From Dermatophagoides farinae (Eukaryota > Arthropoda > Arachnida > Sarcoptiformes > Pyroglyphidae): a stretch of DNA of 64,000 bases. Every line of letters begins with the position of its first letter. The stretch's first letter is position 1. Below, in pieces: positions 1 through 64,000 of this stretch. The notes under the pieces were generated by a model. It did no database searches and was not told the origin of the DNA. It was given only the letters and a program-made list of their open reading frames with translations. The stretch is taken from positions 2,981,001 through 3,045,000 of the forward strand of contig NC_134679.1 of assembly GCF_024713945.1 (NCBI RefSeq), read 5' to 3'. Both the position numbers and the translations under genes were made by a program.

Positions 1-1
1 A

Positions 2-430
2 CATGTGAAACAAATTCCATCATCATCATCATCATTATCGACATTGAAATCAACATCATCATCATCATCATCATCACCATCGAATGATCGACCAATTTTG
101 TCCAGTTTCTCTACCACCAAAACTAACACATCGACAATCAATAATAATATTTCTAAAAATAGATCAGTCGAAATGGACCATTCGATATCGTTGTCAGCAG
201 CAAAATTTGTATTGAAAAAATCTACATCAACATTTGCATTATCAGCACCACAACAATCGCAATTGTCATCATTTAAAACATCAACTTACAATAAAACATC
301 AAAGGCTATCGATGATCATCGTCTTTTATCGACAACAACCGGATCCAATCTAAAATCATCAACAGCATCAACTTCGACAACGGCGAATCGTATAACTATC
401 AAAGTTCTTTCACCAAAAATTCCAGCTTAA
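2..430 (+). CDS. C-terminal end of a Ser/Thr-rich protein (5' truncated by window edge)
   Basis: The frame is already open at the first complete codon and runs about 142 codons to TAA at 428-430, so only the C-terminal part or last exon is present. The residues are dominated by Ser, Thr, Lys and Asn, with poly-Ser runs encoded by TCA repeats near the start. It ends with a slightly more ordered basic segment, NRITIKVLSPKIPA. No domain is recognisable. It is probably the disordered tail of a larger protein. An AATAAA at 567-572 gives a reasonable 3' end about 140 bp after the stop, which supports a genuine gene terminus rather than a chance ORF. The codon use resembles other coding stretches here, but the poly-Ser run could also come from a microsatellite. 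Function unknown. Confidence 0.55.
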   Translation, partial: HVKQIPSSSSSLSTLKSTSSSSSSSPSNDRPILSSFSTTKTNTSTINNNISKNRSVEMDHSISLSAAKFVLKKSTSTFALSAPQQSQLSSFKTSTYNKTSKAIDDHRLLSTTTGSNLKSSTASTSTTANRITIKVLSPKIPA

Positions 431-566
431 ATTATCATTCCTTCTTGTTTTTTCTTTTTTATTGTAAAATAATTTTTTTTGCATTCATTTTTCTTGTTTT
501 CGTTTTTTATATATTTAATCAATGGATTTTTTTCCCTTTTGGATGTTCAATTGAATATTGTTGTGG

Positions 567-572
567 AATAAA
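567..572 (+). promoter_or_regulatory. Polyadenylation signal AATAAA
   Basis: A canonical AATAAA hexamer lies about 137 bp after the stop at 430. It is the first one downstream of the Ser/Thr-rich reading frame. In such an AT-rich sequence the hexamer is common, so this rests mainly on position. Confidence 0.4.
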
Positions 573-3500
573 TTACACCTATGTTCTTTTATTATTTGTG
601 TATGAAGCGTTTAAAAGATTTTTCAACTAAATGAATGTTCAACAATCAAACTATTGTTTTTGATTTATTTATTATTATCATCGATAAGTAATAATTTATT
701 CGACAAAGCTTGAAACGAAAATGTTCGGACATGTTTGAAATTATTACTCGATAATCGATTACTCGTTCATGTAATAAAAATAAATTGTTGATAATAACTG
801 GCATTGGTTTTTTTTCAATATTTACATGTAGATCGATGGATAGATAGATGATAGATTGTAGCCAAAGTTGAAAATCAAATTTAATCCTTTATATAGGATG
901 AAATGTGAGAAAAAATAATAATCCTAATCCGGTGCCCAATATCGAAAAAGAAAAAAAAATCCATTCAAACCGATTGATTAGATGATCCATTCGAATGAAT
1001 TATACCGAAAATGAAAATAAATTTCACTTTTCTAACTATCTACTTCACACGCACACACACACACACACAAAATTACATGTCAAACAAAATCAACTACACA
1101 GTGTTAATCGTTTTATATCTTGATGATGGTGGTCATGGAAATAGAAATTATAAATACTGATGATTGGTGTTGGGAACATAAAAATATTCTATTTTAAGTT
1201 TTGTGACTGCATCATAATGTAACTAAAAAGGATTGAATGTGAAATATTATAAAAGGTTATGCATACATATACAATGGATCGTTGTGAAATTTCAAATATG
1301 CATGAAAAAGGAAATAATGATAAATTTTTATTTGTTTTTATTTTTCTTTTCATTATTTAGTGGCAATCAAGATGTTTGGATTCGATAATTAGCAGGCAAT
1401 AGAATGTTTCCAATAGGAAAATTACAATCACGACATTCGACTTAATGGTTCTATATACTACTAATTATAGTAACATGATTTAGAACAAAATTCGGGACAA
1501 AATTTCCAGCCATTTATGTCGGACAATTCAAAATATTTTCTTTACCGTGTTTTTTCATTGAAAAAAAACTATACTTGAAAAATAAAATTGAAATATCGTC
1601 ACCATTGCTGATGTCTATGATTGTTAATGTATTTTTTTTTATTTCAATTGAAAACACACATACACACGCACAAAATTTCACTCTCAAATTCGAACAAATA
1701 AACAAACAAACAAACATTGGACATTTTTCTTATATTTTCATTTTCAACATTTTGTCTATCTTCCGCTATACGTAATAATAATAATAATAAATAACGGAAA
1801 CAAGATATGAAAATGTTGATCACTGATACCGATTGAGCTTCTTTTATGCCACTTCCATGTATGGATGGAAACTGTATTGCCATCAATATCAACATTTCCA
1901 TCGTTATCGTCGTCATCATCATCATCATCATCCACCGATAAATGAACAAGAGAATGGTCACCAAAGATGTATATTTTTTTCATTATTATTTATCATTTTT
2001 TTTTCATTTCATCTGCAAATCGCATATTCATACGATTCGATTTAGTCGATGTGATAAGATTGTCTGCTTATAACGATGGGCAGAAGCCCATTATATTGTA
2101 ATAGTGTATATGTAAACATTGTTATCAACAAAAATTTTCTCTTCATCATAAAAAAATATGTTGATGAATATCATCACGATTTTTTTTGGCGATCCTTTCA
2201 ACAACAACAAAATTCAATATATTGCGGCCACGCCACAAATATTGAAAAAACAAATTTTCATTCATCATTAACAAATATTTTTGGGTTTATGGGAAAACAA
2301 AAACAAAAATTCTATCCACCTATCTATGCATGGTAATTGTCTATTATGACGCCTTTTTTGAAATTTCGGAATTTCCAAAGAAAAAAAAATGACTAACAAA
2401 CAAACAAGAAGATCCTCGCCTTTAGATGATTGTATTATTGTAAACTGTGAACTATGAAATCCAGTCCATAATTTATCATTACAATTTTGTTATATTATCA
2501 TATGATGATCAATACATCGATTGATTCAGGCGCGTCATCTGTGCTTTTTTTTTGGTTGGTATCCTTTATCAAACATGCAATAATACAATTTGATCCGATT
2601 TCTATGGAGTATTGAATTTCAATATCAAACCCAGAAAAAAATTATTATAACGCACGAGTCTATTATTTCGATTAGATATTATATATCCTTCATTGATATG
2701 ATTTTTCTGCAAAAACTTTGAAAAATGTTTGTAAAATTTGCTGATTGCATCATTTTTTTCGAATGATTTTACGTTTCCGTAAATGTTCATTTATGGAATG
2801 GATCGTTGATCGTAGTAGTAGTAGAAATGGATGATAAACTTTCGATGATCGATAAATAACTAATTATTTGTTAAAATCAAATCAATGCAATCGTCTTCGA
2901 ATGATTTTTTTTTTGTTGTTGTTTGTTATTACCATTTTAGAAACCTTCAGGGTAATAAATATGTTTGTACGGATTCATAATGACAAATGAAAAACGAATT
3001 TCGGATCAACAGGATCAATGTTCATATATGTAAATAACCACAGAAAAAAAACACTGTACATTTTTTTCCTAAAAAGATAAATTTGCCATTCAACATTGAA
3101 TAAATTGAAAATTGAAAATTTAACAAATAAGCAATAGAAAAAATGATTATCATCAAAGATGGTGATGATAATGATGACAAATAAATTATATAGACTAGTA
3201 TATATATATATGAATGGCCAAGGTGGAGATTATCTTCAAAATTTTGGCCAATTATTTGTGCCGGTGTCGTCTATTTCAATCAGGTTTTTTTTCTATTAAT
3301 AATAAATAACGTTCAATGATCGCTCCCCGTCCAAATGATAGTGTATGTTTGTATATATCGCTATTATTAGCAACATACGATGTTGATGATAGTAAACATG
3401 AATGACAGATATTGATCTTTTCATCATCATCATCATCATACATATATTTTGTTGTTGTTATTGTTGATGTTCAATTGGTCAATAATTTGATTTTATGATA

Positions 3501-6312
3501 AATGTTTGGATATTTTTTTTGAATTATATTGAACCAACAGAAATGAGGGTCAAAACCAAAATTCAAAGTCCATTTTATAAATGTGTGTGTGTGATAGAGT
3601 TGAAACAAGAAACAAACTCAAATTTTTTTCTTTATCCTGGTCATTCATTTTAAAATCATTCAACTTTTCAATAATTTTTTGTAATGCACATTTATAATCA
3701 TTAAAAAAAAGATGAAATAAATAATTTGAATAAAGGAAAAAAAATTTCCGTTTTTGGTTGTCACAAAATATCACAATGATAAACAATACCATTACCATTA
3801 TCCATGTTGATGACAATTTTCAAGTCAAAATTCTCAAACAATCCATTTTTATTTGAAATTTTGAAAATAATAGAAAAAATCGTTCAAAAATACGACCACC
3901 AACAGTTAGTTTTTTTTCAGATACAAACATCATCATCATGTTGTTGACAGACCACGCCATTTACATTTTCATTTTTTTTTTCTCTAGATTTTCATATTTG
4001 GATTTCCGAATACATTAAACAGATGAAAATAAAAATAAAGTTGTATGTTTTTTTTCATGCATTCAAAACAATCTAGTCTCAAGCTCACATTCAGGTATAT
4101 TGTATATTTGAATCCTTTTATTTTTCATATATTGAAATGTCATCATCATCAACATTGTTTGGTTGTTGCTGAATAAAACGATCAGGATGAACAACAACAA
4201 ATATAACATCATTATTATCGAGGTTCTAGTCCAGAGATTTTTCTTTTTCGCATGATGTTTATCATCAAACCATATCCAAGAAGGAACTAATTTAAATTTA
4301 GATGTATTCGAATAAATGACCGAATGGATAAATTCTCTCACGATATATATGATGTATGAAGTTAAGTGAATGTTTGTTCAATGAAATGATTAAACACATA
4401 TACAATAGTAGTAGAAAATATGAATACAAAACGAATTGAAAATTTTTATTCAGTGAAAATAATTTCTTTTTTGGTTCATTTGAATTGAAAATGTTAAAAA
4501 TGTCGATTGTGTTTACCGGTCGGATAATCATCGGTTCATATTAATGTGATATAAAAATAGTAAAATTCACAAATTATCACAACCATCATCATCATCATCA
4601 TCATAATTGAGCGATTATCATTCCAATTTTTTTTAGTTTTATTATTCAAGAAAAAAATAATTCAATTTTTCAATCACCCTGATATGCTAAGCGATGACCA
4701 ATCAATTTTTTGGTACAGGTATAATCATCATTGGAACAAAAAAACATTTTTTTTTCTTTGCTGCCGTTCTCTCATTTGATTGTTTATTTGTCGAAATATC
4801 AACTTGTTTCTTCAAGATGATTAAAATCATCATACACTTATTTTTTGTATGTTATGATCGCTTCATCCAATGACGATGATCGAGGGCTAAATATTTTATC
4901 TGTTTTATCATTTTCCTTTTTTTTCTCTTCATTTAACTTGCCAATTTCAATTGTATAAGGAGATATTTGATTTCCATGATTCAATAAAATTAAGGTATCA
5001 TTGATCGACGATGAACTTTGAAACTTTGTACTTGAAATAATAAAGTTAACGCGTGCGATCCGGAAAAAATTTTCCGTTCATTTTTTCTAGTGGTTTCGTT
5101 AACGTCGACACAAATTTTATTTCTTTACTATCATCATCGTCCATAGTTCTTTGGAATTTTTTTTCTCGTTTGTTTATTGTTTTCACAATCATATGATCAC
5201 TGGTGATAGGAAAGCTATGATCTAAATCCTTGTTTACAGAAAAAAAAATAATAAATCACAAGTGTTGATTGGTCTTTGAAACCGATTTGTGTTTACAAGA
5301 ATCAATATACGAACTGGCAATTATGACAAAAGCATCTGATGTTTTTTTCCATGTTTCATTGATATTTTATGTGTTCAAATTTACCATACAAAATATAATG
5401 ATCATTTCATTTTTTTGTTTTATTTTTCCACATTCATCGTATGATTAGTGAAATTTGTAAAAAAAATGAAATTGTCTACATTGCAAGTCTAAAGTTTTTT
5501 TCCCGTTAAAATTTCATTTTCAACATTATCAACAAAACAATAATCATCGCGTGCAATTTCCTTGATTAAATTGATAATAATCACCAGTCATAATCCATAT
5601 CGTGATATTCTTAAATAACAAAGTACACACTCGTCAAATTTTTTTTTTTGATCTTATTCTCTTAAATTTTGTTATAAAAGTAGCGGGTGTATGTAATAAA
5701 AATAATCTGGATATATCTCAAGTTTATATTTTTTTTTGTGAATTAGATTTCACATTAAACCATACAGCTAGCATGTGATATTTGCAATGGTAGCTGTAAT
5801 CATCAACAAATAATGATGACATTGACGATTTATGACATCATCGTTCACATGCTAAATCTATTTAAGCAATGATGATCATCAAGGATTTTTGTCACAATTT
5901 TTTTTTGTCATTTATATCCACGACAACCATAACGATGACTACTATTGCATTCGATTATTACATGAATACCGTACGACATAACGATATTTTCTATTGCTGA
6001 ACCATAGTTTGGATTTCCTGTTCATTTTTGTTTTCTCAACGATTTTCGAATTTTTCCCTCTTTCATCACTTATCTTGATCATTCGCGAGGATTCGAAAAA
6101 TTTATTTAAATGAAATTTTTTCTTTTATTTCACATATATATTCCATTTAATATATTGTAATTTAAATCCAAAAAAACAAACAAACAAAAAAAATAATATC
6201 CAAACAAAAAAGTTTACTTTTGATATTCAATGTGAAATTTATTAGCTGATGTTATTGCTGTTATCATTGACGCATTTGCTTTTTTCTCACGAGAACTAAT
6301 CGATATTTTTTT
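573..6312. other. Intergenic, low-complexity AT-rich DNA
   Basis: No coding segment is supported in these 5.7 kb. Open frames are short and built from homopolymers and trinucleotide repeats. There is a CA microsatellite near 1050-1070, several CAT/ATG runs (for example near 1912-1935, 3423-3440 and 4585-4603) and many T or A runs of 8-10. The right end should hold the promoter and 5' UTR of the phosphotransferase-like gene, but no clear core-promoter motif stands out. Confidence 0.6.
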
Positions 6313-8051
6313 ATGATCACCATGGAATCATCGAAAAAGCAATTACAATCATCTTTGAAACAGAAGACTTATGATTTTTTTCCCAGAATCTCGCAAAGGA
6401 TCGATAATAATGATCATTGGAATGGCGAAAAAGAACGACAACAACAAACAAATTGCAATCAACGACATGTCCGTAAATCTTCGTTAAATATACCTAAAAG
6501 TTTAGCGGAATTACGTGACACTGTACGAGCAGAGAATATTGCCTTGAAATCTGATCATGATCACAAAACTTCCAAACGATCCGTAGGTGGTTGGGCATTG
6601 AGGCCTGATCAGCTAAAATATTTAAAAGATCATGTTTACGAATACAATGCTTCTGCTGGTAGCATTCTAGAAGTATGGATAATGCAACGATTCTGGACCT
6701 ATTTGGCTACATTTCATACCGAAATTCGTTGCACCATGTACCATAACTGCCATTGGTTTTTTCATCAACTTAATTACATGTTCATTGATCATTGCTTATT
6801 CACCGGATGCTCGGTCAGAAGTTCCTACGTGGACATTATTTCTTTGCGCTATAGGCGTATGGCTTTATCAAATAGCAGACGCATTGGATGGTAAACAATG
6901 TTATAAGGTACAGAATAGTCAATTGGAAGAGTTTTATGATCATGGCTGTGATTCTGTATCGACTATTTTGTTAATGTATGCTACTGGAATAGCCATACAA
7001 GCTGGTCAATCGCCAACACTTTTCCTTTTGGTCTTATTTATTTCATTGTTTGCTTTTTATACAACACATTGGCTAAGCTATGTCACAAATCAGATGGTTT
7101 TTGGAAAGTATGTCAAACCAAATGACGAACAAACAAGAAAACGGTAATTAATTTACGTTTGCATAATTTTTTTTCAATAGGATCGACGTTACCGAAGCTC
7201 AATGGACTATGATCTTAACACACCTGGTAACGGCCGTATATGGCCAATCTATCTGGAACTATCAGATACACGTTGGAACTATTGTCTCAATTGAATTACG
7301 TACATTATTATCGTTCGCAACGTTGATCACCTTGTTCAATTCAATAATATACCAGACATCAATAATTTTATTAGGACGACAGACACCATTGGAAAAAGCT
7401 GGTGTCAAAATCGAAAGAAATAAAAATTTCAATCCCTACAAACCATTATTAGCGCCATTGTTTTTATCGGTTTTGATCTATTATTGTTACACTAATGGAT
7501 ATTATCACATGAATCCAGCAATGTTCATATTATTTTGTGGCCTAAGCTTTGCCAAAATGACCATGAAGCTAGTGGTATGTATCTTTTTTTGTCTTATTGT
7601 CGTGTGTAGATATTTTTATCTTATTTTTTTTTGTTTGTCACATTGCTAATAATGTCATTTTGTTTTCCACATTTACCATCATCATCGCAATGCACAATAG
7701 ATTGCCCATTGCACCAATCATGAAATTGAATTATTGGATCTTACATTAGTGGCACCGATTTTGTTGGCACTAAATCATTTCTTTTTTGTTTCTAATAACA
7801 ACAGCAACCATTATGATCATTATCGTTTTGTATTGGTCTCGCCTGATCAAGCATTACTATGTGCATTCATTTGGAACACAATCGAATTGATCAGATATTT
7901 TACCTTTGTTTCATGGGATATTTGTATCGCATTAGATGTGAATATATTTTCAATTAAATATCCACCTGGCCATCCAAAAAGTCGTCTACAAACAGGTGGA
8001 TTCTATGTAAACGGATTGAACAATGATGAACTACTCAAAAATATCAAATAA
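6313..8051 (+). pseudogene. Choline/ethanolamine phosphotransferase-like gene with frameshift and degraded catalytic motif
   Basis: Family members are multi-pass ER/Golgi membrane enzymes that transfer phosphocholine or phosphoethanolamine from the CDP form to diacylglycerol. Three exons fit: 6313-7107, 7181-7574 and 7701-8051, with introns GT 7108-AG 7180 and GT 7575-AG 7700. The family context is clear around DALDGKQ, EFYDHGCDS, FGKIDVTEAQW and the C-terminal membrane segments. Two defects are visible. The frame changes after WTYLATF; deleting one base near 6715 would rejoin it to IPKFVAPCTIT. The CDP-alcohol phosphotransferase signature keeps its four Asp residues (DALDG...DHGCD), but the usual Ala-Arg after DGKQ is Cys-Tyr, the motif is one residue shorter, and the conserved Gly before E-x-x-D is Glu. 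The start is 6313 or, more likely, the Met at 6322 with a CACCATGG context. An assembly error could explain the frameshift but not the motif loss. The stop is 138 bp from the convergent receptor gene. Confidence 0.8.
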
Positions 8052-8189
8052 TTTTTAAATTCATATCTCTTTTTTTGCTCAACGAACAAATTTTTGTACA
8101 TTTTTCTATTGAATCAATATGTGTACTAATTATAAATTTCATTCTTTTATTTCAAAATATTCAATTTCAACATTCATTTTAAACACAAA

Positions 8190-9855
8190 TCATAAATTTT
8201 GACTACCTCTTCGTCGAAGTAGACAATGTAAAGCAACTTGTTTTTGATTCATTCCAGAAATTGAATCAGTTATATCCGGATAAGGAATTACATTTTTAGG
8301 AAGAATTATCTCTTCTTGTGAATTCATATGTTCAAGTTTCTCTTGTTTTCGTAGTCGTTTCAAAAGTATTTTTTTCATCAACGGTTTAGATACTTTGAGA
8401 TATTTCAATAAAATTTCGGTGATAAATATCATTATCGTTATCGCTATACAACATATGTAGAGTATGAAACATTCGGCAACATTTTTCATATGCAAAATCT
8501 GGTTACTTTCTTTGGCTCCAGTGAATCCAACATTATGATCGTGTTCCAATTGATTCAACATTGTATCAATTGGATTTTCAGAAAATGGTAATTTATAGTT
8601 TTTTCGATGCCATTTTGCAAAAAAACCATGTGCTTGAGCTATACGTATGCATTCGTTAAAAAAAGACGTTAAAGTGGAATTGTTGGAAAACAATAGTCCA
8701 TAACGATCTGTCAATATGCTCGAAGCGATTGTATCAGCATAATTAAAATGTTCATTACCAAAACGATTGGCTAACATATCAAGTGTATCAAACGAACCTA
8801 AAATGGCATAAATTTTTGTTGGCTTAAATCTTCGTTGCAATCGCGATTCAACCATACGATATATACCATCCATGGAATTGGATATTATTTCCATATTTTG
8901 TGACAATATATCATAGATTTCATTCTCTTTTCGATGTTCCATAAAAAATGATCGTAAAGTGGTGCCTTTGACCACTAATGGAACAACGGATTCTTCCATT
9001 ATTTTGTCACAGAATTCATTTAAAGTTGCGATATTCCGTTTTGATTGTAGATTTGTTAATGAGGATATGATTTCATTTGAATAAAAAACCATCATAAATA
9101 GACCAGTGTACCAAGAGATTTGAATGAGAAAATTTGAACCATAACCATTAGGTAGATGACGAGTACCGCGTTGGAGAAATGCCGATAACACTAACCATGT
9201 AAAACTCCATTTGGATTTTGTGAGATGTGTGCAAAGAAAACCAATCAACATCATTGATAACAATATGACACCTATAGATAACCAAACATTTGGATCGAAT
9301 GGACGGAAAATAACACCTTTGACATTGATTGGCTCAGAATCCAAAGTCATGTATGTAATTCTAGATGTTTTGACTTCATCCGACATTCGTACAAATGGAT
9401 TATCATGAGCCATACGAACAGATATACCACCCATAGCAAAACGCGTTTCACCTGATATGACCGACTTCATCAAACCGGTATAGTTCAAATCTGACACTTC
9501 ATGATAACCATAATCGCCATTATGATCGATGAGTTTGTAAGTAAAATTGAAATATTCAGCCATGAACAATAGGAATCGATATGACATTCCGTCTGTCGGT
9601 TCCAATGTCAAATCATTGTTTACATTTCCAAACATCCATGGTGGATTCTGTGAAAAATAATTCAAAAAAATTATAAATCAAATTAACTCTATTTCTACTG
9701 GAAATTTTATATAAAATATATAAAAAATCGATTATCACAAATTTAACTCAAAATGGGTAATTTGACCTCTTGCTGAAGAAATAGTGTTAAAAATATTTAC
9801 TTACAATATTAGTTGCAATTGATATGAGATTGCCATGAAAATTCAAACGTTTCAT
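8190..9855 (-). CDS. Ionotropic receptor (iGluR-like chemosensory channel) 1
   Basis: Two exons, 9855-9805 and 9647-8190, are joined by a 157-bp GT-AG intron in phase 0, giving about 502 residues. The order is that of an ionotropic receptor: S1 half of a ligand-binding domain (PPWMFGN, a TGLMKSVISGE segment, GGISV), first membrane helix (VWLSIGVILLSMMLIGF), pore region with LQRGTRHLP, second helix (SWYTGLFMMVFYSNEIISSLT), S2 half (AILGSFDTLDMLANRFG, SILTDRYGLLF, ECIRIAQAHGFFAKW), and a last helix (FILYICCIAITIMIFITEIL) followed by a basic cytoplasmic tail. No amino-terminal domain or signal peptide is seen; the first 17 codons begin MKRLNFHGNL and the frame is still open upstream, so an extra 5' exon is possible. 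The likely role is a subunit of a ligand-gated cation channel in sensory neurons (family knowledge). Ligand unknown. Confidence 0.85.
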
Positions 9856-10487
9856 GATTAACAATTTAAATAAAGAAAAACAAAGTCATATCCATCCACG
9901 ATAGAATTCGTAAATGGAATGATTGAATGAATGTTTGCGATAACAAAATTCTTGGGAATTTATTGTTCATTCGAGTTATACTTCTTATTCAATTCCGAAT
10001 ACATTAATTATACAATAATTACACCAATCGCTGTTACTGACCAATATTAAGCCTTGATTCTCGTTTTGCAGACAAATAGTTCAATTGGTTTGACTATTCC
10101 GTCATCGAATCGTTACAGTATAATTAATTTGCTTCAATGTCCTTCACAAATGACAACAATCAACATACCAGTACACCATATTACTAACATGACTTTTATA
10201 TTTGACGTGAGTTGTTCTAATCGATAAATATGTTTGGGAAAATTGTGAATAAAAGCAATATCTAAATGATGAATAATGAAAACATTTCCGATTTTCCCAT
10301 ATTTTCTTTATTGACAATATTGACAAATGAAAAAAATTTTCTCATTTTTCATTGTTTTTTTACGTAATTATTTACATATCATAGTTTGCATAACAACCAA
10401 TGAAATTAATAATTAATACGTACCGAAAATTGAGATCGAAGTGTAATGAAAAAAATCATTGACATTTTCGTTTTAGTGCAGATCGTT
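9856..10487. other. Intergenic spacer between receptor genes 1 and 2
   Basis: This holds the presumed promoter and 5' UTR of receptor 1 and the 3' UTR of receptor 2. No coding segment is supported. One 60-codon minus-strand frame (10144-10326) shows no receptor motif and no splice link. Confidence 0.6.
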
Positions 10488-12094
10488 TCATCTGGAAATG
10501 TTTTTATGAACTATAGTAGTGTCATCTTTGGAAAAACTTTCCAACATTAATATTCGAATTAGGATTTCTGTTGATGTTGATATACGTTGTTGATTGAAAA
10601 ATCTAATGGATTTTATCAATTTTTGAAGACGTGGTTTTATTTTACATGCAATGTAGATAATTTCAACAAAAAAAATTATCGTATTAAACTTTAAACATAT
10701 CAAATAAGTTGAGAATACTTCCTTAACATTTTCAAGCATCAATGTTTTTCCCATTTGTCGTTTCGTCAAAGCAAAAAGTTCATTTTCCAATTCTTGTTTT
10801 AAAGGTATTAATTGTTCTAAACCAACAACAGCGTATGGTGGCCATTTATATTTTTTTATTATCCATTTATGGAAAAAACCACATTCTCTAGCGATTCTTA
10901 TACATTGATTGAAATATATTATAAATGAATAATTGGCTCGAAATAACATCCCATAAGGTTCACTGATGATTGTCGATTGATCCAAATCATAAGCAGAAAA
11001 TAATTGTTCGTTCAAAGTTCGTGTCCATAAATCCAGATAAACATCAGCCCCAATAGTCGCATACACAGGTTGCTGTGCTTTTTTATTCAAACGAGTTTCA
11101 AACATCAACCGAAAAGCTTCAAGATAAGAAGGCGTCAATACCATATGAATTGATAGAATTTCGAAAACTTCAGATTGAGTTTGGCGATTCTTAACAAACC
11201 ATTTCCTGTTTATTATCATTGTTTTTTAACATCAAAGTACTTACTTACCTCAAAATAATAGTTGAATGTTCCACTATCTCCCATGATTGGTTCTGCTAAA
11301 CTATCATTAATCAAGCGAATGAAATCATTTACACCATTGATTTCTTCAAAACGAATATCATCAGTGAGCGATGAAATAATAATCGATCCATATGAAGCAA
11401 TAAGAATGAAACCAAACCACCAACATAATTGAATCAATAAGTTCATAGCATTACTTTGAAATATTGAATATTTGCCACGTTGAAGCAATGAGCTAAACAT
11501 TAACCAATAGATATCGCTTCCAGAAGGAATAATTTTTTCGAATATTGACCCAGCTGCTAGCAATATGATCATGGTCAATGTGAAATATATCCAAACTTGT
11601 AAATCGAACGGTGTAAATAATGTACGATAAACATCTTCAGGTTTCGGTAACAATGTTATATACTTCAGTCGAGTTATATCAATCATTTCGGATGCTTTTA
11701 CCAAAGGATTAATGAGTGGATAATTGAGTGGCAATATGCCTAAAGCGAAATCACTATCACCTTTCAATAATGACCCAATAAGGCCTGTATAGTTTCCATT
11801 GAGATCCTTATTCAATTCTAATTTCAAATCATGTTGTAATTCATAGGTAAAATTAAAATAATTAGCCATAAATAAAAGAAATTGATATGATGAACCATCA
11901 AATGCAACAAATTCTGGTTTATAATTTCCAATGAACCATGGTGCAATCTATGAATAGAATAGAATAAGAAAGAATATTTATGATAAAATTATCCATGACG
12001 CAATACAAACCGTTGTAGCAGCTACTCTCATCAAACTACCATTTAAATTTGGTCTAAACAAGACGTTCTCTTCCAAATTTAACACGAGATCCAT
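10488..12094 (-). CDS. Ionotropic receptor (iGluR-like chemosensory channel) 2
   Basis: Three exons fit: 12094-12011, 11947-11249 and 11189-10488, with introns of 63 and 59 bp, all phase 0, giving about 494 residues. Exon 1 encodes MDLVLNLEEN...NLNGSLMRVAATT, with an in-frame TGA just upstream, so the ATG at 12094 is the start unless another exon splices in. S1 contains IAPWFIGN and YTGLIGSLLKGD. A first helix (VWIYFTLTMIILLAAG), an LQRGKYSIF pore-side segment and a second helix (WWFGFILIASYGSIIISSLT) follow. S2 has IGADVYLDLW, YGMLFRANYSF and CIRIARECGFFHKW. The last helix is near VFSTYLICLKFNTIIFFVEIIY. The second intron ends at a weak acceptor (TTGTTAAG), chosen because it restores the frame and aligns with FFMEHRKENEIYDIL of receptor 1. 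The nearby ACAG acceptor would give a stop after four codons. Confidence 0.8.
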
Positions 12095-12512
12095 TTGATA
12101 TGAAAACGAAAGTCAAAATAAAAACAGTAATCATCAATCGGCTCAAAATTGGTATTCCAAAAATCCATCACTTATTTGTTGGAAGGAAAAAAATTTTGCC
12201 GAAAATATGTAAAAAAGTTTGATGAATTCGAGATATCGATTGGAAAATAAACATGATTAATTTACATTGGAAAACATTGTTTTTTAGCGACAGTTTTGTA
12301 ATGTAATTGTTCATTTCAGAAATTGATTCCATCTCGTTGCTTCGTTGCTACCAACAATTGAATAGAATCATAACAAAGATTAAACCGTAAAATGTGTTCA
12401 AATGGAATCAAATATTGATCGATAAGAACATGATGATGAAAATATCAAACTAATCTACATATGAAACAAACAAACCATAAGATTCAATTCATAGTTGATC
12501 AATAAAGCAAAT
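12095..12512. other. Intergenic spacer between receptor genes 2 and 3
   Basis: About 420 bp with no supported gene. It should carry the 5' flank of receptor 2 and the 3' UTR of receptor 3. Confidence 0.6.
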
Positions 12513-13906
12513 TTATTTTGAAACTTTTATTATTCTCCAAATAATTTCACTGATGAATACAAGAAAAAATGATGATAAACATATAAAATAGGTATCGAAC
12601 AAGTAATGTGTAACATTTAACGTCAATTTGGTTGATTGATTACTCGATGCATTGTCTAATTTCCTATTTTGATTCAAACGTGATAACATTGATTCTAATT
12701 CAGGAAATTTTTTCGTCCATACTGGTTTGTCATAAACAAACCATTTGACAAAAAAACCACATTCGCGTGCGATCTTAATGCATTGATTAAAATATGGAAT
12801 CATTGTGGAATTTGCTCGAAACAGTAGACCATAATAATCGGTAAAAAAAGCTGTATCTATATCATCTTTATAAACAAAGTATTGTGAACCCAAACGATTG
12901 GCAAACATGTTCAGATATTTAAATGTCCCAATGACCGAATAGAATGACGGGTTTCTTACTGGTGAAAAATTTCCAAATTCAATATCGTGTTGATGTTTGA
13001 TCATTTGATAAATGGCATCTTCATGAGAATCAGCTTTTTTCATATTTTTACATAAAATTTTATAAATTTTGTCGGCCTTCTTATATTTTTCAAATATATC
13101 AAAATAGGGAGATTTTTCACTCATTACCGGTATCAGCTTCTGTTGAGCAGCCATAGCAGAAAATTGTTGCACATCTGATATGACATTATAACTTTCGATA
13201 TCGGTTAATCTAGAAATTATTATCAAACTGTAAGCCTGATAAAAGAATAAACCGGTCCAACAGCAAATTTGAATTAAAAAATTAATGCCAAACCAATTGA
13301 TAGTTGGATATTTGAAGGATTGATGAAGAAATGCTTGAAATACAAACCAAGGAAAATTGACTTGAATTTTTATCAATTTACGTAGTATGATTGCTAATAT
13401 TATTGTAAATACACAGGAAAAAGCCATTAATGAACCAGCAATTGGATCGAATGGAGAAAAAATTACACCAGAATCAATTTTTGATCCAGATTTCAACGTT
13501 AAATAAGTGATACGAGAAATTTGAATAAAATCGGATGAAGCAGTTAAATTGTTAAACAATGGAATCGAATTTGAAACACCTCCCATTGCAAAATGGGTCC
13601 GACCCGATAAGATGGAACCGACTAGACCGGTAAAATTATGGTCAGAAAATCGTTTTAAGCCCCAATCACCATCTTGATCGATGAGTTCCCATTTAAAATT
13701 CAAGTATTCGGCCAGGAACAGAAGAAATGGATATGACAAACCATCATAAGGCGGATCATCCGGATTTTTTAAAAACCACCATGGCGGCTCCTGAAAATAA
13801 AGAAAAAACAGCAATTTTAATTCAATTTATTCAAATAAGGTAATATAATATTCCCACATTACCAAATTCGATGCTATTCTCAGAAGAGTTCCATTCAAAT
13901 TAATTC

Positions 13907-13914
13907 GTCTATAA
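13907..13914. repeat. Target-site duplication (left copy) of hAT MITE 1
   Basis: The 8-bp GTCTATAA lies directly left of the MITE and is repeated exactly at 14037-14044 on its right. Eight base pairs with T at position 2 and A at position 7 is the form typical of hAT elements. Confidence 0.95.
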
Positions 13915-14036
13915 CAGGGCTTCTTAAACTATGGGTCGCGACCCCGAATGGGGTCGCGTAGCAAAATTTTTGACGTGTATTTGTGTAGAGCAATCATGAA
14001 ATGGGGTCGCGAATGAAAAAAGTTTAAGAAGCCCTG
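13915..14036. mobile_element. hAT-type MITE 1 (122 bp) inside receptor 3 exon 1
   Basis: The ends are perfect 16-bp inverted repeats, CAGGGCTTCTTAAACT at the left and its complement at the right, flanked by GTCTATAA on both sides. The CAGGG start and 8-bp duplication identify the hAT superfamily. It is too short to encode a transposase, so it must have been mobilised in trans. Inside each end are GGGTCGCG motifs in both orientations, likely subterminal transposase-binding sites (inference). Its GC content is much above the surrounding DNA. The perfect ends suggest a recent insertion. Confidence 0.93.
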
Positions 14037-14044
14037 GTCTATAA
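14037..14044. repeat. Target-site duplication (right copy) of hAT MITE 1
   Basis: Exact copy of 13907-13914 (GTCTATAA). Confidence 0.95.
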
Positions 14045-14073
14045 CGATAGGGTAATGCTGCAGCCATATCATT

Positions 14074-14081
14074 GTCGTAAT
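14074..14081. repeat. Target-site duplication (left copy) of hAT MITE 2
   Basis: The 8-bp GTCGTAAT adjoins the left end of the second MITE and is repeated exactly at 14231-14238. Confidence 0.95.
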
Positions 14082-14230
14082 CAGGGCCGGCCGAGAAAAT
14101 CGCGAGGCCTTGTGCAAAAATAGCTTGAAAAGTTGGAGCCGCGAGGCCCTGTGTTGTACAGCGGAAAGGGCGAAGGCAGCGCGAGGCCTTGTGCGGTGCA
14201 CAGTCTGCACAGGCGCCTCGGCCGGCCCTG
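14082..14230. mobile_element. hAT-type MITE 2 (149 bp), GC-rich, just upstream of receptor 3 ATG
   Basis: The ends are 14-bp perfect inverted repeats CAGGGCCGGCCGAG, flanked by the 8-bp duplication GTCGTAAT. The interior repeats GCGAGGCC(T/C)(T/C)GTG three times and is strikingly GC-rich for this genome. The CAGGGCCGG terminus is common among hAT elements. It differs from MITE 1 beyond CAGGGC, so this is a separate family. It lies in the 5' leader or promoter of receptor 3, its near end 14 bp upstream of the ATG. No coding capacity. Confidence 0.93.
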
Positions 14231-14238
14231 GTCGTAAT
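14231..14238. repeat. Target-site duplication (right copy) of hAT MITE 2
   Basis: Exact copy of 14074-14081 (GTCGTAAT). Confidence 0.95.
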
Positions 14239-17200
14239 AATAATGGTTGTGGATGATTCATCCGAACCAAAGTGATAATGGACCTTTTTATTCTCGTTCC
14301 ATCAGCATATAAATGATTCAATTAAATGCATTGATACTGAACGATATTATTTCAAACATATTCATTCATGAATTATGCAACGATTGTTCTAAAAAAAAGC
14401 ACGAAAATATTTTCAATGAATAAATTCAATAATTTTAGTAGGAATTTTATTTTATCATAGGAAAAAAATCTTTGCAGATAGTAAAAAGTATAACGATCAT
14501 TCATTTTTGATCAACAATCGATAATTGCATAAATCAAAAATTCAATAAAGATTTGCTGATTTACTGATTAGAAAACAGAATAAAAAGCGAATATTAATAT
14601 TTTACGACACGAGATATCGCTAGTGTGAATTTAGATTATAATTATCAAAAATATTGATGATGATGATGGTCATCGGCCACTTTCAGGCTTAGTTTTTGGA
14701 TATATGCTAAAAACAAGTTGTTGAGCCGGTCGAATATTAACGTCGAAAAACAAAAAAAAAAAACATCATCATCATCATCATCAAACTAACAGTGAGTTTT
14801 TTTTACGAGATGATTCGTTGACCTAAACAAGCAGCATTCAATCTAACCAACTCTCACTTGTTGGTATGGCAGATATTTACCATCATCATTGACAACACAA
14901 ACTAGTGAAAAAAAACACCCCGAGCATCTACCATCACATCAAACGTTCGATACTCAAAAAAAAAACAAAACATCCGAAATTTGAGAAATCATAACAACAT
15001 CAACTACGATGTCAACCGTATAAACGATTGATATGATTTGTTGAGTTTCAATTTTTCTTTTTGTTTTTCCTTTTTTTTGACTGTTGTGAATGGATTCATT
15101 TGCTGGTGTTGGTTATATAAAACACAAATCGTGTGGATTCATAATCCTTTTTTTTTGCTTCGCAATGAATCATAATTTATGATTGTACACTCAATATATA
15201 GACTTTTATATTCTCTATAATTCGTATTATCAACAACAACAAAAAAAACTAGTACAAAATCAATGAAAGATCATTGATCGTGTATCATCATCAATAATAA
15301 CAACTACGATGTGTATTGATAATAAATGATCGAAACAAAACCAAAAAAAAAAAAAAAAAATCAAACTGTGTTGTTTATTTGAACATCTGGTCGATTATCC
15401 ATTCTTGGTGTTCTGGCTTTCACGTACATCGTACATAATTCATTCATTCATCTATTCTGTTTCAATTCGAAGCCATTAATTTCTTATATAATAATATATA
15501 AAGAAGAATCAGCTTGAACATTGTTATAGGTATAGTATTCTATCTATTCATAATAATGATTATTATTTATATATGTTTATGATGATCAAATGATTAAATC
15601 ACATGTTGGTATGAATATGTATTCGCAATATAGTAAGAATCGTAGCAATCATGAATCCTGGATTTGTTTGCAATTTAAACAACAGTACAGGACAGTAACG
15701 ATAGCAAGAAAAAAAATTTTTTCGAATATTCACAGATGAAATATAGATAATATAATAAAATTTAGTTTCCTATGCAGGATAGATGGAAAAGGTTTATGAT
15801 ACTAACACGTATAGATAAAACCATTTTTTTTAAGGCAATGCAGTCGAACCGATAAAGAGCAGGGGAGAGGTCATCATTTTTCCATTACTATTTGTTTGGT
15901 GGCCATACGCGGGCGTCATAGTGTGATTATGTAAACTCGGTTATATACCGTATGTGAGATGATGATATAGAAAAAGTTTACATTAGTAATTCTGTTTACA
16001 ACATATCATCTTCAATCATTATCATTGTGATCATGATGGCCATATTCTCAAATACACAGATTGACATAGAAAGAGAGCGAGAGAGAGAGAGAAAAAAAAA
16101 CAACAGTGTTCGAGGAATATATACAAACGATATAATGTAATCAAAAATAGTTAGGTATATCTTTGTGTGTAGTAATAATGGTATATTGAGATTTTCTACT
16201 TCAAACCTTTATAAAGGTAGAAGCATTCCGAAAAACACATATACAAACACACACAGACAATGTTTATATATATGTTTGGGAATTCACGAAAAATATACTC
16301 ACATATATTGAGGTGCATCTTTCTTCATTTTTAATACTTATATATGTTTTCATTTCATTACATCGATCGGTAAATGTAGTTTGAATTTTTTTTTTGTTTG
16401 TTGATTATGGAGCATCAAGAAACGATTTGGAGCCACATGGAGAAATCAGAGTTCCCGTTTAATTCCTTCGTATGACTTGCTATATTAGTTTTATATAGTT
16501 TGTTGCTTCTACCACTACACATTTATTCTGTGTCGATTCGAAATTCGAATTCTGCTCATTGAGTTCATGTCATTCAGACGCATGGTTTCTTCATGTTTGT
16601 GTGTGTGTGTATGTGTTTTCATGTTATTTTTTCTTTTCATTTGGACTACAAAGAAAAGTCTCGTCTGGAACTCATCTTGGATCATGAGTCGACAATGATG
16701 ATGATGATGATTGTGGCCGCGGCCACATCTTTATTTGTGCTTTACAAGGTTTGAGCCTTGTTTTTGTGATTCTGTGTTTAGAGTTTTTTTTCCAATTGCA
16801 AAAAAAACGATGTGAAATTTCCTACATATCTACAAACATTGATGATACGATTATGACACGATCCTCAATGGTCAATTTATATTATTAAATTGAAAATTAT
16901 ATTTGACAGCAGAAAAAACGAACCCAATTGCTTCATCATTGATAATCTTATATTGCCGCAAAAATGAAATTCTTATCGTAGAAAAAAAAACACAAAAGAG
17001 CCGAGCATGTTTTCAAAACATTCGATCATAATCATTCAAGACCATAGAATCTAGCATTATTATGATGGTCAACATAAATTTCATTATCGATATTGACTTT
17101 AATAATTCATATGAATATGAATTTATACTAATGTATGTGTTCGGTGAATTGTAAAACCGGCCAAAAATTCCAAGAGCTAACATTTTTCATCATCTCTTTG

Positions 17201-20108
17201 ACTGCCAAATCTCATTTGCCAAGACATACTAATTCATGATCATAATAAAATAGAAATCAATTTTTTAAAATTCTAAACAAAATAGAAAAATAACAACAAC
17301 GATTGCCTTTTTTGCACAGAGAGAATATTCTTTATAATAAAACTTATCTGGCTTTAAAAATTTTACATCTTTTTCATCAATCGTATTCTGTTCTGGTAAG
17401 TGATTCAACATATGATCGATTTTTTTATATTGCTTTCATCATTTCAAATTAGTAATTAACTTATTATTCTTTAACACGCTTTTTAATCGATGTCAATAAT
17501 TATAATCAATTAATATCAAATCATATTGAATAATAATGCAATCCAGCTCATTGTTTTTCTATAGATGATGATTTTAGTTTTGATGATCATCATACAATCA
17601 TAATTGATGATGATGAATCCAATAAATGTGGATGTATTTTTTCCGTAGTTTATGTCATGGCGGTGATTATAAATAATAATGATGATGATGATTATCATAT
17701 CATATAAAAACATTAAATTTATTGTATCAAATTCGGTTGTATCCGTCATTCACTTTGATGATGAGGAAAAACCGTTTTTTTTTCTTTTTAGTTTGCTTTT
17801 TTTTAATTTACCAAAAATGGATTGTTTGTTTGTGGTTTTTCTCATCAATTTGATTCGCATTATTGAAATCCACATTTTCAAATCGACAAGAGCAGAAACA
17901 AAAATTGTCAAAACATTTTTTTCTCTGCCTGATTGAAATGTTACAGATCTTTAGTGTATTATTTAACATGGAAGCGTTATTAAAAATGTAAATCCATATT
18001 TTATGTCCATTAATAGTAAGGAGGCAAACAAAAAAAATCCATCAAAAAATGATCATCATTGTTGATTTTAGATTCAATCATTTTCATGTTTGTATTTTAT
18101 ATAATGTTTACTAACAACAAAAACCAGAAACGACAAAATACCAATAACAATGATAATGATGATGACCCAATTAATAGAGCACAAATTATACTGAAAAAAA
18201 CCTTGGAAATAACTCCAATTTGATGCGTGACACAAAGTGTGTGTGTGTGTGTGTGTATGTAGAAGAAGAATATCATTATCAATGAGAATAGATTTTTTTT
18301 ATTATGTTTGAAAATGAAAAGTTTAGCTTGATTCAAATTGTTAGTTCTTTCATCATGATGATCTTGTACGAAGAAATGTTTGTTCATTTAAAGCTAATGT
18401 TTCATCATCATGATCATCATTATTATTATTATTTCAAATCAATACACTCAATTTTGAATTGTGACAACAAAAAAAACAACACATGTACTCGACAGAATCG
18501 ACCAAGTAAAAAAAAAGAAAAGAAACAACATAGTAGAGTGAAGTATAAGTGATTCTAAGATAGAATCAATTTCATTTTTAACAGACAAAATGAAAATGAG
18601 AGAGAGAGAGCAAAACTGAACTAGTTTCTTGAGAAAATAGTCAAAATACTTTATATATGTTCTTCAGATAAAAGTTTCTAGAATATTTTTTTTCTATCAT
18701 TCCATGATTTGAACGATCAAACGTCATCTGGAATGGGTGTTAAATTTTACCCATCCACTGGAAACCAGAAAATATATTATTAGATCTATATCTTCAATAA
18801 AACTATCTCGGTTGTTTAAGTTTTTCTTTTGTGGTCTATGTTTGTCATAAACTTTATGCAATATGCCTTTTTCTTCATTTCAAAACTAAACGAAATGGAC
18901 AAAAAAACAGAGTAAATAATTTGCCCATGTGTTATATCTCAACAGTTAATTTTGCTCAATTTTTTTTCTGCAATATGGTTTCAGAGTAATGACAACGATG
19001 GTGATATTTGTTTGACATCCACATATCGGCGTCATTACCATGATGATAATCATCATCAACAACACCAGTTGTCATAATCTTATGCTTAATAAATCATTGC
19101 ATAAAAATTTGTAGTTGGTTATGGTTCTTGCATTGTATACAAACGCATTTCGATTGCTCTCAATAAAAAAAAATTTGGATATTTCTTTTTTTTTTTGTTA
19201 ATGTTTTTGTCTATTATTCTTATTCATCGATTGAAATCGATTGATTGATCTTTTTTCTCTTAATCGGCGGTTTTTTTTGAGCTATCAATTTCAGCCTTTT
19301 TAACAACAAATCTGATAGCCAAAAAAAAATAATAATTGAATCATTCATCATACTGGCCATATTGTTTTGTTTTTTTTCTGGTTCATTTGTTGAATTCAAA
19401 GTTTGTATTTGTCAGCAAATCAAATATGTGATGTGAATTGAACATTGAATGTAAAAACAGAATATATTCTTTTCAAGTTTCTTGCCATTTAATTAATCGT
19501 TTAAAATATTCTTAGTGATTGTTTCGGTCGTGTATACAATGTTTGTGTGTGTGTGTGCAATTTAAATTTTGTTTATTTTAACAAAAAAAATTAATGCTAT
19601 TCTTGTCTTTTATTTTTACAAATTTATAGATCTCCCATCCCGAAAATATTCGTTTTTTCTTTACTAATGAATAATGATGACGTTTTCCCTTGATGAATAA
19701 CTCATCGTGTTGAGATGAGAATCTTTTTTTTCTGAATATATATCATAACAATCATGGCTCAATGGTTGGCAACGATCACTTAAAGACCAGACCATTCTTA
19801 TATCATCAATCAGCTTCAATTTTTGCTTCGTGCCAACAGCAAACCTGGTGTTTTATTCAGTTTTCTGTGCAATATTCATCATCAAATCCAGTCATTGACT
19901 GTTAATTTAAATAACTTACAGTTTATTATTTATTCGTGAAGAAAATAAGATTGTGTATTTTCAAACAATAATTCGCCTAACGAATGGAGACAAATGATAA
20001 TAACTGACCGATTTGACAACTTTCAATATTGTAGAATAGTAATTTCACATATATTCAATTTTAAGGCTATCAAGCCATCTCTATAAATCATCATTCACAA
20101 TAGCAACG
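14239..20108. other. Intergenic region between receptor cluster and dystroglycan
   Basis: No gene is supported across these 5.9 kb. It is AT-rich with A-runs (near 15343-15360), a GA microsatellite (about 16078-16092), GT runs near 16600 and 18240-18256, and several ATG/CAT trinucleotide arrays. The two divergently oriented genes at its ends probably take their promoters from here, and some of it may be 5' UTR of dystroglycan. A perfect 16-bp GC-rich palindrome lies at 16712-16727. Confidence 0.55.
16712..16727. repeat. Perfect 16-bp GC-rich palindrome
   Basis: TGTGGCCGCGGCCACA reads the same on both strands and stands out in AT-rich surroundings. It could be a binding site for a dimeric factor or simply chance; nothing else here decides. 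Confidence 0.5.
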
Positions 20109-23100
20109 ATGGTATCAAAAATGTCTTTGTCGTCTTTTAGAACGACATTATTATTGACCAATCACAATAGGAAATACTATTGTCATCAATCATTTGGATG
20201 GTTGATATTCATATCATTATTCATATCTTCATTGGCATCCAATTCTTTACTAAATAGCGAAACAACATCATTGTTTGGTGTGTTCCGTATACCCGACCAA
20301 CAAGCATTTATAGGTGAGATAATTCTTGTGAATTTTGAATTTTTTTCATTATTATTTTTTTCATTTTCATAACTAGGAAAATTATTCTACTATCAAATCG
20401 AAATTCCAGATGATGTGAAAAATTTTACTTTATCACAAGCTGGTTCTTACGTTGATTCCAACAATCGTCTGCCGGATTGGCTTTATTTTGATCATAGTAC
20501 TGGCCTTTTATTTGGCGCCCCACAAGAGAAACGCATTTATTTCATTCAAGTTGAAGCCATGCAAAATGGTCGTAAATATGAAGATATTTTTGTGATCGAA
20601 ACATTGGACCGTCCGGCTTATCTATTGAATGGCCTTTATCGATGGCAAGATCAATCAATGAGACAATCATCAGCTTATTTTCATCAATGTCGGATCGATT
20701 TAAAACAAAATTTCTCAAATATTAAACAAATTTTTGATATGATCGTGATCGGTTTATATCAGTCATATTTTAAACATAGTGATCAAACATTTCAAAATGA
20801 ACAAACATTGAAACAATGGCTCAATCAATTTAATGTACAAGCTGTTTTTGACGATATCAGTGGCCATGGTTCTACCTTGAATAAAGAGTATCATCTTTTT
20901 TACGATGTCAAAGAATGTGAAACTGAACCTAATGGTAAACTTCAACTCGATACCAATAGTCAATTGCTTTTGAAACAATTGAAAATATCTAATGTCGACT
21001 CTGAGTTGGTAAAAATAACCCAAGGTCCAATCCATGGTGACGGTAATGATGATATACAATTCAATATTGATGCCAATCGAGTCGATCCTTCCATATCACT
21101 AATGACATCATCAGAATCGACTTATCATCCAGGTAGACAACACCACGATTATGAACACCATCACCATCGCTATCATCATCACAATAAAAGAGATCATCAT
21201 CATCGGCGAAATGCTTATTCTGATGATGAAAATATTTATGAAACTCCAGCATTGAATAAAGAAATATGGTCATCATCAACAACATCGAAAATCGATTATT
21301 CTTTAAGTCATTTTGATCAAATGACTGCATTATCACGAACTATTATACCATCAATGGTATCACCAACATTTACCGGTTTAGCCAGTGATAATATTCATGG
21401 TGGCTTTAGTCAACAATTCAATCGCATTCAACCTACACCAACCATTCAAACACAAGAAACAACTCGATCCGGTCATCAACTTCATCTTAATATCCCATCA
21501 TATCCGCATTTGTATCAAACGCCAGTATTAGTCCCAGAATTGATTAGCCGAAGTGTAAGTTTGGCGCTTGACAATAATAACCTGGACCAACAATCGCCAC
21601 TATTCACACCGGTATTCTCAACAAGCACGATGTCGATACTGCAATCTTCTGCAACAATCGATACGACTCAAGTGTTGGGTAGCAGCAGTGATTATGAAAA
21701 GAGCAAACCATCCATAGCGCCACTTGATACAAATGATTTAGGAAAAACCTCAATTAATTTCGGAGATGTAAATCTTTTAAATACAACTACGAGTATAACG
21801 TCGACCAGTACAACAGAACATTCAACAACGATATTGAATCATCGACCTTTTGTCAATAAGCGTATCAGTAAATTAAGTATCACTGCAGGAAAGTTTTGGC
21901 AATTTAGTATACCAGAAGATACTTTCTATGACAAAGAAGATGGTAATACACGCCAATTGAGAATCGGTTTCTTTATGGACTCGGAAATATTGCCAGCTGA
22001 TTATTGGATTCAATTTGATAATGAAAATCAATATTTGTATGCATTGCCGACCGATGATAATATTGGCCGATATCGATTTAATTTAGTTGCAGTAGATCTT
22101 CAAGGTGGTGAAGCAACTGAAATCATCGAAATTTATGTACGACAATCGCGACAATCACTTTCTTACACGCATAAATTTATTTTGGCAAATATGACCTGGG
22201 ATAATGATAGATATCCAGAACGAATTCAGGCTGTGTCGTCCATATTGCAAAGAATGGCCATACAAGTATTTGAAGAGATGCCTTCCGGTGGTCTTAACGA
22301 AGCTGCTCAACGACAAGCTCTATTGAGACATATAAATGTTTTGAACATACAACAAAATTTAGAATCACTTCAATGGTAAGTGCTTTTTGTTGATAAATAA
22401 TAAGCTTTTTGATTTCATTTAATTTACTTTTATCTTTATACTATTAAGGTCAATTACATGGACAAATGATTCATTACGAAGACATCCATGTCCTGTGAAT
22501 GAAATTAATTTGTTATTTAGTCGCCTTTATGATATAACATTTCCTGAAGATGAATTCGGCTTTATGTCGCCTTCAAATGAACTTCGTTCGGCCGTTTCAC
22601 CAGATTTCACTATTGAACGTGTAAAACGTTTATTTATCGGACGATCGGCTTGCGGTAGTTATGCGGCTGCTGTAGATTCGACATCAGCATCTAGACACAA
22701 AGATAAAATTGTGTTTAGCAATCGATTGAATCGAATCGGTCCATATAGACTAGGCAGTGCATTCAAATTTCAGATACCGAAAGATACTGTTTATTCGATG
22801 ACTCGTCAAGTAGATACAAGACAGTTGGCATTGTCATTGGCACCGTTAGAACCTGAAATTGATCTTCCTGATTTCATATACTTTGATACGCACGAGCAAA
22901 CTATCTATGGCTTACCATACAAACAGGAACATATCCGAACATATGAATTAAAATTAATTGCTGAAGATACGGTTCACGGTAGAAGTGAGCATGATATTTT
23001 TATATTAGATGTTGAACATGATGACAACACAAGAGAAGATTATTTGTTCGAGGTAACAATGAATTTCCTATATCGTAATATTGAACTTACATCTCGGTCG

Positions 23101-24446
23101 CAGCAACGTTTGACATCAAAAGATTTTTATGAAGTTGCACATGCAATATCAACACGTTTGATGGGCAATTCTAATCTGGAAGCTTTTCGTATGTTGGACA
23201 TCAGTCGATATCGTTTTACCAAAATTGCCGAACCTATTGAACATTTACCTTATAACAGTAATAATCTATTGGAAAATTATGAAGTTACTTCGAATTCATT
23301 GTTACTCGAGGATGACATTGAAAAGAATGCTGAAAATCACTTATCAGAAAGCAAACAACAGGTCAAGCGTCATTTACATAATCATCATCAAAATAGAATA
23401 TGGAATCATCATCATGAGACAAGTTTAATTAGGCCGGTTAGATCTATCAATAATCTTCAAAGTGATTATTTCTATGAATTTGTTTGGACCAATCGTACAT
23501 TAGTGACCAGTTATTCACATTCCCAGAACGTCCTCGGTGGTGGTTCAATATTTGAGACCAAAACTTGTCCTAAAAGTGTCATCCAAGAAGACATTTATCG
23601 GAAATTATTCCCCCGAAATTCACAGGAATTTTTGTCTAATGTCAATTTCAATAAAAATATTACCAGTATGGACGTTCTTGATATCTACAACCAGCTTTTC
23701 GATCCATTGGAAGCTAATCTAAAATTCTTAAGCGTCGAATGGATACCAAAATCTGTTTGTTCCAATAATCCTGGCTTAGAAAACAGGGTGTTGGGTGCTA
23801 AACCCATCAGAGATACATCGGCTGAAGATGATGATGAAGAAGATGAAAGTGCCGACTTGGATAATTCAGTTGCTGCAGCTGAAACTGAGGATCCAACAAT
23901 CAGCATATCTATTAATCATGATGTCAGTGAAGCGCCGGATGTGGATGAATATCCTAATATGCATTATTTTGGTGACCGTTTGTTAGCAATGTTGATTCCA
24001 CCTATTGCCATATTGATTGCATTGTTATTTGCTGTTACAATTGGCTGTTGTTTCCATCGTGCCAATCAACGTCGTAAAGCTATGGGTACGATGGCACCAT
24101 ATCATGATGAATCGCCTACATTATATCGACAACGAATACCTATACAATTGGAATTTGAACGTGCTGGCCTACGAGGCAGTGGTATTCATCCTAGCGAACA
24201 AGAATCTATGTTAGATTCTAAATTCGGCAGACATCCGGTTCGTAAATTGTTTATTTTCAATTGCAATGAAAATTTTTCATTCATTTCCTATTTTTTATAT
24301 AGGTACATATAATGCCTCCAAAACTTCGTGGTGGTCCGCCATCCAACTTACCGGCAGCTCAAGCTGCTGCTAGTCATCATGTCCATCATCCTGGTGGTAC
24401 ACATCGACATCCGACTCTACCTTATCAAATGTTACCACAACAATAG
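20109..24446 (+). CDS. DAG1: Dystroglycan
   Basis: Four exons, 20109-20313, 20377-22375, 22449-24237 and 24303-24446, separated by introns of 63-73 bp, give 1378 residues. Dystroglycan links extracellular-matrix laminin-G proteins to dystrophin at the membrane. A hydrophobic signal segment (WLIFISLFISSLAS) lies near residues 35-50. A cadherin-like domain follows (LPDWLYFDHSTGLLFGAP), then a Ser/Thr- and His-rich mucin-like stretch (about 300-560), a second cadherin-like domain (from about 570, FWQFSIPEDTFYD), a WTNDSLRRHPCP segment, a third domain (from about 835, FKFQIPKDTVYS and LPDFIYFD) and a repeat of the WTN...CP motif (FVWTNRTLV). After an acidic stretch a single membrane helix (about 1246-1268, IPPIAILIALLFAVTIGCC) leads to a basic stop-transfer and a ~110-residue tail. 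The ATG follows GCAACG, a fair start context. The usual C-terminal PPxY dystrophin-binding motif is not seen; the protein ends LPYQMLPQQ. Confidence 0.88.
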
Positions 24447-25067
24447 TCTGAACAATTCGGGAGACAATTTTTATTGTTGTTCGGGTGCCTTGTCCATAGC
24501 CAACAATCAATAATTAACGTCTGATTGGTTCCCATCAAAAAAAAGCAAAGCCTAAACAAATATAGCTTCTGATTTTGAAAATTCATCATCATATGGTGTT
24601 CAAACGTATTTCATCGACTTTAGATTTTTTTTCTACTAAATCATTATTCTCATTGGTTTTTCAATTGGTTAACTTATTCTTCAATTTCTTTTGTTAATAT
24701 GCAACTGTATGAATTCAACGTTTTTCTATTGTGTATTATAGTATTTTATGTTCATCATCCAATCGTTTTATCTCTATATATTGCTTTTTATTCAAATTGG
24801 AATCTTTGAATTGTCATTTGTTCAAATAAATTCGTTCCATAATAATAAAAAATCATTAAATACTGATTCGAACATGTCTAATATGATTATCCCAAACATC
24901 TTTCAGTTAATCATTAAACGTGAAAATTTTAAACGGACCATAATATTTGAATTTGAATTTAATTTATAACTTTTAGACAGTGGCACCATCTTTCGAGGAT
25001 TTACATTGAAAAAACAGAACAATTTATTTTTATATTTGATTGAGGAAATGTAGATGTAATGTGAATA

Positions 25068-25091
25068 TTTTTTTTTTTTTTTTTTTTTTTT
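25068..25091. repeat. Poly-T run (24 bases)
   Basis: Twenty-four consecutive T bases just before the AATAAA of dystroglycan. A simple homopolymer and likely a polymorphic tract. Confidence 0.9.
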
Positions 25092-25094
25092 GTA

Positions 25095-25125
25095 AATAAA
25101 TCATGATGAATCCAGAGACAATAAA
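25095..25125 (+). promoter_or_regulatory. Polyadenylation signals of dystroglycan
   Basis: Two AATAAA hexamers, 25095-25100 and 25120-25125, lie about 650-680 bp after the stop and are followed by a GT-rich tract near 25127, the arrangement expected of a cleavage site. Confidence 0.55.
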
Positions 25126-26002
25126 TGTGTGTGTGTGTGTGTTTGTATGTTTATAATATTGTGAATTCATTGTAGATTTACAATGGCAATGATATTCATT
25201 CAAATAAGTGATCGATTATAATTATAACAACAAAAAAAATGAAAGAAATTATAAGGGAAAGAAAGATTATAATGGATAAAAAAGATTATAAAGATTTTTT
25301 TTTTTTAATAGTCATCATTTGGAATTTGGAATGAATATAAAAACAAATTAATCGAAATACAAAAATTTATATATATTGTGAAATAATATATTAAAATTGT
25401 GAAATCTAAGCAGAATATTTTTCAAATTACAAAAATTTCTGTAATATGAGAAAAAATGTATCGAATATAGAGCTACATTGGTGACAAGATTCTTGATGAT
25501 GGAATCGAAATAATATTTCGGACAATTTAGAGGGGAAAAGCAGCAACTTTTCTCTATACAAACAAACAAACAAAAACACACAGAATAGTGAGAAAAAAAA
25601 GTGAGATGCATGAATTGACAGATAAACAAAAAAAATGTAAAACTTGAGATTAAAATGCCTAATATCAAAAATGTTTTCCATCAATTGATTGATTTAAAAT
25701 TTCGATCAAAGTATTACCGATACGATGATGAACGCGCGCATTTAATTGAATGAAAATGTGTGATGGCCAAAAAAAAAAAAATAAAATCTGGACATATGTG
25801 CTGACTAGAGGATAATCAGAGGCAAACCAAAAGCCGAATGATAAAGACCAATATGAAAATGTGTGAAACTTCCCAAAAAAAAGATTTTTGAATAATTTTT
25901 AAAAATTTGAATAAAAACAAAAAAAATTACAAATAATTTCAATGGCGAATTTTATAAATATCGAAAGATGGATTGTTTGGTGGTTTTTTTTTTTTTGGTG
26001 AA

Positions 26003-29000
26003 TCAAACCTCAATCGGATCTTCTTTTTTCTCTTTTTCATTTTTAATTTTACTATCAGATTCCAGCTCATCATTACTATCATCCATGTTACGTGAACGTT
26101 TACGATGTGATGGCAATTTTTTACTGACTTTTTCTTTCTTATCATCACATTCATAATATTGGTCTTTGTCTTCAAGATCTTCATTTTCATTGCCTTCTTC
26201 ATCCTCAAATCCTTCTTCTTCAACAATTAATTCTTCTTCATTCTCTATATATCTTTCATCGTCATATTGTTGTTTACGTTTTCTTGAATTTTTAGAAACA
26301 TTTATTTCTTTTTCATCATCATCGACTAATGATTCTTGATCACCACCTTTATTGTTAGTTGCAATCGTAGACGAGATTGTCGTCTGAGGTGATGCTGTTT
26401 CAACATCCAATTCAGATTCAATATCTACACCACTAACATCGTCATCAACGGAACATGATTCCGCTCCACTGTTTATCGAACATTCTTCTTCCTCATCATC
26501 GACATCATCATCAACATCTTCATCTTCATCATCTTCGATCATAGTTGCTTCGCTATTATTACCATCCAATGATCCATTTGATTTTTTATCCGCTGAAATT
26601 TTTTTGTCACTAAGATCCACCAACATATCTAATGCCGATGGATTGCCATTCAGTTTAGGATTCATTTTCCATGCATTTGCCAAGTTAGGTAGAAGCGGAT
26701 ATAATTTTTGCAATGTTTCCAATGTGGGATTACCTGCTGCTTTGGCCAGAACATCGTCCAGATTTTGACCACCACGATTTATAGCGGCAACAACAGCTGC
26801 AGCAGAATGTGAATTTCGAAGATGATTGTTATTGTTATTATTATTGTTCATCACTTTGCCCATAAATGAACGAATCTCTCCAAAATAACTTTCATCTAAT
26901 GGTAGATTCGGTTGCTGTTGTTGTTGCAATCGTAAAAATTCTTTAATTCGATCTGGATCAACCATAGTGGGTGGATGAGATGACTGTGATGTTTGTGATG
27001 ATAATGCCAATGTTTGTTGGTCGCTTTCATGTTTTTTCAAATGTCGATCCAGATTAGTTTGCTGTCCGAAACAACGATCACACAGGTGGCATTTGAATGG
27101 TTTCTCTTTGTTGTGAATATTACGAACATGTCGTTGTAGATTCGATGAAATTGAAAAAGATCGTTCACAATATTTACATTTGTACGGTTGTTCACCAGTA
27201 TGTGTTCGAAGATGTCGGGTAAGATTAGCTGAACGTGGAAACATTTTGCCACAGTAACGACAAGCATAACGTTCTTTACCGGAACGATGAGATGTCAATG
27301 GATTCGGTGGAACGATTTTAGTAGGCAAATGCGGATGATGGTGACCAGAGTTGAGGTATCGATGTTTTGTAGACGACTGTTGATGAATATTTGAAGACTT
27401 CCCTGCTGATGTTGATGACGCTTTTGTTGTTGTTGTTGTTGTTGTAGTATTCGTTGAAGATGAGGCCGCATTTTTCATCATCGTTGGCGATTTATTAATA
27501 GAATTTGGTGAAGATGATGAAATGGGAGTGGCAGCAGCAGTAGAAATAGTCGATGTAAAGGTGTTATTAGCTATAGCAGCACCGCTCTGTTCGGATGATT
27601 GAACCGGAAATCCATTTGAGTATCGATGCTGACTATGTGGATGATTATGATTCACAACCGGAGCTGATGTATGATTGACACCTAGAAACGCCGATAGGTT
27701 TGAACCAAGAAATGAAGACGATCCGGGTGAATGATATGATGAAGACGTTTTCGATGATGGAGATTGCTGCTGTTGATGCTTTAAAGGCGTTTTATTGCTC
27801 TGCTGTTGATCTTGAATCAACTTTTTCATCGTTTGAAAAGATTCGAGCCATGAATTTGATTGTTGTTGAGCAACTGATGTTGGATTTGATGGAATACGTG
27901 ATCCAGCTATTCCATAAGGTGACGATAATTTTGTAGTTGCTGTTATTGAAGCCAAAAATGGATTATCATTTTGATTGTTTCCGTTACCACCATTTATGGC
28001 CTGTTTATTTGCAGTGTTTGCCATCAAAAATCGATAATGTTCTAGAAGAATTTGATTCCAATCAAATTGTTGGGCATTCATTGCTTGTTGCTGTTGCTGT
28101 TGAAACATTGCAGCTGCAGCTGCTGTTGAAGGATCCATAGCAGCCGCAGCAGCAGGATTACCGTAAAGAAATGCAGTTAACGCTTGCTGTTGTTGTCGGA
28201 TAAGATGATCATTTGCCGATGATGACGATGATGGTAATGATGAAGAACCGAAATGTTGTGCAGCCATTGCAGCGGCCATTGCTTGTTGTAACATTGCGTT
28301 ATTGGATGATGCACTAGTCGTTTGTAACAATGAATCCAACCCTGTTTTATGATGATGTTTCAATGCTATCGGATTCATTGTTGGTCCAAGACCAGATGGT
28401 GAACTCAAATCGAGTGGTTTTTCATCTGGATTATTTCTTCCGTGTTTTTTACCGTTATTTTCATTGGTAGTTTGATCAAGAAAAGAATTGATCGAAAAGT
28501 TGGTCGACTTTTTTGTTTTTGCTGGTTCATCATTAAGACTATAAGTCGGAGAATCTTTACCAGTAGCATTTCGATGAAATAATTTCGATTGAATTGACTG
28601 TGCCAATGCAGCGGCTGTTCGGAAATCAAAATTCGGAGATGTAATACCACCAGATTCAGCACTAGTGTTTGTCGAACCGAATGGAAACATGTTTGAAAAT
28701 GATTCAGTGGCAGACAAGTCTTGATGATGACTAGTTGGTGAAGAACGGCGATTATGATGACGATGACTATGATTATGTTGTGATGATGGTGGACGTCCAG
28801 ACGATGTTGTCGACATTTCTTTCTCTTCTTTGTCTAAATTTATTTCTTTTGTTCTCTTATTACCGTTACTTTCTAGCTCGTTCGATTCTTGATTATCGCT
28901 TATCGATTCTTCTAAGGATTTCAATTTTAGATTGTTTTCCAATTTACTTGGTTGCTTTGGATCACCATTCAAAGAGACAATTTCTTCTTCAAAATTGTTT

Positions 29001-30422
29001 GAATCTCCAGAACGTGATGAAACTGAAGAAGAACGTGATGAAGATCTTTCTGTTTCGTCGTCGTTTTTATTATCCAATTTATTGTTAACGTTTATATCAG
29101 CGTCGTCAATGGAGTTTTTGTCATTGAATTCCTAAAATTAAAAAAAAATATGACAATATCTGTTCAAATTAAAATTGACTTACCTGTTTGTCTGAAAGTT
29201 TATTCTCAACCTGATCATTGAGAAATGTTTGTTGTAACAATAAAGGATTAAGTAGATGGCTAAAAAGTGGATTGGCAGCAGCGGCAGCAGCGGCTAGAGC
29301 AAATGTTTGATTCTGTAGATTTAATGGCGAATTCTGAAATAATTGCAACAAATTTGAATCAATGTTATCATCGGTAAGTTGTGGTGAATCGGTACTGTTC
29401 GGAAAGAGAGAAGAAGTAGTCAACAAACTGTTTGAGATGCCAGATTTTTGTTGCTGATTTGCTTGGGTAGATTTTTTTCGAAAATAATCTTCACAGCTAT
29501 TTCTTGATGCCGTCGAAGTTGTTGGAGAAATTAAAACACCGGTTGCTGTCTTGGAATTCGGAGTTGAAGCGGAATTGGAAGCAGAATCGTTACAAAATCG
29601 TTTGTGTTTTGTCAATGCAGTTACAGTTGAAAATGATTGCGAACAGCGATCACAACGAATTTGTAATCGGCAGTTAGCATGCATTCGTTTGTGGCGACAA
29701 AGATTCGAAAATTGAGTGTAAGCTTTCGAGCACACTTCACAACGAAATGGTTTCACTGATGAATGTATATGAGTGTGTTGTTTTAACCCGGAACTGGTAG
29801 CAAATGTTTTACCACATTCAGGACATGCATGAGCTCGAGCACCTAAATGTTGACTACGAACGTGTCTTTGTAAATTAGATTGATCAGTAAAAGATTTACG
29901 GCAAGCTTCACACGAATAACGACGATTATGATCATGGGATGCTTGATGTCTAATCAAATTTGAACGCCAATGAAATATTTTTGTACATTGATCACAACGA
30001 TATTCACGGTTTTCGCCCTCATTAGGGTCTAGCAATGAATTTCGTGAATCATCATAACGGCCATTTGAATCATTCGATTCTTCATCATTTGGTGGTTGTT
30101 CATCATTTTCACCATCATAATAATCATCATCCTCATCAGCAAAATGTTCGGAATGTGATTTGCAGCGTTTGTTATTAAGTGATGAATCTTCGTTTTTCAA
30201 TTCGTTTTGATCTATTTCGTCATTGGATTTTCTTTCAATATCACCATTATTGTCAACGAGTTTTGATTCCACATCGGAGCTATTTGTTTGAGAAAATAAA
30301 AAAGAAGATTGATCAGAATTTCGTGGTAAATTAAAAATATCAGTTAAATATCTGGCAGCTAATTCGCATTCAGATTGGCTATTAGCTGGTTGATTTTCTT
30401 TAGACATTTTTTCATCGGTCAT
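26003..30422 (-). CDS. PRDM3/PRDM16 (EVI1/hamlet) zinc-finger transcription factor, zinc-finger exons
   Basis: Two exons, 30422-29184 and 29131-26003, are separated by a 52-bp GT-AG intron in phase 0; from ATG 30422 they encode about 1455 residues. Members of this family are nuclear DNA-binding regulators of cell fate. The first exon has five C2H2 fingers (about residues 140-280) that include [31 protein letters not shown] and [10 protein letters not shown], hallmark sequences of the EVI1 N-terminal cluster. The second exon has a PLDLS CtBP-recruiting motif (about residue 650), alanine- and glutamine-rich tracts, then three fingers (about 1030-1115, [48 protein letters not shown]) nearly invariant in the family, an acidic block and a basic tail. 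A TGA lies in frame shortly before ATG 30422. The segment can therefore start there, or be entered by splicing at the AG ending about 30434. PR-domain exons lie about 30 kb upstream. Confidence 0.9.
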
Positions 30423-30440
30423 GACAAAATTTTCTTTCAA

Positions 30441-33400
30441 TCAGTTTGAATTAAATTGTGAAATTTTAGACGAAAAAAAAGCGGATAATTATATTCACAA
30501 ATTCAACAATATTTGAATGCAAATGATAAAATGACTTGCAAAAAAAAAGAAACAAATCTAACAATAACAATAAGAATCGAACTGTTATAATTGTTTTAAA
30601 CATCGATCGTCGTCATCATTTCGAACAGACGAAAAGTTCTAATTTCTTTGTAAAAAAAATATGGGTATCTTTACCAATCATCTGTTATTATTAATAGAAA
30701 ATTTAATGGATATATTTTTATTTGCCGATAAAAGGAAGTTTCGTAACACAAAAATCACAACAAATAAATATTAAAAAAAAATCATTATAAATTTACACAA
30801 ACTTGAAGCAGATACTTGTGTCCACTTGTCTTTTTTTTCAGATAAGTAATTGCTCCAATTTCTCTCTCTCTCTCTTTCTTTCTCATCAATTAAATTATCT
30901 TTAAGGTAAAAACAAAAACAACAACAACAAAAAAAACTTTCTCTTTCAAACAAAAAAAAAATAAGCTCACAAATTTCTTAAAATTCAGTTACCATGATTG
31001 AAGAACAACATAGTGGTGGCATGTATGGTGTTAATCTTTTAAAATTTATAATAAGATTATTATTATTATAACCGAATGAACTGTATAGTTGATGATTAAT
31101 CCTTTTTATCATTGTCAGACTATGACTTTATGTTTAAAAAATTTTATCGGATGTTTTTTTAAAATAATTTGCAACTATCCTACTCACAATAATTGTGATA
31201 TATTTACACATCCAAAAGAAATGGATTGATTATTTTTCGGTGATGAAAATGTGAAGATATATGAAGAAAAACAGATAATTTATGAATATTATGTTGATGT
31301 ACATCATCATAATTTGATGAAGATCATCTTCATGTTAATAAATATCATTTATCTATCGGGCAAAAAAAAACAGTCACAATTTTCAATGAAAATAAACATC
31401 ATGATGATGATTAACATTAAATTTTATTTTGGCTTTGATTTTAAAACATTCACATTCTATTCATTGTTAATCCTAATCGAATCACAATGATCATTATGAT
31501 TATATTAATGGACAAAATAACTCGTTTCATCGTTCAAATTCAAAATATGTTTTGATGAACATCTTTATATTTTTGTTTCATTTATTAAGATGTATGTTAG
31601 TTAATTAGATCTTTTTTTTCGTCGGCATAGAAAAAAAGGCGATAAACATCGATTCATTAATTTGTGAAACTATAATAAAATGTTTATAATAATGATCATT
31701 ATTGTTATGATTATGGATGATGATGATGATGATGAACGCGTTGACGGCCGCTGCATCATTGTTATAATTACTAAATGATGCGAAACAAAACACGAATCAA
31801 CCAACAAAAAGGCGAGGTGTTAATAAATCGTATAATAATGTAATAATCAACAAAAATGAGACGTTGTCTTTCCATCATCATTCAAAACGATGGACAATTG
31901 TATATGATGTTCAAATTCGAACGGAATGATGGATTAATCGAAAATAAACGTACAACAACATCCGATGAAGATAATGAAAGCGAAATAAAAATCATAAACT
32001 CATTCTATCAAACAGGTGATGATACTTGCTCACTAATCGGAAAAATAGATGAGCAACGAAAAAAAAAACATTAAACGGAGACTTTACAAGTGAAGCGAAC
32101 ACGCATACATTTCCATATTTTTCACCATTTTCAACATCCAATTCGCGATCCGAAAGGATGATAATTTTTCAACACCTATGTGAATATGAATGAAAAAAAA
32201 ACTTTGACAACAAGACGATTATAATGATGAGCCGGGTGCTTGTAACCACGAAAAGATGTTTCGCAGGCGACCATCATCATCATTTATAATATTCACACAT
32301 GATGATTAACATTATGAAATTTTTTTTCAACTCTCAAATTGTATATCGTCCTCAGTTTGTTCATTCTTTTGATGATTTCCTTTTTGCTCTTAATTCTTTA
32401 AACTTATTTATCTTTCAAATAGCTTTTGTTTTTAATTTTGTTCAACAACAAAAAAATAAAAGTAATGATCTGATCCGATTGATCGATTCGATTTATTATT
32501 ATGATGATGTTTTCAATCGTAGGGGACATTGAACTAGAAATCGAAAGGGGACAAAACAAAAATTAGGTCATCCAAAAATGTTCAAATGAGAATGAAGTTC
32601 CAATAAGTTCCATGAAGTTAAATATGTTTATATTTACTTGAAATTATTTTTTCCTTAATTTTATCCTATAAATTTATTGATTGTAATTAATCAGAAAAAA
32701 ATTATTCCAATTTTTTATCTTTGGTAATAGGTAATAAACCTGTGGCATTTTGCAATGAACATTATTATTATTATTATTGATTGTTGTATTTCATTCCACT
32801 CCTTTTATTTCTCTTTAAAAATATGATTTCAAATTTTTGTTTTCAATTCTACCAAAAGAGTTGAATCATATATTCTGATTGCTGAAATGAAAATTAGAAC
32901 AAACATACACTAATGAAATTAAATGAATGAATGTGTATGGTAAATGATGAGAAAAAAAGAAATATGGAGGTTGAATCCCAAATCAATCAATGTGTCAACG
33001 TGGCCATTCACCACCACACTAATGTCCATTTGTATATGTATGTGTGTGTGTGTGAATTTCGTAGTTGTATCCATTTATTTATTTCATTTTGGATATCCAT
33101 GTAGAATCTATCTTTCCATATGAATGAATATAATTTATTTTTGAATAAAAAATGTCAAAAACAATAAAAAAAAATTTGTAAACAAACTTGAATGAAATAT
33201 TTATATGCCATATTTTGATTTTAAACAGCACATTTGTACATATAATTTGTTGTTTATTATATATCAATTTTTTATTGTTGTTTTTTTTGTAATTATTTTC
33301 AACGATGATGATAAGGAAGATTTTCAATATTTACTGGATGGAAGTACTCATTTGTATACAAAATGCTTATCATCATTTATTATTACCGATACATTAATCC

Positions 33401-34784
33401 TATACAATCTAATTCATGTGGAATGATCAGGTTATCTTTTTGTTGTTGTTGTTGTTGTTGTTGTTTATTTTCCTAACATTTTCATCATCATGTTCCATCA
33501 ATTTTTGTCTGATCTGATGATGAAAAGAGGAAAAAAAAAGATTTCGATTAATCCTGTATTATTTTTTTTTTTTGAATAATCCTAAAATGGATTCGAAAAC
33601 AAGATCAATATCTTTTAGATATATAATGAGAAATTTTTTGTTTTTTTTTTCTCAATTCACATACTGAAGTAGGAGAAAAATATTTCAGTTAATCGATTAA
33701 ATGATAAATTTGATTGGATAAAATCATCATTTTGTGATGGTCATCATATTCTCAAAGATGGAAGCGTTTCGATCATTTTCATTTAATGATTCGCCAATAT
33801 ATATTTTAAAAATTCGAGTTTCATTATTGTTGTCAATTTCAAAAACCACGAAATAGAAAACAAAAGAAAAATCAATCGAGCAATGATCATGAATTGGAAT
33901 GATGATTCAATACAAAACAAAAAAAAAATGGTGTGAATTAATGAAAGATTATCGAGCCACCTATAGAGTATGTGTGTGAATGATACAGATCATCATGATC
34001 ATGAATGTGAATACAACAAAGAAAATGATCATGATGACTTTATTGGCAATGATGGACAATGATGATGATGATGATGATTATTATCATCATCAATAACAGC
34101 AAAAGAAATTGAAATCATTTTCATCACGCCTTTTTTTTCTCGGACACGTCGTACAGATTCATTCTCAGATGATGCATCGTTACTACTATCGTTGTTTTGA
34201 AACATTCAGTTTCAAATAACCAGATCCATCATTATTCATCATCATCGATATATGTTTTTCACTTCATTGCTCTTCATTTTTCACATTCAAAAAAAAAAAA
34301 AAAAATATTATGAATGACAATAATACAATTCGAATAGGATTTTTTTTCCAACATTCATTCATTCACTTTTGGATCGATGAAGATAATTTTTCTTCATCTT
34401 TTTTTTTCTTTCTTTTCTGTACGAATACAACACAAACACACGGACACATTCAAATGTGAATATATACAAACCGTATCATCATCTAGTCAGGCTGTCAGTC
34501 AATATAAAAAGTCTTAACAGTGAAAAAAAAACTGGACTTAATGTAGACAATAACAACAACAACAACAACAAATAATAATATTTTTTTCACTTTCTTCAAA
34601 ATCCAAAACGATAATGACAGCGGACATTTAAAAGTCGTAAAAAAAGTGAATGAAAGCAACAAAAAAAAAAATAAAATAAGAAGTGAGAAAATGTATGTTA
34701 TATTTTGGGCGTCATCATCATGATCATCACCATCATTATTCAGTGTGCATGCATGTGTGTTTTTCTGTTTCAATTGAATTCAAT
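30441..34784. other. Presumed PRDM intron, proximal part
   Basis: No coding segment is supported in 4.3 kb. The sequence is low-complexity with repeated CAT/ATG arrays (for example 31719-31733 and 34058-34077), CT runs (30863-30881) and many homopolymers. If the short PRDM form is used, its promoter would lie just right of 30422; no convincing core motif is visible. Confidence 0.5.
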
Positions 34785-35209
34785 GAACGAGTTGCAATCA
34801 TGAAAATATGAATTCTAACAACAACAACAACAACAACAACAATAATAATTGATAAATATAAAAAAACGCGCGATCTTGATTGCTCGTCTTTTTTTTGTCG
34901 ATTTGAACAATAAATAATTGTGATGAATGAATGATGATGGTGATAATTCTAACTAAAGTAGCCAAAACAATTTAATAATAATAATAATAATGGTAATGAA
35001 AATAATATGACGATTATAAAGGTTTTTTTTATTGAAAAAAAAATTTCATCCTCTTATAGAATTAGTTTGTGTATAGATCATCATCGTGACAATCATCATC
35101 ATTTCTATAATAAAAAAAAAATTGTGGTTGACCGCGAAAATTGAATGAAAAAAAAAATGTCATCCCTGTTTTGTCTTCATGAGAATTGAATTGTTATAAA
35201 CAAACAAAC
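34785..35209. repeat. Left copy of a ~425-bp direct repeat flanking the insertion
   Basis: The stretch beginning GAACGAGTTGCAATCATG and ending ATAAACAAACAAAC recurs at 38481-38904 in the same orientation. The copies differ mainly in microsatellite lengths (the CAA/AAT array and the CAT run) and a few substitutions. They bracket 35210-38480 exactly. The content is ordinary host-like AT-rich DNA, not an LTR. Confidence 0.95.
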
Positions 35210-35374
35210 TGTTGAATAATTGAACACAGCACAATTGGGTAAACAATGAACAGAGTAAAATGACTGAAACAACAACGACTTGACTTATTTTAATTCTAAA
35301 CTCAAACTCATATACACCACCAACAATCAATAATTACATTAAACATTTTCTATTCAACAATCATATTTACAACA
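35210..35374 (-). mobile_element. Ty1/copia 3' LTR (165 bp)
   Basis: On the minus strand it begins TGTTGTAAATATG and ends CAATTATTCAACA, the TGTTG...CAACA ends typical of copia LTRs. A polypurine tract lies directly upstream of it. Only this LTR is present; no second copy is seen at the other end of the insert. Its outer end abuts the left host repeat. Confidence 0.8.
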
Positions 35375-35383
35375 CTCCCCCTG
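35375..35383 (-). other. Polypurine tract of the copia element
   Basis: Minus-strand CAGGGGGAG sits immediately before the LTR start TGTTG, the expected priming position for plus-strand synthesis. Confidence 0.75.
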
Positions 35384-35409
35384 TTGAATAGAAAAGATAA
35401 ATGACAAAA

Positions 35410-36363
35410 TCATTTGATAAATTCGACGTCCATTTTCTTTTTCCATTTATTTCTGTTCTCTGGATTATCTGCTATCTTGAATGCACCAGCTGCTAGACAG
35501 AAAGAACGCAACACTTCCAAACGTTTTTCACATGCTGTATAATTTAGGTTTCCCGACTTGAGCGGTACATCCGGTTTTGTTGATGTTGATGCAGTTTCAC
35601 AACCATTGTCTTCACTACTTAGATTTTCACCATCTTCATTTGATTTTTCATCTATATTGATAATTGCGCCTTTATTCGTTTCTTTTCCAATATTCTTCGA
35701 ATGACATTTCGATGTTTCGTCAAACACAACTGATGATGACAATTTAATACAATGACGTTTTGGACAATACACTCGATATATATTTGACCCGTTATATCCG
35801 ACCATAAAAACAGATTCGGACTTCGATGAAAATTTGTCACCATGCTTAGAGATCCAGCTCTCTCCTTGAAACACATGAAGATTTGAAACATCAACAGATT
35901 TACCGTATGGCACAATATTCTTTGAGTTTAAATTACGATTCACCGCATAAACAACATGATTTAGAGCTTCGTCCCATAAATACTGAGGTAAACCACTATT
36001 GTTGAGAATCGCCACTGCACGTTCAGAAATTGTTCGAATGAATCGTTCGGCTTTTCCATTATACTGAGGAACACCAACCACACCTAATTCATGTATAATT
36101 CCACGATCACGGAAATATGATTGAACATTCTTCGATGTGAATTCAGATCCATTGTCCGAACGAACAACCAACACGTCTTTTCCAGTATCAACTTTGATTT
36201 CATTGACAAACAACTTCAGCTTATCAAGAACTTCACTTCTAGTTTTCATGAAGCCAATTTTCATATACAAGATGATGAATCATCAACAGCCAGTAGATAA
36301 TATTGATTGCCATGAATCGAAGGTTTTGGTGAAAATAGTAAGGAGTGACGACATCAATGAATG
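35410..36363 (-). pseudogene. Ty1/copia integrase fragment, frameshifted and truncated
   Basis: The 286-codon minus frame (36270-35410) carries the last part of a copia integrase core. RSDNGSEFTSKNV supplies the second catalytic Asp, and 35 residues later PQYNGKAERFIRTISERAV supplies the Glu (D-x35-E), followed by SGLPQYLWDEALN. It then runs into the linker that normally leads to reverse transcriptase and stops at 35410, next to the polypurine tract, so reverse transcriptase and RNase H are absent. Just upstream the same domain continues in another frame (YYLLAVDDSS, about 36310-36270), so a one-base shift separates the pieces. Family resemblance is lost by about 36360. The element cannot make a functional product. 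Confidence 0.85.
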
Positions 36364-36769
36364 GACCCCGTGAGAGGGCGATCGAGATAATGAAAAAAGC
36401 AGCGTGGTGTGATCACAGAGCCGCAGTTGGTTTTTTGAGCAGAGACGACGAGGAAGAAACAGAAAGACGACGACCGACGATCAGACGAACATTGATTTTT
36501 TTATTATATTCATTTTTGTTAATATCGACCCCACATTTCATGTTATTTTAATTTCATGTGTCTTCAAATTTTCGAATTGAATAAAACTTAAACTATTTGT
36601 ATCAGTTTCATGTAACCTCCAATGTCAACATACAATTTCATTCCAGGAGCAATATTTTCATTGACAGAAGCAACTGGTTTGTGACTAACATCCGTCATTA
36701 TTTCTTTTTTAAAAAATTGATTTTTGGTTATTGCTTATTGCTTTTAGTTCATTTTGATTATGCACTTTA
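36364..36769. other. Unassigned junction segment between copia fragment and virus-like ORF
   Basis: About 400 bp resembling neither the copia pol above nor the host repeat. It includes a relatively GC-rich part (36365-36490) and an AATAAA near 36580. On the minus strand there is a 35-codon frame starting ATGACGGATGTTAGTC at about 36697. Its origin is unknown. It may be non-coding or antisense viral sequence, or part of another retroelement, joined during formation of the insert. Confidence 0.4.
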
Positions 36770-38374
36770 ATGTCTAGTGACGATAAAAATTTTCAACGTC
36801 CATACGCTACAAGATCAACAGGTCCTGCTCCGAATCCGATAATACACGAACAAAAACAAAGACAAAAGAAATCGAAGAAAAAAGTTGAAGTTCCATTGAT
36901 AACATTCTCCGGAGACGAAATGGCTAATAACGACACAGAAAATACTACCCCAGTGGTCAGTCAACACATTACATTGCGTTCACCGTCATCGATTTCTCTA
37001 CCAAAAGATGAAACTGTTCCTATCGATCATGTTATGGCTGATAAACAAGTTGGGAACGTAGAAGTTTTCAACAATCAGGGTTTTGCAACTTATAGTGAAA
37101 CTATCCCGTTTGCTAAGGCTGATTGTATTGATTCTACTGATGTGTTCACCAATTTGGTACGTGGAAAATTGGCTTTGCCTTTCCCGGCGTTCCCCGTCGA
37201 CACTACGCGAACCAACATGAATAATCACGAATTTTATATATGGTTCTGTCAAGCTTCTGGTATGGGTTACATCCTGGATCGTTTAACCTTATCTGCCGAA
37301 AAAGTTTCATCCGAAAATGCTATGAGATATGGCATTGGTACCTTGGTTACTTACAAAGTTAGTGGAGTAACTGTGTATCCAATGTCCGTGATTGACAAAG
37401 TTACATATGCTGTTTTGAAGGCAGCATATCCTGCATCAGTAATGACAGAAAACTTGTGGACATCACATAATAAGAGTCAAAAATTCTCTTATTTAGGTAC
37501 TATCTTCAATTATACCTTTATGACACGAACTTCAATGACTGTTAGTCAGTTGATTTCTTATTCATATGCAAAATTCTGCTTTGCCATGATCGGCAAGGAG
37601 CCATCAACATCCACTTGCAATTTGATCAAAGCCCTTACTGGTGCTAAGGCTGAATTCTATTTTACGCCTGTTGAAATTAATGTATGGGATGATATGACTT
37701 GCATCTCTACCGAAAAGAAACAAGAGCTATTGAAGTCCATGTTTCGAAGACCCAATGATCTAACGGAACTCTTGGAGATCCTGTATAATCGGTTTAAAAC
37801 ATACGGATTAACATCAATGGTGACAATAACCGAAGCAATCGACAAGTTTCCCACTTTTCCATGGCAATCAATCGCTTCCGAGTGGTATCACTACGAAATG
37901 GAAAAATACATGGCAGCCGCGGACGCTGTTACTGCTCTCGAGTTTCCTGCATTGCATAAAGATGTATTGACATCGCATTCTGTCATGGGGTATCGGAACT
38001 TAGCCTGTTTTTGCGCAAAAGTGCTCGAATTCAGTGGTGTGAACAATACCCTCCGCAATCATGAAGGGCTGAAACGCGTTAGATTGCCCGATGATCGTGT
38101 CCAATATATAAAAGGACTTGTGGCATCTCCCATCGTATCCCGAACTCAGGGCTTTTCTCAATCAACATACGATCGTTTGAAGAAGTATTCAATGAAATTG
38201 TGTGGGACCAACTTTGATCCAAATATTGCTGCCACTCGCCAGGCCGCCATAGAAGCAAAAGCCCGTGAGCGTGATGAATTAGAAAAAGCACGAATGCAGC
38301 AAATGTTCCAACAATTCCAGCATCAAGCAGGATCGAGTGCCACTGAACCATCCACTTCACGTGCACAAGGTTAA
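36770..38374 (+). CDS. Intact intronless 534-codon ORF, candidate endogenised RNA-virus nucleoprotein
   Basis: A single uninterrupted frame from ATG 36770 to TAA, with higher GC and more even codon use than the host genes around it, no introns and no microsatellites. The first ~70 residues are polar and basic (KQRQKKSKKK near residue 30). The middle is a mostly helical-looking globular part with an SMVTITEAIDKFPTFPW region about two thirds along and a GYRNLACFCAKVLEF segment after it. The last ~50 residues are a charged, Gln-rich tail. There is no zinc knuckle, protease or polymerase motif, so it is not a normal gag-pol. The layout resembles nucleoproteins of negative-strand RNA viruses; a chuvirus-like source is my first guess, from general resemblance only. 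Alternatives are a domesticated retroelement gag or an unknown gene. Being wedged against a copia fragment fits capture of viral RNA by retroelement reverse transcriptase. The intact frame implies recent arrival or selection. Confidence 0.55.
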   Translation: MSSDDKNFQRPYATRSTGPAPNPIIHEQKQRQKKSKKKVEVPLITFSGDEMANNDTENTTPVVSQHITLRSPSSISLPKDETVPIDHVMADKQVGNVEVFNNQGFATYSETIPFAKADCIDSTDVFTNLVRGKLALPFPAFPVDTTRTNMNNHEFYIWFCQASGMGYILDRLTLSAEKVSSENAMRYGIGTLVTYKVSGVTVYPMSVIDKVTYAVLKAAYPASVMTENLWTSHNKSQKFSYLGTIFNYTFMTRTSMTVSQLISYSYAKFCFAMIGKEPSTSTCNLIKALTGAKAEFYFTPVEINVWDDMTCISTEKKQELLKSMFRRPNDLTELLEILYNRFKTYGLTSMVTITEAIDKFPTFPWQSIASEWYHYEMEKYMAAADAVTALEFPALHKDVLTSHSVMGYRNLACFCAKVLEFSGVNNTLRNHEGLKRVRLPDDRVQYIKGLVASPIVSRTQGFSQSTYDRLKKYSMKLCGTNFDPNIAATRQAAIEAKARERDELEKARMQQMFQQFQHQAGSSATEPSTSRAQG

Positions 38375-38480
38375 ACAACCTTTTTTTTGATTTCTTTTCC
38401 ACATTTTTCATGATACATTTTTACTCCCTTTGAAATTTAATTTTTCTAAAATTTTGACAATGTCAACCGGACTTTCACAC
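38375..38480. other. 3' flank of the virus-like ORF up to the host repeat
   Basis: A T-rich trailer (T8 soon after the stop) ending TCAACCGGACTTTCACAC, after which the second host repeat copy starts. There is no poly-A tail, which argues against simple retrotransposition of a polyadenylated mRNA. Confidence 0.5.
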
Positions 38481-38904
38481 GAACGAGTTGCAATCATGAA
38501 AATATGAATTCTAACAACAATAATAATTAATAATAATAAATATAAAAAAACGCGCGATCTTGATTGCTCGTCTTTTTTTTGTCGATTTGAACAATAAATA
38601 ATTGTGATGAATGATGATGGTGGTGATAATTCTAACTAAAGTAGCTAAAACAATTTAATAATAATAATGGTAATGAAAATAATATGACGATTATAAAGGT
38701 TTTTTTTATTGAAAAAAAAAATTTCATCCTCTTATAGAATTAGTTTGTGTATAGATCATCATCGTGACAATCATCATCATCATCATTTCTATAATAAAAA
38801 AAAATTGTGGTTGACCGCGAAAATTGAATGACAATAAAATTGAATGAAAAAAAATGTCATCCCATTTGTCTTCATGAGAATTGAATTGTTATAAACAAAC
38901 AAAC
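38481..38904. repeat. Right copy of the ~425-bp direct repeat flanking the insertion
   Basis: Same orientation and content as 34785-35209, including the shared AAAAAACGCGCGATCTTGAT and GTGGTTGACCGCGAAAATTG segments. Differences include a shorter CAA/AAT array, a longer CAT run and an extra short ACAATAAAATTGAATG unit. Sequence after ATAAACAAACAAAC is host intron DNA. Confidence 0.95.
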
Positions 38905-41900
38905 ATCATCATTATCAGTTTATTTATTTTTGTATATAATTCTTTTATGAAAATTGATTCATCCATTTTTTTTTTTTTTTTTGGAATGTGTTATGATAAA
39001 GTGAATATTAGAATTCCACCATTACAATCATCATCATCATCATTGTAAAAACAGTGGTCATTTTATTAATGGAATTTTTAACTTTAATTTTTATTATTAT
39101 TATTATCATCAATTCGTCAATCTGTCTATCGCTTCTTCTACTTGTTCTTTTTGTTTCTCCACCCCGTGGTTTTTTTCTTGTTTTTTTTTGAGACCATTTT
39201 TTTGCAAACATAACAACAACAACGACAACATGATGTCTGATGGCTATGATTGAGATGATGATGATGATGATGAGTTAAAGGCCAATCATTTTAGGTGGAT
39301 CCCCTGTCGCATTCATTCATTCATTCATCCTGTTCCAAGCCATTCCATTCGTTTTTTTTTTTTTTGATGTTCATTTAATTGTTGTTGCCTCAGTATTAGG
39401 CGTCTTTATCTGCACCACACACAAACAGACAAACAACAAAAAAAAACACTACTTTTGAAAGTTTAATTTTTTTTTCTTTTGATGGCCATTGGCCATAATC
39501 AATGGATCAAGAAAACAAAAAAAAACTAAAACAACCATTTAACAACAAGAAATGAATCTTATATATTCGAATGTTTGTTACCAATCTTGTAGATTTTAAA
39601 TATCTTCTTTCTTTTGTTCATCCTCTTTTATTTCTATTGATAATTTATGTTTGTATATGATCGATAATATATAAATCGAATCAGATAATTAGATTAACAT
39701 CTTTTTTTCATACAATTATACATACATTTAAGCCAATGTAAGATCTACGAAAAAAAACTTTGCCCTTACGGCCAATGGAATAGTGATAGCAAATGAAATA
39801 AATCAGATCTTTGATGATATAAAAAAAATTAAATTGAATTAGGTTGTTGAATGTGAAAAAAAATATAATTTATAATTTCGTCCCTTTCATAATTAGCAAG
39901 AAAAAAATGGAATAATAATCATTCTAATCAGCCTACTGAATGAATATAGGAATTGAAACGATATCTTCAACAACAACTGATCATTATAATCTATGAATCT
40001 TTGGAAGAAAATCACAATATAATATAATACAGAATGAGCTGTCCGATCCTGAAATTTTTTTTCTTTTTATTATTCAAATTAAAATGGTGGAAAATAACAG
40101 TGAAAAAAGATGGAAAAAAATATCACAATCATCATCAACACGTTGTCGAAAATCTTCCCGTAATTGATGAAATTGTCATACTAGCGCGGTTACTGTTTCC
40201 CACGATCGTATTTCAATTTTTTTTGTCTATTCTTTCATTTTGGTTCATCAAAATAAAACTTTAGGAAAAAATACATAGATCATGTAGTTGTTGTTGATTA
40301 TGATGATGATGATGACGATGATGATGATGAACGGCCAAGAACTAAGTCAAAACGAGGAAAAAAATTATCAAAATCGTAGATCTTTTCAAATAATTGGGCG
40401 CCATCATCATCATCATCATCATCGTCTAGTATCCCGTTGGTAGATCATACGAAACAATTTCATTCATATGATTGCTAGGAATGAAGAAAAATCAGCCAAC
40501 CATTCAATTCAATCCAATCCAATCACATCTCTAATCATCATCATTTTAAGCTTAAAAGTTGTCATCATTATCATCATCAATTTCATCGACATACATATAT
40601 AAAATGTTACTCTAATTTTTTTTTTTCATCAGTAAATATTGTCATCATCATACAATTTCGATTATTGTCATTTTCTATTCATTCATCTTTGAGATGTTGT
40701 TGATGATGATAATAATTAGACATCGATGATTTCAATACAATCAAATGAAATAAGCTTTAGGATTGAATGAATATCACGTCCAAATTGTCAACTATTTTAT
40801 TGTATATGTATGTGTATGTCATAAAGTTTAAAAGTAAAATTACAGAAAAAACATTCAGTCATTCAGGTAGTCATCATCATATAGATTGTCATATTAATAG
40901 ATGACGGATGACAATAATAACGAGCAAGTCAACACAAAAAAATGTAACGTATATCAAAAGAAAAAAAACTTTACGAAAAACGACAACAATAATCTACACA
41001 ACAAAATATCGATATATATGATGATGATGATGATGATGACAGTTCCGTTACGTGATAATAATAAAATGAAGATAATAATAGATAAAACTTTTTCTTTTTG
41101 TTTTGTTTCACTTTCGATTTCGTTAAAAGAAAAATAATCCAAGACCTGTGTAAAGCTGTAAAAATTGATTGTGAAAATCAACAATGATATCAATGATTGA
41201 ATTAGGTGTTTTTTGTTTCAACTAGCGAAGATGAACAACAAACACAAACTCATAAATTTTTATTTTTTGTACAAAAAAAATTGATGATCAAAATCGATTT
41301 TGTGACAATCGAATTTTTTTTCGAACAATCCATCATAGCATCTTTTTTTCTCAATCACATTGTATTGATGGACAAAATCAAAAACTGTCACAAAGATATC
41401 TTTTGAAAGATATGACGTGTCCAGATATGTGGATATCGTTGAGATATAATAAATTTGACACCGTTTTTTTCCAGGTATTTTGTTTTGGTTGTTTGTTGAT
41501 GATGATATGACGGTTTTTTTTCACTAAATATAATTCTTTTTCAAGCTCATATCAAAAAATGGTGCTATTAATTTTTTTTTGTCCGTTTTCTTTTCTGTAG
41601 TCACATATCACGAACATTTTGATCATCACATCAGACTATGATGAACGTATCCGTGAAATAAATACAAAAAAAATCTCGCTTTTTCTTTTGATGATTGATC
41701 GATCTCTTTATGAACGGTTGTGATTGCAAGTTTCATTTCTTACTTTTGTTTCTGAAACAATCGTTTTCGAATTCGAATAAATGATGTGAATAATTGAGAT
41801 GAAAATGTCCAAGTTCAAACTAAACATATCATTGTTGTTGATCCTTTTTGAGAAAAAAAGTAAAAAAAAATTTCCATCTCCTTTTTTATTCACTTTGACG

Positions 41901-42804
41901 ATATATACCTTTAATTTGATACCGGGCGGTCCAGAAATTTTCTCTGATTGAACTATCGACCGATCAATGAAACGTTTAAATATCAATCAGATTGTTTTTC
42001 ATGGAAAAAAATTTCTCGGACAGGAAATTTGTAATATTGAATATCATCATAATTAAAAGTTAAATCACCCGGTCATTATATTGTTGAATAATAATAATAA
42101 TAACGATGGTGATAAAACAAAACTATTTGCTTGATTTCATGAATCTGAAAAAGTCTCTTAACCCAGATTGATTAACTCAACAGAACATCGACAACAAGAA
42201 AAAAAAAGTACGTTTCAAGTTATTATTGTACAACAACAATATTTTAACGTATATTCTGCAATTAAATTTTTGAAATATCTAGCTCAAATCATTGAGACAC
42301 TTCAAATATCAACGATGGCCATTCTATTTGATTACAGCACAATCAAAGAAAATTTATCTAGTTTATGGGTTTATTTTTCAAATTTGAAGATGATACTGCT
42401 TCTAATCATAATTATCATTATCATTCATTCATCTAAGGTACAATTTTAAAAATTAACAAAAAAAATATCTTATTGATACTGAACCCATTCTAGATAGTGA
42501 TATAGTGATAGAGAAAGAAAAAAGTGAGGGAAAAAACCACCAAATAAATGTGTAATTTTGGTTTTCAAAAATGGTTTCTATCCACAAAATTTATATAGTA
42601 TTTTGGTATGTGTTTGTGAAAATTGAAAATTATGATAAAAATCTAAATAAAACAAATAGCTTGAAATAAGCAATGATGATGATAATGATTTTATTTTCAT
42701 TTTTTTTTTCACAAGCTTTTTCAAACCAAGATGCGTACACATTCTGTATTGCTCAAATAATTCGTGTGATGATTATTGTGGCCATGATACTGATGATGAG
42801 CGTG

Positions 42805-42807
<3 letters not shown>

Positions 42808-42839
<32 letters not shown>
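42808..42839. repeat. (TG)16 microsatellite
   Basis: Sixteen uninterrupted TG units, among the longest dinucleotide arrays in the window. Confidence 0.95.
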
Positions 42840-42840
<1 letters not shown>

Positions 42841-43461
42841 TGACCATCGAAAAAAAGAAGAAAAATTTCAACAGTTTTCTTTGCAATTTTCAAATCATCA
42901 TCATCATCATCCAAACTATCAATATGTTTATCTATTGCATTAATTCATTTTTCTTTTATCTTATTTTTCAATAAATAAAATGAAAAATAACACAATCTGT
43001 TTGTATTTTATTGAAAATTTGTTTGTCACCATTATCAATTATCATAATCACCATCGACATTATGGTTATGTTGATTCATTCAAAAAATGATGTAAAAAAA
43101 AGAAGAAAAAAGGCTTTAAATGAAAGAAACAAAAAAAAAAATAAGTTAATCCAAAAAAGCTATTTGTAAAAATTTCGACAGTTTATAATTTGGATAACAA
43201 ACACAAGATCTGTATATGATAGTTATATGTTATTCAATATGATATACATTTCATGCCATCAGTTTATCTATGAAGATGCTTTTTCATACGAGAAAGATAA
43301 ACGATAATTTTTTGTGTAAATTTTCAAATATATTTCGACCATATCAACAACATTAACAAAAAAAAAAAAAATGTAATGATTGTACGTCACAAACAATCAA
43401 TCCGAAAACAAAGAAATATTACAATCTCGGATACACGCATCATCAATGACACATATGATAA

Positions 43462-43485
43462 TTTTTTTTTTTTTTTTTTTTTTTT
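43462..43485. repeat. Poly-T run (24 bases)
   Basis: Twenty-four consecutive T bases with no retroelement body beside it, so a simple homopolymer rather than a retroposon tail. Confidence 0.9.
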
Positions 43486-46400
43486 GTTCATCACTAACCA
43501 AGTATCCTGTATATTCTTGTTTGTTGATCGATGAATTTGAATGTTTCTCTAATTAACAATCAGATAAAACAAAACAAAACAAGTAACGTTTCTAGCCAAC
43601 AATGATAATGAAGACATCATCATTTTTTCCAACACAAAAAATTGTGAGCTTGTCAGAGCTATAGTTGGTATGATGATGATGATGATAGACACTAATCACA
43701 TCATCATAATCAATGGTTCGTCCGTTTTGTTTGATTCTAAAAAAATCGTTACAGTTTATACATAGATGGACATACGAAAAAAAAACAAAATGATGTGATC
43801 ATTCTGAAAAAAAATTGTCTTTTCTTTTCTCTGGTTTGCCCTGATTCACATCCATTTAGGATGTAGAACGCACGAACACATTGAACCGGATTGACTTACT
43901 ATCACTAGAACTTGTCAAATCAAGAGATAAAAAAGGAAAACTGACAGAAAAACAATCTTATAAAACTCAGGATAATAATAAAAAAAAAATTGTAAAGAAT
44001 TGTGATAAAATGGTAAATGAAGATGTCGACCACAATGATGAGAAGATGATAAAATAAGATTGTCATAATCAAAAGAGAGAAAAAAAGCCATTCACAAAAA
44101 AAACAACAACAATCTAAAACTCATTATTGACGAACCATTGGGGGTCACACATTTAGTAAATGATCATAGAAACAATACGCAAATAATGAAAACAACCGTA
44201 ACAAATCTATCAATCAAAATCAATACATTCGAATACAAACAGAAAGTCTAGTAAATTGAATACACGCGAACAAGATCCTAAGATCTGTTTCCATCATTCA
44301 TCTTAGACAAACAGATGAAAAAAAAGAAGTTTTAAGAAGTAAGTCACGCGACTTGATCATATATCTATGGGTAAATAACACAACGTAGCGTGAGAAATAT
44401 AGGGTGACTTTTAAATAAATTTTATTTTTGATTGACATACAAGTAAAGTGATCACGGATGAAGATGATGTTGATGTTAATGTTGAAAATAAAGTCAGGTA
44501 GCTTTTTTTTCGGTGAAATTTATCTATTTCAAACTGTTGAAATGTTTTTATTTGCAATTATTTGATGTTTCAATGTATATTGAATGTCAAGTACAACGAT
44601 GATGATGATAAAATATTTTGATGATATAATAAACAAATGAACTTAAACTTAACAATCAAATTTTGTTATTTAACAAAATAAATGAAGTATATATTAAACA
44701 GAATTAATTTTTGGTTTTGAAATAAAACAAACAAACAGCGATCATCATATGGTCCACTTGTTGTTTGAACACTTGTTGATTCTGTGCATGTTCAATGATG
44801 AAAATATAAAACAATAATTTTTCAAAATGACACCAATGATCTTTTATGGATATTTATTTAGAAATTAATTAGTAAAAAAAACGGTAGTATGAAACGGATC
44901 AGTCCGAACAAAATAAACAAACAAACTAACAAACAAACAAGATGATATGAAACAAAATGAATGAATGTATGAATGAATATGAGTGGCCAGAAAAGAAATA
45001 TTGAACAACAACAACAAAAAAAAATACAAACATATGAACATATAGGTAATCACCAACAAACACGTATACGTTCAGTATGTGAAAAGCCAGAAAAATGAAA
45101 TTTTTTCTTCTCCTAGAGAAGAAAAGAGAAACAACATAAATCGATGATTGCACACGAACTGTTTATTATGAATGAAGGTATGAACAACGAAATAAAACAA
45201 AAACAAAAACAAAAAAAAATGTAACGGTAACAACCAAAAAAAAAGAAGAACACACACGAAGTTTTTATCATTTCGTTCCGGGGGTTTTGGTAACTATGAG
45301 AAGTGATATCTTGTTTGGTGGTCGATTATATTTGCTGCTAATATTTTGTCTTAACATCAATATCATAATCAAGGTTCATCTGTGTGAATGTGTGTGGTAT
45401 TGTATATGATTTTTCACATCAGAATTTCAAGATAAATCAGATCAAAAAAAAAAAGAAAAGAAAATCAGAACGGAAGGAAGTGAAAAAAAACGTTGATCAA
45501 GATAAATGATAAATACATAAACTTTCAACGATGATAGACTAGAGAATTGTTGATTATTCAATATTTGATATGAAAAAAAAACAAAATAAAAACATAGAAT
45601 AGTATCAAATCTGATCAAAAAAAAAAAAAAAAAAATAAATAAAAATAAAAATCGAAAGTGATCATCTCACAAATGAACACAAATAAAATGATGAGATGAT
45701 GAGTTTAGTAATGAAAACCAAAAAAAGCCGTTCATGGAAAAAACCACGTTCAACATGTTTGTAAATAGAAGAGAACAGAGAAAATAGAACATAAGAAACA
45801 AAAAAACGATTGATTGAGCGCCCAGCTTCTGTGTTTCATCATTGAATATATGTTCATCATCATCATCATCATCATCATCACATCATCATTTCAATGTGTG
45901 TGTGTGTATTTGTGAGTTCCAAAGTATATCCATTCCTTGTTGTTGTTGTTATCATTATTATTATTTTCATTCTGATACACATGGCGTCATTCATTCATTC
46001 CGTCTCCTCCTCCTCCGCCCAACATCATTTCTTCTTCCTCGATATTTTATGATGATATTAACCACCACCACCACCACCACCATTAACAAGACGACAATCA
46101 ACGATGATCATCGTATTCATCATCATTCGTTTGATTTAGTTTCTCTTTTATTTTATTTTTTTGGTTCGATTATCAAACACACACACACACACTCTCTCTA
46201 TTCAATTTTGATCATTATTATTCGTTAGCCGATTGATCAAAATCTTACAGGTGAGAGATCTCTCAATTTTTTTTCTTTGCATTTGTTATCCATTGTCGAT
46301 TTCTCTTGATCTAGTAAAAATATTCAGTTCTGTTAATTTTTGATATATATTTTTTTTCTCAAACTTATTTGAAAAAAAATTTATTTTCTCTCTCTCTCTC

Positions 46401-49400
46401 ACTCTCCCATTCCTCTCAATATATTTCGCCTGTTATAACTAAAAAAAAAAACGATTTGGTTTCTCACACTTGTTTCCAAATTTCACCAAAAAATTACCAT
46501 TTGTATTTGGACGAAGAAAAAAAAACAACCGTTATATGTCGAATGAAAACAATAACAAGTTGTTGCTTTAAATCGATTGACAATCAAAAAATTAAAGAAA
46601 AACAATCACATTTGGAAATTGGATCATGATTTTTTCTAAATATTATTATCAATTACTGTATGTGAGGTAGAATTTGTTAAATTATTCAACAGAAATTTTT
46701 TGGTCACAAGATATACATGATGATGATGATGATGATCAATTTATGATAAAATTTACCGCTAAAAAGATTTGTATTGGTTGCCAAAAAAGAAAATAATTTA
46801 TTCTGATAATTTTCAATGACCGGATGAATGGATTTGGTTTATCATGTGTGTATAGAAACAAATTATATTGTTATCGATTGATTTTCGATCAGTTTCATTT
46901 GAATTCAAAACGATTGAATCGATCCAGTTTTTTTTTTGCTTCTCAAAGAGAAAATTTTATTTCATTCAAAATGATAACTTGTTGAACATATATTAAATAT
47001 GGTGAAACAAAAATCATCGTTTTTTTTATGCCTCATATGTTGATGATGATTAGTATGAATATATACTATAGCCAATGTCTATAAATGAAAGTATAATCAA
47101 ACTAATCTACTACTACCGACTACTGAATGCGCAACATCAAATAAAACTATCTTGTCTCTCTTTTTCTCTTTTTTTCCTAGTAATCACTAATCATCTAATT
47201 AATCATCACGAAAAAGTTATTATATGATTGAATCAAAAAAAAAACGATGAAACCCTTTAATTTGTTGCCCATTTATACACATTTGCAGAAGCTTGTCTCT
47301 TTTTTTTTATTCCACATAATCGAAACTCACTTTAAGAAATCAGCTATTAGACAAATAGTCGAAATAGAAGAAGCATTGAACGAAACCCGATGAAATTTTT
47401 TTTTCTTTTTTTTTGTTAAACCATTCACAGGATCACGATTATCGATCATCGATTAATTTGTCGACAAATTATCCATTATTGGCTGCTGTATTTATTTGTG
47501 AATTGATTTTTTTTAAACAAAAAAACGTTCATATTGTTTGTGACAGTTTCGACTAGATAGAATTCAATTCATTTCATAGTAAATTGAATCATTGAATTTA
47601 AACAAAAAAAAAATGTCACACAAATGTTAAAAAAAAACGAGTTTAGCCATAGACAAAATGAATGATTATACAGAAATTATAGATGAAAAACGTACACCAG
47701 AAATTTTTTTTGAATGATGAATAATATGAGAAACGATAATCAGAGTGTGACATGTCTCATATCACTTGTATGTAAATAGTTTTTATTAGCTTGACCAAAT
47801 TTTGTTACCATATGATGATGATTGACTTTAAATTGGACATATGAAACTTATAAGAAATGCTAAACCAAGGCAAAATTTTTCATCCGAATAAAATATGACA
47901 ATTTTTTAAAATCAAAATAAGCAAATGAAAATCAGATATATACATAGATGCGCAGGCGAGATCTTTTTTTTCATGGCTGATAATAATAATGGTACCTGTG
48001 TGAGATTTTTTGCTTTCATTTTCATATTTTTGATGTATGTGTGTGTGTGTGTGTTTCAAGCAATTGAATTCTAATCTATCGATCCATTGACAAATTGATG
48101 ATGATTAGAATCTAGCAGCATCAATGTTTGTGTGAGAATCTGTTGAGAATTTGATTGGATTTTTTTTATACTCATTTTATTTTTGTTTTTTAAAACAATC
48201 GTTTCATACTATTAAAAAAAATTATACTTGGACGACTGGATTAAATTGGTGAATCGATCAGTCGAATGTCGATTTACATGATGATAACTATGATGAGAAT
48301 GATGATGATGACGATGATAATGGTACTAAATGTTTGTATGGCTTATGATGATGACGATGATGATGTAGCGATGTTAGTGAGGATGAATAGAATTTGAATT
48401 AGTGAATGAATGGATAGATATTTTTTTAGATGCTCAAGGCAAAGGCGTTTGCCAAATATAAATACATTTTGTAGTAAATTAAAGAGTAGAGAGTGAAAAT
48501 CAACTGATACGGTATGCAAAATCGGAAAAAAATTAATGGAAAAGAAAGCGAAAATGTTTGGTGTTTTGATTTCTAATAAAAGTAAAAAAAAAACATGAAG
48601 AAAAGGATGCGATGGCCACCATTCATTTTGGCTCGTGGCATCTGCTTTTTTCTATCTTTCTTTCATATTTGCGTTGCATCTAATTGTCTAATTTAGAGTT
48701 AGCTTGATGTTTGTATATTAAAATATCATACAATAAATAAATGAAAGAATTTTTCCCAAATTAAAAACAAACGATGCCCATAAGATAAGAGAAAGATTCA
48801 TCAAGAAACGCCTTATTTTGTTTATCATAAATTTAGTTTAAAAAAATAAAAGGTAATACGAAAGCAAAGCAAGCAGAGGGAGAAAAAAAAATTGATCCTA
48901 CATTCTTGCCATACTATACCGTTATTTCAATTTCAAATTTTTTTTTCTCCTCGAATTTATCAAGAAATCGAATATAAAATTGAATTGAAATGAATTTTTT
49001 TTTCTTGTTTCATCCATTCGCCCGCGCGCAAATTATGATGAATCGAAAATGCTTCTGGGGTGCTTGCATGGTATAATCATTGATTCAATCAAAGCGTGGT
49101 CATCTTTTTCTTTTTTTTCATCTAATTTCAAGTGATGATAATGATGATGATGAAAATTCATCCAATTTACAAATGTTGATAGCACTATGTATTTTTTCAT
49201 ATTTTGATTTAATAATTATAATAAATAATTATTATCTGATTGATCAATCCAAAAACAACTGGAGATCAACAAACGAAACATCGTTTCATATACAACATGT
49301 CCAAACGACAAACATATGATTATTACACTATCGATACAATGTTTTGGCTAGATTCGATAATGATGATGACGATTGGATGCTAAATGATGAAAACTAAATT

Positions 49401-49832
49401 AATATAACACTTGAAATCGAGAAAATAAATCAGGATATGCGTTTGTGTATGCGCGTGTTTATCAGGCCCAAAGTGATGAGAAGAAAATTTTTTTCTCTGA
49501 TCTAATTAATTGATTACACTATATAGAAGTTTATAAAATATTTGTGGACAACTGAAAATTTAGGAATAACTTTTTTTTGTTTAAATAAATGGCCAGAAAT
49601 CAATCTTTATCCAGATTACCGATAACCGATCATCATTTATAAATATGGGTATATGTTATTTACGAATCGAAATCATACTGATTATTAATCAATGAAATTC
49701 AACTGAAATTTATTTTGTGAAAATTATAAAAAAAAATGCAGACAAAATAATGGTGATAAAATTTAGATAACCCTGTCTGCATTATTATGATCATGATGAC
49801 GATTAAAGTTATTGAAGATTTGTTTCCATTTT

Positions 49833-50057
49833 TGTGAAGAAATAACCAAGACAACTTTCTTAGTTAAATAAACGTAGTTTATTAAATGATTGTATCTTAA
49901 TACAATTCAAAAATCAAATAAAAAACAATAAATACAAAACTTCAAAAGCAAAAACACATGTACAATTTTCTTGCTAATACTGGCTCGCTCACTCTTTTTC
50001 AGTAGAATTTGCGCCAATTGCTTGGCCCGTTCATCGAGGACGACCCACTTCACGACA
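49833..50057 (-). repeat. BEL/Pao 3' LTR (225 bp)
   Basis: Minus-strand TGTCGTGAAG...CTTCACA. It is a direct repeat of 53363-53588 and preceded on the minus strand by a purine tract. The long ORF reads into it and ends at 49907. Confidence 0.93.
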
Positions 50058-52834
50058 CTCCCCCGCCGATTCCAAAAAGGATATGTCCGTAACCGATCGT
50101 AGAAGATTTCAAAGAATTTGAATTTCAATGGCCAATCACAACGTCTACGTTGAATCAATGAATCGAAATACTTTTGCTTCCATAGTTTTTCGATTTTCAT
50201 TAAGAGATCATGATTACAAGAGCCAAGACCGGTGACCAACAAACCAAAAAACTTTTTTCTGTTCCGATATCGCAATAAATCAAAGAAAACAATACATACA
50301 GCTTCAAAAATAGCAACAAAACTTGTTCGGGTTGATTGTAATTGAGTAAATGGTTGATCGACAGGTTTTCGCTTTTCAATTTGACTAAATTTACCATAAT
50401 CAACATATTTCATTTCCATATGATACAAATTAGGAATAGTAGTTTCAATACCATCATGAAATAACATTTCATTATACTGTTTGATCCGGGATTTAGCAAT
50501 AGTTCCAAAATTTTGCTCACACAATAATTTTTTAGTAACCGATGTCAATATCACGGGTGAAGACACTAACCCGAATGTTGAAACTTTCATTTGCAGAAAC
50601 GCCTTTGACAGATCGGCAGATACGGCAAATTTTCCTTTGCGGAATTTCATGAGATGATCAAAAATGTTAAGACCGTGTGCATGGCCTTTCCATAGCAACT
50701 GATTCGAAACATCAAATCCAAACGATCCGTTGAAAACAACACACAACGGTGTGGACGCGGATTCTCGATAAATCGGATGGTACGGCAACAAATAGCCGTT
50801 TGGATCGTCCGTTACCACAGCTTGATCGTTATCAACATAAGCCAATAATTGTTTTTCATATTCGTTTTTCATGCTCTTATTTTCTAATTGTTTGATCAAT
50901 TTATTCGAAACAATAAGAGCCCGATCAAAATCATTGGCTGGGCGAATATCTGAAAGAAAAGGCAATCGTGCCCCATATCGTCCATTCTCTTTTCGTACAA
51001 TCTTAAAATCATCGTCGACATCTTTGACGTCAACGTTCAAATCATTTTCAATTACAAAATTCAATAATTCATGATCAGATTTCAAAAATAATTCGTCATC
51101 CGAAGATTCAATAATTTTATCATTTTCAATAATTGGTTCAATATCAATATCTCCATTATCTTGACGATTCAAAAGATCAATAATTGGTTCATCAATATCT
51201 CCATTATCTTGACGATTCAAAAGATCAATAATTGGTTCATAAATATCACTTTCATTTTCTGACAAATCGATGATTGGTCTGGTACAAATATTTACATTAC
51301 ATAAATTAGCTTTATGTCTTTCCAGCGATACTTTTCGTCGACTTGCTTCTTTTCCTACTAGTGGTGACGACGAATAGACGGTACAATTTTTGTCAGAATC
51401 ATTTGACTTGTCTTTTACCAATTCTTTATCGATCAACGAAACATCCGAACCATAATCAAACAGCATACGACTCTGAATTCCATTACATGACCCATACAAT
51501 AACGGTCGACTTTCTGACTTAGAATTCTTTTTGATCTCAAAACCATTTTTCGATTGATCAACTACTGATATCGCTGCTGCATTACCGATCATTGATTCTT
51601 CCGTGGCTGGACTAGATTCGTCGATCACTTTGGGTTTCGTTTGAAACAATTCAATAATCACTTCATGCATTTCGGTAGCATGAAGACGTGGACATTTATC
51701 ACATTTAAGTTTCGATGACATTTGACAATTTTTACTTAAATGTCCTCTTTTCAAACATCTGAAGCACAATCCTTTTGATTTGATTAGATTGGCTACTGTT
51801 TTGACATCATAATTTTTCAAACATTCAAAATTATTTTGATGAAACTTTTCACAAATATAACAATTAGTCGTGATAGCGGCTGTGCTATTCGATATCATCG
51901 GTGGCTCTTGTTTCTTCAATGGACTATCTTTACGAATCTTATTGTAATCATAACAAAGAGCTTCATCGTATAGCTTATCGATATAGTTGACTAATTGATC
52001 AAAATCTTTTATCTTCGCCAGCATATGACGTTGAGCTTTATAGTAGAATCTGGTGGCTACTGCCTGAATCAAATTGATCGTGTAGAACATTACGTCTGAA
52101 ACCAAATTTTTGATTGCCAAATTGGCGTTTTCTACTATATCTTTTGTCTTTTTCAAATCATGAACATCATTTTCTGATTCGATTCTTGGGATAGATTCTA
52201 GATCTTTCTTGATTTCCAATATCGCCCGTTGGGGATCATCAAATTTGACGCAAACTCTCGACCAGATCTCGGCTAATGATAATCGTTGACCGATCAAATT
52301 TGTCACAAATTTCTCTGGATCCTTTTTCATGGTTTTCAACAACATTGATTTCTTTAAATCCTCTGAAAGCGATGTATTGTTGATCAATAACTTCTCGATC
52401 ATGATTTTATATGCATTCCAAAATGCGAATTTACCATCGAAAGTCGGTAACTGATCCATCTTAACTGGTCGACATCTATTCAATGATGATGTATCCGCAA
52501 AATTGTTAACTATTGAATTGAACGGGGTTGAGGTACGTAGATGATCACCAGAATCGTCCTGAACGTTGGACTGATTTCGAACTACAACAATTCTCATCTT
52601 TTTCAGATGTTCCATGTACAAATCTAATTTCTTGTTGTAGTCGCCCATCTTTTTTAATTCCTCTTCGGGAATTTCTTCTTCTCCGACTAACTCGATCAAT
52701 TTCTGGTTCAATTCATCTAATTCAGAACGTAATAGTTCTGTCCGAGCCATGTCCCAACGTCTTACATGAAGAAGGGATACATTACTTCTGGCCGAAGCCA
52801 ATCGTTGCTTCACATCATCCGGAATTGTCAACAT
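49907..52834 (-). CDS. BEL/Pao gag-pol deletion derivative, 975 codons
   Basis: One uninterrupted frame from ATG 52834. The N-terminal ~130 residues are coiled-coil-like. A BEL gag core follows (LPTFDGKFAFWNAYK near residue 130), then a CCHC zinc knuckle (CFRCLKRGHLSKNC, about 360) and a second Cys/His cluster (CDKCPRLHATEMH). The retropepsin region reads LFDYGSDVSLID, where the catalytic D-T/S-G is DYG, probably inactivating. An acidic stretch contains a 16-residue tandem duplication. The start of reverse transcriptase is present (YLLPYHPIYRE, FAVSADLSKAFLQMKV), but the frame jumps straight to FGLVSSPVILTSV with the intervening part and the catalytic YxDD block missing. Remnants resembling the late pol/integrase C-terminus follow (RRRCDWPLKFKFFE), and translation ends inside the 3' LTR. 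That the deletion kept the frame is notable. A Gag-like particle protein is possible; enzymatic activity is not. Confidence 0.88.
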   Translation of the reverse strand: MLTIPDDVKQRLASARSNVSLLHVRRWDMARTELLRSELDELNQKLIELVGEEEIPEEELKKMGDYNKKLDLYMEHLKKMRIVVVRNQSNVQDDSGDHLRTSTPFNSIVNNFADTSSLNRCRPVKMDQLPTFDGKFAFWNAYKIMIEKLLINNTSLSEDLKKSMLLKTMKKDPEKFVTNLIGQRLSLAEIWSRVCVKFDDPQRAILEIKKDLESIPRIESENDVHDLKKTKDIVENANLAIKNLVSDVMFYTINLIQAVATRFYYKAQRHMLAKIKDFDQLVNYIDKLYDEALCYDYNKIRKDSPLKKQEPPMISNSTAAITTNCYICEKFHQNNFECLKNYDVKTVANLIKSKGLCFRCLKRGHLSKNCQMSSKLKCDKCPRLHATEMHEVIIELFQTKPKVIDESSPATEESMIGNAAAISVVDQSKNGFEIKKNSKSESRPLLYGSCNGIQSRMLFDYGSDVSLIDKELVKDKSNDSDKNCTVYSSSPLVGKEASRRKVSLERHKANLCNVNICTRPIIDLSENESDIYEPIIDLLNRQDNGDIDEPIIDLLNRQDNGDIDIEPIIENDKIIESSDDELFLKSDHELLNFVIENDLNVDVKDVDDDFKIVRKENGRYGARLPFLSDIRPANDFDRALIVSNKLIKQLENKSMKNEYEKQLLAYVDNDQAVVTDDPNGYLLPYHPIYRESASTPLCVVFNGSFGFDVSNQLLWKGHAHGLNIFDHLMKFRKGKFAVSADLSKAFLQMKVSTFGLVSSPVILTSVTKKLLCEQNFGTIAKSRIKQYNEMLFHDGIETTIPNLYHMEMKYVDYGKFSQIEKRKPVDQPFTQLQSTRTSFVAIFEAVCIVFFDLLRYRNRKKFFGLLVTGLGSCNHDLLMKIEKLWKQKYFDSLIQRRRCDWPLKFKFFEIFYDRLRTYPFWNRRGSVVKWVVLDERAKQLAQILLKKSERASISKKIVHVFLLLKFCIYCFLFDF
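50058..50067 (-). other. Polypurine tract of the BEL element
   Basis: Minus-strand GGCGGGGGAG lies directly upstream of the 3' LTR (TGTCGTG), the position of the plus-strand primer. Confidence 0.8.
51145..51240. repeat. 48-bp tandem duplication inside the BEL ORF
   Basis: Two adjacent copies of a 48-bp unit, in frame, duplicate EPIIDLLNRQDNGDID in the acidic linker. The near identity of the copies indicates a recent event. Confidence 0.9.
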
Positions 52835-52849
52835 ATTTTACTATATGTT

Positions 52850-53362
52850 TATCGTAAAGGTACAGTCCAAAGTTCAATACGTTTCCAAGATGTAACCGTT
52901 ATCCAAATATTCAAATTTCCAAGGTTCGGGATCAAATCAATTCCGATGATACAATACCAAAAAACCAAATTTTCAAAAATTCGCGATACGAGTACCACGA
53001 TCCGAATCAATTTCAATATATTCGCAACCACAAATTGATCACGATCTAAATACAAATCAATTGTCGTAACCAATGTATTACGTCTTAGTCCAAATTTTTC
53101 GCAACAATTTAGCTACGTCCAAAAAACGGGAAAACGATAATCGTAACCAATATTACGTCCAAGTCTTAGTCCAAATTTTCGTAATGATTGAGCTACGTCC
53201 GAATCGAGTCCACGATAATCGTAACCAATATGTCACGTCCAAAACAATATTCGCAACCAATGAATGATCACGATCCAAAATTTTCGTAATACTTGAATTA
53301 CGTCAAAATCAATATTCGAAATCAATATATGATCACGATCACAGTACAAATCATTTAATAAA
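52850..53362. repeat. Degenerate tandem repeats in the BEL leader
   Basis: The untranslated leader repeats a loose unit containing TCGTAACCAAT, TTACGTCC, GTCCAAATTTTCG and CACGATC elements several times, with spacing of roughly 60-80 bp. It is less A/T-monotonous than the host flanks. A packaging or transcription-control role is possible but unproven. No obvious tRNA primer-binding site beginning TGG is visible next to the 5' LTR. Confidence 0.65.
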
Positions 53363-53588
53363 TGTGAAGAAATAACCAAGACAACTTTCTTAGTTAAATA
53401 AACGTAGTTTATTAAATGATTGTATCTTAATACAATTCAAAAATCAAATAAAAATCAATAAATACAAAACTTCAAAAGCAAAAAACACATGTACAATTTT
53501 CTTGCTAAGACTGGCTCGCTCACTCTTTTTCTGTGGAATTTGCGCCAATTGCTTGGCCCGTTCATCGAGGACGACCCACTTCACGACA
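53363..53588 (-). repeat. BEL/Pao 5' LTR (226 bp)
   Basis: Direct repeat of 49833-50057 with few differences. Ends TGTGAAG and CTTCACGACA on the plus strand. Confidence 0.93.
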
Positions 53589-53594
53589 CATTTT

Positions 53595-56500
53595 TTTGTA
53601 AAGTAAAAAGATAAGAAAAAAACGAGAATCATATTTTATTTATACACCACTGGGTATTTCTCAAAATTCAAAATGTGATCTAGTTTCGTTTCTAAAATTT
53701 AAGATTATTAGTGATTAATTAGTGACAACAAAAACTGAGAAAAAATTAACACTTTCAGCCATCAAAATGGGAAATAATGTTTTTTCCACACCGCTACTCT
53801 ACTTTTTTTTCTCAATTTCAGCAAAAATAAATGAAGAACGTGTAGACGAATCTTTATTTTTTTTTTATTTTTTGGTTTGAAATTCATCATTTCATTTTAA
53901 CTGAAATAATACAAAAGACGATAGGTGTGGTGGTAGTAATAAATCAAAACAAAACTTCAATAAGCAAAAAAAAAAACTAGTTACAAAAATTATGGTAAAA
54001 TATGATAATTGTTTCAAATCATCATCATCATTTTTGGCGGTATGCGATATGAAAACAAAAACCAAATGGGAAATGCTACCAATTGTAAAATGGCCCATAC
54101 AAATATACAAATCCCATGGCATTAACAAGATGCGCCAAGAAATGAAGAAAAAAAAATAGAAATGATAATTTTCGATCAATTTAATTGAAACGTTTAATCA
54201 AAGTTTTTTTCTTTGCTTCCATATGGATGAAAAAAATTTTTTTTTTATTGTTGTTGTTGCTGTTTTCATGTTTTCATTCATAGATGTATGTATGTATGTT
54301 TCCTTTATAATTTTTCATTTTCTCCATCACACTTGAATATCGACTAAGAATGATATCAATTTTGTATTTGTGAATGAAAAATAGATGTACACACATTTTT
54401 TTGCTTCTTAGCCCATGACAAATGAAAGATTGGATCAAGTAAATTTTTTTTTGATTTTAATTTTGCGGTAAAAAAAAATTCCAAGTTAAAAAGTAATTAG
54501 AAATCAAATTGAAATTTGTTATGACTAGATTTTGAATCAAATCCTCGAGTCAAATTCAAAAACGGAATCAATTGGGTCAATTAGTGTGTTTGTTGTTGTT
54601 TTATTTTTACAAATAATAATAAAAAACAAAACAAAAATTCGTCTTAATTCGACAAAAAACAAACAAACAAACAAACAGAAAAAATATTGTAATCAAGATT
54701 TAGAATTGATTATCATTCTCCTATCATGATTATTATCATTAGATTATCCTACAATTTGATGATGATGATGATGATGATGATGATTCACTAAATCACCATA
54801 AGACATTAATCTGGTTTAAAGATTATATTGGTCCTAAACATAAACAGTGGCCTAATTGTTGATAACAACAACAACAACAAAAAGGAACTTTTTGTTCTCC
54901 TCATTTTCATCATTCAATTTTATTACAATAGATCAATATATATATAAACTTCTATATTTATGAAAAACAAATTAACAAAATAAAACAGACAAAACAAACA
55001 GTGACAAAAGTTTTTTTTTCGTAAATGATTAATGTTCATTGCTCTTTCTATAGAAAAAAAAATTCAACTGATCAACTGAATGACATAATATTTTTATATT
55101 TTTCTTTATGAAAAAAAGTGTTATAATCGAATTAGCATAATAATTAATTTGTTGCGAAAAAAAAATTCAAGTGCATCAAGTATGGAAAAAAGGATATTTT
55201 TATGATTAGATTGATGATGATGATGATGATGATGATGCGGTGTTTGTGTGGCTTTATTTACTATGACACTTGTTGATTTTATGTACTTTAAGATACTTTT
55301 CATCATTCATAAAAAATAATAATCATCATCATCATTCAATTTGTCTGTTCCATCTATCATCAGTTTTAAATAATCATATAGCTCACAAAATTGAATTTAT
55401 CATTTGTTCGCTTGTTGAAATGGACAATTTACGATTAGTAGAATTTGATGTATTCAAAACAACAAAATGTAAAAAGAGGTAGAGAGAGAGAGAGAAAAAA
55501 TCATGCAAGGTTTAGATTTTAAATCTTTTCATTCTTTCTTTTACATTTTGACCTTCAAAAAAAATATGGCCGAATATTTCCATAAATTTTGATTATCATA
55601 GCTAAAATAGATGGATAGATGTATAGTGGAACTGAAAATCATACGAGATTGCTTTACAAATTTCCGGTCGATTAAAAATGGTGATTCAGATAGTCATCGG
55701 CGATGACAATATCGTTGGCAATGGTGATCATAGCTATGTGTCTGTGTGTGTGTGTGTGATAAACGATCAAGGATTGGTTAACAACAGACACAAACCGGTC
55801 TAATGAACATACATGCACCAGATGATGAAAAGAAAAGAATTTCTTCATCTTTTTTTTCACTTCATCATCTTCTATTGAAGAAAAAAAAAGGAAAAAAATG
55901 AAGGATGAGGAAGAGGAGGAGAAAAAAAATTGTCAACCTCCGGTTTTGTCATCGGGTTTGTGAAAGTGAAGAAAAAAATCCTCAGTTATCTTCAGTGATC
56001 CATGACGTACAACATCCGTATTACTACTACTCATTCAATCATCATATCCACTGTGTGTATATATGTGTGGCTCCCCAATCATCCTTCAATTGAATGACTC
56101 CATTTATTTTTTTGTCAACGATGATAATTATTAAAGAAAAAGAAATGAGAGACTGTCATCCGATGGTAGAAAGGACACATACACACACACACACACACAT
56201 ATTCAATGATTCGAAGAGCCAGGATACAGGATAATTTTTTTTCTGGAGCCATTCACCAAAACAAAAGATAGTTGATAGAAGGAAACCGAATTGAAAAAAA
56301 TAAAGAAAAACACTTCTTCTTCAAGACAAGAGAAAAAGAAATCAAAAGTATTTGTCAATTGTCATCAGTTAAGATTTTTAGCGTTATCATTGACGCTAAT
56401 GTTGATGGTGGTGGCTCCTGGCCCAGATAATTTTTCATTTTCATTCATCAAAAAAAAAAAAAAAAAATTTTTTTTTTGGAGAAAAACGACACGAGAAAGT

Positions 56501-59500
56501 GAAAATCGTTGGTATTGCTGATGGTGGTGTTCATTGGATCATGACGCTCCATTGGTTCATATTTTTTTTTCATAAAAATCAAAATCACAATCGAAACTAA
56601 AAAAAACAAAGTAGACAACCATCATCATCATCATCATTTGAACAATTCGTTCTAGTTAGTTACTATTAGTTTCATTATTAGACCGAAGATAATTGGGAAA
56701 AAATACTTTCACTGTGATGGTGTTATGATGACAAAGTTTGTCAAAAAAAAAAAAAGAACGGATGTATCAAATGTGTATGTGTGTGTGTGTGTGTGCAGTT
56801 AGCACGCGTAAGAAATTATTTTTTTTTCTGGCGCCATCACAATTTGTTGCATTGAAGGTCTACTAAATACAACGAGGATTAATGTCAATTTGGCACAATT
56901 ATTTCTTTTCAACTAAACTCTTCATGTACTATCAAATCTAAAAATCAATCTAGAAGAAAACCCAATTAGATTGCAAAGAAAAAATTTTTTATTTTCAATG
57001 ATAATGGTAATTTTCATCGAAAAAGGAAAAACAGATAGATTTGGTTTTGATGTTTTTGACCTGTTGATACCTGCTGTTGAAATGATCAACAAAAAAAGGT
57101 GTTGATTGATACAGTTTAACAGTAATTTTGTTGTTTCTGTAACAGAAAAAAAACTATGCTTATAATAAAAAAAAAATGAATCTTGAATATAATGAATTTA
57201 GCCAATCAAATCGATATTGTGTAATTTGTTGTTTTTTTTGTATATATATTGATTGAAATAGACAGCCAGTAACGTAATACATGATATTTCGAATGTGAGG
57301 ATAGCAACACATACACACCCTTTTCTTGATCGAAGAGAAGATAAAAAAAAGGAAGAGTTAGTTCAAGTTCATCATTCAGCCATGATCATTATCATCATAA
57401 GAATTATCAAAATAAATAGACAAACTGAAAAAAAAATTCCAAATAATAATAATATGTTTGAACTTGTGTGTGTGTGTGGCGTTGCCACCGAGCAAGATGA
57501 TCACAAATATATTGATGAAATATTGACAATCAATTCAATGATGGCCATAATACCAATATGTATTGATTTGCGATTAATTGCAATTGCGATTGATCGATCG
57601 ATTGATTCCATTCTCCTACACATACATTTTTTTACATAAATATCATGGACCAATCAAGTAAAAAAGTATTAGAAAAGAAGAAAAAAAATTTGTTTGCTCC
57701 AAATACATGTTTGTCGAATTGTTCCAATATAAATAAATGAATACATAATGGATATAATAATATCACATCACAAATAATGAAAAATCATCCCAAATATCAT
57801 TTATTGAGAAAGAAAATGAAATTCAAAATGGGAGAGATCATCAATTACCATCTATTTCTTTTTTTTCACCATGATGATAATGATGATGATGAAGAGGATG
57901 TAAATATATAATGGATCAAACAAAAAAAACAGAGAAAACAAAAGATTTAGAGAAAAACAGTAATATTATATTTGATTTTTTTTTATTTCGATTATTATTT
58001 GGATTCGGATTTGACAGATTCGCTAAAGGTTATTTGGAAACATAGTGATGAATGTGAATATTTCTCTTTTACAACAAACAAACAAACAAACAAAAAAAAC
58101 CTGACAATAAATAATGATGATGATGATGATGCAATCAATTGATCCAATTTCAAAGATCCAAAGCAATATTAACAGGTGTATATCATGTTTGTTTGTGAAA
58201 ATTTTTTGAAATTGAAAGGATCATCATCATCACCATCATAGTATTCTATATAATTTTTTTTCCAATAGTAGCAACCAAAAAAAAAAAAAAAAAAAAATCA
58301 AACAAGCTAATGAATGAATGATGGATAATGAACAAATCAATCATATCAGTGTTTTTGACCATCGGTTATTATTATCATTATCAATATCATTATTTTTTCT
58401 AAATATTAAATGACTACTACTATTTTGGAATACTAAACAATACAAAAATAATTGCAAAATTTTTTTTTCCAAATACAATACATACAGAAGGACAAACAGT
58501 GGAAAAAAGGTGTGGATCATCTATATATTTCTTTTGTTTTATTACAAAATATAAACAAAACAAAACAAAAAAAAAGATGAGAATTCTTGAATTCGATGAG
58601 CATTTGTTGCAATGGAGGCGTTGGCCATTGATATCGATTGGAGATGGATATATGGATTGAGATTGAGAGCGTGTGTGTGTGTGTGTGTGTGAGCGACAGA
58701 CAAGAAATGAAAAGATGATTGTCAGATATATGGTTGTTTTATTTTTACTAATTTCTTTCATTACTACCAAAATCATCAACATCATCATCAGACCTTGAAT
58801 TATTTTCTGTTCAATGATCAGTGATCATTTTTAAATGCTTACAAACATTATTATCTTGCCCGATGAAAAATGACAAAAGAATGGATTTAATTTTTTTCAT
58901 TAGGGTTAAAGTTTGATAAATGCATGACATATATATCATGATGATGATGATGATGCTTATTTATTAAAAAAAAGTAATACAGCCACAAAAATCGGATCGG
59001 TTTTCCTTTTCGTTATGCTATTCAACAGGTTGAATACAACAAAATAAATTGTCATTTTTCTCCACCCGAAAATTAGGATAATTTTTCATTACATCGAGCA
59101 TTGTAACGACCTTGATTGATTCTTTAGATGGCAAAAAAAAAAACAAAACAAAACAAAAAAAAATTTTTGCTCTTGAATATCATCACATTGGAATCAATTG
59201 TTGGATTAATTTTCAAAATTTTCATAGTAACATGTACATCATGGTACACGAAAAAAAAAACACAAAGACACACAATAAAAAAAACCATTGATTGATTTAT
59301 TTTCATTGGATCCATCAAAATCTGAATTTGAATTTCGAAAATTGGAAGAAAAAAAAAATTTCTCACAATCCTTAAATTTTCACCATTATTTTTTTTTCGT
59401 AACATTATCATCATCATCATCATCATAGAAATTGTGATATCATCAGTGACAAATCGAAATGACAACAACAAGAAATAATAGTTTTTACATTTTATTGTTA

Positions 59501-60264
59501 CGCGCTAAAAATTTTACTAATTGGATTCATTTTTTTTTCAATTCATTTATTTTATTACCTGGTTCCGATTGCTCGCGCGCGCGAACATAGAAAAAACCAA
59601 ACACATTTTAAAGGACGAATTTTTGTTTTTTTTTGCTCTATGTGACATACATAAAAAATACAGTGTTACGACATTGTTGTTGTTGTTGTTGCTGTAACCA
59701 AAAAGTCAAGAAAACATAACTCAGAAGAAATTTGTAACAAATAATAATAACAACAACAACAAAATTTACACATTCATTCAGTTTCGTTTGGATGATTTTC
59801 ACACACACACACACACATATGCTGGATACTTGACAACTTTAGTATATGATAAAAGAAATGATTAGAATGATGATTGCAATGACAAAAAAAATTGGTTGAT
59901 TTTTCTTCATTTTTTTTGCAACTTGGAACAATTTAGAATCTTCCAAGAAAAAAAAATGATTACAACCATTTATTATCATGAACCGAAACGAAAATGATAT
60001 ATCCTGAAACGAATGAACTGATTAAACTTTCACTTTTTTAAAATTACCCAAAAAAAACCATGAGGGAAAGACATTTTTTGTTGTTGTTGTTGTTGTTGTG
60101 AACATTAATTATTATATATTTGTACAAAAAAAAAGATTTCTTCACTCATTATTATTATTATAATTTACTTTGGTTCAATCACATTACGAAAAAAAAGGAA
60201 GTAAACCCTTTTTTTCTGGAGTTGAGAGTTGAAAATAAAACTAAAAAAAAAATGTCAAACCTAC
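53595..60264. other. Presumed PRDM intron, distal part
   Basis: About 6.7 kb without a supported gene: CAT/ATG arrays (54760-54783, 55213-55236), CA/GT arrays (56182-56199, 58672-58691), AG runs (55482-55495) and long A runs (58278-58297). A 12-bp CG palindrome, TCGCGCGCGCGA, lies at 59573-59584. Confidence 0.5.
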
Positions 60265-60565
60265 CTAATGGATTTAGTTGCTGTCTGTAACGAAGATCGA
60301 CGTTTACGATTTTTTCTACTAGATGATGATCGAAATTGTTGATCAACAATATTATTTTGATTTGAACATAAAGAATCAATAGAATGATCCGATAATGTTG
60401 AATGATTAGAATGTTGATGTTGTTGTTGTTGTTGTTGATGATGATGATGATGATGAGGTAGTTGTTGATGTTTGGAATTTGAATTCAAATTTGCCACCAC
60501 CGATGATATTGTCGATGATGATGATGATGATGATTTGTTGGTGGTCGTTTGGCCAATGATGAGAC
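60265..60565 (-). CDS. PRDM gene, linker exon after the PR domain
   Basis: A 301-bp exon with acceptor ATTGCCATAG|GTCTC and donor ATTAG|GTAGGT. It enters with two bases and leaves with two, so the upstream exon ending in a single G completes a Gly codon exactly. The product is Ser-, His- and Gln-rich (poly-Ser, a H6Q6-type tract) and ends with a basic cluster, RKNRKRRSS. This low-complexity composition fits the spacer between the PR domain and the fingers in this gene family. The His/Gln tract comes from CAT/CAA repeats, so the exon call rests on splice sites and phase rather than on conserved residues. Confidence 0.65.
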
Positions 60566-61378
60566 CTATGGCAATAACCACAAAAAACAAAATGAACACA
60601 AAATTACTGTGAAGTCCTTAAAAATGACATGTTAAACAAAACAATTCTTTTTCAAAAAATATATCGTTCAATCATGAAATTGAATCAGAAGCCATCCCCA
60701 CAAAAAAAAACAACACCAACCACAAAAGTAATGATGAAAGATGACCAAAGCCAATGGACCAAAACCGGACAGGCAGAAAAAAGGCAGGAATTCAAGGTAA
60801 TAGTACACAGGTGGTCGCGTGTCGCACGCTAGGTCTAGTGTCTGTGTGTGTGTGTATTTATGAAAACCGTTACAGCTTTTTCCACATGTAAAAAAATATC
60901 TACGAAATGAAGAGAGATAAAATGGTACGGTAGCTCACCATTAAATGTGTGTGTGTGTGTGTGTATTTTAAAAATGATCGACAGACTAGAGCAACAACGG
61001 ATGATGATGATGATGATCATCCGTTCAATTCAAGATGACAGATGCCATCACGAATTTCAATATGAAGCAGCTGCTATTTCTGTTAATTAATTATTGTCAA
61101 CCTACATAAATATGGAGACAATTGTTACTATTGTCGATGAAAAATATATTCATTATCATCACTATTGATAATCAACTAAGATGACTAAGGAGAAAAAAAA
61201 TATTAAAATGAAATCAAATGAATGAATGCTTTTCCTGTTGACCTTTATCTAAATGAAAAATAAATGAATGGATAAATTCTGTAATGAATCTTCAAATTCA
61301 AAGAGTGAATTTCATTCTATTTTTTTCTATTGATTAATATAGAATAATGTTTAAAAAAAATTCGAATAAAACACTTAC
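60566..61378. other. PRDM intron between PR-domain exon and linker exon
   Basis: An 813-bp segment with GT-AG borders on the minus strand. It contains two GT/TG arrays (about 60841-60855 and 60947-60964) and a GATGAT run. Confidence 0.6.
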
Positions 61379-61514
61379 CGTTACCATAACGATATCCGGT
61401 TTGTCGATGACCATCCTGATAGCATACATCATGTTCATGTATGAGAAGAACTTGATTTGAATATAATATTAACTCTTGGCCACGTGTCAGATCGCGTGTA
61501 ATTTCCAAATAGAT
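61379..61514 (-). CDS. PRDM gene, exon with the end of the PR/SET domain
   Basis: A 136-bp exon bounded by a strong acceptor (pyrimidine tract then CATATTAG|ATC) and donor (ACG|GTAAGTG). It starts in phase 0 and ends one base into a codon. It encodes IYLEITRDLTRGQELILYSN, the final beta-strand and turn of a PR/SET domain in which the R-D-x-x-x-G-x-E-L core is characteristic, followed by a His/Tyr-rich tail. Family knowledge: PRDM3/16 proteins carry an N-terminal PR domain with lysine-methyltransferase-type fold. It lies on the same strand as the finger exons, and no other PRDM-like sequence is in the window, so it most likely belongs to that gene. The earlier PR-domain exons must lie beyond the right edge. 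Confidence 0.75.
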
Positions 61515-64000
61515 CTAATATGAAAGAAAAGAAAAAAAAATGATGCGATCAATAAAACAAAAACAAAAAAAAATGCATATGAAGGAAATTAACGGTTTCA
61601 ACAATGATATGTGAAAATGAAAATGTGAATGAAAAAAAAAATAGGTGACATTCGATTATTATCGACAACAGACAATTATGCAGTCATCCATATATACCCT
61701 AGAGGGCTTCAATTAAACGTTTTTTTTCTTCTTCTTCCTCTATCCATCATCATTCATTTCAAATCAGCTTCGGAAATGAATTTTTTTTTTTTGCATTTGA
61801 GGAAGCTACACAAGTAGAAGAAGAAGAAGAAGAAAAAAAACGGCTCATCATTATTATTATTATCATCATCATCATCATGTATCATCAATGAACCGTAACC
61901 AACATTTGGAAGAAAAATATATAGACTTCTAATATATGATGAAAGGGGATATTGGCGTTTTTATTTTGTTGCCAGAACGCAAATAAAAACAATCATCATT
62001 TGGATGATGATAATGATAATGATGTTGATAATAATAACTAACCAATCATCATCATCATCAGCATCAATCTACAATCATCATCACAAACATAACAGAACCA
62101 TCATATTAGGTTTAGCTCATCATAATCATCATTATTATTATTATTAAAAGTCAAAACACCCCCAAGCAGCATAGTATAGCATGCATCAATGATTTGTGGA
62201 GATCCTAAGTCAAAACAAAGATGCAACAAAAAATAATTCGTAATGAAAAACAACTGATCAATGGATGATTTCGTGCAGTAAATCAAAATGTTGATTTAGA
62301 TGAACCACATTTTGCAAATAAATACTTTCGATCTCATCGAATAAAAGATAATTTTTTTTATTTATTTGGAAAAAAAACACAATTAATTTATCGATCAATC
62401 ACGGATCAATATTAAACAAAAAATAATTGTGTTATTGTATCAAATCGAATTGAATTAAATTTGAATCGATTCAAATAATAAATAACAAAAAAAAATTAAT
62501 TGGATAAGAAAACAATCCATCTTCAACCGAACCGTTGAAACCTAATAGACAAAAATTCAAATGAATCAATTCATTTATCCGATAGTATCGAATAAATGAT
62601 TATGATGATGTTTGAAATCATGATTTGATCAGTGAATGGATTCATCACTTTTAAACAATTGATCAGAAAGAGAGCAAGATACACCAACCAAATTGGTTAC
62701 CACCATCAATACAACAATGGCCATAATCAACTAAACCGCAGGACTATCATCCAGAAATCATGATGAATTTTCTCTCGACTAAACAATTGACGACTTTTGG
62801 GTGATTGGAAAATTTTATTTTTATTTTTTTATTACCATTATCACTAAAATCTAGGTAATCATCGTCAAATATAGAATAATCTTCATATTGATGATAATTC
62901 ATGATAACAATTGTATGATGGTTTCTGGAACATTGTAAAGCTTGTTATTTTCTGTTATGTTTTTGTCTATATCATCGTATGATATATAATGAAAAAGGGA
63001 GAGAGATAGTTCCAAGAAAAAAGAAAGCAAAAAATAAAATAAAATAATTTTTTTTCTAATGAAGGATGATAGAAAAAAAAAATATCCCAAGGGTTCATCA
63101 ATATGTTGCGGAATACAACAAAATTCGCAAACATCAATATTAAAAAAAAGATAATGATGATAAGGTTAGGCCTGTTTTGTTGTTGTTCCTCCCTTCCTGA
63201 TCATCATCATCCTCGTCATCATCAATGAAATCGAGAATCGAAACAAAACAAAACAAAACAAAAAAAAAATTAAACCCTTCAAGGCATAAACAACAACACA
63301 ACCACATTTGGTCGGTATATTATGTTGTATTCAATTCGTTTGATTAAAAAAAGGTTTCATTATTATTATTATTTCTCCATTTCGTATATAATGATGATGA
63401 TGGTGATAATGCACATTTATCAAAGAAAAATTTTATTTTCTTCATTACAATATACGCCTCTTCTTTGTTGTAAATAACATTGGCCAAAAAAAAAATAAAT
63501 AATTGATAAATGATGATGATATGTTTATGATTAATCCATTCACAACAAAAAAAAATTGATCAATCTACTTTCACTTTGATTTTTTGTTTCTTTGATAATT
63601 TAGTGAAAAAAAAGACATAACCGACAAAAACCACAACAACAAATAATTTTCGATAAAATTATACAAAAAAAATAAATAAATTGATCAACGATTGAAAAAA
63701 TCATTTTGTCCTTTCTTCCTTTCTCCCCCCGTTATCATCACTATTATCACCAACATGCAAAATATACATGTAGTAGTTGATACAACATTGACTTTCATAT
63801 TTTTCAACGGATTTTTAATCTGATTTGATTTAATGTTTTTTTTTTACTCTCTGTAGAACAAATGATGATATACAAATAAATCTATGTGAAAATATTGATA
63901 GACGAATTACAAAATGAAATCCATTCGAAATTCAGATAGAAGCTACATACATCAAAAACAGACAGTTTGAAAAACGGAACGAAAAATCGGAAGATCTGAT
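61515..64000. other. Presumed upstream intron of the PRDM gene
   Basis: About 2.5 kb without a supported coding segment. I looked on the minus strand for the preceding PR-domain exon (a segment with an N-W-M/I core) and did not find one. It contains GAA/TTC and ATT/CAT trinucleotide runs near 61817-61880. Confidence 0.45.

Follow-up and report, generated by a model that had tools for sequence, protein, structure and literature searches.

Analysis of a virus-like gene and its surroundings suggests that jumping elements repeatedly copied foreign RNA into the genome of Dermatophagoides farinae. The gene lies in a window of 64,000 nt (contig NC_134679.1, positions 2,981,001-3,045,000, of the single assembly GCF_024713945.1), and the genome searched comprised 62.4 Mb. 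Positions 35210-38480 of the window form a single inserted block, consisting of a copia part and a foreign part, between direct copies of host DNA. The block reads copia 3' LTR, polypurine tract and part of the integrase on the minus strand, and then leader, ORF and trailer on the plus strand. The features, with the evidence for each, were:

34785-35209, no strand, host DNA, copy A of the duplication, 425 bp (pairwise alignment, genome BLAST)
35210-35374, minus strand, copia 3' LTR, 165 bp (related LTRs in L029, L030 and L031)
35375-35381, minus strand, polypurine tract adjoining the 3' LTR (sequence)
35410-36326, minus strand, copia integrase (catalytic part and SH3) plus what by eye looks like the start of the reverse transcriptase (RT) region (Pfam, relatives L021-L023)
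36327-36604, no strand, LTR-like insert of 278 bp, TG...CA (comparison with copia relatives)
36605-36699, minus strand, N-terminal side of the copia integrase, up to the chimeric junction (L021-L023)
36700-38480, plus strand, foreign (virus-like) segment of leader, ORF and trailer (homology to the C6 copy, shuffle test)
36770-38374, plus strand, intact ORF of 534 codons (ORF scan)
38481-38904, no strand, host DNA, copy B of the duplication, 424 bp (pairwise alignment, genome BLAST)

Alignment of the two host copies spanned 446 columns, 396 of them identical, with 7 substitutions among 403 aligned bases and 10 gap events, mostly in short repeats. The copies matched each other in BLAST at 89% (E 1.7e-162), and no third copy was found in the genome by this search, which passes over simple repeats, the other five of its seven matches being to the LTR part of the query. 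The duplicated DNA ends to the base at the start of the LTR (35210) and after 38480. Because both edges of the block abut the same duplicated host DNA, entry of the copia piece and the ORF as one chimeric unit is supported. Normal copia integration produces a 5-bp target duplication. The block has the Ty1/copia features of an LTR with TG...CA ends, a polypurine tract and a copia integrase, together with a single LTR and a 424/425-bp duplication in place of two LTRs and a short duplication of about 5 bp, and is thus a chimeric copia derivative, not a normal copia copy. The integrated piece is intronless, with host DNA to either side. No Rfam or tRNA match was found in the window.

The outer end of the LTR is the canonical terminus, with zero added bases against the host DNA, and the same termini were present in three of the related LTRs where they extend that far. 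One of them, the L029 LTR, is itself interrupted and is bounded by 5-bp GTTAC direct repeats. The tract beside the window LTR reads GGGGGAG on the strand of the element and is presumably the polypurine tract, a name taken from known element anatomy. On the minus strand, Pfam SH3_retrovirus was detected over its cut-off (E 2.4e-13) and rve under its cut-off (E 8e-5). The integrase, which changes frame near 36268, is 83% identical to a copia relative over 214 aa. In relative L022 an RT domain (C5:5373949-5374656) lies between integrase and LTR, and this domain is missing in the window. The 278-bp insert is bounded by GTTT repeats at 36323-36326 and 36605-36608; two relatives of it lie on contig C4, and the sequence they share runs on upstream of it. 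Beyond it, 36605-36699 showed 92-94% identity to L021-L023 over 93 bp; these three relatives run on past 36699, where the window turns to foreign sequence, and none of them has the chimeric junction.

The arrangement described in the first-pass annotation was confirmed, with one correction. Its copia piece and intact opposite-strand ORF between host copies of about 425 bp were confirmed by alignment (425 and 424 bp), Pfam, related LTRs and the ORF scan, the last of which found 36770-38374 open over all 534 codons. The exact start of the block at a copia 3' LTR was borne out by the termini of the related LTRs, and the frameshift in the integrase by Pfam and the relatives. The reading of the hybrid as a unit gained support from the shared duplicated edges. 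What had been called an unassigned 400 bp proved to consist of the LTR-like insert, a 95-bp stretch of copia integrase and the foreign piece's 5' leader.

Homology of the foreign segment to the C6 copy of the gene begins at 36705. In single-base shuffles of these T-rich stretches, the window-C6 alignment score was reached by 0 of 1000 shuffles for the leader and by 5 of 1000 for the trailer. The last 22 nt of the piece had no other occurrence in the genome at up to two mismatches, so 38480 may not be its natural end. The ORF belongs to an orphan family: protein searches that scored 6388 and 7285 candidates yielded six relatives, one named (from D. farinae) and five without an organism, and one copy is annotated as an uncharacterised protein. 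No homology to a named viral protein was detected in the Pfam, PDB, protein-database and viral_contigs searches. The ORF is called virus-like and was not filed as an EVE because none of the six relatives is a named virus. A profile comparison with viral nucleoproteins, proposed in the first-pass annotation, found no match: none of the Pfam nucleoprotein families matched the eight alignment members at E up to 10, in a search whose HMMER filters drop most matches above 0.1, and mononegaviral nucleoprotein was rejected as an established name. With the ORF alignment, the PDB search gave a single chance match to an antibody fragment (E 2.5), and 62 stretches of viral_contigs fitted the pattern, none of which was confirmed; a polymerase piece had no match in viral_contigs. 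Bunya_RdRp and Mononeg_mRNAcap matched neither in the mite genome nor in 14 controls. RdRP_1 had six matches in the genome, two over the cut-off, and matched in one of the 14 controls. All six were limited to profile positions 302-403, five lay in frames open for more than 900 aa, and there was one overlap with a Ty3 match, at L041; from profile position, frames and overlap they were taken to be probable retroelement RT and dropped as viral polymerase.

The genome holds four divergent copies of the gene (the window, C1, C6 and C10), each open over the matched part, and three of the four sit in LTR-retrotransposon sequence of different families. C1 lies within a Ty3-type element with both LTRs (145 bp, 99.3% identical, differing at 1 of 145 sites) and a 4-bp ATAG target duplication. 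Its foreign ORF is in sense between the start of RT and the C-terminus of the integrase, out of frame with the integrase piece downstream, and among the relatives compared no close one spans the C1 junctions. In C6, the LTR and gag of a second copia family precede the foreign gene, which is in sense and is followed by the RT part of that family; the 3' junction is absent from relatives L059/L061 and L048. A template-switch model does not account for the inverted LTR end that C6 has between its gag and the foreign gene. The RT piece upstream comes from a third family, whose relatives L047 and L051 also break off at that point, to within a few bases. At C10, which diverges most, an intact ORF of 520 codons adjoins an ordinary-looking ORF; in its 9 kb, ORFs over 90 aa and direct repeats were examined and showed no retroelement, and no direct repeats were found around it. 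As copia RT gave 45 matches (a minimum figure) in 62.4 Mb, LTR elements probably make up only a small fraction of the genome; on a rough estimate, three of the four copies are therefore unlikely to lie in them by chance.

Synonymous differences among the four copies were high (pS 0.74-0.84 in all six pairs), five pairs exceeding the correction limit and the sixth having a dS of 3.0, and pN was 0.13-0.36. Judged from these counts, the copies diverged under constraint outside their present loci, since pS is at or near saturation, whereas 1 of 145 sites differs between the C1 LTRs and 7 of 403 between the two window flanks. Origin of the copies by multiplication of an element was rejected on the same saturation.

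LTR-retroelement RTs can switch template onto RNA-virus RNA, and the hybrid cDNA can be integrated. We consider it fairly likely that the block arose by integration of cDNA made from a chimera of copia and foreign RNA. Inside a copia particle, RT would have copied a copia RNA beginning at the 3' LTR and passing the polypurine tract to reach the integrase, either on an RT-less RNA or skipping the RT region by a first jump. Near 36699 it would have jumped to one end of a foreign RNA, most likely viral, some 1.78 kb long and antisense to the ORF, and copied it through to its other end. The resulting cDNA would thus have carried a proper LTR at one of its ends and none at the other. Integrase may then have joined the LTR end to the host and repair the other end 425 bp away, with fill-in duplicating the host DNA between the two joining sites; the 278-bp LTR-like element would have landed in the integrase later. 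Template switching, as claimed in the first-pass annotation, is the best reading and is backed by the two further copies in other LTR-element families; C1, with both LTRs and a 4-bp target duplication, favours this form of capture. The accompanying proposal, joining of the LTR end by integrase and of the other by repair, matches the one-bad-end retroviral integrations described in PMC5041404: the window has one normal LTR-host junction and an aberrant opposite end with hundreds of base pairs of host DNA duplicated. The single-LTR copy with its long duplication thus resembles one-bad-end integration, and may have depended on integrase.

The orientation of the window ORF, opposite to that of C1 and C6, counts against this model in that it needs an antisense template or another form of joining. 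Also counting against it are the lack of a named viral homologue, the single occurrence of the last 22 nt of the piece, the features of C6 that it does not explain and the surroundings of C10, where no retroelement was found. The step from orientation alone to a negative-strand genome, made in the first-pass annotation, was rejected: with C1 and C6 in sense, the captured RNA may have been of either polarity, double-stranded (dsRNA) or one segment of a genome. In view of the similar ends of the window and C6 pieces, a virus whose genome is dsRNA or segmented, with one monocistronic segment of about 1.8 kb, was weighed as a candidate donor. A tentative full reading, to which we give somewhat less than even weight, is that an RNA of about 1.8 kb from an unclassified mite virus lineage, not known in exogenous form, was captured at least three times by three LTR families, the window copy being a one-LTR, one-ended capture of antisense RNA with the 425-bp duplication as its mark.

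The antisense orientation would be explained without antisense RNA if a linear copia cDNA fragment and a separate foreign cDNA had been end-joined by the host to each other and into a staggered double-strand break, a 425-nt fill-in making the duplication. Such patchwork repair, needing neither template switch nor integrase, would also suit the few bases of overlap at 36699/36700 and a duplication far from the normal 5 bp of copia, as seen at L029. We regard it as unlikely: an unprocessed cDNA end is expected to carry extra bases, whereas the LTR end here is exact, and end joining would hardly place the C1 gene inside an LTR-to-LTR element. Much less probable is a nested history, in which copia inserted beside a pre-existing foreign copy, the second LTR was deleted and the 425-bp repeats are an older tandem duplication. 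Nested insertions do occur here (the 278-bp insert, C6), but the repeat edges coincide to the base with the LTR terminus on one side and the end of the foreign piece on the other, which requires two coincidences, and the LTR has no 5-bp target duplication around it.

The ORF might instead be a gene of another mobile element, or of a mite gene family picked up by LTR elements, and not viral. The lack of a named viral homologue in any search, the intact C10 copy beside its ordinary-looking neighbour and the annotation of one copy as an uncharacterised protein would fit this. It is rather improbable given that the scored candidates included only six relatives, five of them without an organism, which does not amount to a wide spread in other animals, and that the four divergent single copies do not form a repeated element and combine saturated synonymous divergence with the lack of a conserved locus. 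A viral donor, as we infer, is most likely. Domestication as a functional host gene is highly improbable. The matched part is open in all four copies, but at the divergence seen between the flank copies an ORF without selection would escape stop substitutions with a probability of 0.32-0.57, so intactness needs no selection and the argument that an intact gene must be selected was rejected. The comparison with the near relative P0003 argues weakly in the same direction: of eight differences, judged against six other rows that include two pairs of near-duplicates, the window was the odd one at four and P0003 at two, and two were unclear.

Related captures have been described. eBxnv-1 of Bursaphelenchus xylophilus, a nodavirus-like RdRp in a Bel/Pao LTR element, is likewise a non-retroviral RNA-virus gene in an LTR retrotransposon, for which copy-choice in reverse transcription was proposed; as described there it is a single copy from a recognisable virus family, whereas the mite gene is an orphan with four copies, of which three sit in different LTR families and one belongs to a product with a single LTR and a 425-bp duplication (PMC5177903). 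A similar case is reported from Aedes Aag2 cells: a CFAV-Ty3/gypsy EVE, with viral sequence flanked by LTR and Ty3 gag, together with virus-retrotransposon hybrid circular DNA and over 200 hybrids between Sindbis virus and LTR-element sequences (PMC6797480). Those are positive-strand viruses in a piRNA-using mosquito, while dust mites are described as lacking the piRNA pathway (PMC6797480, PMC5805368). 'Anakin', a chuvirus glycoprotein in Pao elements, is also an RNA-virus gene carried within LTR retroelements; its copies are ascribed to one or a few captures that spread, whereas the mite copies look like separate, divergent captures, and the C1 gene, in contrast, is not in frame with the following integrase piece (PMC7642597). 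In the one-bad-end integrations of ASLV and HIV-1, one LTR-host junction is normal and the other end is host-joined, and the products are reported to be most commonly host duplications, which usually far exceed 5 bp and can reach hundreds or thousands of base pairs; these are experimental retroviruses, and the mite block is a natural retrotransposon-foreign RNA chimera without any second LTR (PMC5041404).

Capture of RNA-virus genes by retroelements is already known; repeated capture together with a one-LTR, long-duplication product is new. Germ-line entry of RNA viruses without a reverse transcriptase has mostly been argued from old, worn loci. The mite genome unites junctions, a young LTR-to-LTR capture (C1) and a one-LTR capture with a long duplication, in a host with a small genome, apparently recently active copia and no piRNA pathway. 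These loci make the route of copy-choice and one-ended integration testable by comparison of mite strains, and they also point to an unclassified lineage of house-dust-mite viruses.

The block at 35210-38480 joined a copia piece to a virus-like foreign gene and lay between two direct copies of host DNA, as follows:

34785-35209, host DNA copy A, at the left edge of the block
35210-35374, minus orientation, copia LTR of 165 bp, followed by a polypurine tract
to 36699, minus strand, copia integrase, interrupted by a 278-bp insert; its last 95 bp end at 36699
36327-36604, LTR-like insert of 278 bp, bounded by GTTT repeats
about 36700 to 38480, foreign segment carrying a plus-strand ORF of 534 codons
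38481-38904, host DNA copy B, at the right edge of the block

The edges were exact: the LTR started where copy A stopped, and the foreign piece stopped where copy B started. The LTR terminus was canonical, as the LTR of a related locus (L029, itself interrupted, bounded by GTTAC repeats) started at the same base. At the inner junction, three copia relatives (L021, L022, and L023), which were 92-94% identical to the window across the final 93 bp, stayed in the copia reading frame beyond 36699, where the window turned foreign. From 36705 onward the window was homologous to the C6 copy. In L022 a reverse transcriptase (RT) domain lay between integrase and LTR, where the window had only 35 bp (35375-35409). 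L021 contained an RT-less copia (L021:2841-5610, on C5) of 2770 bp end to end with 100% identical 189-bp LTRs, which had no match among the at least 45 copia RT matches of the genome and is apparently a recently moved non-autonomous form.

A pairwise alignment of 446 columns matched copies A and B at 396 positions; they differed by 7 substitutions (1.7%) and by 10 gap events. One search of the 62.4-Mb, 22-contig genome (the window being C3:2981001-3045000), which skips simple repeats and whose query included the LTR part, gave seven matches, five of them to that part, and no third copy. First-strand copia cDNA has an LTR at one end, and this strand corresponds to the window's plus strand. Copia cDNA synthesis would have jumped onto RNA antisense to the ORF, and run-off on that RNA would have left a cDNA with a single LTR end. 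In ASLV and HIV-1, when integrase can join one end only, the other is joined by the host; host DNA is then most often duplicated, typically over far more than 5 bp and over lengths that can reach hundreds or thousands of bp (PMC5041404). Judged from sequence alone, the window block shares the structural marks of these one-ended integrations, with a putative role for integrase. LTR elements are already known to capture genes of RNA viruses (PMC5177903, PMC6797480, and PMC7642597). Among the papers listed in literature searches, few of them subscription papers, none described this foreign gene, a capture event in dust mites, or a naturally occurring chimera with a single LTR and a host duplication hundreds of bp long.

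A search of the genome itself found four copies of the foreign gene, each open across its matched part:

C3, the window copy, reference for the identities
C6, 75% identical, residues 27-531
C1, 69% identical, residues 84-423
C10, 46% identical, residues 94-524

In a database of 5.8 billion proteins, 5 of 6388 candidates were relatives, or 6 of 7285 with a profile; no relatives were found in Pfam, PDB, or viral contigs. Only one of the six was named, D. farinae LOC124494102 (nr), which the C6 ORF encodes letter for letter, placing the genome in D. farinae or very near it; another, P0005, is the product of the C1 copy.

The C1 copy lay in a 3676-bp element on the minus strand with 145-bp LTRs (99.3% identical) and ATAG flanking each side, in the order gag, protease, RT start, foreign ORF in sense, and integrase C-terminus. 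It was labeled Ty3-type because protease and RT were over Pfam cut-offs, the integrase piece matched MLV and Tf2-1 type C-terminal domains under the cut-offs, and the gag (no Pfam match) and the RT part beyond the frame break were identified by eye. The foreign ORF is a passenger, since its reading frame differed from that of the integrase piece. No close relative covered the junctions, which were therefore placed from domain order.

The C6 copy followed a copia LTR, a gag (Pfam E 9.7e-12), and an inverted LTR end. It stood in sense, contained an A9 tract close to its end, and preceded an RT piece belonging to the copia family of the LTR and gag. One relative locus (L059/L061, overlapping) had the LTR and RT of this family, and L048 had gag and RT. 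The final 61 bp of the LTR-gag piece (L024:2698-3719), adjoining the foreign gene, repeated the start of its own LTR in inverted orientation; this unexplained end is perhaps a product of self-integration or strand transfer. Before the LTR lay an RT fragment from yet another, third family. It was not counted toward the capture, because two related loci, L047 and L051, are truncated close to the same point. The C10 copy (L026:3744-5306), an intact 520-codon ORF, was the most divergent. In the stretch examined around it, none of the ORFs longer than 90 aa was of retroelement type, and flanking repeats were absent.

If landings were random, at least three of four would fall in LTR elements with a probability near 1e-4 at an LTR content of 3% (assumed, not measured), a value that nesting and insertion bias would raise. 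Copia alone would make up about 0.3% of the genome, from the at least 45 RT matches (at least 40 over cut-off) at an assumed 5 kb or so each.

In all six pairs of copies synonymous differences (pS) stood at 0.74-0.84 (five past the correction's limit, one at dS 3.0), and pN was 0.13-0.36. Because pS was near saturation while pN was low, the sequences indicate that the copies were constrained over a long period of divergence. By its LTRs the C1 element is young, and the window flanks are only slightly diverged; therefore the divergence of the gene arose away from these loci. This is best explained by a donor that replicated outside the genome, and a hidden, constrained host gene family would explain it too. 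None of 1000 single-base shuffles scored as high as the alignment of the window and C6 leaders, and 5 of 1000 did so for the trailers, the latter only suggestive because both stretches are T-rich. The similar ends of the two pieces suggest that a discrete RNA of about 1.78 kb was copied, with the 3' end of the window piece uncertain because its last 22 nt occur only once in the genome.

The first-pass annotation had proposed that the captured RNA came from a negative-strand genome, a proposal weakened by the sense-orientation captures in C1 and C6. The Mononeg_RNA_pol profile had one match, at C10:1992892-1993233 (locus L063, minus strand; E 2e-4, under cut-off), and none among 14 controls. 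Two of the three frame pieces of L063 matched this profile colinearly, at E 1.7e-6 and 4.4e-6, both narrowly missing the Pfam cut-off, while the remaining piece had no match; PDB matches were weak (E 0.04 and above), with L polymerases in all nine rows. This evidence, which is independent of the captures, points to a mononegavirus-like L polymerase fragment in the genome, and no observation connected it to the foreign ORF. The D. farinae hypothetical protein DERF_008594 covered part of L063, with 98% identity across 27% of that piece.

Elsewhere in the window, a 975-codon ORF (49907-52834, minus strand) without a Pfam match resembled by eye a retroelement gag with cysteine knuckles, and a motif near its end recurred, also by eye, beside the copia copy in L023. 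A row of ORFs at 8190-13814 (minus strand) is perhaps a small ionotropic-receptor-like cluster: one ORF had matches to ligand-gated ion channel domains that fell slightly short of the cut-offs, and its neighbors looked similar by eye.

The window ORF would stay stop-free with a probability of 0.57-0.32 at 0.9-1.7% substitution (simulation, substitutions only), so selection on it need not be invoked. It differed from its near relative P0003 at 8 of 311 residues; judged against six rows that included two near-duplicate pairs, the window copy was the odd one out at four of these sites and P0003 at two, with two ambiguous. This is weak evidence of lost constraint on the window copy, which is read as an unconstrained fossil. 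Recent copia activity in the genome seems likely, because 19 of the at least 45 RT matches sit in open frames of 1247-1399 aa. Dust mites have no piRNA pathway and possess siRNA-producing loci that control transposons (PMC5805368), and for this reason a putative silencing role for the window locus is possible.
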